A stretch of 64,000 bases of DNA from the NCBI RefSeq assembly GCF_029227915.1, contig NC_079883.1, positions 6,634,001 to 6,698,000 on the forward strand, in the 5' to 3' direction. The translations under genes and the position numbers were made by a program. Shown piece after piece: positions 1 through 64,000 of this stretch (positions are counted from its first letter, which is position 1; each line of letters opens with the position of its first letter). Origin of the DNA: Hydractinia symbiolongicarpus (Eukaryota > Cnidaria > Hydrozoa > Anthoathecata > Hydractiniidae). Below the pieces are notes generated by a model, which was not told the DNA's origin, did not search any database, and saw only the letters and a program-made list of their open reading frames with translations.

Positions 1-137
1 TGAGAATTTTCTCAACATCAAGGGCTAATGTTTCATGCATGCTGAGTTAAACCAATTTGTTAAGCCTTTGAAGACAATCCATAAAGTTTATCCTCTTTCC
101 GTAAAGTTTAATCTTTATTCTGAATTTTAAAATTCAG

Positions 138-3100
138 GTAGTGCTAATATGAAGTGGCCTGGATTGAATGAACCAATCAAATTAGGACAAGGCAGCGAGA
201 GACGTCAGAAGCACCAGCGCGAGATGGAAGATAGAGGGAAATTTAGTCGTGCAAACCGAATGGATCCTACAAAACGTGGTTGGACGGGTACTACTTGGCC
301 GGGACGGCATGCTGGTGCGCCGCAGTTACCAAATGGAGGTGACCACACCTTTTTTATATATGTTGCGTAAATCTTTTAGTTTTTTAATTTTTTTCAATAT
401 TTAACTATTTTGCTTTTGTTACATAGATATCAAGGAAGATTTTGATTCAATAGTTATTGAGGTAATTTTTGTTGAATTATCGAGGTAATCTTCGGGTTAA
501 GCCAGACGAACTTAAGAATGGCATGTCAAGTTTTAAAAAATTTTTCTAGGTAAAGAAAGTATCTGTTACACGAGCAAGTGGAAAAAGAAAAAGGACAAGT
601 GCTTTGGTTGTGGTGGGAAATAAACAGGGATCAATTGGTAAGGTATATATTGTATTTCAAATCCAGGTGCAGGATTGGTGTCTTTCTCAGATTTAAGGAC
701 CCGTCAAAGGCTCTGCATTAAAAAGTCATTTATCGCTTTAAATGCAATGGTTGCGATGTCATCTATGGTGAAGAACCATGCGACATATGAAGGTTGGAGC
801 TTTCCAACATATAGGCGTTTTCCCTTTGACTGAAAAGACGCCAAGATTTAGAATTCTAATGCTTTGCTGCTATATATCAAATACTGCAATAACGTACAAA
901 GTTTTTTAGTAGTTTACTCTCCATTGCAGATGCTAATTTTGATTTAGAACTAAAAGAAAGCTTGTTAATCCGTAGGGACAAGCCTATCCTCAATAGAAAC
1001 ATTGCTTCTATGCCTTGATATCTATTTTCGGATTTTATTTCGTAACATCTTCCCTACTACAAAAGTCACACACGCGTCACAAAATTTCTTTTTTAATGGA
1101 GTTTTTGTTTGAACTTTATACTTGAGAATGGCCGTTGTGTTGTTGAAGCATTGTTAGTAACGTACTGAAATGTTTTGTCAAAAAGAGTTTTTTTTATCAA
1201 ATTCATTTTATTATATTATATTGTATCGTATTGTTATGTTTTATATGTCAACTTAAATCACCTCTGCGTAGTGTCTGTAAGTTTTTTTTTCTTCCAAGGG
1301 TGGGCCATAGGAAAAGGAACGTTCGCTTCAGCTGCTATCCGAAAGGTACTTCTTTTTTATATATTCTCTATCAACATCTATACAGTAGCTGACTAACAAT
1401 AATGTTGGAGAATGTGATGAAGCTATCAGGAAAAATATTGTAAATTTAAAGTTTGCAAGTTTGATCTCGAAAACTGCACGACTTTCGCAGTGGAAAATTG
1501 AGAAATATCGAGGCTTAGAAATTTCGCTTATAGAAAAGAAAATTGTGGTGTTGAAATTTGAGAATCGAACTGGGCCTCAAACAGTTTAAAATAGAAGACA
1601 ACACATTTTTATTAGAACTAAAATGATTAAAATTAATTAGCTAGCTGGCTCGCGCGTGCTTCTTTTCAACTCTTCTATGGAAACTTAAACATGTATAAAG
1701 TGTTTTTTTTTGTTGCTGTTTGTTTTAGGCTCGAAACAAAGCGGTCAACTATCTTCACTATGTCCCTATTTGTGAAGGGAACACAAGTGAGTAGCACAAA
1801 GGGCTTTGATTGTTGCCATTTATATTCAAAAACAAAAACTTTAGAAAATTTTCAAGTTGAGCTGTTTTTGCATTGTTGTTTAATTCGTCTTGCTTTTAAC
1901 AACCTTGCAATGCTGTCTTTGACGGTAAATATTTCAAGCATGTCTACTTCGTTAAATATTTCAAGCATGTCTACTTCGTTAAATTTTTAACGAACAAGCT
2001 CGAGTTGTTAGTGTCAAAAAAGTAGAAGGGGATTATAAAAATAACATTAGGTACGGGCCTAACTCCGTTCCGTTGAGAATAAAAGATTTGTTTTTAAGTA
2101 TCCATATTATAACAGCGAAATATCTGCAGTGGTCAGTAATATTATGTAATTAAAATGAGATAAAATCAGTCATAAAAACAGGCCCCATTGCAAAAGCACA
2201 ACTAATTTGAACTTACCCAAAGGATAAACTCTTTGGACGGAAATAAGCAGTTTATTTCACGATAAAACGAAGCACGTCTAGACTTCCAGGACACATAAAA
2301 TTTTGGTCGGTTTTTTTGCAACCAAATAGGGTGTGGCGAAAGTGAAAAAATACGCAGACCATTGATCTGAAAGTGATTTAAGATTACACTTTTTTCCTTA
2401 AGTTATTGTGTTACACACTTCCTTTTCCTGTTGACAATAAACATTACAATTTTTTTTATAGTTTATCATAATATACGAACAAAAATCAAAAGTACTGAAG
2501 TTCAGTTTGAGAGAAAAGTACCAGGTATGAAATAGTTGTTAAAGTTACGACAACCGAATTTAAATCCTTGTTTCAGATGTTGTAAAGTGAATACAGTGAG
2601 ATTTGAAAGAAATAGAAATATGGACGACTGTACATGGTTTATCATTTTTAAAACAACAGTGCCACGAAAGTCATCAGATCCTCTTTGTGCTCGCTTTTTA
2701 ACAAACTTTTTTCTAAATTTACGATCTTTATTGTTAGACTGCTTGTTCGATCTTTATTTTTCCATGTTTAGGATACGGTCGAAGAGCACAGCGCATTATT
2801 CGTGCAATAACAGAATTAGCTGGAATTGAAAATATTCGTTGCAAGATAGTTGGTCGAACAACCCCATTGACAGTTGTAAGAGCTACTTTCCAAGGTTTAC
2901 AAATGCAGGTAAGTGTGTTCAGTTTTTTTTTTTTTTTGATCCGAAATAATCATTTCTGACACCTTTTTTTGCGCCGATCCCTCTAGACGAATATATACTC
3001 TATAAGAATATTAAAGATGAATTTACACAAAATGTTTGAAATATCATAAGTTTATGCTCTTCTCAAAATTTTGCGTGAATGATTATTAACGTTTCGTTTG

Positions 3101-3895
3101 TTATTCATTTTTTTACTCATATGAACTTGTATCCTATTACTCGTGTAAAGTGAATTTTCTCAGGTTCCTTTTGAAGTATTTTTTCTCGACAAAATCTAGT
3201 TGTCTGTTTGTCAAATGAATTAGTCCGCTTAAACAACAGTACCTTATGATGTTTCAATTTTAACTGTGCTAAGAATATGCTAAAAATATATGAGGATGAT
3301 TTTTGCCCAAAAGTTAAAAATATTTATGTTAAAACGAGTAGAAACTATTCTTATAAAAAAAAGCGTGTAAAAGTAGCAAATTTTTTTTTCTTAAGCGGAT
3401 AAGTTTTTGTGTAGAATAAATTTTTGCTAGGTAAAAATTTAACCAACTCCACGCAAAAGCACGGGTGTTTGCAAAATTAAGTTAAAAATTGAAGTAATAT
3501 CTATTTTTATAGATGGATATACTGCTAGTTATAACTATAAAAAGGTGTAATATTTTTTCTGCTAAATAAAAAACAATATATGTTGAAAGGGAATCGCTAA
3601 AACCTTTCGGGTATGCCTTTTTACTCATCATATTTATGCCATCTTTTAGGAAACCCACGAAGAGTTAGCTGAACGCACTGGGAAGTTTGTTGTTGAGTAT
3701 CGAGAAGAGCAAGGCAGCCGACCTATTGTCGTGGCCACACCTTCTGAAAAAGCTGTGAAGCGAAGAATAGAACTGGAAAGTAAAAGCAAGGGCGAAGATA
3801 TTACAAGATACTTTGATCCATATAGAGGGGCGCATAGACCGAAATCTATTCGGGACGTTCAAGGAACGCATCACGATGTGATGGCAGATTTGTGA
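138..3895 (+). CDS. MRPS5: Mitochondrial ribosomal protein S5 (uS5m), 5'-truncated by the window edge
   Basis: Small-subunit protein of the mitochondrial ribosome. Eight phase-consistent exons: 138-338, 427-461, 550-637, 1299-1345, 1729-1786, 2462-2524, 2772-2908 and 3650-3895 (TGA stop). The core reads FDSIVIEVKKVSVTRASG, then SALVVVGNKQGSIGWAIGKG, then ARNKAVNYLHYVPICEGNT, the S5 double-stranded RNA-binding fold with its glycine-rich loop. The S5 C-terminal domain follows (YGRRAQRIIRAI, then KIVGRTTPLTVVRATFQGL), and then the mitochondrial tail starting ETHEELAERTGKFVVE, which fits animal MRPS5. The first visible exon follows an AG at 136-137 and enters in phase 2, so the N-terminal exon(s) with the targeting sequence lie left of the window; the ATG at 149 is probably internal. 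The exon assignment is my own reading; the family call is near certain. Confidence 0.95.
1926..1980. repeat. 27-bp direct duplication in MRPS5 intron 5
   Basis: Two adjacent identical copies of a 27-base unit beginning AAATATTTCAAGCATG and ending ACTTCGTT. It lies in the intron between exons 1729-1786 and 2462-2524. It looks like a simple slippage duplication with no apparent function. Confidence 0.85.
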
Positions 3896-4000
3896 ATTTT
3901 AATGTATTTTATGGTGAATTATCATTACCGTAGATTCGAGTTTATAATTTTTTACCTTTTAAAATTTTAGAATTCCTACCCAAGCCTTTTACTTAAAAAC

Positions 4001-4006
4001 AATAAA
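4001..4006 (+). terminator. MRPS5: Candidate poly(A) signal of MRPS5
   Basis: AATAAA about 105 bases downstream of the MRPS5 stop codon, in AT-rich sequence. This is the usual hexamer at a plausible distance; no transcript evidence is available here. Confidence 0.5.
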
Positions 4007-5640
4007 TATATATCCAAAAGACTAATTAATACGCTTTTTTGTGAAAATATGCTTTATCTTAGTTCGTTTAAACTTTTTTTCTCAGTGGAAGATTAAAATC
4101 GCGAAACTGTTTATTGAATTCTCTGATTAAAGTAATAATGATATTTATTTGACGTTAACTTTCGTTTGAGAAAATCATGGCTGCCGAAACGTCGTAAATA
4201 TCTAACGATAAAAATGACCAACTTAGCAACTGACTAATAATTAATTGCTATGCGTCAGTGAGATGCTTTTTTTTACAGCGTGTCATCGTTAAAAGATCAC
4301 CTTTACCGTTGTCAATAATGCAAGGGAAAAAAGACTCTTGTTGAAAAAGCCATAGAAGGTTTTTGGGATTTTTAGGATGTCCGGCTGAAAAGTTTGTTTA
4401 GCGTTTTAGCACCCTCAGAATTTTTCTTGAAACCCAGGCCGCGTATTATTTTTTTAATTTGAGGGGGCTTTTATATCAAGACCAATTTTCTATCAACGTA
4501 AATAACCAGCGCCTGATTAATCGCCCATTCCAAAAAAGTACCCACCCAACCTCGACCCTTGAACTTCGTTTCATTCTCTGGCACTTTTGGATGGTCTAAG
4601 ATTGTCAGAAGGACAAAAAGGTCTGAGGTCGAAATTAGTTCCCACCCGTAGGTTAAATATTTTTAATAAGCGCCAAGTGCCCGAATAACGATTAAGCGGC
4701 CATGGTGTTGGACTGGGCGGTTAATTAAACAAGTCAGGTGATCTGTAATAGATAGGTTTATATATAAATGCAAGCAACAGATCTTTTAAAAAAATTTTGC
4801 GGTAACAGAAGATGAATAAAGATATTAATTTTTTTCTATCAGCTGTTAAAAACAAGGCCGATAACGAGTAATGACATTATGACTTAGCATTTGTAATATA
4901 CAGTACACGTTTTTTTTTATAAGAAACCTGGTAAAGGGCCTACTTCTAAAAGTTTCTTATTTGTAGGCTGAAATTCCATGTTTTTAGTTCCAAAAGTTTC
5001 TTATTTAGTTTCTTATATATATAAGTAATATCTGTTTTGTATGCAGTATCGGTAACAAACTGCCCGACGGTTGTCAAAGCAAACAAAAACAAAAATTCGA
5101 ATGTGATGAAATGTTCTTGTAAATTGAGTGCGTGTTTTATTGATGATTTACTGTGGTGTGTATTATTCCCATTGGGAACTTAGGTACAGTAACGTAATAA
5201 AACTACTTACACTCTAGTGATGATTGTAACATCTTCAATTAATTGTAAGAATTAATTAGACACAAGTTTCTTATCTCAGAAATAGACATAGAATGCAATA
5301 GTAAAAGTTTCTTAATTTCTGAAGGTTACATGTAGGTTTCTTATAAACATGTTTCTTATGAAAACAACAACGTTTATAAGAGTGGAAATAAAATAAAATG
5401 ATATAAGACAAACGTAACATGTTGTAATAATAATCGAACCAGGTGACTCTCGATATAACAACGAACCCCAGATATAGTAAACGTCTCAATAACGAAAACT
5501 AAAAAGGATAACGATTCAAAATATTAAATGCATGCAAAGTAACGACATTAATATATAAGATTACCGGTGTCCAATGGAGATATACCGATATAAAAAAATA
5601 CATTAAAAATTACATTAAATACATATATATTTACAAGGAA
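4007..5640. other. Intergenic region without a recognisable gene
   Basis: Low-complexity AT-rich sequence with no convincing ORF. It contains a weak, diverged copy of the foldback family described at 30982 (CAACCTCGACCC near 4550, with GGTCGAAATT near 4630) and a cluster of a short GTTTCTTAT motif, listed separately. Confidence 0.6.
4950..5365 (+). repeat. Cluster of a dispersed AAGTTTCTTAT motif
   Basis: The string GTTTCTTAT or a one-base variant occurs at least seven times in about 410 bases (for example AAAAGTTTCTTATTT twice, TAGTTTCTTATAT, ACAAGTTTCTTATC, AAAAGTTTCTTAATT, TAGGTTTCTTATA, CATGTTTCTTATG). Spacing is irregular, so it is not a clean tandem array. It could be subterminal repeats of a decayed transposon or a binding-site cluster. 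Confidence 0.5.
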
Positions 5641-5731
5641 AAAATCTAAATTTTAGCCAGTTGATGATCGACATCAATGTTTTCAGCAACCAATCTACTG
5701 CACTGACCTGAGATTTACCCTACGGAAGCCT

Positions 5732-6840
5732 CTAATACACAAAAGGCACGATCTCGGCAGTGAAAAACTCAGTTTCGTTAGGATCCACGATATCACATTG
5801 CCCAGGTTTTGCTTTTTTTCGCTGCGATGTCAGCAAATCGATGGTAGAATATTTGGCACTCTCGACCCATTCCGCCATAAATCGAGAATACCAACGGTGT
5901 GAAGCATCCGTTCTCAACTTTCAATACTATTTCGTTGTATCGATTCTTCTTCTCACCCTCGTTCCTAAAATGACATCGCTTTAGGTTAAAATAACGCGAT
6001 GCGTTTGGATTAAAGACCCTTATATCATGAAATGCATTTTGCCCTTTTTCCCAAAATCCTCGAGCTCTTACGTCTAAACGAGCTTCGTGCGACGTTTTCA
6101 CTGATCGTTTGTCAAACTTTTTACCAGTGAGAGGCATCAACATAGGTTCCGATTCGACATCTTTACAAACTTGTGAAACCATATTTGTGGTGATGTCCCG
6201 AACATTGTTGTGACGGATGATAACAAATCAACCTTTCTTACAGTTCATAGCATGTTGAAAATCAAATTTGGCACCGCATGTACATGTTGTTGTTGGACAT
6301 TAGATAAATTCCAACCATATCTTTTTCTAACAGCATCCCAAAAATTCTGTTTATTCAGGTCGAAGCCGTGATCTTTCAAAGGTAAAACTGTCAACCAATT
6401 ATACGATCTTTTTTCTCTGTTGCTACAATTCAGAATTTGCATTCTTGCATCTAGTGACAGAGTTAGTTTTTGAAGTAATTCATTGTGGCGACTTTCACGT
6501 TTGGCTCTGAATTTCTCCTTCGTCCTCGTTGTGGATGTTGTTACATATGACGTATTCTGTTGTAGGATGGGGTCTCTAACTGTCGCCGTTAATTCTCTAG
6601 AATTTGCGCACTCATGAATGGATTCCTCATGAAATACTATGAGACCCATACCACCCATACGTGGTGGTAATGACATAAGCAATCTTTCATTATCGGAGCA
6701 TAGAATGCCCCCATTTAATGCAGGTATAAAATTATCACGCATTATTTCTTCCAGTGGATATAGCAATGACATCCGAATCGAACGATTCAGATCAGACCAT
6801 TCGAATCATAAATGCACAAACCTGATAATACCAGATCTAT
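5732..6840 (-). pseudogene. Relic of an RT-like retroelement ORF (C-terminal part)
   Basis: Minus-strand coding relic in at least three frames. The first part (6772 down to about 6290) carries FIPALNGG, RMGGMGL, a RESRHNELLQKLT segment and NWLTVLPLKDHGFDLNKQ. A frame change near 6280 leads to TCTCGAKFDFQHAMNCKKG, an in-frame TGA, then RHNNVRD and VCKDVESEPMLMPLTG, followed by ARLDVRARGFWEKGQNAFHDIRV (split here by description: Ala-Arg-Leu-Asp onward, near 6090-6030). A further frame change ends near 5732. This arrangement matches a cysteine-containing C-terminal segment found in many cnidarian RT-like predicted proteins. The polymerase domain itself is not seen upstream of 6840, so the copy is 5'-truncated and dead. 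Confidence 0.75.
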
Positions 6841-8348
6841 AAAAGTGAAGTGCAAGACGGACAGTGATATGAAAAGAGTTAATATCTCCATAAAAGATAA
6901 GTATAAAACCCTAGAGAAAATCGCAAAGGATAAAAGTACAAACAAGAGCATAGCGGATGACTGTGATGTGAAGAAAAATAGTGTCCAGGAAAAAAAATTC
7001 AGTTATTTCTCACATTTCGATACAATGAACTCTGTATAACGAACGTTTTTCTATTTCCCTTAGAGGTTCGTTTTATCGAGAGTGCACTTAAAAGGGAAGA
7101 AATTTATTGCGGAACTTTTGCGATTAGGATATCTGAGATAAAGATTTTTGCTATTCATTGTTTGCTATTAATTGTGAAATTAATGTTTGTGATCAGAACA
7201 ATGTTTTTGTACATATGAACACCTTAATTTTCCATTTTTGAGTATTTCATAATAATTGATAATTAAAAAAAGGTGTTTCTGCACAACATGTGCAAATCTC
7301 GAGCACAGTGCATTACTCACTTATAGTTGTTTTAGCGATTATAACTACTTTTGCGAGACATTTTTGGGGACTTATAAAAAAGGTGTAATTTTGAAACCTT
7401 GTCAGAGTTCTTGCCTTGTTGACATCAAAGCCAGCGGCGAAGCACTAGTGGCTTCGACTTCAGGCAACAAACCCTCTGGGGACTAGGATGGTAATTTTGT
7501 TTAATTTATTTTGTGTATAAGGGCCAAAAGCGCAAAAATAAGTTTTGAAGAAATTTCTTTCCGCGAAAATTTAATTTCTTCATGGGTAATACAATGTTTA
7601 AATACAATGTTTAAAAGCCACCGTAGACACCCTATATATTCACAAACAGGTCGCAATCCAAGATTATTTCAACAATATCTACAAGCAAAAGAAAAGACGC
7701 TAACCTGCAGCCACAGGGAAAACGTCAAATGACAACATTTAATCAAGAATCTCATTTGTTACACCAGCCAGTGTTTTAATTTTGGATGATTTTAACATTC
7801 TCATCCCCAGGGTTTGTTGCCTGATATGGAAGTCGCTACCGGCCTCGTTATCAAAAAGGCAAAAAGGTTACTTCAAAAGGAGACTTTAAATCAGCACTCA
7901 TTTACACCATCTGATTTATCGAATTTAACGACTACACATTACGGTTCAGGTCAGCAGTACACCATCCTTGTGTGCTCCTGGGGATGAGGTTGCCCATCTG
8001 TGTGCTCACTCACCTCAAGAGACGGGTGCACATACGACATTTCACCACTCACAGGTAAGTCTATTAAAATTAAATCGGCGATAAATGATCACATAGGATA
8101 GTAAAATATAATACTAACATCAGGGACTCTGACATCTTGGCCTTTGGGAACAACACTTTACCAACTCAATCAAATTCACAATGAAAGATAGGCCTCCATT
8201 AAACAAAATGGTTAAATCAGCGCCATTATATTTATTTGATGCAATATGATTTTTATGAAATTAAAAAATTTAAATTTGTTAGTGTTGTACAAAGATTTTT
8301 TTCTATTTTCATGACTAGTCCGCCAATAATTTTTTTTACACGAACGGA
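6841..8348. other. Repeat-derived stretch without a gene
   Basis: No supported gene. Around 7463-7822 there are inverted copies of a GGCAACAAACCC terminus (listed separately), and near 7975-7992 a CTCCTGGGGATGAGGTTG terminus of the same general type. The short ORFs here have no recognisable domain. Confidence 0.5.
7463..7822. mobile_element. Candidate non-autonomous DNA transposon with GGCAACAAACCC ends
   Basis: Left end GGCAACAAACCCTCTGGGG (7463) and right end ATCCCCAGGGTTTGTTGCC (7802-7820) are inverted complements over about 12-18 bases. A third copy of the same end, GGGCAACAAACCCTGAAGACG, sits near 61167. The inside has no transposase. Boundaries and target duplication are not resolved. 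Confidence 0.45.
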
Positions 8349-8435
8349 CAACCTTGTCCACAGACCTTTTTTCCGTTTTCTGACAAGTGCTGCCGACGCG
8401 TAAAAAACAAGAAAGAAGCCCTGGGAACGAGATCG
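8349..8435. mobile_element. Diverged member of the CAACCTCG foldback MITE family
   Basis: Starts CAACCTTGTCCACAGACC and ends GCCCTGGGAACGAGATCG, an imperfect inverted match to the termini of the cleaner copies at 30982 and 37052. The degenerate interior suggests an old insertion. Confidence 0.45.
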
Positions 8436-9146
8436 CGTTATTTTGCATAGTCTTTACGTGACTTTTCTGTAGACTATAGTATGTAATTGTATCTAGAATC
8501 CACATTCTTGAAAATCTTAATGAACTTTGAATGAATGAAACATCTACGCAAAAAAATGCTTAATCATCGTCTACGCTAATGCCAATAATGACGAAGCCTT
8601 TGGTGACTGATTGTGACTTCGCCCATTTGTTAAAGAGATCATTTAAACACAGTATTTTAATTTTAGAGAAAGAGGCCACAGATTAACATTCAAGCCGACC
8701 TTTATAAATAGGGGTTACAAAACGAAATCGATGAACTTTAAAAATTAAAATTGCCTAGAAGAAAGAAGAAAAAGCTTGATCAAGTGGTGAGTTGATTTTA
8801 CCTTGACTTTTGATAATATAGTTCAATTTTTATGCAATGTGGGTATAGCTTTCAAAACAATGTAGGTTTAGTTTTTTAGAATGACAGCTAGCTAGCTAGT
8901 ATATACACTTTTAAAGTCTCACTGAGACATTATGGGCTTATCAAACAAATAGTTTGTCCAAAACGAGGTTGTAAACGCATATAAACGTCTTCATTATATC
9001 CTAGCTATAGGTCACCATCAAAAATATGTGAAATAGATCTAGCTATCTATCTGACAAACCTATTTGCGGTACAAAAATTTGTACCAATTCTGTGAGTCCC
9101 TGGTTGGTAAGAGGGCGGAGTAAAAATTTTTTGAATCGTTAGGTAG

Positions 9147-10207
9147 CTAGCTAGATAGATGTGCATATTTTACATGGCTAGCTACACAAATATTGAGAGA
9201 TATACCCTGTCTGTTATTTCCAGGAGGGGCTGTTCTGCCCGGATAATGAACATTGGCCTGATTAAGTACGGCAGCTTGCCCCGGTTAAGAACAAGGCAGA
9301 AAATACTTAATCAGGGCAATATAATCGGGACAGGCCGGCTTATTACTCAAAAAATATTATTTGGCACTTATAAAAGGAACATAATCAGGGCAGTTTATAT
9401 ACGACAGTGTAATATTATTTCTCACTTATTATAGAACGAACATAATCGGGGCAGGCCGACTTATGTATGACAGTCAAATATTATTCGACAATTATAGGAC
9501 TTAAATAACACAAATATAATTGGGGCTGACTGCTTTTATATCATTCGTGGCAAATACTAAATTTTGGGATTCGCAAGTTTAATAACTTTTCACCAAAATT
9601 AATTCCCGCAAAAAGAATAATTTAGGTTCCGTGAAATTTAGTTGCTTCAAAGTATATTATGTTGAAATGTATTTACTACAAGGGTAGTTTATACTAAGAA
9701 TTACGTCGACACTTTTTTATTTCGCCATGTCTAGTTTTTAGGGGTGTTCTATCTTCCAGAGAATGTTTAATTTACAAAAGCTTGAAGAAAATGCCAATCA
9801 CAGCGTGTCTCCCAGCTATTTATATCAGCGTTCATAATCCGGTCACCACGACATAACAGTGCAAAAAAAACATAATCGGACCGTGCGTACATAATCCGGC
9901 TGTCCCGGTTGTAAACAGGTCGTTTTCGCAATCTGGGCAGAACAGGGCCATGGCTTAGATGGAGAGTCCTAGAGTATTCAATGTTCATTTTGAGCTACGT
10001 AGACCAATTAGGGCCAGCGCTTTACTAGACAACTCCCGGCAACATCCAACGGCCCATGCAGTGTGCCATCGTCCCAATTTCCCTCACATGGTTTGGGTTA
10101 ACCCGGGGCTATGATAATATTCACTCGCCCATGTTGAATCGCCGTCAAGAGGAGTCGAACCTCGGTCTCCCGCACAGAGTACGAGAGCTATAACCAAACA
10201 CTACATC
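9147..10207 (-). repeat. tRNA-derived SINE, minus orientation, split by a nested transposon
   Basis: The two halves (about 9147-9226 and 9947-10207) match the uninterrupted copy at 27385-27765 in order and orientation. Shared landmarks include GCATATTTTACATGGCTAGC, CATGGCTTAGATGGAGAGTC, CAATTTCCCTCACATGG and ACTCGCCCATGTTGAATCGC. On the minus strand the head reads like a tRNA: GTTATAGCTCTCGTACTCTG, then a B-box-like GAGGTTCGACTCC. The element is therefore a tRNA-headed SINE transcribed right to left. The insertion in the middle is listed separately. Confidence 0.85.
9226..9947. mobile_element. Non-autonomous DNA transposon inserted in the SINE
   Basis: About 720 bases interrupt the SINE exactly where the intact copy reads CCAGGAAAGGCCATGG. 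Ends are GGGGCTGTTCTGCCCGG (left) and CTGGGCAGAACAGGGCC (right), inverted over an 11-base core, CTGTTCTGCCC. The interior carries three to four imperfect tandem units of about 60-74 bases, each starting near ATAATCGGGACAGGCC (about 9321, 9381, 9442, 9516), and more ATAATCSG motifs near the right end. There is no transposase ORF. Target-site duplication is ambiguous because host and ends share G/C runs. Confidence 0.75.
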
Positions 10208-10795
10208 ATCATCATTCTCGGCTTAACGTCCGTTTTCCATGCTAGCATGGGTTTGATGGGGTATATTAATGACCCTCTTCCAATCTGATCTAGACTGTGT
10301 TCAACTCAACTTCCTCTGCATCAAGTCTGTCCTTATAACCTCCTGCCAAGTCTTTCTCTGTCTGCCTTTGGGCTTTGCCTCTGTATCAAGTCTGTCCTTA
10401 TAACCTCCTGCCAAGTCTTTATTGGTCTTCCTCTGAGCTTTGCCTCAGGAACTATCAAGTCTCTACACTTTCTTACCCTAATTATCCCCCTCTATTCTTT
10501 TCATGTGCCCCAGCCAATTCAATCTTCTTATCTGGATAACATCTTTAATTCTACGGATACTTAGCCTGCTTCTTAGCTCATCTGAACTCTTTCTGTCTCT
10601 CAGACTAACTTTACACATCCACCTAACCATATCATTTCTTTCTAAACGGTCAAGATCTTCCTGCTTCACTGGCCATGTCTCACTACTGTACATAATCACC
10701 AAACAAATTAAGCAATGTGGAAGTGTAAAAAGAATAGTGATTACGAATTTTAATGAAAAAAGGTTCCTTTCTCCTTTCCATCCAGTCAGAAACGT
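10203..10795 (-). pseudogene. 5'-truncated 3' end of the RT element also found at 24062
   Basis: Minus-strand translation gives [39 protein letters not shown] and [16 protein letters not shown], colinear with the C-terminal part of the larger copy at 24062-25830. It ends in the same ATC-repeat tail (ATCATCATCATTCTCGGC at about 10206). A 65-bp tandem duplication (unit starts at 10321 and again at 10386) and stop codons make it non-coding. Homology stops near 10695-10795, as expected of incomplete reverse transcription. Confidence 0.8.
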
Positions 10796-10799
10796 CAAT

Positions 10800-11262
10800 A
10801 ATTATAGTGCCCTATAGGTTTTCCCAAAAATCAAAATAATGAGAAAATACATATTTATATTAATATATTTGTTATATATGGCATTGGTTATAGATTGCTT
10901 ATGAGTGAATTACAACCTTAAAGTAGTATCAAATACAATTAAGCTAATCCTTTCTTTTCCTTTTTAAACCTAGTGGTAAACTGTCGAAATTAGATGTTAA
11001 TGCTTTGAAAACCTATTATATAGCAATCTTAGTTTTTCTCCTGATTACAAAGACCACTGTGTAACATAGCAACAGATCTTTTGAACATATAATCTGGCTT
11101 TCACATCAATAGCTTTGTCAATCTGTGATTTTACTTTAAATAAAAATTCAAAGAGAAATAAAAAGCATGTCATGATATGTTTATTATCTGGTTTAACCGT
11201 CTTTGATGCCTGCATAGTTTTAACCAATTAGAATTCACATTCCCCTTTTTCCTTTCATACAG
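10800..11262. other. Intergenic sequence upstream of the glutaredoxin
   Basis: AT-rich with no gene seen. It ends in a pyrimidine-rich tract and AG (11261-11262) that looks like a splice acceptor for the glutaredoxin transcript. Confidence 0.5.
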
Positions 11263-11307
11263 GTACTCAAAATAGGTATCTTCTCTTCTAAAACATCTCC
11301 AGAAATA

Positions 11308-11909
11308 ATGGAAGCTGCTCAAAAGTTTGTTGATGAACAGCTAGCTGTGCATAAAGTGGTGGTCTTTTCCAAAAGTTATTGTCCGTACTGTACAATGGCT
11401 AAAGAAGCGTTGAAGGAGATTAAAGCTGATTATCACCTAATTGAGATAGAAAACAGAAGTGATTGTGATGCAATACAAGACGTGCTTTTAAAAATGACTG
11501 GTGCTAGAAGTGTAAGTATCTATACGCTACAAAACATTTCACAACTGCGCTCATTATTATTATTTTTATTATTATTATTCCATTCCTTTACAGACTTGAT
11601 ATCCATAATGAAATAAATTGACATTTTTTTTTCTTTCCACATACAAAATATATCCATATAATGAGTTATGTGAGCTGTCAACAAAACTGAGAAGTTGATA
11701 TTGATATTCCAATCCTCATAAACGATGCTAACACTTGTTTTCATCCCATCAATTGATGAAAAAAATAGTTTTTATGACTTTTCTTAACGTAATACATTTT
11801 TGTGTTTCAGGTGCCACGAGTGTTTATAAACAAGAAGTGCATTGGTGGAGGTAGTGAAACCAAGGCAATGAAACAATCTGGTGAACTACAAAAATTAATT
11901 GCTGCGTAA
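11308..11909 (+). CDS. GLRX2: Dithiol glutaredoxin, 100 residues, two exons
   Basis: Glutathione-dependent disulfide oxidoreductase. Exons are 11308-11511 and 11811-11909, joined in phase 0 with GTAAGT and TTTCAG borders. The active site is CPYC at residues 25-28 (SKSYCPYCTMAKEAL), followed by the cis-proline motif SVPRVFINKK and the GG motif that binds glutathione (CIGGGSE). At 100 residues it is a normal single-domain glutaredoxin. Upstream, an acceptor-like AG at 11261-11262 precedes 45 bases that stay open in frame with the ATG (beginning VLKIGIFSSKTSPEI). A longer isoform with an upstream exon, possibly a mitochondrial targeting sequence, is therefore possible. GLRX versus GLRX2 cannot be settled from the sequence, but CPYC fits cytosolic Grx1/Grx2 classes. 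Confidence 0.93.
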
Positions 11910-13978
11910 TTGGAATGAAAGGACTTTACTATTAAAACGTATTTAAATGCAATCACCAATACACATGCGCGTTTTTTTAAACAGTCGAGCATGACAGGTA
12001 GATGATTAGTGAAATTATTTGAATAAAACTAGACATTATATATATTTAATAGTTTTTATTTAGAAAATAAAAATTAATAAATTACGTAGTATGTAGAATC
12101 GCAGGTTTGAAAAAAATATTTCCAAATAACTTTTCTAACGTTTTTACCAACTGCAAACGAGGATTTATGTAAATTAAATAAAAAACAGGTGTTTCGCCGT
12201 CGATACAAGAGTTTGAACATACATAACTTTACTGCATTACGTTCTAGTAACAGCGTTTTCAATTACTGTTCTTTGTTTTGCTTATAAAGCAGACAAGTTT
12301 CGTGGTAGTCTAGTCTATATGTCTTGCGGTAAAACCACTTTTACAAAACAGCTTTTCACGAACTATGTACCACCGTGAAATTAAGACGACTTTATAACAC
12401 TGTAATTTCCATCATCCAAAACCAGACCGTACCTAAAACCTCCTAAATTGCCGAAATTTGTGACCAAAAAATTAAGGTTATTTATCCTGCATTATGTTTT
12501 GTTTAGTAGAGGCTTATTTATAGTTTTTTCTCCTAAATTTCAACTTTAACTATAACCTCCTAGATCAAAAGTTGAAAATTTTCAACTTGTTGGGGTACCC
12601 TGAAAACGCCCCTAGAAAACGTGGCATTTTATTAGGTTTTCTGTTCATGGACGGAGTGGTCCTTACGAGTTCAGTACTTCGTGCGGTGTTTAATTCCGTA
12701 GCTTAAAAGATTTTTGATTAGTTCCTAGATATTTAAAAGTTGCCGACGTCAGCACGAATTTAGGACAAGTCATGAATTTGGCTCCGCATCTTCAACCTCA
12801 AAAATAAGCAGTTATTACAATTCTGCTTTCTTCATCGTGCATCTCACAGCCTATTGCGTTTACGACGGCCAGGAATTAGTCCAAAGTATAAAAATATTTT
12901 AAGCAAAGAGAATCTAAAATAAAGATGCTGTATACCTTCTAGACAATTAGTTTTTATAGGCATACACTATTAGCTAATAATAAAATCAAAATAAGTAAAC
13001 ATTAGAAACCAATTTTCAATTCAATCATATCGGATACAAAGTAACAAATTAATTGTTGTTGAAATATCACATTGTTGTGCTTGCATTGCTTTTTGCTATT
13101 TGTGACTTTCTTCTTGTTTCCTAAGATAATCGTTCATATTCATTTATGTAATGAATGAAACAATTGCGAGTGACACACGTAGTTTTCCACAACATGTTAG
13201 TTGCACGGTTTTTGGTTGCACAGTTTTTGGTTGCACGGACGGACGGACGGACAGACGTATACGGGTATTATAATATAGACAACAAAAAAAAACCTATCTG
13301 ACAAACTATTCCGTGGGTTTTGGGTATCATACCTAATTTACAGGGCTTAAAACCTTTTTATCCCGTCAAACTTGTTTATTTCAAAGACGTATTTTCTGTT
13401 TTGGTTAAGCGGTTTTAGATTTTGGTTAAGATTTTGGTTAAGCGGTTTTAACTCTTAGCTCATATGATGGGCGTTAACTTCACTTTGCCATTTCGCTGAT
13501 AGACCTAACACATCAAGTAACAAATACTTAATCAAAACCTGTTGCAAAACCTTATAAAAAGGTTGGGATAAACGAAGCAACAAATCCATTGCCTCGTTTA
13601 TTCCAGTCGAATGAGGATTTAAATCGTACATTTGGTATAATTACCATTTGTTATATAAACATGGTCCCACAAAGCAACAGCCAACATTTTGGCTGCACTA
13701 TATATTATGTAATATATATTTAAAAGATACAACCTTTTTTGAGTGAGTGAAATCGTACTGTAAACAGGCCGTGTTTTTTTAAATGTGTTAGCAACGTGTT
13801 TATTAAAAGTTACGAACAACTTCACTTTCTTTCTTTGATCAAGTCTTCGGTTCCGTTAAATTAATAAAGAGTTAATTACGATGAAATATCTTATTTGTTT
13901 TTTGTTTTTTCATCAATACTCTGCACATTTTTTTTCAAAAACATCATCTCCTTACTCCTCAACTGTGTCTCTTTATGT
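11910..13978. other. Intergenic region
   Basis: No gene recognised. It holds a small tandem array near 13198-13257 (GGTTGCACGGTTTTTGG repeats leading into GGAC repeats) and repeats of TTTTGGTTAAGCGG near 13400-13450. TTTATT at 13799-13804 may be the poly(A) signal, on the minus strand, of the GPCR gene. Confidence 0.5.
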
Positions 13979-15130
13979 TTAAGTTTTACGACAGCACAAA
14001 ATCTCCTTGAAAGCTCTTTTAAATTTTTTATTACCAAAAGCATAACAAATTGGATTTATGAGTGAATTAACATAACAGAAGATATATCCGAAATGCCACC
14101 AATCAGCTGATATGCATGTATCGCAGAATGGCGCAATCACTGCAAACAAATCGTACGGCAGCCAAGTGATAGCGTATGCTAATATGATTAACACTAACAA
14201 GGTCGCTGCTCTCTCGTGGTCCGAAAGACCCCTTCGTTTTTGGTTCACAACAGAACCATTTTTACTTCGGACAGAATAACCTTTAGAAACAGTCGTATCA
14301 TTCTCGGTGTTTTTAGTTGCCGCAAAGTTACTCGTGTTGCATTCTGTTACAGACTGTTCTGTCTTGAGGTCGGTAACTGCAGTCACAGAATTGTATGATT
14401 TATCGCGTATGGAGCCAGCACCAGTGATAGCACTAACCTTTCTCTTGCGCTGTAACAATAAACTGTAGATATTTATGTAAACAATTGAAATAAGGAGGAT
14501 TGGACCGTAGTAGCCGAAGCATGCCGTAATGATCGTAATGTACCAACTCTCATACAAAAATTGAATATAACAGCTATCCACTGGGACGGTACGTTCGCCT
14601 TGAATGAATTGGTAAGAAATAATCCATGGCACCCACAGCAAAAAAGCGAAGATCCAGATAACGACGATGACTTTTTTTACAATGGCATCGGAACGACGAG
14701 AACGGTAAGCGACAGGATATTTAATTGAGAATAATCTGTCAACGGATATGACAACAAGATTCAGAACAGAAGCTTGACAACACCAATAATCCGCACATAA
14801 CCAAAAATCACATAAAACTTCATTTAGTGGCCAGTAACCGTACGCAAGATAGACTGTGTAAAAATTCACTGATATAAGACCAATTACAACATCTGCTGTC
14901 GCCAGAGAAAGAATGAAATAATTCGTCGAGTTTTGCAAATCCGGAGTCCTGAAATACGCCACGAACACTGCTATATTTCCGATGACTGTAAACGCACTGA
15001 GCAAAACCATGGCAACATATATGAACACCATTTGGACATCAGTGTATGTGTCTGCTGCAACAGAAGCAGCGACTGTTGTCGTGGCTGTGCTGTTGATGAA
15101 AGCGTGTGTAGTAGTTGTGATATTCATCAT
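13979..15130 (-). CDS. Muscarinic-acetylcholine-receptor-like class A GPCR, 383 residues, intronless
   Basis: Seven-transmembrane receptor of the aminergic class. The N-terminus is Ser/Thr-rich with N-glycosylation sites (NIT at 3, NST at 13). TM1 has GN (51-52), TM2 has LATAD (D80) and TM3 has the amine-binding Asp D114 in CADYWCC, then DRL at 131-133 in place of DRY. The TM4-loop segment VPWIISYQFIQGERTV and CYIQFL (C187, pairing with C107) closely follows muscarinic receptors. TM6 has ITWLPYD, extracellular loop 3 has FCDTCI and TM7 has FCYVNSLINPICY. The muscarinic Asn after the TM6 Tyr is Asp here (D327) and the TM3 Ser-Asn pair is Cys-Gln, so ligand selectivity is open. The third loop is short (about 80 residues). 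Lack of introns is common for this class. Ligand assignment is inference. Confidence 0.88.
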   Translation of the reverse strand: MMNITTTTHAFINSTATTTVAASVAADTYTDVQMVFIYVAMVLLSAFTVIGNIAVFVAYFRTPDLQNSTNYFILSLATADVVIGLISVNFYTVYLAYGYWPLNEVLCDFWLCADYWCCQASVLNLVVISVDRLFSIKYPVAYRSRRSDAIVKKVIVVIWIFAFLLWVPWIISYQFIQGERTVPVDSCYIQFLYESWYITIITACFGYYGPILLISIVYINIYSLLLQRKRKVSAITGAGSIRDKSYNSVTAVTDLKTEQSVTECNTSNFAATKNTENDTTVSKGYSVRSKNGSVVNQKRRGLSDHERAATLLVLIILAYAITWLPYDLFAVIAPFCDTCISADWWHFGYIFCYVNSLINPICYAFGNKKFKRAFKEILCCRKT

Positions 15131-16609
15131 AACAGATGTTTTTCACTCGTGTATGAAGAAGTTGACGCAGAGTTGTTAGGTCTTTGTCGCTGATATTCAC
15201 GCAAAAACTCGCACGACCGTTGTGATTAGACGTGTACTTTTTCTGAAAAAACTACCAATACAGGTTCTCAGGAAGTAAAATAGGGAAGGAAATAAATTTT
15301 TTATCAGAAATAATAATTTTGCAGCTGTTTACAAAAGAACTGTGTATACACGATTACAATGCTAAACAGCTCGAAGTTTAATTCTTCTTTTAAATTTATT
15401 TTTTATGGCAATCAAAATAGAATTTATTTTCAATATTTTTTTTTTTCAAATGGATACTTTTACACAGCATGGTGGTTACGATCTTGTTTTCGTCCCACCC
15501 AACTCCCCATTTCCCCAATGCGATGGCAAAAAGAACATTTTTAACCTTTTGTTGAGACACAGCTTAGTGTTTTATTTTTGGTTAAAAAGAGATGCTGCGT
15601 GATACTTTAATGTATGAATAATTTAAAGAACGGATTTCTTCAGTACGAACTTTGGCTTTTAAACTTATTTATTTTTTTTAAAAAAGTTTTTTAGGTTTTA
15701 AACTTCGTCGACTTTATTCGAAAATTTAAAATGACGTTAGATGTTAAAACATTTGTCGCGTCTCTGGTATTGGCTAACTGATCATATGTAAACATTCTCT
15801 GACCCTCGTTCCAACGGCTTTCGTCAGCCTTAATTTTTTGTCGGCCCTGATTCCCATCTCCTTCTCAAAATTTTGTCACTAAAGGTGCACCTGTGTAGGA
15901 GATTTGATCGTTGTAAGGTTGGTTTATTCGCAAAGGATAGTTGGTAAAGTAAAACACATCGATTTGGAGATTTCGTTTTTTATTATGAGTACAATAAGTA
16001 AAACACTTACAAACGCAGTGCGATAAAATCTACAAACAGATAAAAACTTTTCAATCTTCTACAAAACCTTTAACAGCTCGTAGCAAAAAATGGTTTTAAC
16101 AAGCGGTACAAATAAAATCGTGAAACACACACCTAATAAAACAAATTCCTGCTCAACTACGCAAAAACAAATTGAATGAATTCTGCTACAATTCGAAGGT
16201 TGGTTTCTATTAACGTCAGTAAATATTGTGCAATTGTTGTGGAGATCGAAAAATCCATCTCTACAACAATTATTGTGTAACATTGCGTTGCTGTTGTACA
16301 ACATGTGTTTCCATTATATTCGTAACGACTACTGCTGTACAGCGGTTGTAGAACAGTTGTTCATATTAACGGAAGCCGACATTTAAGGCTACATATATAT
16401 ACACATACATACAGTGATTATTAATTCTCAAATTTTTAAAAAATTTAACAATATTATACTTACACATCCTAAATACCATATTTTCTCTGATTATCGCTCC
16501 CATAAGGAGGAAAGTTGCTGGAACTTTTTTTCCAAATTGGTACCTGTTTTCAAGCGCGGTGCAAATCAGACGAAACATGATAACTAGGCAACTAAAACGA
16601 ACTACGCCA
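15131..16609. other. Intergenic region between GPCR and CPT1
   Basis: AT-rich with no gene recognised. It includes the GPCR promoter side and the CPT1 3' untranslated region; neither shows a clear landmark. Confidence 0.5.
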
Positions 16610-19600
16610 CTACCTTTTTGCTTCCAAAGCCACCCTCTTCATTTCGGATAATGCCCAAAATATATTTTCAACGAATCGCTGACTATCCGTGTTTTTTGCA
16701 GACTTTTTGGATGAAACGTGAAAATATATAAGTTCTTCATCTGGTATCATATACGATACACCATACCCTGTATCTGAAACTGGTCCAAAACCTCCGCCAG
16801 GTGAAAGCTAAAAAGAATTACATTACTGCTTCAAGATATACGACACATGGACCGAGACAAATTTCCGACCTCTGTTGTATAACCCCTTGTTTAATGACTT
16901 TTAAAGAAAAATCTAAACCGCCATAGTATTATCCCCGCCCTTGTATAAAATATCATAGTGGCCGCTCCGATATTCCGACTACATTGGAAATTAATTTCAA
17001 AACATACCGTGTCTTGTACTTCTGGTATATTGAGATCGAAACCTCTATCCATTTGCTGTTGAGGTTGTTGACTGGTTGATAGAGTCCACGGTAAGGTTAA
17101 CGCTCCTTTTAGAAACGGACTCTCCTATACAAAAAGAAACAAAAAATATACCTATTTCCAGTTCATAAGAAGTAAAACAATAAAAGGACCAAACTCACAT
17201 ATCCTTGTCCACGACAAACGATGTACAACGAAAATAAATGCCGGTCTATTCCCTTCCCGCTCATCGCATCACGATACAGCCTCTATAATTATTCATAACA
17301 GTTTAACTCAGTTTGAAATAAAAAAATGGGTGTTTACAGCGCAAATATACATACCTGATGCCTTGAAGCAGCTGCCTGCATGAGTCGGTATTTTTCCTTA
17401 GCGGATACGTTTACATCATTCATGGCGCTAAATGAAAACAGAGAAAATCACATACATTACCCTTGTTATGCCCCCATTATGTCCGCCTATACTAGCGTTT
17501 TTTTTAGGTTGGGATTAACTTTAACTACGTCTAAAGTAAAGTGAAATTTTAAGGAAAATGCCTTTAAAATTTCGGGTCGCGGTCATCTTTTACGCCGACA
17601 CATGATAAACTGCACATGCGCAGTTGCACTGACTTCCTCTGAAATGTCACTTCTGTCAAAAAGCTAAACGTTAAATATTTCCGAGAACAAAGCGATTTCG
17701 CTTTACTTTGGGCACAGTTGAACTCTCACGGAACGCCACCTCGCCACCAAATATTTCGTGGTCACACTTTTATAGATAAAAAAGTTCATAGTCTTATAGA
17801 ATTACGTGGTCACAAACTCCTTAAACCAATATTCTTATTATGCTGACACAAAGGAATTTATATCATTGTTTCGTGTTGTTGTTGTCAAGAAAACATCGGC
17901 TAATAGTAATTGCGTACAACATAAAACGCATAAAAAAGTTACTCACATAACAAACTCTTTAACGTTCTCAGTTAGTGAGCGTACAGTTTCAGTGCGACCT
18001 TGTAAAAACAACCTTGTCATCGACGATTCATAAGTCAAAGCGAAGCTTTGCTCGGAATCTTTGTAATATGCCAGTTGCAACGCCATTTGGATATACGCAT
18101 CAGGACTCATCTAAAGTAATTGGATAACTTGTTTATTTCAAACTAATTATTGTAATCTGTATTTTTTGAGAGTTGAGTAAGTAAGTTCGTTTAGAGAGCA
18201 GCGAGACATAAGGAATCCTACCTTGGTAGTTTTAATAAAACCTTTCCCAAACAAGTCATGTTTTCGTACTGCCAACGACAAATCATTATTATTCTAAATG
18301 ATAAAAGAAACACAGTGTAAAAGAAACAAGGTTCTTTTTACGCAATGCAGAAAGTGATAAGTTATTAACAATACCAATAGAAATGTGATAGCACTGACTT
18401 ACCTTAATAGAAAATTTGTACGCTTCGTCAATACTTTTTGCTAATTCTTTATTCACATCCCAGTACAATCTCATTGGAGTGATGACAGCATTCGATCTTT
18501 TAAACACTTGCTTAGTGTCAGTTGATAAGAACGGTTTACAATTACCTTGATCATCGTACATACGATACAAATATCTAAAAAAAAGCTCAATGGCAAAAAA
18601 TTTCCCTGATAATAGGTACATAGAATTTGTCATAGAGGTAAAAACCGTAAAGAGAGAAATTGATTATTGGAGTAGGCAACTTACTCGTGCGTTAACACAT
18701 ATTCCATCAAATGTCCAATAACAGGTGCATCAGCCCACGCATGCTCACAGTTCATTCCCATCCGCCCATCTTTGAAGACGACAACGTTCATAGTTTTGTC
18801 AAACCAAAGAGATGCTCCGTCACCATGCATCAAATGTTTACCACGTGTTGACATGTCCGTACATTCATTCTCATCAAGCACGACCTAAAAAGGGTTTCTG
18901 ATTTTAAAAAATGTCTTGCGTATGATATAGGGACTAGTCTTTTAATGTTCCAGATGTTGCTGGCTGCTGTGCTGCTGAAGTACTTACCGTAGAATAATGG
19001 TAATAACATGGTAGAATTGTCTTACCAAAAATAATGCTTCTTCGATGGCTTGTAAGGAGTTTTTGTTGATGCCAGATGTAAAGTGTTCACGACGTACTCG
19101 TGCCCAACTGTTACGCTCGCTGCCAGTAAGTGCTGGGATTCGACACTCTGCTTCTGTTGATGCTTGACATAAAAAGAAAAATTAAGCAACGTTAGAAAGT
19201 TTATCTTTGCAGAGTTAAGGTCAAATTTCAAAGATCGTACCCACAAGCAATCATTTACACCCTTTTATATTAGACAAACGCACATTGAACATTCCATGTT
19301 CGCAAACGGACTTAAGACTTTCAGTAGTAGCGTACAAAGTAAAGCAACAACAAAATGAAATGACAGAAAATGTTACTTGCTTAAAACCAGATACTAATTT
19401 TTGCAGACGTGAGCATGCCCTATTTGCCCGCTTCCAAAACTTTGCGGGTCGTTCCATTATTTGTTCCATAATTGAGAAATTGCCGAAGCTGTGACTAGCG
19501 CATTTTCAACATGTTTACCCATCTAAATAAATGTGCACAGCCTATAAAAGTGCCCAGCCTACAAATGTGCCCAAGTAGAATTTTCGCTGCAGAGCATTTT

Positions 19601-22600
19601 TTAGGCGATGGTGTTTCGCAATTGAAAAACAGTCGATTTCAAAACAATTTTTTTACTATCTTTATACTTTTAAATAGGTTAAGAGAATACAGCCATACTT
19701 GTTTGAGTTTCTGCATCTTTCAATATCCATTCATATTGGCCCTGTAAATCCAACACATTTAATTTCTTTCCATGCGCGTCAACAACGTATAATTTATAGA
19801 AGTGTCCTTTTGATAACACAACAATATGCTAAAGAAAAAAAACACCTGGAATGTTGGAAATATATTTACAACATCAAGGAGAAAATTATTTCATTAGTTA
19901 AACAGCACCTCTGATCCAGGGCAATGTTTAATTTTATCTTGGTCGGTTCTTGGAACCCTAAATACGAAAGCAAATTCACATAAAATAAAAATTGGCACAG
20001 ATTATAAACCAAGCACGAATTATAAACTGATAATAAAAAAAAAACAAGAACTGGTGCAGTAAATTGTTTGCCAATGCTTGTTGTTAATAAAATTTAATAC
20101 AATCCAATGCCAATAAAAAAATACATTGAATTTAAAATTTAAAGAGGAAATAAATACAAAATATAGAAAAAAAACTGAAAACAAACCAACATGAGAAATC
20201 AGGTTACTTTTAGTTACCTTGCTGTCCCAAACATCCTCTGGTACTGCCACATACACAAGGGAATAGTTTTCCTTATAACAAGAGGATCTAACTTTTCCGT
20301 ATCCAGAAGGTTCTTAAATATTAACATTAAACATGTGATTCCAGCTGCGCGAGAAGTTTGAATAGGTGTTGGAACCCAGTTTCCTTGATCTAAGCAATAA
20401 TAGTTACTGTTTATACTGATAGGATCACGACCCATCAGGTAAACATACTTCTCCCTAAAAAATAAAATTTTGTGACTTTGTTAAAGTGTTTCTCCTGCAT
20501 CATCAAGAAATGCTTCTTGTTACATAAATATGTCCTTCAACTAAGTTGCATATTAAGCTAATCAAAAACTGATTCCTGATCCATTAAGAATTTTTTTTTC
20601 TTGCATCCTCAGGGGTTACATTGTCGCCATCCTCGCATAATTAAAAGCAATCTCGCAAATAAAGAAGTCCAAACCCCTTACCACCAATCAGTGCAATAGT
20701 TTGGTGCCCACCATGATTTCAACTGCAAAATCCATTGCAACTTTGGGCCAATTGTGGACAGAAACTCCTGAAGTAAATCAGAAAAGATGAACATCATAAA
20801 GCTGGCTTCAGTGACAAAATATCAATAACAAAAGTGATAAAAGGAATACTTTTGAATTTTTTTCCATTTCTTCGTATTCTTCTCTTCCCAAAACTGGTTT
20901 TACGGACTCCATAAACTTTTTAACAGTACTTTTTAGTGGAGGAACATTCATGCGTGGTAAACTGTTTTGATAGGCATACAATCTTGGGTGACGACCACTT
21001 ACAACTCGAACAATAAGGGCCCAGATAATGACTATTATACTCTGTGAGCGAGGTGGTTGATCTAAGGGACAATACAATGAAAATTTAAGTCTCATTAATT
21101 TCTTTTTACTCAGTACTGGAAATACCGATTCAGCCCCTAGTAGATTATATGTCAGATACAATTTTAAAGGTGGGGGGTTTATAGGAAGGAAGGACAGTTG
21201 TTAGAAGTTAGTGGGTAGGAGGTTTCCTGGCATAGAAATATTACTATAGAAGCATTACAATAGGATGCAATCTTTTTCTCTAAAATAAGTATTGAACTCA
21301 ACTCATGTAAACTTCACTGGGGGGAAGGGGGTTTATTTAAAGGTGCAGGCTTATTTTTCAGAACTTTTATTTAGAATGGGGGGCAAATAGGAAGGAGTGG
21401 GCTTTATTGAGTAGTTAAAGTACAATAAAAGTAAACTAAAGAACATCAGAAAGTACTCACAAAGCCAGCCTTTATATGCCAGCAAAAACCTCAAAATGTA
21501 TTGTCGAGTATACAAAATTACAATGAAATAAACAATCGATGAAATAAGTGAGATCATAAACAATCTGAAGAAGTATGGGTACGAGTCATCTAAATACATG
21601 TAATCACCAACCAACCAAAAGTATTTGCTAATCACATTCAATTTTGGATGATCAATGTACATCATTAGAAATACAACTGCCAGTGCTGCAAGCAGATTGT
21701 CCCATGTGGTTGGCCACAACCCATTGTAAATCTGCCGTCTACATAAAGTAAAATACACATCTTAATTGTGTGACAAGTTTTAGTTTATTTTCTATACAAT
21801 AGTATCCTGCAGTCAAACTTGAATGTTGTGTTAGAAACCTATTGAAAGTAATACCTGCTAAAAACGATGTACTTAGCTGCAGAAATGCAATTTTTAATGC
21901 CATAATACCCTCTTTTTAATGCAACTGAACAATGCAAAATGAATATTCCACGTAACCAAATGACATTTTTAATTTTATAATAAAAACCCAGAAATACTTG
22001 TTAGAGAAAATTTATTTCCCAATCACTACCTGGTACTACTTGTATGTATGACTTCAGAATATTATGAAGACTGTTGCTATAAGGCTCATATTTGATAAAT
22101 AAATTGTGGGGTCGTTCATTTTTAAGTGAAATCTACATTTAGTAATACAACTTTTTAATTTTCAGGTGTCAAGTCAATGCCAATCAAAGGGAAAAGGAAA
22201 GGGTAAGCAAATCACTGGTACTTTCAGTGTTACTGCTGCAAAAAATTTGTTACCAGCAGAACTCATTTATGCTGGGATGACGCAATGTTGGCATCTAAAA
22301 GGCATCCAGTTTCCTAAAACATTTGATGCGACACGCTTGAAAAATCACTGGAGAAATGAGTTTCTTACTATTCAGCATCTTGAAAAGAAAAACCTTCCTA
22401 ATAAGTTTTGTAATTCAAATGATTTTGTCAGCTTTACATAATGCTTCAATAATAGAAGCAATCATCAAAAAAGGATGATAATAATGAATCATTTCTGCAT
22501 TACAACTTCTTCCACTTTTAAGATCTAATGTCATTACTTTCATTTTTTTGGTAAAATGTCTACTGTCCAAAGTGGAATGAAGAAAAGGAATCGTTGATGT

Positions 22601-25600
22601 TTAAGGCATGTTTACATTTTTTATAACATATCCATAGAATATTGCCGATGGTTTTTAGTAAGTTTACAAACGATCATTACCATTGCTACCTGATCTTTCC
22701 CACAAAACTTAATTTGCATAAATAAAAAATGGCCTTGCTCTAAGGTCACTCATTTATATTCTGAAAGGTGTATAACTATATAGAAAACATATTTGGTATT
22801 TTTTATCTGCATAGGAATAGAAGAAGCATTGTTGTGCATTTTGAGAATAATCAGAGTGAATTTAGCAAATTATATAAGTTATCCAGAACCACATATTCTA
22901 TGAACTCACCTATATGCATGCATTTGTAGCTTATTAGCCACCTGGTGTATTCCACAGGTCACAGGGCAAAATATAATCAAATATTTTTAGCTTGCTTTTA
23001 ATATTTTTCAATGTTCAACATGCGCAATGATTTTGGTAGCCTTTTTTGGTGATGCAGCACCATAAACACATAAATTCAACTTGCTCTTTCATTAGACTAA
23101 AAGGACCCTGGGACAATGTTGGTATTTCAGTTCCAAAATTACCCACAGGCACATGATGATATGAAAAAAATAAATTAAAAAAACAATTGCCAGTTTATCA
23201 GAAATAATTTTCACACCTATATGGTACCTGTAAAACCATTGTTTAAAGGTGTTTGATAAGCATTTATTATTTTTTGTTTTACCCATCTTTTGTTTCTTTT
23301 AAAGTGACAATTACGGTAACCCCCTAAGGCACATACTCAGCATATTTAAAATATCTCCTCTGCTCGCTACATTAACCCTAACAAATATATATATTCTGAA
23401 AGCCAAATAAATCATCTCTAGAGTGATGATAAAGTATTTCTACAAAAAAAATCCAAAAAGGAGAAAAAAATTTTGTACAAAAATTCACCCTTCCAGTTCA
23501 TTTTGTTGAACACTCCCCTCAGTAAAATTTTTGTTCGTTGAAAAAAATATGACTGCAAAGCTCTTATTCAGCTCTAAAAAACTTTGCTTTTTTCACTTAA
23601 AACAACACATAGTTCCAAAAATATAGCATATTTTGTGTTACAATAGCTGTTTTATGACTGATTTTTCTATTTTTAAGCATGATAGATCAATAACTAGATA
23701 TTTCGTCACCTTCTGCGTTAGAAAAAGCAAAGTTTTGTAGCCAAAGATATAATTGTCGCAACAAACTTGCTTTCGTACAATTTTGAGAAGATGGAGGGGA
23801 GTGTTCGACAAAAATATATACCGTTATGGCTAAAAAATTTATTTCAAGAAAAAGCAAATCAAAGAACTTTGCTTTTACCTGCAAAAATCATGGTTACACC
23901 CACTTAAACTTTATGAATAATTAATAACTCATGAATATTTTATTTAAAATTAAAGGTAAAGTGTTTTTGTAGAACTATGGGTCTAGTTATTGTTATACAG
24001 ACAACAGGATAACATAACATCCAGGATAAAAACGAAAAAAAAATAAGGAATAGGTATAGATGATATCATCATCATCATCATCATTCTCAGCTTAACGTCC
24101 GTTTTCTATGCTAGCATGGGTTGGACAGGGTATATTAATGACCCTCTTCCAATCTGATCTAGACTGTGTTAGATCTAAACTCAACTTCCTCTCTATCAAG
24201 TCTGTCCTTATAACCTCTTGCCAAGTCTTTCTCGGTCTGCCTCTGGGCTTTGCCCCAGGAACTATCAAGTCTCTACACTTTCTTACCCAATTATCCTCCT
24301 CCATTCTTTCCAAGTGCCCCAGCCAATTCAATCTTCTTATCTGGATAACATCTTTAATTCTACAGAGACTTCTTAGCTCATCTGAACTCTTTCTGTCTCT
24401 CAGACTGGCATTACACATCCACCTAACCATTCTCATATCATTCCTTTCTAAACGGTCAAGATCTTCCTGCTTCACTGCCCATGTCTCACTACCGTACAAC
24501 ATAACACTTCTTACACAGGCCTCATACAACCTTCCTTTTACCTCAATTGACAGGACTCTGCTAGTCAATAAAGGAAGTAACTCTCTAAACTTTTTCCAAG
24601 CAGAACCTATCCTGCAAGTAACACTTCTTCCAACACCCCCTTCACTGCTCAACATATCACCTAAGTAACAGAAGTTCTTAACTATCTCTAACGAGCCACT
24701 GTTGTACATCATTAAAGCTGGAAATACTTCATTCTCTATAATCTCACCTTTGCAACGCTTGCATACAAACTGTATGCCAGCTCTTAACCTTCCACTAATA
24801 CTACTGCACTTCTTATGTACCCAATGCTTGCAAGTCTGACAAAAAATTGAGTTACTACCAACCCCTTTCCTGCAAACTCCACAAGGCCACTTTCCAACTA
24901 CAAGGTCACACTTGGCTGCGATGCTACTTATCATGACTTTAGACTTTGCTGTGTTTACCTTCAGCCCTTTCTCTTCTAGTCCTTTCTTCCACTTCTCAAA
25001 CTTTTCAACTAATTCTTCCATCGACTCTGCTATGAGAACCAAATCATCTGCATACAATAACTCCCATGGACAACCTGTTCTGAACTCCATCGACAGCGCT
25101 TCTAAGACTAGAATAAACAACAAAGGACTAAGTACAGAACCCTGATGTACACCAACATTTACACTAAATTCATCACTAAGTGAATCGTTAATCCTGACAC
25201 GACTTCTAGCATTGCTGTACATAGACTGAACCATCGTAACTAGCCACTCATCCACACCTAATTTTCTCATAGCACACCAAATAACTTTACGTGGCACTCT
25301 ATCAAAAGCTTTCTCTAAATATACAAAGGCAAAATAGAGATTCTTCCTCTTTCCTAAATACTTTTCCTGAAGCTGTCTGAGTAAAAATATTGCATCTGTA
25401 GTGCCACGCCCTGGAACAAAACCAAATTGCATCTTATCTATATCAATTCTTTCTCTAAGTAACTTATCAATCACTCTTTCAATAACTTTCACTTTCCTAA
25501 ATACTTTTCCTGAAGCTGTCTGAGTAAAAATATAGCATCTGTAGTGCCACGCCCTGGAACAAAATCAAATTGCATCTTATCTATATCAATTCTTTCTCTA

Positions 25601-28600
25601 AGTAACTTATCAATCACTCTTTCAATAACTTTCATTATTTGATCAACCAACTTCAAACCTCTATAGTTACCCCCTTCTAATGCATCACCCTTGCCCTTGA
25701 AACAATTCACTATTACACTCGATTGCCACTCACTTGGTATAGCACCATCCTTTATAATTTGGTTAGCAAGACTTGTAATAAGCTCAACTCCAATATATCC
25801 AGATGCTTTTACCAAAAAATTATTAGAACAGGATTTATTGTAATTTAAAGTTTTTAAATTTTGTAAGAGTTTGACCATAATATCTAACTGCAGTGAAAAA
25901 TTTTTACTGCAGTTAATTTGTGTGGTCATTTCTTCAGAAAATATTGAACGATTGGCTACTAATAGAGGCAGTTGTACTTAGTGTATAATCTTGAAAATTT
26001 GCATGTTTCCATAAATTCTGGTGCTGAATTTAAATATTTTGGTCATTTGTTAAAAATGATTATAAAATTTCAAGCATATTAACCCGGATCTGAGAATATC
26101 TACCCTGCACAGTAACTGTTTCTAATATCTACCCTCTCAAAACAAAAGGCAAAAAGAGTAAGGGTGTTTTGCTATCAATATATATAAAAAAAGTATTGAA
26201 AAGTTGAAAATTGACAATAATACGAAAAATCAACCTTGTTTCTACGGCATCTTAAACCCTGGACATAATATTTCAACAATATATTTCTTGAAATGACAAA
26301 ACGGTATTACTTGAACAGTACTCTGCAGCAGATGTGTTGCAAAATATTATTTTGGCAAGGGTGTTAAAAATGCCCTGAGTTCCACCTTTCACAATTTCTA
26401 AATAATCCACGACCCAGAAATGTTCGAAAAAGATGATGGATTAAGTGAGACAAAAAGTAGTACCTTTAAGTTTTTGGACCTTAACAAATAACTTAGGTCT
26501 TAAGTCAATTTCCACAAGCTCAGAGTATTACAGGCTAAGAGTATTACAGGCTCTTTACATTTAGTCTCTCAGGGCATCTTTTTCAGGAGAGGCGTGCGCC
26601 TTGGCACACACCTAAATCGTTTCAGGCGTAAAATGCCTGCCACATTTCCAGTTTAATCGGACATGTCCGTGGCTTGTTTAGAACTTTCGTCGGTTAAAAC
26701 GTCCGATAGATTTCCGTCTTGGACGGACACTTTTAGATATCAGAATTATTGAATAGTCCTGGTCCTTGAAATCAACGACCAAGCCTATTCATAGCCAACC
26801 TGACCATCCTAGCTAATTCACCGACTCCTGACTTAGTTAAAAGAACTACATAGACATAAATCTCTTTTGCCTGGCCCCTTCGTCGTTGGTAACCAGGTCT
26901 TACACAAGAAATCCAGCCATGCGGTTCTTAACTAATGCGGAGGTGAATGCCGACCGAGCACGGATGACGCAAGTCTGCAAAACTGCACTTACAGGCGGAA
27001 CAGACAATTTATCATGGATTTAATTGTAGATAATTTCTTCATTTGACGAAACAATTGGAAACCATAGCAGGTCCAAATTTAATGGATTACTTTTCTACTG
27101 CAAAATAAATGCACAACAAAAATTAACCTTAATGCCCGTATCGCAAGTGTTTTACAAAATGGTGAATGAACTTTTGCACGATGGGTGGAAAATAATCACA
27201 CCAAATATCTTTTCAGTTTCAGGTTGAGCGTTCGTGCAGGAATTTCACTTAAAAGACCAATCAATTCTTAAGAAAAACGTTTACAATTATCTCAAAATGT
27301 TAATATTTACGCAAGCAATAGAATGCTCGGGTAACGAGCATTTACACGAGCACTATGCGGGCGCGAGCAATTGCTCGCGACTCATGGCAAGGCCTGAGAT
27401 GGATAGATAGAAAGATAGATATGCATATTTTACATGGCTAGCCTCACAAATATCAAGGGATATAACCTGTCTATTACTTCCAGGAAAGGCCATGGCTTAG
27501 ATGGAGAGTCCTAGAGTATTTAATGCTCATTTTGAGCTACACAGACCCAATTAGGGCCGTTGCTCTACTAGACAACTCCTGGCAACATCCAACAACCCAC
27601 ACAATATGCCATCTCTCCAATTTCCCTCACATGGCATGGGTTAACCTGGGCCTATGGTAACATTTACTCGCCCATGTTGAATCGCCGTCAAAAGGCATTG
27701 AATCCCGGTCTCCCGCACAGAGTACGAGAGCTATAACCACTAATCTACAGCGCTGCTGGGTACGCACTTTACTTACTTTATGCTTTTTATGCGTATTTAG
27801 CAAACTATAACATCATTATATATAGTTCATTCGGTCGATTGATAACTACATTTTAAGGTGTTTTTTTTCATGAAGCAAGTTAGAAAGTTGAAAAATGTTT
27901 TTTTTAAAAATAAAGAAAAACTAGTTTTTTTTTAATGTTTGTGAAGCGTACTCAGAATGATGGGTTGTGTTAATATCTTTTCACCCACCACCTCACCTTT
28001 TGTGTTAATATCTTTTCTGGCCGTTACGTCAGACACATATAGCTTAGTAGCTTAGTGGTAACTCCCACACTTTGTGCGAGACACTAGGGTTCGATTTCTC
28101 TTGGTAGAGATTCAATATGGACAAGTGAATTTCACCATAGCCTAGGGTAACCCAAGCCATGTAAGGAAAATTGGAGAGATGACATACTGTGTGGACTGTT
28201 TGATGTTGCAGGAAGTTGTCTAATAGAGCGTGGACCCTAATTAGGTCTGTGTAGTTTAAAATGAGCATTAAATACTTTAGGACTCCCTATCTAAGCCGTG
28301 GTCTCTCCTTGAAATAATAGACAGGGTATATTCCTTGATATTTGTGAGGCTAACCATGTAAAATATCTATATCTATTGAATACACGAGTTCACAGTTTCT
28401 GCAAACCATTGTTTATATAAATCTTTCTTATGTTACAACTGTAAAGGGGAGTATTTAAAATCTATAAGGGTCATCGTTTAAGAAGTAGACAAATTAAATA
28501 TATTTTCTTTGATTGTTTTATAATATGAATTTATTCACATTCATTTCTTTTTACATGGAATCATTACTTTAAAACGAACTTATTTAAGAATGGGAGGTAA

Positions 28601-28751
28601 GTCCTAACCCAACATACCTTGTTCGAAATGCACAGATCTTTAAATCTTGGAAAAAACTTTTAGCTACTTTTGTTTCTTGTTCAATTTCACTGGTTCCTTC
28701 TTCATGATATCGTACTTTTGGTTCATGAACAGCAGCTCGTGCCTCAGCCAT
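16610..28751 (-). CDS. CPT1: Carnitine O-palmitoyltransferase 1, 780 residues, 16 coding exons
   Basis: Outer-mitochondrial-membrane enzyme that moves long-chain acyl groups from CoA to carnitine, the gate to beta-oxidation. Exons (transcript order): 28751-28618, 21738-21461, 21061-20850, 20767-20682, 20454-20218, 19957-19909, 19828-19699, 19162-19026, 18884-18685, 18574-18403, 18293-18222, 18110-17947, 17427-17355, 17282-17199, 17124-17008 and 16807-16610. All phases join. It starts [11 protein letters not shown], like vertebrate CPT1, has two membrane segments (about 59-72 and 103-122), then [17 protein letters not shown] and [14 protein letters not shown]. The catalytic His is H469 in [17 protein letters not shown], with GRTETVRS and the [18 protein letters not shown] block near the end. 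Length equals the family norm. Isoform (A/B/C) cannot be assigned. Intron 1 (6.9 kb) is loaded with repeats. Confidence 0.95.
22166..22441 (+). pseudogene. Fragment of a pogo/Tigger-type DDE transposase
   Basis: Ninety-one codons on the plus strand inside CPT1 intron 1. [38 protein letters not shown] and [11 protein letters not shown] match the central part of the DDE_1 transposases of pogo/Tigger elements (usual form KRQITGTF, then FLPIQLIY, then HWSNE). DNA-binding and C-terminal parts are missing and no ends were found, so this is a relic. Confidence 0.6.
23505..23818. repeat. Imperfect inverted repeat (candidate MITE) in CPT1 intron 1
   Basis: TGTTGAACACTCCCCTC (about 23503) is inverted as GGAGGGGAGTGTTCGAC (about 23793-23809). 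AAAACTTTGCTTTTTTC (about 23578) pairs with GAAAAAGCAAAGTTTTG (about 23720). Nested inverted segments suggest a foldback element of roughly 300 bases or more. Boundaries are not resolved. Confidence 0.4.
24062..25830 (-). mobile_element. 5'-truncated non-LTR retrotransposon with RT domain, inactive
   Basis: The minus strand encodes an [22 protein letters not shown], then [39 protein letters not shown] and the catalytic box [17 protein letters not shown]-like zinc-binding segment follows (CGVC, then [12 protein letters not shown], then CKRC), then [17 protein letters not shown] and [18 protein letters not shown]. The 3' end at 24063-24083 is an ATC repeat. Motif A reads [13 protein letters not shown] where the family has Asp in place of Tyr, so the catalytic Asp is lost. 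A 143-bp tandem duplication also breaks the frame. Homology stops near 25815, so endonuclease and 5' parts are absent. It looks RTE/CR1-like; clade is uncertain. It sits in CPT1 intron 1 in the gene's orientation. Confidence 0.88.
25351..25636. repeat. 143-bp tandem duplication inside the RT element
   Basis: The segment starting TTCCTAAATACTTTTCCTGA occurs at 25351 and again at 25494, with the two copies nearly identical over the full 143 bases. Since 143 is not a multiple of three, it shifts the RT reading frame, separating the N-terminal part (25929-25489) from the rest (25492-24092). Confidence 0.9.
26640..26905. repeat. Interspersed repeat, copy A (matches 63100-63330)
   Basis: About 240 bases shared with 63100-63330. 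Landmarks are GAATAGTCCTGGTCCTT, CCAACCTGACCATCCTAGCT, AATTCACCGACTCCTGACTT and GCCTGGCCCCTTCGTCGTTG. A GTCCGATAGATTTCCGTCTTGGACGGAC hairpin-like segment precedes the shared core. There is no coding potential. It is probably a SINE or MITE family; the class is unknown. Confidence 0.75.
27385..27765 (-). repeat. tRNA-derived SINE, minus orientation, uninterrupted copy
   Basis: Same family as 9147-10207 and 28030-28378. Read on the minus strand it starts with a tRNA-like head: an A-box-like TAGATTAGTGGTTATAGC, then TCGTACTCTGTGCGGGAGAC, then a degenerate B box (GGGATTCAATGCC). The body carries CAACATGGGCGAGTAAATG and GGAAATTGGAGAGATGGC. The 3' end is a GATA-type microsatellite (27398-27420 on the plus strand). 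It lies in CPT1 intron 1. Confidence 0.85.
28030..28378 (+). repeat. tRNA-derived SINE, plus orientation
   Basis: Head: TAGCTTAGTGGTAACTCC (A-box-like), CACTTTGTGCGAGACAC, then GGGTTCGATTTCTC (good B box GGTTCGA). The body matches the reverse complement of 27385-27765, for example GGAAAATTGGAGAGATGAC, GTTGCAGGAAGTTGTCTAAT and TGAGGCTAACCATGTAAAAT at the 3' end, followed by TATCTATATC. It is opposite in orientation to its neighbour only about 265 bases away, so the pair could form an inverted RNA structure in CPT1 intron 1. Confidence 0.85.
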
Positions 28752-31700
28752 TGTAAGTAATCAAAAGACCCAATTATGCAGCACAACCAGTCATATAGCT
28801 AGCTAGCTGAATACTTTGCAAAATGATAAAGAGCAACTTGTGGGCAAGGCCTGAAGTGTCAAGCTTTCATTTGGGCAAGTACACCAATTTAGTACCTTGC
28901 CAGACTAATCTAAAGAAAAAAGATTAATAATTTAAATATATTAAAAGTTTAAAGTCCAACGTTAAAATGGACTTTGAACTATGAAAAAAAAATACGAAAG
29001 GTTGGTTTCAGCAATTTCCTCTTGGATTAAAATTAGCTCAAAATGTTCTCTTACATACTACTCTATTTAGTATGATGACAAGCTATGTTATAATTAATTT
29101 GATACATGAAAAATTATTAATTTTTGTTACCGTTGGTGGTGATCAAAATTTCATAAAATGCATATGCAGGATTTCAGTTGAAAAGACTCTCGTTAAATTT
29201 TTTTCAGACTTTGAACCCTAGACCGTGTTTATTTTTCTTATGGCGGCATCAAAACTAATTTGGTCACGTGATAAGGAACTTTCGAATGGAAATCAACCTT
29301 GTACCCAGACTTTTTACATGGCGGTGGTTATATGATGCGCCTTTTGTTGAAAACTGAAGGTTACATTCCAAATTGGCTCACTTCCATTTCAATTTTTTTT
29401 TGGAAAAGTATATTACAAAAAATATTTCAGCAAGACTCATTCTGGATGAAAACATGACCAAGGCTGGGGAAGATAAAAATTCTAGATATATTTATGTGTT
29501 CGAGTCTGTAAATTACATACATGCCGGAAACATAGCCATTTTCGTTTTTCGCGGCCATCAGCTCAACTTTCGTGTAAGCCACTAAAGTCGAAAACCGTAG
29601 CCCCTTTAACATGTGTCCCCAAACTTTCTCTTTACAACTAAATTTAAAAATCTGGTCTGCAGAACATAAAAAGTCTAGATTTTATAAAGCCATCTTGTGT
29701 ACCAAGTTGTTACAGGGTCGACAAATTGTTCCTGAGGGTGAAGTGGTCAATATAGTGACCAAGAAGAAGGCCCAGCAAGGTTAACTCCTTGCCTGTTCCG
29801 TCGTCAGTGTGCTACCAAATTGAGGTCGCTTTTGTTTTTCGTGGGTTTTTTTGTTAATAAAGACATATATTGTAGGATATCGGGCTAACAGGAAAGGTTA
29901 AGCTAATTTTTTTTGCATTTTTTCCACGTAATCAGGTCAGTTCGAAAACGAAATAATTCTGCGCGTGCAAAATACAATTCTTGAACTCAAACTCGGAACT
30001 TTTTCTGATGCTTTCTGAAAGAAACATAGAATACAATAACCAATCAAGTTCGTTGAAGAGGAACTTAAAATTATTAGATTTTTGATCCGATCAACTTTAT
30101 AGTGGATATCGTTTATTGAGCGGGCTCATATCTACGGCGGACAATTTTCTCAGGAAAGATGAATTGATGGTCAATCCCTACAGAAAACTCTTTGTTAAGC
30201 TGACTCCCACTCTCTATAGAAAACATCAGTCCAAGGTCTCTGCTTACATTACCTCTGACCACTGACATCTCTATAGCGGACACTTCCAACAATAGGTTTT
30301 ATAAAACAGTTCGTTAAGAAATGCCATCTACATGGGTACATATGGTTCTATTATGACCGTCATTTCATCCGTTCCTAAAAATCCACTATACCGTTTAACT
30401 TGATGGGTTATTGTTTCACTGAGAATGACCATAACAACAACGACAACACAAACAAAACAACTTACTTGTAAAATTTAGTTTACTCTTAAACCAAGCATTT
30501 CTTAACTGACAACTATATACTGTTTATACATGTCGGAAAGTGATGAAACATGACAGTAATATAGTTACATAATCATCAATGGTAGACAAGTAAGTATTAT
30601 TTATGAATTGAGAAAAACAAACTTATTTCATGAGATGACACATTTTCTTGACATAGTTCTTGATTTTTAATTTATGTTGTTCTTGTAACGCACGGCTTTC
30701 ACTACACGAAAACAAACAGAATACACTCGCGGATTTTCTTTATGGAAAACCGTTTTTCTTAAGTTGGGACTTAAAGATCGTACTAATTGAAACAAAATCA
30801 TTTTGGATACAAGCCAACCGCCACGACAGTAGCACTGATATTTCGTTACAAAACCAACAAATATTCATAATTCTTGCCACCAAAAACAAATAAATCAAAT
30901 TCCATCACGTCCATATGCAGTAAAAAAATATCAGATGTTTAAGAACTCACAAATTTATTGTTACCTCCACACCCTGACCCTTAACCTCGTCCCCAGGACC
31001 TCTTTTCGCTTTTTTGATATCGGGGATGGCGTTTTTCTTCTTCGCGCCATCCCGATATCAAAAAAGCGAAAAGAGGTCCTGGGGACGAGGTTGCCTGACC
31101 CTAGTACACAGCAAACCTTCTTCTAAAAGTCTCCTGCCAGAACTATTATCATAGACCATGATGTTTATCATGAAGACAAAATACCATGGGAAAGAAGCTG
31201 CTATGAAGCGAGATTTCTTTTGAAACGCTCTTCCCCAACTTTTTATGTTTTCTAAGGATAAAGATCAACAAACCAGCAATCTTGTTTAGTTTGTTGTTTC
31301 GTGAGAAAAGTTGTGTGGCATATTATCAAATACAATTGACTTGATTGGCATGCTGGAGTATAAAGTCATAACTTTTAATACTTTTTTTGGCAATCGAGTT
31401 TATACCACTAAAAGTGTTCTCCATGAAGGTTATGCAAAAATACTGTTACACAGTGGGTAGGCAGTTAACAAAGTAACTGAGTAAGTCAAAATATATAATT
31501 CTGTAAATAACTTCAAAAATATTAATAAACTAAAAAGACGAATCATGCAACAGTGATAATAAATTTTTATGATGACCCGTGGTCACATTCCGTCACTATG
31601 CAACTCTTCCACTCTCTCATCCGTCACTATGAAACTCTTCAGCTCTCTCATATGGATCATTCGTAACAATGCTAGTATCAGGCAATTCTTCCGGTTGTTT

Positions 31701-32657
31701 TTCATAATGTTTCGCCTTCTTTCTTTTTTTCTTGTGGTAACCTTGTGGCTAAAAACAAAATACACAGTTTATTTTTTTGATCTTGTTTTGTAAACAGATT
31801 TAGTTAGGAGATATGTTATCAGGCAGTCTTGCTGTGATGAAATGTTTTACATACGATTGCTTCTTGTTTCTGTTTTTCCTCTTTTTCTTTTTGCTTCAAA
31901 ATCTAAAAAGCAGAAGCATTGATTACGTATATAGTAACGGGAATGTTAATACGCTTTCATTTTTCTTTAAATTTGCCGAAAAGTTATGCCTTATTTGTTA
32001 ACTTTATCACACGTTACAGCACGACCTCAATGCATTAGACGGACGTCACAGAAGCCAATGCATTGCACTTTTTTTAAGTTTGAGGCCAAATAACTTAAAA
32101 TCGGATTGAAAATACTCGAAGTCATGTCCAGCGTGAGTAACTAGATACCTGGGACGAAAATGGGATTAATTCTCTAAAGCCGGTTCAACCTATCCGTTTT
32201 GGAACCGACGGGTTGATGACGCCACTAAAACCCTTTAGAGCAGATGATCCTATCCATTATTTTAATCAACGTTTCAAGCTTTTTTGTATATACATTGCTG
32301 ACGTCTACGTAGGAGAGTACACACCTTTCGCTCTTCTCTTGCTTTTTGTGTTTTTCTTCGCTCTCTGTGCTTTTTCATATCTTTTAATAATCTCTCCTTC
32401 TCTTTTTCGTAGACTGCTCTCTCATGTCCTCGAGGTGATGTCACCCACCTAACAACAATTTGAAGAAGCTTTATTTGTATGCTATTTTAAACATTGATAT
32501 ACCCTCTCAACAAATTCAAACCGAATTATTTTAGTGTACGTTACTTTCTTGCATAGAATGACTTTTTACGGGACATTAACAAAGTAAATATGGTTAGTTA
32601 GTTAGTTAGTTAAACAAAAAGTATATTTTTTGTTTTATAACTTTTAATCAAAACGAC
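28752..32657. other. Intergenic region between CPT1 and the CFAP97-like gene
   Basis: CPT1 promoter side, then AT-rich sequence without a convincing gene. Short ORFs near 29373, 30660, 31569 and 32213 show no domain. A foldback MITE lies at 30982-31093, and a GTTA microsatellite lies at about 32592-32612. Confidence 0.5.
30982..31093. mobile_element. Foldback MITE (CAACCTCG family) with a 9-bp target duplication
   Basis: Near-perfect palindrome: a 48-base left arm starting AACCTCGTCCCCAGGACCTC and a 47-base right arm ending GGTCCTGGGGACGAGGTT, separated by a 15-base loop (TTTTTCTTCTTCGC). The arms differ by one inserted G. Flanks are CCTGACCCT on both sides, a 9-base direct repeat that looks like the target-site duplication. 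A 9-bp (or 8-bp) duplication fits Mutator- or hAT-type mobilisation. There is no coding capacity. Confidence 0.85.
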
Positions 32658-35500
32658 CTACCATCTATCGTGTGTGTTATATTCAGGAGCATCTGGCTGA
32701 GGTCTCCCTCTTCCCTCCTTGATTTCACGTATTTTTCGATGCAACCGTTTGTTCTCCATCACACGTTCCTCATTTCCAATCGGAATAAATCTTCTTCGAT
32801 ATTGATTTCTTTGACGCAGCGACTGTAGAGGAACAAAAGCAAGTGCAAGTTAACATTTTCAATTACAGAAAAATAATTCGTTATTACATAAATTTTACAG
32901 AAATTTCTAAGTCTTTCATTCGACTTTTTAGTTTAAAAAAATGTTTTTAAATATACAAGCCTCGTTTTCAAACAAGTTATTACCTCAGCTTCTTTTTTTA
33001 GCGCTTCCCTTTCTTCTTCAATAAGTCTTTTTCTTTCTGATTGTCTAAAATCAACGTTACAACGCGTTAGTCAAACGAAACAATTCGATTGTTCTGTACG
33101 ATAGGATTTTGTAGTTACAATGATTAGGCGCATCAACAGTAAGTTTGCTGATAAGCATAAATGAAATACTAAATCCATGAACCGTTCTCTTATATATTTT
33201 TTTCTTTTTTTATAATAAACGAGTTTTTAAAAACTTATTTTTTCTACAAAAGGATAAGCTAAGTAGCACTCCTTACACATTTACAAAAAAATTTAGCGCT
33301 ATGCGTTCTGTGGCATACCAATGCCACAGAACGTGGAAGTGGTAAAAAGACAAATATCGTTCTCGTTCTTCAGAAGCCTGTTGAAATTTAACTCGTAGAA
33401 ATTTAACTCGTAAAAATTTGCTTTAAAAACAATAAAAATCAACGAAAATTTTCAAAAAAACGTAGCAGGAAATAAATTAACACGAATCGTTTTCTCTGTA
33501 TACACTTCTTTTTTGCAACAATAAATTAAAAGTCTTGAGACAATGTCCAGCCTTTGTTGTTTACTTTTTAATTTCACCACTATACACCTACTGTTCATCG
33601 TACTGTAAACCTACTTTTCATCAGGACTTTTGACGACCGTGAATTCTAAATGTCTCAACCTTTTTTTGATATGAGGATTGTCTGGAACAGTGTTTTCTTG
33701 GGCGTTGCTGTTTCGAGATTGTGACTCCTATGTTCATGTTAAAAAAATAAATATATTTATTGCATTATTTTTCAATCAAGAGAAAAGACAAACAAATAAA
33801 CATACATCAGTATCCAACAACAAAAATAAATTTCATTCTAAGCTCCAAAAATTTTACGCTTTTTATTTAAACATCCAAATTTCAGACGTCGGAGAGTTTT
33901 TTCAGGTTGATTAATGGATAGGCGAGTTTTAGTTCTCATTAAATTTTAGATTACATCAAAAAACTTACTTTTTCTTCTTCTTCTTTCTTTCCTTCATCAT
34001 CTTCGTCATCGCCATCATCTTCATTTTCTTCTTCTTCGTTTGGCTCATCATTTTCTCTTGTAGAATCTACCTCTTCCGACTAAAGATACATCTATATTAT
34101 AATTCTCCTTTACATCTATCGGTCACGTAAAATGGTACTGCAAGTAGCGAGACGCACGCAATGCAGCATAAAACGGAAGGGCGTACCCGTGGATTTTTTC
34201 ACAGGCCACCGACTAGTGTATATATAATTCATGAAAAGTCAGTTCTTTCATTCTATTGATTTTCCATGTTTAACAATGCATAAAAAAATATCCTACCGAA
34301 TTTTCTGAAGACATAGCCTCGTCATCCCCGTTGTCTGCATCCTCTGAACTTTCTTCATTATTAGAAGTTGCTGCGTTGCTCTCCCCCATAGATGACTGAA
34401 ATCATAACAGAACACGCGTAACACGTTGTATAGAGTTAAAATTAAACATCTACGTACGATATAACTAAAAAAAACATTGTACTCACGTCTCTCACATATA
34501 ATGATGGAAGATTTCCTGATTTCTCTCTGCAAAAAAAGAAAATAGGAGAATGTTTTAAAAATTATTTGATATTTTTAATTTTATAATGGTCTGGTGGTAA
34601 GCATTTCTTTCGAAATAACTACATTTTCCATCTGCCACTTCCCTCCAAAAAACTTTATAAAGTCAACATTTTTCTCGACTAAACTAAACACCCTGTTTAT
34701 TATATCTGGAATAATCGATACAAACCTAGGTGTGTAAATATCATTCCATGTTTCTTTCTTCTTCCTATTTTCGATACGATCGATTTTTTCGCGTAACTTG
34801 CGATTCTGATATTCAATCGTTGACAGTCTATCCTCTTGCAACTAGAAAACAAAAGGTTACATTAAAAATACTGAAACGTGATAAAGTTTCAAAACTCTGC
34901 GAAAAGACTTTCTTACTTGTAACTTCTTCAGTTTTATTTGAACGTGTTGATGCTCGACTTTTCTATCCAAACTTGTTATGGATGGTTTCGACCGATCCAA
35001 CTAAAACAAAGGAGTCAAACAATTTATTTTATTTATATCGACTTTGCTTTGATCCATCACTAGAGTAACGATTTTGTTTCAGCATTACCAAAACGTCCAC
35101 AGGAACATTTTAAAAATCTTACTTGAAATACGCTTTAGTATGTCTGCCATTCTTTGAAACGGTTTTAAGGTATTTATTTAGCCACATTTAAGCTTCATAA
35201 CACATAGACAAAGGAAATACGTCGGTACAATAAGGAAGATCCCAGATTGGATTTAGATTTTCTCATAACTAACAGATTTTTCTTTATTTTACTTTATTTC
35301 GTTTAAGGTTTTCAAGGTTTATCTCGGGAGAATAGGTATTTTTAGATTTTTAAAAGTCCAACAGACAACCTGTGATTTTTCAGTGAAAGCAAAGAGTATC
35401 TTACTGTACGTTTATGATGTTTCAAATGTTCTTTCCATCTTCTCTCTTCTTCACGTTTGTGGAAAGGTATCCCACCCTTCGCATGCGCGTAATACGTCAT
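32658..35500 (-). CDS. CFAP97/hemingway-like coiled-coil protein, 294 residues
   Basis: Nine phase-consistent exons: 35500-35405, 35000-34917, 34841-34726, 34526-34487, 34395-34297, 34079-33969, 33727-33615, 33044-32984 and 32822-32658 (TAG). The N-terminal third (HHKRTLDRSKPSITS, KLKKLQLQEDRLSTIEYQNR, KLREKIDRI, then WNDIY) resembles CFAP97D1 and the hemingway domain of cilium/sperm axoneme proteins (human form: KLSKLQ, then KIEYENKQLCQKI, then WNEY). Exons 5-6 encode an acidic Glu/Asp/Ser stretch (about residues 113-182). The C-terminal part is basic and helical (QSERKRLIEEEREALKKEAE, then RFIPIGNEERVMENKRLHRK), ending PEYNTHDRW. The gene is convincing from splice phasing; the family assignment rests on the N-terminus only. 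Confidence 0.65.
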
Positions 35501-35919
35501 TTAAAATCACCCAAAATTTTGACGCGAATATCTCGCTCCCATCACACGCTTATTATTGTTAGCTCGAAACATGTTTCAAAAATTGTATAAATCTAGGATG
35601 TTGCTATGGTTACATCATTCTTCATATCACTACTCTCTCATTTTTGATGAATAAAAATTTTTAAATAATTTAAGCTTTTTTATATAAAAATAAAACTTTC
35701 ATAACTATATACCTCACGATGTTATAAATGAGAAATGAATATAATGTTTAAATTTCTACTATGACAACCATATGTAACATGCAGGCAAAAAATGTCATCC
35801 ACAATGCATCAGCTTAATGAAAAAAAAATTCTTGTTTTTTAACTTTTATTTCTTCAATTACAAGATTGTATAAAACAGTCAGAAAATTATTTTACACTGT
35901 TGGAAAAATGTCATATTCA

Positions 35920-35998
35920 CCACTATTGAAATTATCTCCACCATTAGAAATATCTCCACTATTAGAAATATATTCACTATTAGAAATATCTCCACTTT
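35920..35998. repeat. 18-bp tandem repeat, about four units
   Basis: Imperfect units of CACTATTAGAAATATCTC between the CFAP97-like start and the 3' end of CAMKMT. Short minisatellite with no evident role. Confidence 0.75.
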
Positions 35999-36105
35999 CA
36001 AAACCACAGAGTATTCAGGGTCGTATACTCTTCGGATAAAGTTTTAACAAGGCTTCACATGTCTGTTCTAAAATTCGTCAAGTTTCATATTTTTAAACAA
36101 CACAT

Positions 36106-39100
36106 TTAAGTCATATCTCGAAACCATATTTTTACTAAAATCGGATAATGAATATCGGGTGAATAAAGGTCGTCCTTTAATTTTAACTCTTCGTGCAATG
36201 ACCATATTTCGTCATCATATTTTTCTTCGATTATAACTTCAAATGTGACGGATGCTGACTCGACAAATTTTGATAAAGTTTCCGATCTTTTTGGTGCAAA
36301 GATGATACATATTCCCTTTAATAGATGTATAAAAAAATAAAAATTAATATAAGCAAAAGAAAAAAAGAAATACTTATACTGGTTTGAAATTTCACTAAAC
36401 ACCTTCACATAATGCCATTAATTTTAACTCAACGGAGGATACTTACATTTCGTTTCAGCAGATTTGAAATGGTATGAACAAGATCAAGGTGGACATTCAC
36501 GAAAAACAAACAGTCAGCGCATATCACAACATCAAATGAATTACGTAGTTCGTGTTGTTGTTTGCTGCTCCAAACCAATTGTCTAACAAAAAGTAGAAAA
36601 CATTAATTGAAATGAAGACAAATTAACTTTTTTTACTAAAAAAAAAAAAAAAAAACAGATAAAAGAAAGGGTCAAATGAAAAACAGTGTGTTTTATAATA
36701 TATTCTAATTTGTACAGTAACTTCTGAACAAGTTTTTTCTCCAAAAACTTCTAAAAAAGCAAACTATTTATTAAAATGTTAGTCTTTACAATAATATCGT
36801 CAATATGATAATGAGAGGTTCACCTTACTGACAGGTTGGTTTCTTCAAACATAGATTTGTTCTCCGTAGCAATGACTTCTAAATCTAAACATAAATTGTA
36901 GTTATTACAATGTATATCGTACAACGTTGAAAATTCGACACAATTAGCCGAGTTCCTGTGGAAGAATCCACTTAGTCTCTCATCGAATTTATGTAAGGGA
37001 TATCAAACAAAAACATACAACTTTAAACTTAAATTTTTAAATTTCACAATCCAACCTCGGCTCTTTGTCCCTTTTTTATAACGGGACGGCAAAAAGAGAA
37101 AAAAAGGCCCTGGGATCGAGGTTGCTCACAGTCTGAATTACTTTATATTAACCGTTAAATCCAAAACGTTTGAAAATACAGGCAGGTGCAACAACAAATA
37201 AAACAAAAATGCAAAATGTCTAACAAAACCAAAGGTATATAATAAAAGTTACGTATAAAGCTGAATCTGGTAAAAACTATATACTTGCTTTGCGTATGGT
37301 AGAAGTACACCAGGGGAAAAAAGTATACAAGAAAACTCCGACACCGTAATTCCGACATCGTAAGTCATACACAATAGGTTATTACGAAGTTTCGACAATT
37401 TTCAGTATGTAAAACATCAGACCAAACTCAGCTATTTAATCTATTGCATACAGCAACCCTCCCAAATTTGACACAAAATGTAAGAAATCAACAGTTCACA
37501 ACGCAGAATGAGAATATAAAAACTTGAATAATCTCAGCATGGTGCCCTCTACCACAATATTTTGAAACCATCAAAAGTATCGTAGAGAAGTTCATCTTAC
37601 AACACTTGAAGCAGATGTATCTTTTTATAAACGTACTTATACAGTTGTCTGAATATTTCCTAATTTTAAAGATTTTTGCAGTGAAAAACCTTAGAGATTA
37701 ATATTAATTTACTATTTCTTCAAAACGACTTATAATGCGTTTTCCCAAACCAAAAAAAACTGAAGTCAATAAAAACCTACTTTTGACAGACTGTGTATTA
37801 CCATCAGTCAAAACAACGCTTTTGGCTTTCGTATGAAATGCAACCTGAAAAATAAATTTTTGTGACCATACTGTCATTTTTTATTGCTTTTCGACGAAAA
37901 TATATTCGTGACGTAAAAGCTTTTATGTCTAAGATGGTTGGTCCAGTCATCTGAGTTTAAAAAATGTTGAAATTTGGGAACAGCAAACATGTGAGTAGTA
38001 CCCAAAGTCCTACTGATGATGTTCTACCTGAAGTCCTACTGATGATGTCATACCTCAAGTCCTACTAATGGCGTCATACTGGAAGTCCTACTAATGATGT
38101 CATAGCTGAAGTCCTGCTAATGACGTCATACCTCAAGTCATATTAATGATGTCATACCTGAAATCCTACTGATGATGTCATACCTGAAGTCCTATTGATG
38201 ATGTCATACCTGAAGTCCTGCCAATGAAGTCATACCTGAAGTCCTATTGATGATGTCATACCTAAAGACCTGCCAATGATGTCATACCTGAAGTCCTACT
38301 GATGATGTCATACCTGAAGTCCCATTGATAAGGTCATACCTGAAGTCCTGCCAATGATGTCATACCTGAAGTACTATTGATGATGTCATACCTGAAGTCC
38401 TATTGATGATGTCATACCTGAAGTCCTGCTGATGATGTCATATCTGAAGCCCTGCTGATGATGTCATACCTGAAGTCCTGCTAATGATGTCATACCTCCA
38501 CCCAGCTCACATACAGATTTGTTCCTAAAAAAATGAAAATTATTAACTAACTAATAATAACTTCATTCACCAAAAATTGTAAAAATTGAAATTATGAAAC
38601 ATCTAACCAAATATTCAACCAATACCCACGGCATACACGTGTTCCTTCATAAACAATTTGACTTTTGACCAAAGTTGTTGGAAAGCTAACACCTTTAAAT
38701 TGGTCAAAAATTTGCCTTACTATTTTTGAGAAAAAACCCAAACAGTTTAATAGATTATAAAAAACCCTGTTATTCGCAGTTATTCTCTTTGATGTTAATT
38801 TTTTACACAAAGCAGACAGTGAATAATTATTCCGTTTTAAAGTACGTTGTTCCATCAATGAGTGTAAACAATCGTGTAAGGAAAAACAGAACCCTTTTTA
38901 AGTAGTTCCAAAACATGGGTCAAACATTGAAAATTGGTGCTTACATTCAATAATATTTTTCTCAGCAATTTTGCAGATTTTACTTGCTGATTAACTAGTT
39001 GCTTATACGAAAAATACAGTACTACATTTTAGGCTCGCAACACAAAAAAGAATCAAGGATGACAACACTAATTTTCAATCGCTCTTAAAACTTGATTCCC

Positions 39101-42100
39101 ATTAGGATACCCCCTGGATATTCCCACTAGGATATACGCACTTAGATGCCTAGTGGGGACCTAGCTTAAGTAAACCTTGTAAACGCATCAATATGCTTCT
39201 TTTTCATAAATCCTTTTTTTTTAGCCTCAGCCTCTATATTCTTAACGAATCTCAATTTTGAGCAGAAATACTTTTTAAGATTGAAACAGAGAAAGAAACC
39301 CAATTCGTTAAGAAATCCAATTCACTAAGAACCAACTTAAATAGAAGAGTCGCCCATGTTTAGAAATACAAGTCAGCAAAACAAGTAAAAACTTTAAAAA
39401 TGACAAGAAATCTTCCATCTGTTCATAAACGTTAGCTCCTTTAAACGTCGATATTTTTATAAGAATGTTGGAGATTATTTAGGTGCAAAAATAGAAGAAT
39501 GAACATTTTGTTTTTATCACTTACAGAAAGAGGTCTTTATGTTTGATACAATAAGTAGCCAGTATCTCTTCTGATGGCCATATACCTACACAATAAATTT
39601 TTTTTTATGTTACATTGTTTTCGTGAGTAATACGAAAACAAAAGAAGGATTGGTTTGGCTTGCACTACAATTAATTCTTTTAAAGAAAAAAAAATGAATC
39701 AAAAAGATGAAAATTATATTTTTAAAATGTCTTTGTTCCAACAAAAACAACAAGGAGAAAAAACTGTAATAAAGAAATAATTTAACTAAAAAATCAAATT
39801 TTTTGAAACTAAAGAGAGATTCATCACAGTTGCAAAAGAAAGTCAGACATTTAAACATCTCTTGAAGATGAAAACCTTCATACATCTGATTACATTAAAA
39901 TGTTTAGTTAATCTTCTCTCGTTTTCATCAGCTCTGAAGAAGCCTGACACGAACTTAAGCGTTCAAGTTATTCTGTGGGACAACAAACCGTATGCTTTTA
40001 AGAATGAGGAGGATGGAATAGACGGAATATTCCCAGAGGCACTATCGGCTAACGCTTGTAAAGGTGTAAACTTCGAAGTGAAAAAAAGATTGCTGAGTAC
40101 GGCTGAAGCATTTCAACTGTTTCAATCAAACACACCGTGGGACGTGTTACAACAGTACAACATATCAATAAATGATACTGTAATGTTTGGAGCACACAAA
40201 CAATATTTGAACACGCATAATGGCTTCAAAGATATTTATCTTGGTAAATCTTCAACATTAGTGATTATGGTTGCTCGAGGTCGCATTTCGCTCCCACAAA
40301 ATCTCTACAGAGCTATCACAAAGTCTTGGGTGCTGTTATATCTAATGTTCATCTATACACTGCTGAGTGCATTCATCATTTGGTTTGTGGTATGTTAATT
40401 TTGTTCTCAAACACAATAATGATCTCTAATATATACACGTTTTTCTCAAAACTGAACCAAAAACTAAGTCATTTCCTACTTTCCATTTTAAGGTTTGACC
40501 TGAACTTTTTATTTCAGGAGGTTTGGAGAAATAAAAGCAACTTCCCTTCATCGTTCATTACAGGTTTTGCAAACGGAATATGGTGGTCAACAATAACAAT
40601 GTCAACTGTCGGGTATTTTTATACTTACGCCCAATGATTGGGTCTTTATGATTGACTCAACTGATTGCTGTCCTTAATATCGTTTTTTTAATCTTACATT
40701 AACTGAGTGGCCAGTCCATTTTTATTTTCTCTGGATTTTCCATAACTAAAATATGAATTTCACAAGATTTGTCAAAGTAATCATTAATTTCCACTCAGGC
40801 AGCTCAATAAACTAACGTTCAAATGAGTTCTCTTGGATTAACTAACGTTTTGTTATCAACATTTTTATTCAAGTCTTATCCCACATTTTTATTCTTCACT
40901 CACCTGTTGATATTCTATTCTTAATGCTAGGTATTTTTTCTGTTAACAAGTAATTTTTCGAACGTTTAAAAGCTTATATAATCCTACTGCATAAAAGTAT
41001 TTGGTAGTGTTAAGTAGGACAGAAAAACTTTTTTTTTAAAAAAAAAATAAGTTTTAAATCAATCTATCAGTGGAGATGTGAAATAAAAAAACAAAATCCA
41101 CCTGTTTTTATTTTAGTTGTTGCCTTTAATAAATGGAACAGAAAGATTGTATTGCCTAGAACGATCTCTTTTTATTGCATAAGGATTATATAGGAAGCTA
41201 AATATTTTTCTTCTAGTTATGGTGATATTGTACCTAAGTCTCTACTGGGTCGACTTTTATCAATTATGTGGATTTGGTTAAGTGTACTCTTAATTGCTTG
41301 CATGACAAGCACAATAACAAATTCATTATCATTGCCGATTAATTTGGAAGAAGAAAAGGTAATGTATTGCAACAGAAAATACAGAGATGAAATAAATAAA
41401 TAAATAAGTACACAAAAGAATATTTTACTGTTACCTCTATTAATCAACTGTGATAATCAAGGTATCGACTTTCATGATTTTACGTGACTCTTTTTGACCT
41501 TCTTCAGACTAACATTGACATGAGCAGGATTCTTAAATTCACTTTAAATAACGTCAACATGGAGTCACACATTACAAAATAAAAGTTTAAGCGTCAATTC
41601 TGTTCTTATAATAAACACTGTACCATTAATATACCCAAAAAATTGCATTTAAAATATAACCTCGAAAAAAGAAGCCTATCACATGCTCAGCATACTAATG
41701 CTTCTACATCATCCAGGATTCCAGATTTTTCCAGTCTTCGCAGAAACACTATTGTAATTTGTATTTAGGTTGCCGTGCTTAATAATTCATGGGAACATCA
41801 AGTCATAAAAAAAATCCCAGAAGAAATTTCAGGTGGAGTTGTATTTAATTTTAGTTTTCCTGAAATAGGTAATCATCAAAACTCGATTGGAAACCTGGAT
41901 CATTATTCAAATAAATGATTTATGATTTTTCTAAAACCAGTTTGTAGCATAGAGACTTCGCCCCACCCTTAAGTAGTTTATTGAAGATTGTAGTCGTTAT
42001 CCTGTGGAAAAAATCCAAATCTGCATGTTTCTGTCATCAAGTTGTTTACTCTGCAGGGAAACTTGAATAAATTTCAAACAAACACAATACAGATGTTATT

Positions 42101-45100
42101 AAACATTAGCCTGTAGAAAATTCCACGGGTTTGCCCATCCTTTTTATATCACATTTTGTGTTTCCGTAACACAACCCAATTTTTTTTAAGAATGTGGTCA
42201 CCCTCTAAGTTATATCCTCTTAATTACAAATATTTTTTTAATACAAAATGTACTTTTTTCAGTGGAAGAAACGTATGAAGATGTACTAAATAAAGTTAGT
42301 AAAGACGATTATGTTGGGTTAATGGATTACACCAGAGCCTCTCGAACTCAAGAGGAAATCAGAGAAAAAAATATCAGACTACTCAGCAGCTTCAGCGGTC
42401 AATTTGATTGGGTGTTTCAACTGTCCCATAACAGAACCAATGTTAGTGTTGTTGAAGATTGTTTAGAGAGGATTGGAAGACACGATATAAAAACTATTTT
42501 TGCAGAATATACATCAGTGATTACTTACAACAAATTGGATGATGGAATAGAAAGTTTGGAAACCAACACATCCTTTTTTATGAGCTTATGTATAGGTGGA
42601 ATATTCTTGTTAGGATGTATGTATGATATAGTCAGATACATACTAAAGAAAACTAAAAAAAGAACAGGTATGGTATCTTAAAAGTTGATAAGAAACAGGT
42701 ATTTTAGAATGAGTGATAATAGCTTAGTGAACATAAATGAATAACTGGTTCAACATTTTAGATTAAGTGATAATAAACAACCGAATAAACATGTCAAAAT
42801 GGGTGATACTAACTGAGTGACCATGTTAAATAAGTGATAACAAATGCACAACTATGAAACATCAACAATAGTGAAATACCAAATTATACAATTCCTACAA
42901 CACAAAAAAACATCACATAACGCTGAAGTCATGCTATTGAAAAGTTTTTGTTGTTGATCTTCTTTTTTTGTGTTTTGCTTTTATTGGACACAAGAATAAT
43001 TTTTTTATGGAAAATATTTATTATTAAGACAATTTAGAGCACCCAAATGGGGCCCTCCTAGACCGATGTTTTGAAAAAAATAATTTTCTGAGGAAACAAG
43101 TTCTATTAAAGGGAAATACAGCCTGTCATTCTCTGTGGATAGTATAAATTATTAAGGATTTATTGTAAAAGCTTTTATTTTTATTTATTTTCTTCTTCTT
43201 TTTTATAGCTGAGCTCAATTTGAATCAATCATCTGCATTGAAGTTAGAATTAGCTCAAATACATTTAAAAAAGCGAATTATTTCTTTAAGAGAAGAACTC
43301 AATGACAATCTGACAGAACTCGAGAACATGTTGGATGAAATAGCAATCAAATAACACATACGTTTGTCAAAATATGGATAAAAAATGACAATGATGATTG
43401 AATACACAAAGGAACATAACACTAATAAAATCAAGGAAATATCAAGTGATGAAATAAATTGTTGTATACAATTGTGCACACTGTATTTGAAGAAATATAA
43501 TTCACTAGTTCTGTAGATATGGTATGTGAATAGTGATATTATTTTATACTAGTCGTTAGACTGTGTATACGGGCACTAAATTTATTCCCATTTAAACATA
43601 CATAGCAAAATGTAGCAATTCAACTACAAAATAAATTATAACTATTATTATAAGATATATATCTCTGGCAAAGAAGCTAGCCTATTTAACGTCTGCACGT
43701 TTATATCCAACTGCATATCAAAAACTTCTAAATCACTTTTTAGCTAAACCGGTAGTAATAATAATAACTAACTGGTAGCCTTGTAGTAGAAGCTTCCAGT
43801 ACAGAAGGCCTTGGGTTCAAACCCCGGCTGATTTATGTCAGAGATTATAAAAGTGCGAATCTATCCTCTTTTCCTAACGTTCAGCACGGAAATAGGATTG
43901 ATATCTTAGGCAGTCTGGTTAAGCAATTGCTATGTTTCAATGAGAGCTTCAAATGCAGAACCCTTTTACAGGACTCTCGTTGATAGAAGTACCAATACTG
44001 AAGAGCCTATCCTGTTATGTAATCCTTGCATTACATAACTGCATGTAATGCAATGAAGCTTCTCGAATTGACAAACCTGTCATCTTTTCTAGTATGTCAA
44101 TAATAATGATAAGAAAATACATCAACTAAGTTAGATAATGCAATAATTTTTTATGATTTTTTTTTTTTAAATCCTACAGCTAATTTAGTTGAAGATCTTA
44201 GAAATTTTCAATTTTTTACACAAGCTGCATGTCTTTAAAAAAATACTTACAAACATTGCCAGTATTATTAAATCCCATTAATTCGGCTGCCGTAGTTGGT
44301 ACATTTAACACTCTAAAAACAAATTTATATTTTACAAGACAAACATTATTAGAATGTATAATTATTTTAAGCTTTAGGCTATTAAATGATTGTTTGTCAT
44401 AACGCAACCAATCCAAAGAAAATCTCAACTTCCCTAAAAATTCTACTTTGGAAAAATCACATTTTTAAAATTACTGATACTGATTTGGACATTTCAGCTT
44501 TTAATGCCATTTCTTGTATCACATTTTTCCTCGATTTTTCTAACTTTTTTTTCAAAAGTTGTCAAACAAGCAATAACTATTTAGAAATAGTAACTCTGGC
44601 ATTGTGTAAAACATGAGGTAAATTAATGGGCATCTTTACAGTGGTAACGGGTAACGTAGTAACCTATGATATCTTGTACAAATAATGCTTCATACAAAAA
44701 GGCTTTTTACTAGTAACAATCCTCCATTAACAAACTTCTAAAATTGAACAAATTTATTTTGATGATCACTGAATCTCCCTGCCTTAGGTCACTAGAAACA
44801 AAAAATTTAAAAAGGGATAGGGAAAAAAAATAACAATCACAGGTGAATGTAAGCATTCAGGATGCCTGTAAAATTAGTTGGCTCATAAACATAGACACAA
44901 GCAAGATCCCTAAGAACAAGACAACTACAAAAGAACCACAATTACATTTTAAATATTTAAGCTTATAGGAAGTGAAGCACTTTAAACGCTCTAAACACAA
45001 TCTAATGCAGGACAAGTTATCATAACTAGGCATAAAAATTACTGCAAATAATAGGTTTTTCCCAATAGAATGATTTACGAGGGTTTTAAGGTCGGTCAGA

Positions 45101-45417
45101 TGAGAAGTCTTTTTAAGGTTTTTAAGGTTGTGACAAAATAAGTGTATCTCTTTTGTGAAAATTGGATACAAATAAAGAAAAAATTGTTACCTAATTTTCA
45201 CACCCTGTGATTCTCCTTTTGCTGAATACTGATACCATGCTGCTTCAACTTCAGAACTTGTCACTTTTTTAACATCAAATAAATTAAATCCAGCAAAGCG
45301 GCGCACAGAATGCTGATAAACTTCCAAATTGCTAGATGTTTGTTGTTTTAACGCATGGGCTAATAATTTCCATCTAGCTTTAGCTCTTTTACTATTATGA
45401 ATTAGTTCATTTTGCAT
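36106..45417 (-). CDS. CAMKMT: Calmodulin-lysine N-methyltransferase, 291 residues, eight exons
   Basis: Trimethylates a calmodulin lysine using S-adenosylmethionine. Exons: 45417-45191, 44312-44251, 39585-39525, 38524-38470, 37844-37781, 36884-36824, 36582-36447 and 36315-36106. Exon 1 gives ARWKLLAHALKQQ and HSVRRFAGFNLFDVKK. Exons 2-3 give [20 protein letters not shown]. Exon 4 gives the SAM-binding glycine motif VCELGGGMTSLAGL (about 121-134). Exon 5 gives KSVVLTDGN, exon 7 gives FDVVICADCLFF (about 193-204), and exon 8 gives IFAPKRSETL and YSPDIHYPILV. These follow human CAMKMT throughout. Exon 6 uses a GTGAAC donor, chosen because it keeps phase and restores LSVRQLVW. Intron 2 contains a whole gene on the other strand; exon 4 borders a minisatellite. 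The MQNELIHNSKR start is the only ATG before the conserved region. Confidence 0.92.
37052..37124. mobile_element. Foldback MITE (CAACCTCG family) in CAMKMT intron 5
   Basis: Begins CAACCTCGGCTCTTTG and ends GGCCCTGGGATCGAGGTTG, with a short inverted interior (CCCTTTTTTATAACGGGACGG). Flanks TTCACAATC and CTCACAGTC form a 9-base imperfect direct repeat, consistent with the duplication seen at 30982. Confidence 0.75.
38005..38498 (-). repeat. 19-unit, 26-bp minisatellite built from the CAMKMT exon 4 end and its splice donor
   Basis: Nineteen units of 26 bases (19 x 26 = 494, exact span). In gene orientation the unit is GGTATGACATCATTAGCAGG followed by ACTTCA. The rightmost unit (38473-38498) is coding exon 4 sequence (MTSLAGLQ); the other 18 lie in intron 4. 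Each junction re-creates CTTCAG|GTATGA, the true 5' splice site at 38470/38469; at least 11 units keep CAGGTATG intact. Divergence between units is about 0-25%, and some intronic units resemble each other more than the exonic one. Confidence 0.93.
39868..43354 (+). CDS. Ionotropic-glutamate-receptor-like channel with a potassium-channel filter, 469 residues
   Basis: Six phase-consistent exons: 39868-40389, 40518-40612, 41217-41358, 41769-41868, 42263-42667 and 43209-43354 (TAA). Layout: signal peptide (about 1-22, MKTFIHLITLKCLVNLLSFS), solute-binding-like S1 lobe (VILWDNKPYAF, then GIDGIFPEAL), M1 (about 155-174, LLYLMFIYTLLSAFIIWFV), pore helix GIWWSTITMS, then filter TVGYGD (204-209), inner helix (about 219-243, LLSIMWIWLSVLLIACMTST), S2 lobe (about 254-388, with YVGLMDYTRAS), M4 (about 391-414) and a charged C-terminal helix (ISLREELNDNLTELE). 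There is no N-terminal LIVBP domain. The usual S1 glutamate-binding arginine motif is not evident, so the ligand is unknown. The order S1-M1-P-M2-S2-M4 is that of iGluRs; the filter is that of potassium channels. It lies wholly in CAMKMT intron 2, antisense. Confidence 0.85.
43768..44020 (+). repeat. Second tRNA-derived SINE-like repeat
   Basis: The tRNA-like head ACTGGTAGCCTTGTAGTAG, with a B box GGGTTCAAACCCCGG at about 43813, is followed by an unrelated body (TTTCCTAACGTTCAGCACGG, AATAGGATTGATATC). It differs from the SINE at 27385. Internal pol III-type boxes suggest a retroposed tRNA-derived element; a bona fide tRNA is unlikely because the arms do not pair. The right end is uncertain. 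Confidence 0.5.
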
Positions 45418-45701
45418 ATTTAAGGTGTAGTATACTATAAAGAAAAAGTAAGTGCAATTTTTTATCCTAACAACAATAAGTAAAAACAACTGATCGTCTT
45501 TTTCAATAGCACTGATCGAGTTCAAAATTATTAGTACTTAATTCAATTGATGTATACTTATGGTGACTAATACCACAAAAAAAACACGATATAATAGTAT
45601 ACAAGCATTAGTTAAAATACATCCATCCTCCTATAGATATCAAAAATTTATAAGGGAAGCGATTTAATAGCATTGTAGGACACGCAGATTTTTATTCCAT
45701 T

Positions 45702-48700
45702 TTAATTTGTTATTTTTGTTAAATGTTCATTTATTAAATGTTGATGATAATAAAACAGTGTAGCAAGACCACATGGAGACCAACTTTTCCTCATATTTGA
45801 AAAATCGTTCTTTGAGTATGATTCAATGTTCTAAAAGAAAGAAACAAGATTTAAATAATTATAACATCAACAAATAATGGATGCTATATGTTATGGATAT
45901 TTATTCAAAATATGCTTTCTGATTACCCTTGCTCTTAGCCTTTGTACAGCGCAGTGCATGCGAGATAATTTTTTCTAACAGGAAGAAAACGTGTACACCT
46001 TTTAAGTAAACTGTGTACTGTGGAGATTCTAAAAGTATGTGCACCAAAATATTCACAATTTTCGACACCTTCTTCCCCTTCCCTTTTGCCTTCCAATACG
46101 CACATGCATGAGATTTTAACCCCGTCCCCCAAAAATAAAACACAACGCTCTTGTAAGAAAAATTGTTCGCACTGTCGTCTAAATACGTTGAAAAGAAACA
46201 AATGTTTGGCGATCGTAATTATGAATGCCACTCTCCCCTGATTGTTTTCAGTGAACAGAAATTAAAATATTAATCTGCCAGTGGTATATATGTTTCGATG
46301 TATTTGTACAGTACCTCACATCCCCAGTAAAAATATTGTTTCTATTCACTCATAAATGTTTCCACAAAAGCAACCATGCATGCCACTCTCATACAAGAAA
46401 GGACAGAAGTAACCGAAAAATATGACGGAAACATTGATTTTATGATGTCAAATTACTTCTATTTTTGTTAGTTATTGTGCAAAGTTTCATAGTCCTAGCA
46501 CTTATCCTTCCTTGAACATGGGTGGCAAAATTACTATAAAACCCAAACATGCCCTAAAACAAATCCCTAAAATAGGTCTAAAAGTATTAAATAAAAATTG
46601 GGATTTTCTCAGTTCAGGACTTTCATTGATGATAGACCTTAATGAAGTTCAGTAAAACTTGGTTGATGTCCTTGGATTACTTTAACAAGCATACCAACAT
46701 ACTGTCAAAATATTAATGTGAGGGCTTTAATAACAGTTAAAGATTTAAATCTTTAAAACATTTTGATTGACCAATAACCTTAAAAATCTACCATTTTCCT
46801 GACACATTAAAATAAATTATTACCATTCCTGAATTCTGACATCTTGACAATGTTAGAATTCCTGATATTGCTTACAAAGTAGATACTCAGAGTTTAGCTT
46901 TTTGTAGCTTGAAAAATCATCAAAAAGAATAATTTATGCCAATAACAAAATAGATAACTTGTGAAAAAAAGATGTACACAAAAACTCATCAGCTAACCTT
47001 TTTGGAGATAAAATTGAGCTCTGTTGATTCATCTGTTTCAGGTCCACCTTGCGAATACAAATGTGCAATTTCATCTTTAGACAGGTTACAACTAAAAAAA
47101 TAAAAATAAAAATGAATAAAGATAAACAACAGATCTGTTTTTAACATTAACACAGAATTTGATAAATTCACCAAATTAGGAATATGAAGCATGGCTTTAG
47201 TGCAGTCTCTTCATTACGAATAATTCCAAGTAATAAAGGCCAGGATAAAGACGATTCAGGAACATTCACCTGTAAATTTATTATATTGGTATAAGTAAAA
47301 TCAAAATAAGATACCTTGTTACATAAAATATATTTATGCATATTTTAACACGCTGATACAATTTAAAAATTTCTCTATGAATCTTTTTAATTTTAAAGGA
47401 GAACTAACGATTGATGACAAGTTGTGCTTAAAATGGTCATTATAGTGTGAGTATGAACGGTGCTAATTTTTATATATTTGTAAGCTTTGGTTCTTGAGAT
47501 ATTTCTAAGGTCAAAGTAGTCCCAAGGTCGCTGCTATGACAATGTCAATTAGATCATTCTGTTCGGAAAAATACTACTTGTCTGTCCGCAGGGATGTAAA
47601 CAAACGCATTTTGAATTAACGAAGTGAGGGAATGCTAAACTGTGCCTCCTACAATTGTCTAAGAGCAATTTGATTTATCATGTTTTAAAATAAATATCTT
47701 CTGCAGAATAAAATGATGTTTCACTATTACAAATATAGTTTTGAAAGACAACAGGTGCTTTGTTTAATTTGCTAAATTAAAAACAAAACTTTAACGAATA
47801 TGTGCAATAAAGTGAGTCCTGTTAAGCTATGTACGCCATGTTATGTCACAAATGAACAAAATATGTATGAACCGAGTTGGCTTTTGTTCGATAATGGCAG
47901 CGATCGTTAATGTAATTATCGTTTTTGGAAGACAAAATTTAGACATAAAAAAAGGAAAAAAATAAATTCTTATGTCATGTTGTTATTGTGATATGTAAGA
48001 ATGTTCTATTACAAAAAACGTATATGTAGGGTTTGTTGTTAGTTCTCCTATAAAAAATCTTAGCCATTTCTCCAAAATTATGACTTTAAAGTTTTCCTAA
48101 TTATGCTAGTGGTTTATCAAATATGTGTTTAGAAATTTATTTTGATATTTTTACATAAATATAAATATTTAGTTATCCTGATTGGTATGTATACCAGCAA
48201 CTGTTTCTCAGCATAATTTCACATAACTAGCAAAATTTCCAAGTCCTATATATATCTCGATAACCAGTAAATATTTAAAAAAAAATCCTGACAACTTTCC
48301 ATGCTTTTTATATGAGTTTAACTGGTTTTGCACAGAAGGTATAAGCTTTAACATAATCCGAAAACATTGTGGACTTTTATTTCAACTTGTAAGGTTTCAA
48401 TAAATAACAGGAATTGCATATTCAAACGTGCAGTAATTAATAAAGTGATTCTCATTTTTTTCTAAGTATTCCATACTATAAACAAGCACACACCATTCAA
48501 TATGCAACAGAAATTAACACAAAACGACAATTTAATAACATCTTCATTAGCATACTCACACACCTCATCACGTACTTCTCGTATTATAGAATGAAAAATT
48601 TCATACAAGACATGTGTACTATCCACATCAAACACTTTTGATTCCTTCATGTTCAATTTCTTCAACATTTCCTAAGAAATACAATTAATTTTAACAAACA

Positions 48701-49575
48701 TAAACAACAAAATTGTGACGAAATTGATTTCCAAAGAATTTATAAGTGAGTTTTATTAGCCACATAGAGCAAATAAAAATGGCCATAAATAATTGGAAAC
48801 AGAACATTTTAGATACCGTAATTCCTCTTTTTATCCCCGGGGGGCTTATTAAATTCTAAATAAAGGGAGGGGGCTAATAAGAGGAATTACGGTAGATGTA
48901 GATAATATATAATTCATGGGAATAAAGTTTGTAAACAAAGCCTAGAGATTGTTAATATGTCAAAATTGCTTTCACAAAAGTATGTTTTACCACATATCTT
49001 CTTGAACTCAGACAAAATAACATAACAACAAGATTTACTGGCTCTTTTAGAAAAAAATCAGTTTTAGAAAAAACAAATTAAATTTCTACTCCAGGCTCAG
49101 AATGTCCTCCAACTGTATCCAACTTTCCTTTTGACTCTGCAACCCAATCAGCTCTCTTAATAACAACAATATGATTGTCATTACTTAAGACTGCAGCTGT
49201 CACACCAATTGGATTAGAAAAACATGCACATTGATCCCCATATTGTTCTACACCATACTTTCGTATATCAATAATGTCTTCTGTAATTGCTTCAATGTGG
49301 GTGCATACAGTGTCTTTATAGTCAGTCATCCCAACCTTCATTTCCAGTTCTCCATCTGGATTTAAAATTGCATCATGAAAACGAAATTTGCTAGCATTGT
49401 AAAGCTTTGGATTCTTTGCTAATATTTTCTCCCACATTTTGCTTATTTTGCAATCAAGCATTGGACATGCCTTTCTATTATATTTTTCACTAAATTCAAC
49501 TTTGATTGATTCCATTTGTAAACATTGTCTGGACAGAATGCATGTCCATCCCATGTCTTTATCAACCAATGCCAT
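45702..49575 (-). CDS. NUDT22: NUDT22-type Nudix hydrolase, 304 residues, five exons
   Basis: Human NUDT22 hydrolyses UDP-glucose and UDP-galactose. Exons: 49575-49090, 48671-48564, 47269-47172, 47091-46998 and 45830-45702. Exon 1 carries SKMWEKILAKNPKLYNASKF and RFHDAILNP, then VGMTDYKDT and NPIGVTAAVLSNDNHIVVIK, ending at the start of the Nudix region, TVGGHSEPG (154-162). Exon 2 gives EIFHSIIREVRDEV (186-199), the REVxDE helix of the Nudix box. Exon 3 gives [13 protein letters not shown], and exon 4 gives CNLSKDEIAHLYSQGGPETDEST. The last exon (WSPCGLATLFYYHQ) matches the family C-terminus. Total length equals human NUDT22 (303). The spacer between the GG and REVRDE parts is longer than in canonical Nudix boxes, as in vertebrate NUDT22. 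CAMKMT starts 285 bases downstream on the same strand. Confidence 0.92.
47820..48060. repeat. Interspersed repeat, copy A (matches 52236-52490)
   Basis: Shared landmarks with 52236-52490 include CAAAATATGTATGAACC, GTTG-CTTTT-TCGATAATGG, CATGTTGTT and TTTGTTAGTTCTCCT in the same order and orientation. It lies in NUDT22 intron 2. It is non-coding and its class is unknown. Confidence 0.65.
48816..48892. mobile_element. 77-bp foldback MITE with TA target duplication
   Basis: CCGTAATTCCTCTTTTTATC at the left pairs with CTAATAAGAGGAATTACGG at the right. The centre holds CCCCGGGGGG and GGAGGGGG runs. It is flanked by TA on both sides, the signature of Tc1/mariner-type insertion. It lies in NUDT22 intron 1. 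Confidence 0.75.
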
Positions 49576-50476
49576 CTTTAAAAACTAATAAGAAGGATTA
49601 AAATTCCAGTAACATGTAAATTTTTAACCAAAATTAACCAGACCAAAATCCAAGCAGCAGTTATTTCGAAAAAATTCAAATTTAGGTGACCTGTCAGAAA
49701 CCTAAGCAAAATTTGAGGAAATGTGAAAAGATCTTTAATGTGATTTAAGTCCATTTGATCTGTAAATCAACTTAAACATGACTGCACGTAATAAAAAAAC
49801 AACCAACATCTGTCATGTAACAATCCTATATTCTTTTTAGAGATTTGAGGAGAATTTCGAAAACTAAGAAATTTTTTAACTTTAGCAAGACCCGTTCTTG
49901 TCAAAACAAGAAGTCAGAAGGAAACATGAGTGAAAAATAAGAATAGCACTACTTTCTTATGTAAGCATACAGATTGAATATGGTATAGGCCTTATATGCA
50001 AATGCCCTCTGGGGAAACAACATGCAAGGAAAGTGAAAAATTAATTTTATATTCTAAACTAAAAATGGTTGCAATACAATCTACTTCTTAAGCTGAAATA
50101 AAACACAACATAGAAAAATATAACAAAACTAATTTACAATATATTTTTTGTAAACAGGTATTCTTTACAAGTTCTCATCTAAATATAAACAAGTGGAATT
50201 TATGTTCCACACATTTAACAAAATAATAACTGCATATACGAAAAACAAGAGTGCGCTTTATTAAATTTAAGTACAAAATATTAATTTTTTCATTTATAAA
50301 CGCATGCAAAGATCTATCAAGTTACTTTAATTGTTGTTACAACAACAAAACTTTAAACTGATGATCCACTACATTGGATAAATTGTTCTTTGATTTAGCT
50401 AGTTATACAAACTAAGTTTTATTTCAGACTGAAACATAATTTTTATTTAATAAAACAACAGATAGTTAGAATTTAC
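49576..50476. other. Intergenic stretch between BTBD6-like gene and NUDT22
   Basis: AT-rich with no gene. It includes the NUDT22 promoter side and the 3' untranslated region of the BTB gene. Confidence 0.5.
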
Positions 50477-51781
50477 TTAAAAATAAAATAACAAAGTTGG
50501 TATTTGTCCTTCATCATAACTTGTGCCATTTGTTGAATCACTGCTGTTTTCAAACACAAAATTTACCCCTTCTTCTGTAACTTCTTGTCTTCCATCATCA
50601 CCAGCAAATGATGGTGGACCATCAAGCAAGACAGATATGTCATAGAAGGTGTTTTCTTTTATTCGCAGAGGATCTTCAAGTAATATTTCATGTACGGGTG
50701 GATTGTCCATGGTATTTAAATCTGGATCTGGTGGGCACATAAATACAGACGAGTTTGTGTAAACTGTATCATCGTCAATACTAACTTTCAACTGAAGAGA
50801 GTACTCTCCACCGCTTGGAGAACCGTATAATCCAATACCAGTTAAAAAGATTTCTTGATCAACTTTAAAGCGAATCGCATCAGTATCCTTTTCATCATAC
50901 CTCCACAAATAATTTTTCATAGGTTTTACATAACGTGAGCATTTATGAGGTTTAAACGAGCGAACTTTTAAAGGGTATTTTAGACTGCTGATTGCCAATC
51001 CTGAGTTTAAATAAATAAAAATTAACTTTATATCCTCTAATGGTAATAGATCAGATCTTGCTGGTCCTAAAGCAAAATCTTTAGCAGACATAACAGGAAA
51101 TCGAATTAGATAAATAATATCCTTCAACACACTTCTTTGATTTTGGGTATTTACTTCTAAGGATTGTCTTGAACATTCTTTTTCAGCCCATTTTTTAATT
51201 GCATTAAACACATCAATTTCTGAAACGTCAAGACAATCTTTTTGAAGAATGTTTGTTAATAGTTGTTTATCCACATCAGCAAATGAGTCAGACAGTATTA
51301 TTTCAGACGTTTTTCGTGATAAAATAGACCAGCAATGCTTTTCCAAACGTTTTTCACCAAAACACACTGCAGCGTTTAAAACATCAAGAACGTTTTCAGT
51401 TTGAACATTTTCTAATAAATAATTAACACACTCTTTTGACAACACTGGGACAATATATTTATTTGCTAAGTACAACACGTCAAGAACATTTCCGGAATTT
51501 AAATTCACTTGATCATAGTAGATAAACCGCAGCAATTCCCAAAAGGCTTCAGATTCACAATCGTCTATAGATATCGTCTCGTCTTTAGCAAAATCTCCAT
51601 AGAGCATGGCAAAAAAAACAGGACTTGAAGTTCCTAATACATACTTGTGTGCAGGAATGATTTTCTTTGTTTCTCCTTGTTTTCCAACGTTAAATTGTAT
51701 ATCACTGATCAATTTATTTCCAAACATATATTCATTTCTTTCTCGTACATTTGTTTTTGTGGTTTGCCAGTGGCTAGACAT
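50477..51781 (-). CDS. BTBD6: BTBD6-like BTB-BACK-PHR protein, 434 residues, single coding exon
   Basis: Cullin-3 substrate-adaptor family. It starts MSSHWQTTKTNVRERNEYMF, the usual N-terminal block before the BTB domain of BTBD1/2/3/6. The BTB domain (about 24-128) contains SDIQFNVG, IPAHKYVLGTSSPVFFAMLY and LLRFIYYDQVNLN. BACK follows (about 133-240; YIVPVLSKECVNYL, FNAIKKWAEKECSRQ, RFPVMSAKDFA). The C-terminal PHR beta-sandwich (about 285-434) contains WRYDEKDTDAIRFKVD, LTGIGLYGSPSGGEYS, FENSSDSTNGTSYDEGQIP and LLFYF. Length and order match the family. Vertebrate orthologues have introns here; a single coding exon is seen. The exact member (BTBD3 or BTBD6) is uncertain. Confidence 0.9.
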   Translation of the reverse strand: MSSHWQTTKTNVRERNEYMFGNKLISDIQFNVGKQGETKKIIPAHKYVLGTSSPVFFAMLYGDFAKDETISIDDCESEAFWELLRFIYYDQVNLNSGNVLDVLYLANKYIVPVLSKECVNYLLENVQTENVLDVLNAAVCFGEKRLEKHCWSILSRKTSEIILSDSFADVDKQLLTNILQKDCLDVSEIDVFNAIKKWAEKECSRQSLEVNTQNQRSVLKDIIYLIRFPVMSAKDFALGPARSDLLPLEDIKLIFIYLNSGLAISSLKYPLKVRSFKPHKCSRYVKPMKNYLWRYDEKDTDAIRFKVDQEIFLTGIGLYGSPSGGEYSLQLKVSIDDDTVYTNSSVFMCPPDPDLNTMDNPPVHEILLEDPLRIKENTFYDISVLLDGPPSFAGDDGRQEVTEEGVNFVFENSSDSTNGTSYDEGQIPTLLFYF

Positions 51782-53118
51782 TTTAAGTTTATGAGTGTGT
51801 TCTTTTAAACAGCACTTTGCACTACTTTATCTAAAAATATAAAATATTGAAGTGTCAACAGGTCTTAGCAATAACATGAGAAAAATGTTGTATCGCAGTG
51901 TAAAATGTAACAGGTACCAACATTTCTTATTTATTGTATTTTTTCGTAACTGTCTTCTCTACAAGTACACAGTTGTAAAAATTCAATCATTTAAAATCTT
52001 ATTTAGCAAGTTTTCCTTCCAACATTTACACTAACGAAAGGTTGAACGAACAACACATTGCACTAGCGCAAATTTCTTGCTCTACTGGAATTTAACCTTT
52101 CAATGTACTGGTTGGCATGGATATTTTTTAATACTTCCTTCGTATATTCTACTCAGCACTTGATTAGGATACAATTAAAATCACTCCAAGAAGATCACAA
52201 TGTTCGTATAACTTCATCCATCGTCTTACAAGTCAGAGCTATGCATGCAGTGTAATGTAACATATCAACAAAATATGTATGAACCAAGTTGACTTTTTTT
52301 CGATAATGGTGGCGACCGTTTGAACATATTTGTCCAAAAGGTCGCCTAACGGTTTAAAATTTGGACATAAAAAAATGCTAAAATTTAATAATTATTATGC
52401 CATGTTGTTTTCATGATATGCAAAAATGTTCTCATTGCAAAAAACATATATTTTTTTGTTAGTTCTCCTTTAAAGAAAGAAAGAAAAAATCTAACAAGTA
52501 AATATTTAATTAGATAACTATTTTGCTTTGCGAATAAAAGAAAATTTTATCTCAAGCCTTCTAGAGACCTGGGACATTTGGAAACAACTTGAGACATCTC
52601 AAACTGCAAGTTGTGAACTACTTCCTTACATAGAGTGATAATGACTAACAACAATACCCCTTCAAGAAGGAAAATATTAGCATCTCTACCATGCTGTTAT
52701 AAAAGATAGTATAGTTATTATCTTTCAGATCAACAGAAAAAAAAACAGATTCAAACAAATATAAAGTAATAACACACTCACAGTATTAGGAAATATTATA
52801 AATTAATATGTTAAGAATTATATATATCATGTATATATTAATTATATTAAAATAGAAACCAAACAGTTGATAGTTTAACATTTACTACTAAAAATAAATA
52901 ACTTTTGGTACAACACGAACATTCAAAATCGATATTTAGATTCATACTTCCATTTTTAAGAGAAAAAAGAAATGCAAGTTAAGCGAAATTTAACTTCAAT
53001 AATTAGGAAAGCATGTACTGAATGCAGCTATCTAGATCAAAAGAAAACTCAATAAATTAGAATAGATTTTCCAGCTTTATTCTGAATTATTATTTACTTT
53101 ATTGAAAATAATTACATG
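51782..53118. other. Intergenic stretch with a repeat copy
   Basis: No gene. It holds repeat copy B at 52236-52490 (matching 47820-48060) and is otherwise AT-rich. Confidence 0.5.
52236..52490. repeat. Interspersed repeat, copy B (matches 47820-48060)
   Basis: Same landmarks as copy A, plus an extra internal hairpin: GCGACCGTTTGAACATA opposed by AAAAGGTCGCCTAACGG (about 52312-52350), which copy A lacks or has decayed. Confidence 0.65.
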
Positions 53119-54129
53119 TTACCTATGCTTTTTATTTAAAGACCTCTGCATTTTAATTCCTTTTTTAGTGGGTAAAAGACTCTCATTTGTAACAGTAGTC
53201 AAAATACTTGGACTTGACAGTTTTTTCTTTAAATGCGCCACTTCAAGTGATAAGTCAGATGAAGACTGCTTAGTAGCATCTCTCTCCATCAATAAAAGTT
53301 TATATTTCTTTTTCAGTTCCTCCAATTCGGTTAAAATTTTCGTATTTATCAATTGCAAATTTTCGTAGGCTGATTCATGATCAATTTGTTTCATTAACAA
53401 CTCATCCACCTTTAATGTTAGTTGTTCAATTTCAAGCAATAGACTATTTTGGTTTGAAAGTCTAGCAGAGGTATCTCTTTCATTTTTAAGATCTGCGGAA
53501 ATTGCAAACACATGCTTTTCAAGTTTTTCAACCTCATTACTCAATTCATTATTTTTCTTTGTATATATACTTTTCTCCTCACTGCAAATTTGTAGTTGGT
53601 TCCTAAGTTCTACAATTACTCTTTCTCTGTCTTGACTTAGTGATTTTTTTTCATCTAGTTCATTGATATTTTTTTTCTGAACTTCTACATTTTGTAACAA
53701 TAACAAGTTCTCATTTTTTAGATCAATTAATTCTTTTTGTGCTTTCACCAGTTTCTCCATCAAATTATCCTGCTTTCTTTTCCATTTCTGCTCAATTTCA
53801 GAAATCAAAACTTGTAGATCCTGCTCCTTGTCAAGTATCTTCTTTGAATTTTCCACTTTTAAAAAACTAATCCTGTCATCGTAATCTTTCACTAAATCAT
53901 CTAACTTCTGTTTTGCCTCGTGTGCAAAATTATGAAGTTGAGCACACGAACTGAGTTCCTTTTCTAAAACATCAACTCTACTCTTAAGTTTTTCATTTTC
54001 AATAACAGTGTCATCCAGTTTCATTAAAGTATCAATGTGTTTTGACATCAGTCTTCTGTCTTGATTTTCTTTTAAGTCACGAGGAACTTTGGCTTTATTT
54101 TTTGGGTAGGATTTTTGCTTAGACATCAC
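53119..54129 (-). CDS. Long coiled-coil protein, 336 residues, unrecognised
   Basis: A single open frame of 336 codons, exceptional in this AT-rich DNA. A basic N-terminus (MMSKQKSYPKNKAKVPRDLK) is followed by almost continuous heptad-like helix from about residue 35 to 310 (for example LMKLDDTVIENEKLKSRVDV, ELRNQLQICSEEKSIYTKKN, LEELKKKYKLLLMERD). A basic tail ends RSLNKKHR. There is no catalytic or membrane motif. Composition resembles centrosomal, ciliary or cytoskeletal coiled-coil proteins, but I do not recognise a family. Upstream exons cannot be excluded. Confidence 0.65.
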   Translation of the reverse strand: MMSKQKSYPKNKAKVPRDLKENQDRRLMSKHIDTLMKLDDTVIENEKLKSRVDVLEKELSSCAQLHNFAHEAKQKLDDLVKDYDDRISFLKVENSKKILDKEQDLQVLISEIEQKWKRKQDNLMEKLVKAQKELIDLKNENLLLLQNVEVQKKNINELDEKKSLSQDRERVIVELRNQLQICSEEKSIYTKKNNELSNEVEKLEKHVFAISADLKNERDTSARLSNQNSLLLEIEQLTLKVDELLMKQIDHESAYENLQLINTKILTELEELKKKYKLLLMERDATKQSSSDLSLEVAHLKKKLSSPSILTTVTNESLLPTKKGIKMQRSLNKKHR

Positions 54130-55040
54130 CTATATCTAAAAATATACATAAGTATATATAAAAATAAAAAGGTAAAAAGTTTTTATTCATTCTAAACTTT
54201 AAAATTATATATAATGAGAAATTGTGCTCAGCAGTGATATATATTTTAATGTCAGAGATGAAAATTTCAGCTGCAACTCTTTCGTGAAATTAGGCTATGG
54301 CTTGAAAAACAAAAACAACATATCTTGCCCTCTCTGCTTAGGCGACCATTAGTATGTGGTGACCCTTTATTTTTTGTTTATTATTATCTTAGAAACTGTT
54401 TTATCTAAAACTTATTATATGTGTATTAATTCCAATTTTTAACCACCGTCTCTCTTATGATACGAATTTGTCATTTTTTTTAACTGAAAATTTTAAAAAA
54501 CTTTGCAACCAGTCAATTAGGGGATCCTTCCATTGAGATACGAGGACCTTGTTTTACCTAAACAGGGGAAGAGGGTTATAGCGAAAGCATATAAATATCT
54601 TTTATATTTTTGGACTTGTTTATCCATTCTGTTAATGGATAAACAAGTCAATGCAACAAATTTTCATGATAATAGAAAGATTTACTGCTTGAGTTACAAT
54701 GATTTAGTACTTACATTACACAACTGCAAAATAAGAATTTACAGCAGCATATCTTTTGCCCAATTTTCCTGAGAACCTAATTTTTATTTTTTTCTTTACT
54801 TTTTTTCTGTGCTGTTAATATTTCATTTATGTTAAAGATCAGCGGGGAGTAAACTTGTAAAGTCTAAACACAAGGAAGGGGTTGAGCTAGTATCTCAACC
54901 TTAACTTTGTTATCCCATTTTGAGACAATAAAATCTAAGCACGTGTTTTGTTTTGATTGGCAAGCTAAAAATGAAACAAAATGAAACAAATTTTACTACT
55001 TTTTGAACAAATTGTAATGGCAAAATCTTAAAAGGTGAAC
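54130..55040. other. Intergenic stretch, nothing recognised
   Basis: AT-rich. A short direct/inverted pair around TGTTTATCCATTCTGTTAATGGATAAACA (about 54617-54645) forms a small hairpin. No gene is supported. Confidence 0.5.
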
Positions 55041-55640
55041 ACAACATTTGACCAGAATCACTTTAAAAAGGGTTATTTAATTAACAAACTGCGGAAGCCA
55101 TCCAGGTTAGAAGGGTATAGTTCGACATTTGCCTGTTTGGCTGGATGCCTTTATCACACGACATTGCTGTCTGTAAAATGGCATCTAGATATCCAGCAGC
55201 AAAATTGGTGTCATCAACCAAATCAGAAAATGTATTGCCATTTCTAAATAGCAATTGTGACAAATACGGAAACCAAGACTGTCAAATGTCTGACAATGGA
55301 CCACCTTTTAATTCCTGTGATATGGAAGAATTCGCCCAAGAAGTGATTTCTAGCTTCAAAAAATTCTGTCGTTACACCTTGCATCAAGCCGTGTAAAAAC
55401 CTTATGAAATGTCTGAACAGGAAGCTGTTTAACACCTTCTATGTAACTATCGCAATAACTACATCCTACAACTGGACTTGTCTTGCAGCTATGTTGTTTT
55501 GAGATTGCCAGTGTGTAGTTTACCTAAAAAAGACATTTTATCTGCCAAACAATGCCAGTGCAACTAGAAAGCAATGGTACCATCCTTCGCAGGCAACCAA
55601 ATCAGGTAATGAAGTTCTGCTTTGAAGTTTTTGCTTTTTA
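55040..55640 (+). pseudogene. Decayed integrase fragment of a Ty3/gypsy-type retroelement
   Basis: Plus-strand frames give SRYPAAKLVSSTKSENVLPF, then KYGNQDCQMSDNGPPFNS and MEEFAQE. This is the core of a retroviral-type integrase, including the second catalytic Asp in the SDNGPPFNS motif. Frame shifts and stops occur on both sides, and no protease, RT or LTR was found nearby. It is an inactive scrap. Confidence 0.6.
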
Positions 55641-56939
55641 GGATGGTGTTTTCATAATTTTTAAACAATCTACAATGATCTTTTCGCTATCTATGATACT
55701 GTTTTGTTTTTAAATCCACTGTGACCATTTTATTTTCTACAATCTTGTTTTATTATTCCTGTGAAGAAGAATGCAGATATTTTCAAACTTAATAGTAAAT
55801 TTCTTCAGAAATCAGTGATGTGAGATAAACAAAATGTTATATTAGAAGCTATTTTAAAACGACTTCAACTGAAACAAATTTAAGGAAGTGTTAAAACAAA
55901 TTAATTTTAATTTTTGTGTAATGATTGGAAAACGAATGAGAAACTATTTGGAAACAATTTTAAAAAAAATTTAAAAAGAATTTTTTTAAAAAATTTTTTT
56001 TAAAATGGTATATACAGAAATGTTTCGATAAAATATATAAATTAAGACAATTATTTTTTAAACTAGCCCTTACTTTATGCACTTTTATTAAATAAGTAAA
56101 AAAACTGTTCATGCCCATAATGAAATGGCCCTATTGGGTTTTTGAGGTTTACTTGCTGGCGTAATACCGTAATTAACACAATAAAAACATTGTTTGGTGG
56201 AATGTTGGAAATCGAGGGATGCATGCGTGTATTGAATGATGAGATAAAGTCTGATTGTATATATATATTTATGTCAGATCGGCATGTCATCGTTGTATGC
56301 AAGTGCAGTGTTGTCTCATGTGGCTTGTTGTTGTAAAGAATTATATATAAGGGAACTGTTCTCGATGTTTGTGTTGTTCATGCCTGTGTTAATTGTATTG
56401 TCTCTCTGTAAATTGTGCGTAACCATGTTTATATTGGCTGTCCTCAATTTAATAGGCAGGCTGTACTGAGTGAGTTTTTTGTAGAGAACAGTGTTTACTA
56501 CATTGAAAACAAAATTTATAATAAGAATAGTATCAACTGTCATTTAAAGTGTATTCTTCTCTGTACAAACGTGCAGCTACACATAATGTTGCATAAAAAT
56601 CATTACTTATTGTGATGTGCAAATGTGAATTAATTACTAATCGTCTTTGTTAATTGAAAAAGATCGTTCTTGGGCCGTAGAGATATAACATGACAGAAAA
56701 AAGGTTTTATAACAATCAAAACAGATCCAATACAGTACCGCCTGAATGTAATGTTACATGTGCACGATAGTTATCACCTTTACACGAGCTTTTGGTAGCG
56801 TCAGAACTTTTGTTTTTATTATATATCCATTGTTAAATACATGATCTATTTTTGCATGTCAAAAACAAGAGTTTATGTCCCACACGTGAAATTTAACAAT
56901 CACATGAAATTACTTTTGCTTCTACAACTATAAAACCAC

Positions 56940-57330
56940 CATTACCATACCAAAATCAGCCAGTCATACCACAACAACATTTTTTTCAAAAGCCATTGAT
57001 GTTTCCACAAAATTTTCAAACGTACTTTCCTCAACCTCCACTTTCTAATAATACATCAGCTTTCCAACACATGAACATGCTTCAAAACGACAATCAAGAC
57101 TGGAGGTTGAGTAATGAAAAAATTAGCGCGATAAAGAATAGTTCTCATTCTGTAAAACATTTTTCGCAATGTTCAATGAGAAGAATATTTTCACTACAGA
57201 AAAGACAAGGAAAAAGCGTCTAAGGATCAAGTGTGTTAAAGGACGGAAAAGTTGTGACAAAAGAGGCCCTTGATTTTGTCGAAGTTGAATTTATTAAAAG
57301 CGTCATTTTCAACATAGCATTCATGTCTTA
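56940..57330 (+). pseudogene. Possible relic of a Pro/Gln-rich protein with a BEN-like segment
   Basis: An open frame from about 56934 reads PPLPYQNQPVIPQQHFFQKP, then MFPQNFQTYFPQPPLSNNTS, and then HFSQCSMRRIFSLQKRQGKS. It hits a TAA at 57221-57223, and after that stop the same frame continues KDGKVVTKEALDFVEVEF. The second half vaguely recalls the C-terminal BEN-domain pattern of cnidarian transposon-associated proteins. The similarity is weak, so treat it as a hint only. Confidence 0.3.
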
Positions 57331-58707
57331 AAATTAAACAAAAGTTTTCACATATACTATTGTTAACGCATGCGATTAAAGACAACAATAGAAACATATG
57401 CAAAATACATGGATAACAATAGACACATGAAGTTTCTTTATGTAAACATGCCCAGATTACGCGACATTATAAAGCGCATGTACATGTAACATTACATTCG
57501 GTCGGTACTGTACATAGCGAAAAAACAATGCCGTTGATTTTTTTGATGTTGATGATGCTCATTTTTGATTTTAGAAAGCGAAAACAGTAATAATTTTAGC
57601 TAAGAAACATTAAAACTACTCTCCGTTTTAAAAAATTTCAACAAATGATGAACCAATTAAACAACAACAAACAACAAATTAAAAAGTACAAAGATTATAT
57701 TTTTATGCTAAACACACCATGATAAATCATTATGTATCCTAGATCCAACATACGCACATTGTGACCATTTGTTTCTAAAAATGCTATTGCATTATTAATG
57801 TAATCGCAAATTTTTCTATCTTGAAAACCATGACAGCATCTTTATATTGTGCGTGTTGCTCACAATGTTAGATGTCCTGATTTCAGTATTATACTGTAAT
57901 AGTTATGTTTGTTTTTATTTCCTTTCGTTGATATGTACTTTTAATATTGTTTACTTTAGACATAGATCAAGGCTATACAAATAGTCACTAACTAACACAA
58001 AAGTAGATATATTATATGTTTGAAAATTTTGTGAAAAATTTAATTAAACTTTCTAAATATAACTTTTTAGATTTTATGTTACTACCCAGGTGGGTAATTC
58101 AAAGCGATTTTTTTAATTTGAAAACAAAAATTATTTTAAACTGATGCAAATTAGCACACGCAAAAACAAAAACAGTGAGCATGCAATTGCAAAATTTTCA
58201 CCAGAGCCCCGACATAAATGTATATTGATCTTAACCTTCTTTTGGGTTAAAACACATACTTACTGGGAACTAGATTCCATGATTGCAGGACAGTAGAAAC
58301 ATATTTCACTAGTCAAAATTCTAATGAAAATAAAGGCCCTCAGGGCTTTATAATACTTCAACGCAAAAATCCAAATTTAGTTTTTTTACTCACTCGTAAA
58401 AGTAAAATATTTCTCACAAAATTAAAATAAAAGGTTAATTTAAAACATGAGGTACTCCAATCAGGGTAGCGGTTGAGGTAGTTTTATTTTAAAATTCATT
58501 TTAAGATTTTAAAAAATCTGTAGTGCACATTTTTTTATGTAAAACTTAGTCCTGTAAACAATTACGGCAAAAAACAGTTGATTACTACTAGAAGCAACGA
58601 ACTTTAGCAAAAATCCAGTTAGTCAGAAGAACAATGGAATAAAATAAGTCATTTTAGAGATTTTGATAGTGTCAGCAAACACCAAATTTGTTTAGCCATT
58701 ACTTCTA
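57331..58707. other. Intergenic stretch, nothing recognised
   Basis: AT-rich, short ORFs only, no domain or repeat boundary seen. Confidence 0.45.
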
Positions 58708-59516
58708 CCTTAAGTGGATTAATTTTTGGGGAGATTAAATATTCGCGATTTTCGCGAATTTTGGCCAAATTCGCGAAAGTAGTGAAAATTGCGAATAAGG
58801 TAACTACGCGAAATTTAATCCTCGTGAAAATTTTGAAAAGGGCTCATTCGCGAAAATAAATCCACACGAAAATTTTAAGAACAACATTTTTTTCTTCATC
58901 TTTTTTTCTTTTTTCATAGAATTCTGTAAGTCACGTAGAAATTTGATCTTTTTTGTTTTTGTCTCGTGCTTGCAGTATACATAAATTAATATTTACAGTC
59001 TCTGAAAGAAAAATCGAATGTTTTTGCATTCTGTGGGGGTTTTAAGCAGGATCTGTTTTTCTTTTTGCTTTTGGCTGTACATCAAACTGAACGTTGGCAT
59101 TAGCATTCGTCTCAATAAAACTACCCATTATAACTTCATCTTTCAGTCCACAATAGAGTTCTTATACCATTCCTTCATAGCGTTGCAACAGCAAATGTCC
59201 TTTAATACTGGAATGGTGACCGTCACTTCACATGCATTTATTTATTTATTTGATTTGTCTTTTTTTATGGTGATCTTTGTGACTTCAGTGAATACATAGT
59301 TTCTTTACAAAAACAATTTATTACTTCTGACGAACCCACACTCAATAAAAATTATTTCTAAAAGATTGTGATTCGCGATTAGAGAATAGTCAATTCAGAA
59401 AAATTTGTCCATGCGAAATATTTGGAAACGACCGATTTGCGAAAATTAATCCTCATGGAATGTACTTTTTTTGACCTCGCAATAATTAATCCTCAGGAAA
59501 TTTTATCCACTTAAGG
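58708..59516. mobile_element. 809-bp non-autonomous Tc1/mariner-type element with CCTTAAGTGGAT ends
   Basis: Left end CCTTAAGTGGATTAATTTTT, right end AAATTTTATCCACTTAAGG, both flanked by TA, the expected target duplication. The subterminal region of the left half is packed with TTCGCGAA/ATTTTCGCGATT-like units; the right half has TTCGCGATT and TTTGCGAAAATTAATCCTC. The middle (about 58940-59330) lacks a transposase. Terminal sequence plus TA is strong evidence of a mobilised MITE. Confidence 0.82.
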
Positions 59517-59518
59517 TA

Positions 59519-60930
59519 CCACGTAACCTCAAATTTCTGATCAAGAAAATGTAGCTTGATAGGATCATGAGCTTTTGGCAAAGGCTTAAAGGTTTCTTCG
59601 TGAAAACTGTTACAAAACATGCAAGTTGAGCCAGTTGTAGGAAGTTGATCCCATCTTGGTCCCATGTGGTTCCTAGTTAGGCCACCCTCAAAATATAACT
59701 GGTTAGCGTCACCCAAATGACTCACTTTAAAAGGCAAAAGTCTAGTCAGGGAGTCGGTAAATTTGTAAAAAATAAACCAAATCATCCACAAACAATCTTC
59801 GACACGCAACAAAATCAACCATTTACCTTTTTAGCGGTCCTCCGAATACGGTTGTTACACCCGAATGTTATATCGATAGGGGACAGCGCTGCGCTACTCA
59901 GTGCTATATTCTCATGCTTCGGATTTATACGGCAATACAAGCGAAAACCATGGGAACGATGTTGAGTGACAAAAATCGCACCTAAAGGAGGCTAAAAATA
60001 CAGCTGGCGTATACATTTAAAACAAATAACAAAATACAGCTGCGAGATAGTATTTTTGTAATTTTTCGGGAAAAATTTTTATCGACCGACCGACTGATTC
60101 ACTTTTGTAATTAGAAATGACTCTAACCAAACATATTTTTGAGGGTGGCCTTACCCAAACAGGAATGATTTTTTTAAATTATTTAGCCTCAAACTTTAGG
60201 TGCACTGCAATGGTTTTACTAACTTTACCCAGAGTACCATATTTACAATATGGACTCCATTACGTTATTAACATGTCATTTTTTGACTTGGTTCCATAGT
60301 TTATACTACACTAAAATAAATAGGGAAGTTCCTTGTGAAAGAGTGTTAACCTAATGTTAATAATAATAATATAGAAGTGTTTACCATTTCTAACGCAATA
60401 CACCACTTAAGCAACATAGACTCAACTAATAAAAAGACAGCTTATTCCACAATAACGGTAGCCTTTCATGAATAAATAAGCCTAAAGTACCAAGAGTAAT
60501 CACATTATAATTTTTAAGCTAGCTAGTTAATAATTACCTAAACTGTAGGTAGCAAACACTACCTAAATTGGGGTCATGTTCAGACAAGACAAAATTCTTA
60601 AGGACTAAGTGAAGCAGAACAGCCATTATTAGTCTGTCAATTATTCAGCCCGAAATTTAATAGTAATGCACAGAATAGACGAAAAGCTTGTCGTTTGTCT
60701 ATCTATCTATCTAAGGTCACGCAAAACAATTTAAAATTATTTTAATTATGTGTAGACGTATCGGTATAAATTAAATTTTTCTGCATCAAAATATAAAGGG
60801 CTGTGAGCGGAACGGAGTCCCCTATATGTTTGCAATCGAAAAATTTTGAAAGCCACCTGGACCGCGGCTGTTTCAGTAACTCGCTTTGCTCTTTGATTGT
60901 CAACAAAATCTCAAAATATCCTACTATGTC
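59519..60930. other. Intergenic stretch without a supported gene
   Basis: A minus-strand ORF at 59818-59486 (contains FEGGLTRNHMGPRWDQLPTT) partly overlaps the transposon end and has no recognised domain. A GAGGGTGGCCTTACCC segment at 60137 echoes AGGCCACCCTC at 59681, hinting at another dispersed repeat. Confidence 0.4.
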
Positions 60931-60934
60931 TTAG

Positions 60935-60987
60935 CCACAATTTCCAAAGTGGGGGGGGGGGGGGGGGGGGCACTTTGGAAATTGTGG
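60935..60987. repeat. Perfect inverted repeat around a 20-G run
   Basis: CCACAATTTCCAAAGT (60935-60950), then twenty G (60951-60970), then CACTTTGGAAATTGTGG (60971-60987). The arms pair over 16-17 bases with the G run as loop. It is a small foldback element with an expanded homopolymer, or a place prone to assembly error. Confidence 0.85.
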
Positions 60988-61240
60988 CGCCGCCCTTGAC
61001 CTCTTCGTTTCTAGCATGTAATAGTATATTTTTTCCTATGTTCATCCCAAGCACTCGCATCACCGTTGTCCTAATTACAGAAAGGATACAAAATACCATA
61101 GAAATGCAGTTGGTATAATTTCAACCCCATCCCAGGGATCTTGTTTAGCCGTTAGACGCTATCGGCTTTGACATGGGCAACAAACCCTGAAGACGAGGAT
61201 GGTTTAATTTAAATAACTTTTACGAAAGAATAGAAACAAT

Positions 61241-62203
61241 GGAACGCCGTATCTTCCTTTTGCTCAAAATCATTCGATTCGTCAATTTGATTATGCGCTA
61301 AATTGCTGAGATTATGAATAAAGTCTTTCGATTATGCAATATGGACTATTTGATTATACGGAAAAATATATGCGATCTTTCTATTCGATGAAAGTCATTT
61401 GATAAATTCATTCGAACCTCGAATCCAGGGCTTGCAGGTTTTTTTTAAAAAAGTTGTTTATCCTCATATCGTAAAAACGATATAGGCCCTGGGTTCGAGG
61501 TTGCATTCGATAAAGTCATTTCCATTCTGTAATATACAGTTTCATGCTTCTTTTATAATTTCATGGAAGAAAACTTGATTCTCGACCTCTTTGGTGAAAT
61601 TAATATTGCGGCCTCTTCATTATATTTTTAAACTGATCAATAAAAAGCTTGAATCTTATAGACTCTTATATATATAAATCTTATATATATATAATATGCC
61701 TAGTCTATGCATCGAATTCGCACTATCAGAACGTCACCAATTAAACTGGTGTCTGGTCAACTTAATTCTCCAGCTGGTTGTGATTTGACACAACAGAGCA
61801 GTTAAATGAAGGCGTTAAAGGATTACTTGAAGGGGAACACAAAGATCAGGGAAGGTCCATAACTGATTCTCCTACTTCTGCAACCTCGATCCCAGCGTTT
61901 TATTAAACAAGGATGAAACGCGTTCACGTAGGTTGTCTTCTTCTGCTGTGCTAAATGTTGACCAGTTGCAGTAACTTTAAAAAAAATTATCGAGTGACTT
62001 TCGGATGAATTTGCGAATGACTTTTGGCGGATGAATTTATGGAATGAATTTATCGATTGAATTTAGCGAATGAATTTTCACCGAATAGAAAGGTCGCATA
62101 ATTGAATGAAATTATCATCGCATAATCGAATGACTTTATATCATAACCACAGCAATTTAGCGCGTAATTGAATTGACGAATCGAATGATTCAGCGTTTCC
62201 CAG
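61241..62203. mobile_element. About 960-bp non-autonomous transposon with long inverted repeats
   Basis: The left arm (GGAACGCCG, then ATCATTCGATTCGTCAATTT, TATGCGCTAAATTGCTG) is the reverse complement of the right arm (CAGCAATTTAGCGCGTAATT, GACGAATCGAATGATTCAGC, GTTTCC). Imperfect pairing extends over 200 bases or more on each side. Both arms are made of diverged ATTCATTCGATAAA-like units. No ORF lies between the arms. A CAACCTCG-family MITE has jumped into the left arm (61414-61503). Confidence 0.75.
61414..61503. mobile_element. CAACCTCG-family foldback MITE nested in the larger element
   Basis: Begins GAACCTCGAATCCAGGGC and ends GCCCTGGGTTCGAGGTTG, with the imperfect inverted interior of the family. 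CATTCG lies on both flanks, consistent with target duplication in the host arm. Confidence 0.7.
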
Positions 62204-62734
62204 TAACTTAGAAACATGAGCCGCTACCACGATGAGAGCTTGAGTCTTTCTCACTTCTTTTTTGATTTCTGACATATGACTAGCAAGAGACGAGATAGAT
62301 ATAAAAATGTTGGAAAAGCTAAACCTGGTGCTTTATTTTAAAGTTCCATTCACTAAACCGTTACAATTTATCAAATTCGATTTAAAAACGCGTAAATGGT
62401 AAGAATATTATTCGCATAAATTAAAATAATTTGAAACCTTATTTTACTCGATGTTGATGGGTCGGCTAATTTTTTGTGTACAATAATGCGCTAGTCTCTT
62501 GTACGTAACAATATTACTGAAATTGCTATGCACAGGAGTCTATCAAGACAGCTTTGGATCATCTGTCACATCACATAAATTACTCTGTTCTGCCTGCCTG
62601 CCTCTTCTTTATTCTTACTATCTGCCAATATACCCCTAATCCACTGTTCATTTCTTTCTAAAACTACAAGGAGATTTCAATTTTATAAACAATAAAGCTC
62701 TAACTAGTAGTGATTTATATTTCGTTTATGTGTT

Positions 62735-62830
62735 TACCCTCGCAAATTATGAGGGATATACCCTGTCAATAGTTTCCATGATGGACCACAAAGGCAGTTA
62801 GAGTGTTTAAATCTCACCTCTCATTAAAAA
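62735..62830 (-). repeat. Fragment of the tRNA-derived SINE (3' part)
   Basis: TATGAGGGATATACCCTGTC and ATAGTTTCCATGATGG match the 3' part of the SINE at 27385 (ATCAAGGGATATAACCTGTC, ATTACTTCCAGGAA). The head is missing; a truncated old copy. Confidence 0.55.
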
Positions 62831-63099
62831 AAGTATATAATTGAAAATCAACTCAAAGTACTGTATATATAGCTTCTAATTATGAAAACAATATTATTTT
62901 ATATATAGTTGTTTTAATTTGTTTGTTAAAGTTGCAAAATATTAGCTAGGGAAGAAGCTTTGTGTTGGTAGGGCCGCGAATGTAAATAAATTCCCTCACA
63001 AGAGAACTTGTGACGTCTAATTATAATTTCGCTGACTTAACTGTTGCCCAGGATTTTGTATATATATATAAAGCGTTTTTTATATAGCTTTAACCAAGC

Positions 63100-63330
63100 G
63101 GTTGTTTAATTTTTGAAGACTCATCACACAAAATCTCCGATAAATTTCCATCTTGGTCGGAGACTTTTTGATCTCAGAAATTATTGAATAGTCCTGGTCC
63201 TTTTAATTCACAATGCAAGCCTATTCAAGCCAACCTGACCATCCTAGCTAATTCACCGACTCCTGACTTCGTTAAAAGAACTAGGTAGACATAAATCTCT
63301 ATTGCCTGGCCCCTTCGTCGTTGGTTACTT
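63100..63330. repeat. Interspersed repeat, copy B (matches 26640-26905)
   Basis: Shares GAATAGTCCTGGTCCTT, GCCAACCTGACCATCCTAGC, AATTCACCGACTCCTGACTT and GCCTGGCCCCTTCGTCGTTG with copy A at high identity over about 200 bases. It directly abuts the 3' end of the LINE fragment at 63400. Confidence 0.75.
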
Positions 63331-63399
63331 ACTTGTGTTACTTATGTTAACTTTTGAAGTTGTAGCTTCACGTCAGTCGTGGACGACCGATGTCAGTCA

Positions 63400-64000
63400 C
63401 TTCTTCCTCTTCTTCTACTCCATTTCTAAAGAGGATGAGGATTAGACGAACTACAGTGACTATACTGTTTTCTGAGGCTTCATTTGTCCCGGGGATCGGA
63501 GGTTCATCTGAGTTTTGAGAAACTTGTCGAGGGCTGTTTTAAACTTTAAAACTGGACATAAAGTGATGCTTCTTAGAGGCTTGGGCAGGGCGTAGAAGGT
63601 TCTTGGAGCTTGATAATGGAAGCTGTAGTTTAGCGATGCTTGTGAAATTGTTCAGCACCGATGGTAGTTGAAAGAGACGCCCTTTTCTTTGTGTTGCATG
63701 GGTTTGCATGAGTGGGTGAAGGTTCGGGACAATGCTTACAGCTATTTTCCAACTGTATATGGCTTGATAGCGTTCACGTTGTTGTTGTAACGAGTACAAT
63801 TTGAGCCGTTTCAGTGCGTTGTTGTAAGTCATTCTGTGTACACAGTTGATCTGTTTCAGGTAGCTCCATTGCAGAGCTTCTAGTACCTTGATTGGTCCTT
63901 TACTAGCAGGAGACCAGATTTGAGAAGAGTACTAGAGTCTAGGGATGACAAGGGATTTCCATAGTGGTAGGAGAACTTCTGGTGATCGCGATTGAAAGAC
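63400..64000 (-). pseudogene. 3' end of a CR1/L2-like LINE reverse transcriptase, cut by the window edge
   Basis: Minus-strand reading from the edge gives SSQIWSPASKGPIKVLEALQ, WSYLKQINCVHRMTYNNALK and RLKLYSLQQQRERYQAIYSW, then FKTALDKFLKTQM near the C-terminus. This is the post-RT region common to CR1/L2/Rex-type LINEs (pattern: Q-W-P, IE-Q/LE-Q, RLKLLSLE-RR-R, FK-LDK-L). An in-frame TAG precedes SSQIW and a frame change precedes the FKTALDK part, so it is inactive. The RT core lies beyond the window. Confidence 0.75.

Follow-up and report, generated by a model that had tools for sequence, protein, structure and literature searches.

Does an animal genome encode a ligand-gated receptor of the iGluR build whose pore carries TVGYGD, the filter of K+ channels? 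This question is raised by a locus of the colonial hydrozoan Hydractinia symbiolongicarpus, which we followed up in a stretch of 64,000 nucleotides (the window). According to the available portions of the papers concerned, K+ channel pores coupled to sensing domains have been put forward as the ancestors of iGluRs (PMC12332018), and a 2010 survey located a glutamate site and a K+ filter together solely in bacteria (PMC2950845).

Within positions 39868-43354 of the plus strand, six exons form one spliced open frame of 469 codons that contains no stop or frameshift, with GT-AG at all five splice junctions (Table 1). These six GT-AG exons in one frame confirmed the overall observation of the first-pass annotation, an iGluR layout carrying TVGYGD. 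The pore of the spliced protein is STITMSTVGYGDIVPKSLLG, in which the filter motif is intact. A junction does fall within the filter as had been proposed, but it does not lie between Gly206 and Tyr207; it divides the Gly206 codon itself, as GG/T, across exons 2 and 3 (phase 2). In a tblastn search within the window, exon 1 was matched by residues 30-178 of a related protein, P0002 (E 4e-10). No paralogues were found in the window, where the best tblastn match outside the gene had an E-value of 0.57, and the window contained neither a tRNA nor an Rfam match.

Table 1. Features of the six-exon receptor gene, in window coordinates, with the evidence for each.
Feature	Position	Strand	Basis
Exon 1: start codon, signal peptide, S1 lobe, M1	39868..40389	+	Frame and donor
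Signal peptide, residues 1-22 (approximate)	39868..39933	+	Hydropathy peak at residues 5-23
S1 half of ligand-binding domain, residues 30-152	39955..40323	+	Profile of 13 relatives
M1 transmembrane helix, residues 153-174	40324..40389	+	Hydropathy peak 155-173; helix in P0002 model
Exon 2: pore helix and first half of filter	40518..40612	+	Whole in RefSeq P0001
Filter codons T204, V205 and two leading bases of G206	40605..40612	+	
Exon 3: remainder of filter, M3, beginning of S2	41217..41358	+	Whole in RefSeq P0001
Filter codons: final base of G206, then Y207, G208, D209	41217..41226	+	
M3 transmembrane helix, residues 219-245	41254..41334	+	Hydropathy peaks; helix 218-247 in P0002 model
Exon 4, short form	41769..41832	+	Implied by RefSeq P0001, which skips 12 residues; length fits 13 relatives
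Exon 4, long form of the first-pass annotation	41769..41868	+	Open frame
36 bases encoding GGVVFNFSFPEI	41833..41868	+	Open, GT next, missing from P0001
Exon 5: bulk of S2, M4, start of cytoplasmic tail	42263..42667	+	Frame; S2 profile score
M4 transmembrane helix, residues 380-401 of 457-aa form	42577..42642	+	Hydropathy peak 1.93 at 380-398
Exon 6: charged tail, predicted to be cytoplasmic, with the stop	43209..43354	+	Identical in P0001

The RefSeq database holds an H. symbiolongicarpus protein of 352 aa, P0001 ('potassium voltage-gated channel subfamily A member 2-like isoform X2'), whose N-terminus falls within exon 1. From residue 106 of the window protein onwards the two are identical in 352/352 residues (169 + 183), apart from GGVVFNFSFPEI, which P0001 does not have; this identity makes Hydractinia very likely as the source, in agreement with the cnidarian origin suspected from the letters. 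Skipping of exon 2 or 3, which the first-pass annotation had named as evidence that would count against it, was not seen in this RefSeq model. The lack in P0001 of the last 12 residues of exon 4 fits a donor after 41832, which yields a form of 457 aa. Compared with the 13 relatives described below, this form shows gaps of about one residue at the end of exon 4, whereas the long form exceeds them by about 11 residues, and we regard the 457-aa form as the better model since its length agrees with the relatives. Thus, the six-exon model held in its junctions and its single frame, while its exon 4 was probably 36 bases too long; these bases are either an intron or an alternative exon end.

Protein searches revealed 13 relatives covering the whole region from S1 to M4 (P0002, P0003, P0031, P0032, P0054-P0056, P0057 and P0058-P0062). 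P0057 is a Clytia hemisphaerica protein according to NCBI, and P0002 has a TCONS identifier that we take to be of the Clytia type, so it is probably from Clytia. TVGYGD is present in all 13 relatives, and an amino-terminal domain is absent from the family; the P0003 record begins close to S1, without a clear signal peptide. Together with the window protein, the relatives form a single branch of the tree (SH-aLRT 100), in which no member has diverged as far as the window protein, whose end branch is the longest (2.14). Of the 58 columns invariant across the 13 relatives it keeps 35 (7 of 19 in S2), and it scores 17.0 bits against Pfam Lig_chan, below the cut-off of 30.8 that 6/13 relatives pass. 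In neither the window protein, P0001 nor any of the 13 relatives was a match to SBP_bac_3 found. SYTANLAA, given as the iGluR gate motif at M3 in the available part of a review (PMC3483616), is not kept: the window protein has CMTSTITNSLS, and relatives have, for example, VMTATMTDVVS or VYTATLTNVVT.

The relatives also bear on whether the gene is an artefact, in which exons of a K+ channel and of a receptor were misjoined by gene prediction or assembly. The locus is known from one assembly, which speaks for such an error, but the same S1-to-M4 order occurs within one protein in the 13 relatives and the exon joining in RefSeq is identical, which makes a misjoined gene scarcely credible. Splicing together of the frame by chance was rejected on the alignment of the relatives, the identity with P0001 and the shuffle scores given below.

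The order of the protein is signal peptide-S1-M1-pore-M3-S2-M4, in agreement with hydropathy, the profiles and the P0002 model, which upholds the layout read in the first-pass annotation. Against a profile of the 13 relatives, S1 (residues 30-152) scored 43.9 bits and S2 (residues 246-372) 28.7 bits, with 5.0 and 6.6 bits for the best of 500 shuffles, in pieces that exclude the signal peptide, the pore and M4; these scores bear out that the frame is not a chance one. Wider pieces gave 45.6 and 28.3 bits (shuffles 5.6 and 8.4). An M4 after S2 was detected by hydropathy in the window protein and in 13/13 relatives, and its presence, as well as the lack of an N-terminal domain seen in the alignment with relatives, is as previously described. 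A basic stretch, KKTKKR, follows M4, as expected for the cytoplasmic side. Glycosylation sequons are no proof of the topology, because 3 of 10 sit in segments for which a cytoplasmic location is predicted.

The predicted fold is that of P0002, a relative 23-26% identical to the window protein; it is confident and contains both lobes, which agrees with the bilobed domain expected earlier, and the counterpart of M4 is a helix at 392-423. The predicted ligand domain is bilobed and the pore is inserted between its halves in sequence, as in the iGluR superfamily. The best whole-chain Foldseek matches were AMPA and NMDA receptors, with low TM-scores (0.31-0.39 by query length), and the GluR0 core was among the closest folds to the P0002 model; the 50 VIA matches listed comprised solute-binding domains and GluR0 cores, and no eukaryotic receptor. 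An AF2 model built from a 5-row alignment was poor (pLDDT 44) and was discarded. A PDB profile search with S1-S2 constructs gave zero matches up to E 10; therefore, sequence alone stops short of the PDB.

To judge by its RefSeq name, P0001 would be a voltage-gated (Kv) K+ channel. Among the best 60 of 385 PDB matches, the first was Lmo2059 and nearly all that followed were Kv, KCNQ or other K+ channels, and the window protein does share the pore helix and the TVGYGD filter with Kv channels. However, these PDB matches are confined to approximately residues 136-265, i.e. the pore, Pfam Ion_trans was matched in its last part alone (positions 129-232 of 241), and the match between the family and a profile of 11 K+ channels covers 93 columns, again the pore. 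Moreover, hydropathy showed, apart from the signal peptide, three hydrophobic regions, neither hydropathy nor Pfam revealed a voltage sensor or T1 domain, and Kv channels differ in having a voltage sensor and the opposite predicted orientation. A Kv channel is thus very improbable, and we rejected this identity as the match is restricted to the pore. Nothing in the names that P0001 and P0057 carry at NCBI points to recognition of the receptor build.

To place the family, bacterial and archaeal genomes were scanned with the family alignment, using one pattern for the filter and another for an S1 motif, and among the matches listed the best 80 loci were taken by likeness to the family. In 68 of them an ORF of 340-415 aa has the filter in its middle, and these 68 bacterial rows, P0001 and the 13 relatives made up an alignment of 82 rows. 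SBP_bac_3 was found in 68 of the 82 rows, and these are the bacterial ones, since the hydrozoan rows have no such match. The strongest profile match of the family was to the bacterial rows (270 columns, E 2.6e-39), whose filter and closeness are partly due to selection, because the pattern held TVGYGD and the loci were ranked by likeness to the family; the match to GluK2 and GluN1 was weak and covered 145 columns (E 7e-7). The family piece before M1 scored 93.6% against its bacterial and 0.35% against its eukaryotic counterpart, and the bacterial and eukaryotic pieces matched each other at 98.4%. The piece after M3, which includes M4, was weak against both (21% and 6%, respectively).

Sequence comparison places the family nearer to the GluR0-type channels of bacteria than to the mammalian pair compared, GluK2 and GluN1; in these terms it is a channel of the GluR0 type that has, like eukaryotic receptors, a fourth helix. 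With GluR0-type channels (Group 1 of PMC2950845) it has in common the S1-M1-TVGYGD pore-M3-S2 order, the K+ filter and the bilobed solute-binding fold, but these channels carry SBP_bac_3 in all 68 rows and lack M4 (an M4-like segment in 1/68). Eukaryotic iGluRs (GluK2 and GluN1) share the topology with M4; unlike the hydrozoan family, they have no K+ filter and possess SYTANLAA and an amino-terminal domain. The phylogeny recovered the family as one branch but did not reject a placement beside the mammalian iGluRs: a tree that groups them scored 5.84 log units above the free search (p-AU 0.686), in a comparison with two eukaryotic rows and long branches, from which the window member was omitted for its own long branch. 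Hence the family may be a relic, a bacterial transfer or a heavily altered iGluR.

We take an arginine in S1, presumably ligand-binding, and an aspartate in S2 to be the typical binding-site residues of GluR0-type channels. The arginine occurs in 60/68 bacterial rows and 0/13 relatives, with H in the window protein, at a place where the S1 alignment is uncertain; 9/13 relatives carry an arginine five columns further on. The aspartate occurs in 65/68 bacterial rows and 0/13 relatives, yet the window protein has D. Because the GluR0-type S1 arginine does not appear to be kept, 'glutamate receptor' names the build here and not the ligand. The apparent absence of typical GluR0-type binding-site residues from the relatives makes a ligand other than a standard amino acid plausible.

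This absence also fits a protein that binds no ligand, such as a constitutive K+ leak channel, a regulatory subunit or a Hydractinia gene that is losing its function. The fast divergence of the window member and its low retention of family-invariant S2 columns (the 7/19 given above) point in this direction as well. On the other hand, the six exons are free of stops and frameshifts, the filter is intact and both lobes are present in the predicted P0002 fold. We therefore consider a non-binding protein quite unlikely.

With regard to selectivity, the closest animal case is AvGluR1 of the rotifer Adineta vaga (Janovjak 2011), for which the available parts of the literature describe four transmembrane passes, an iGluR architecture and a K+-type filter (PMC3483616, PMC11479355, PMC12332018). 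We liken the hydrozoan family to AvGluR1 by these descriptions only, and the family differs in having no amino-terminal domain and apparently no GluR0-type S1 arginine. A review states in its available portion that AvGluR1 passes Na+ despite the motif (PMC3483616), and in another excerpt it is called K+-selective (PMC11479355). TVGYGD alone is thus no proof of K+ selectivity, because these accounts conflict. A channel of the same build that passes both Na+ and K+ and depolarises the cell like ordinary iGluRs would fit the former account. Against it, the latter account stands beside excerpts that describe GluR0 as K+-selective (PMC12332018, PMC11479355), and the motif is present in 13/13 relatives and in the bacterial rows, although the latter were picked by a pattern that holds it. 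We regard such a mixed Na+ and K+ channel as unlikely, and, judged from its filter, the window channel is likely to be K+-selective.

Taken together, we assign a probability of about 0.6 to the reading that the gene encodes a predicted ligand-gated channel of the GluR0/iGluR build, with the order signal peptide-S1-M1-TVGYGD-M3-S2-M4 and likely K+ selectivity. In such a channel, the signal peptide would direct S1 to the outside of the cell, S2 along with it, and four subunits would assemble one pore. The pore would enter from the cytoplasm, as is described for GluR0 in the available part of PMC13099474, so that the filter would face the cytoplasm, opposite to its placement in ordinary K+ channels. 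On binding of a ligand outside the cell, the clamshell of S1 and S2 would close, M3 would be pulled and the pore would open; the resulting outflow of K+ would hyperpolarise the cell.

Among the open-licence PMC papers listed in literature searches, no title or opening of an abstract describes this hydrozoan receptor family, and the available portions of two metazoan iGluR phylogenies make no mention of such a cnidarian receptor. The accessible text of one further paper names Lig_chan in its methods alone (PMC12225738). Excerpts of another report GO terms of iGluR signalling for the Hydractinia 'Neuron type B' and do not name the receptor gene (PMC12464821).

The build itself is already known from bacterial GluR0 and rotifer AvGluR1, the latter being the animal case that the available excerpts name. 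More tentatively, and at somewhat less than even odds, this multi-gene family would consist of bacterial-type, K+-selective chemoreceptor channels that gained M4, are inverted and act as directly inhibitory receptors on a non-standard ligand; it would be either a relic that predates the loss of the K+ filter in iGluRs or an acquisition from bacteria. A receptor that has both M4 and a K+ filter is intermediate in form between bacterial and animal receptors. As the genes are present in Hydractinia and Clytia, their ligand, selectivity and cell type are directly testable. If K+ is conducted, a receptor of the iGluR build would be inhibitory and would quieten the cell.

At the end of exon 4 of the channel gene, RefSeq isoform X2 lacks 12 residues that are present in the splice form of the first-pass annotation, a difference that reflects either an alternative donor or a misprediction. 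Among the relatives of the channel protein, P0057, encoded by a Clytia hemisphaerica gene, carries a TTTTPS-rich repeat of approximately 115 residues between the signal peptide and S1, the first half of the predicted ligand-binding domain. Another relative, P0054, is a single 466-aa protein recorded on a 12.8 kb contig; if this protein was called without splicing, its gene would be intronless, in contrast to the intron-bearing channel gene in the window.

Several other features were observed in the same window (see table), including a minisatellite that lies upstream, preceding the channel gene by approximately 1.4 kb. The ORF with matches to reverse transcriptase and PHD finger is probably a retroelement, and a tandem duplication is located at its upstream end.

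Additional features identified in the window
Feature	Position	Strand	Remarks
Glutaredoxin ORF or exon	11224-11613	+	
Rhodopsin-family GPCR ORF	13982-15142	-	387 aa, stop to stop, unbroken
Reverse transcriptase/PHD finger ORF	24095-25564	-	
Tandem duplication	25349-25634		143 bases
Minisatellite	38005-38497		26-base unit, 19 copies
Segment absent from isoform X2	41833-41868	+	12 residues
BTB-BACK-PHR protein ORF	50480-51826	-
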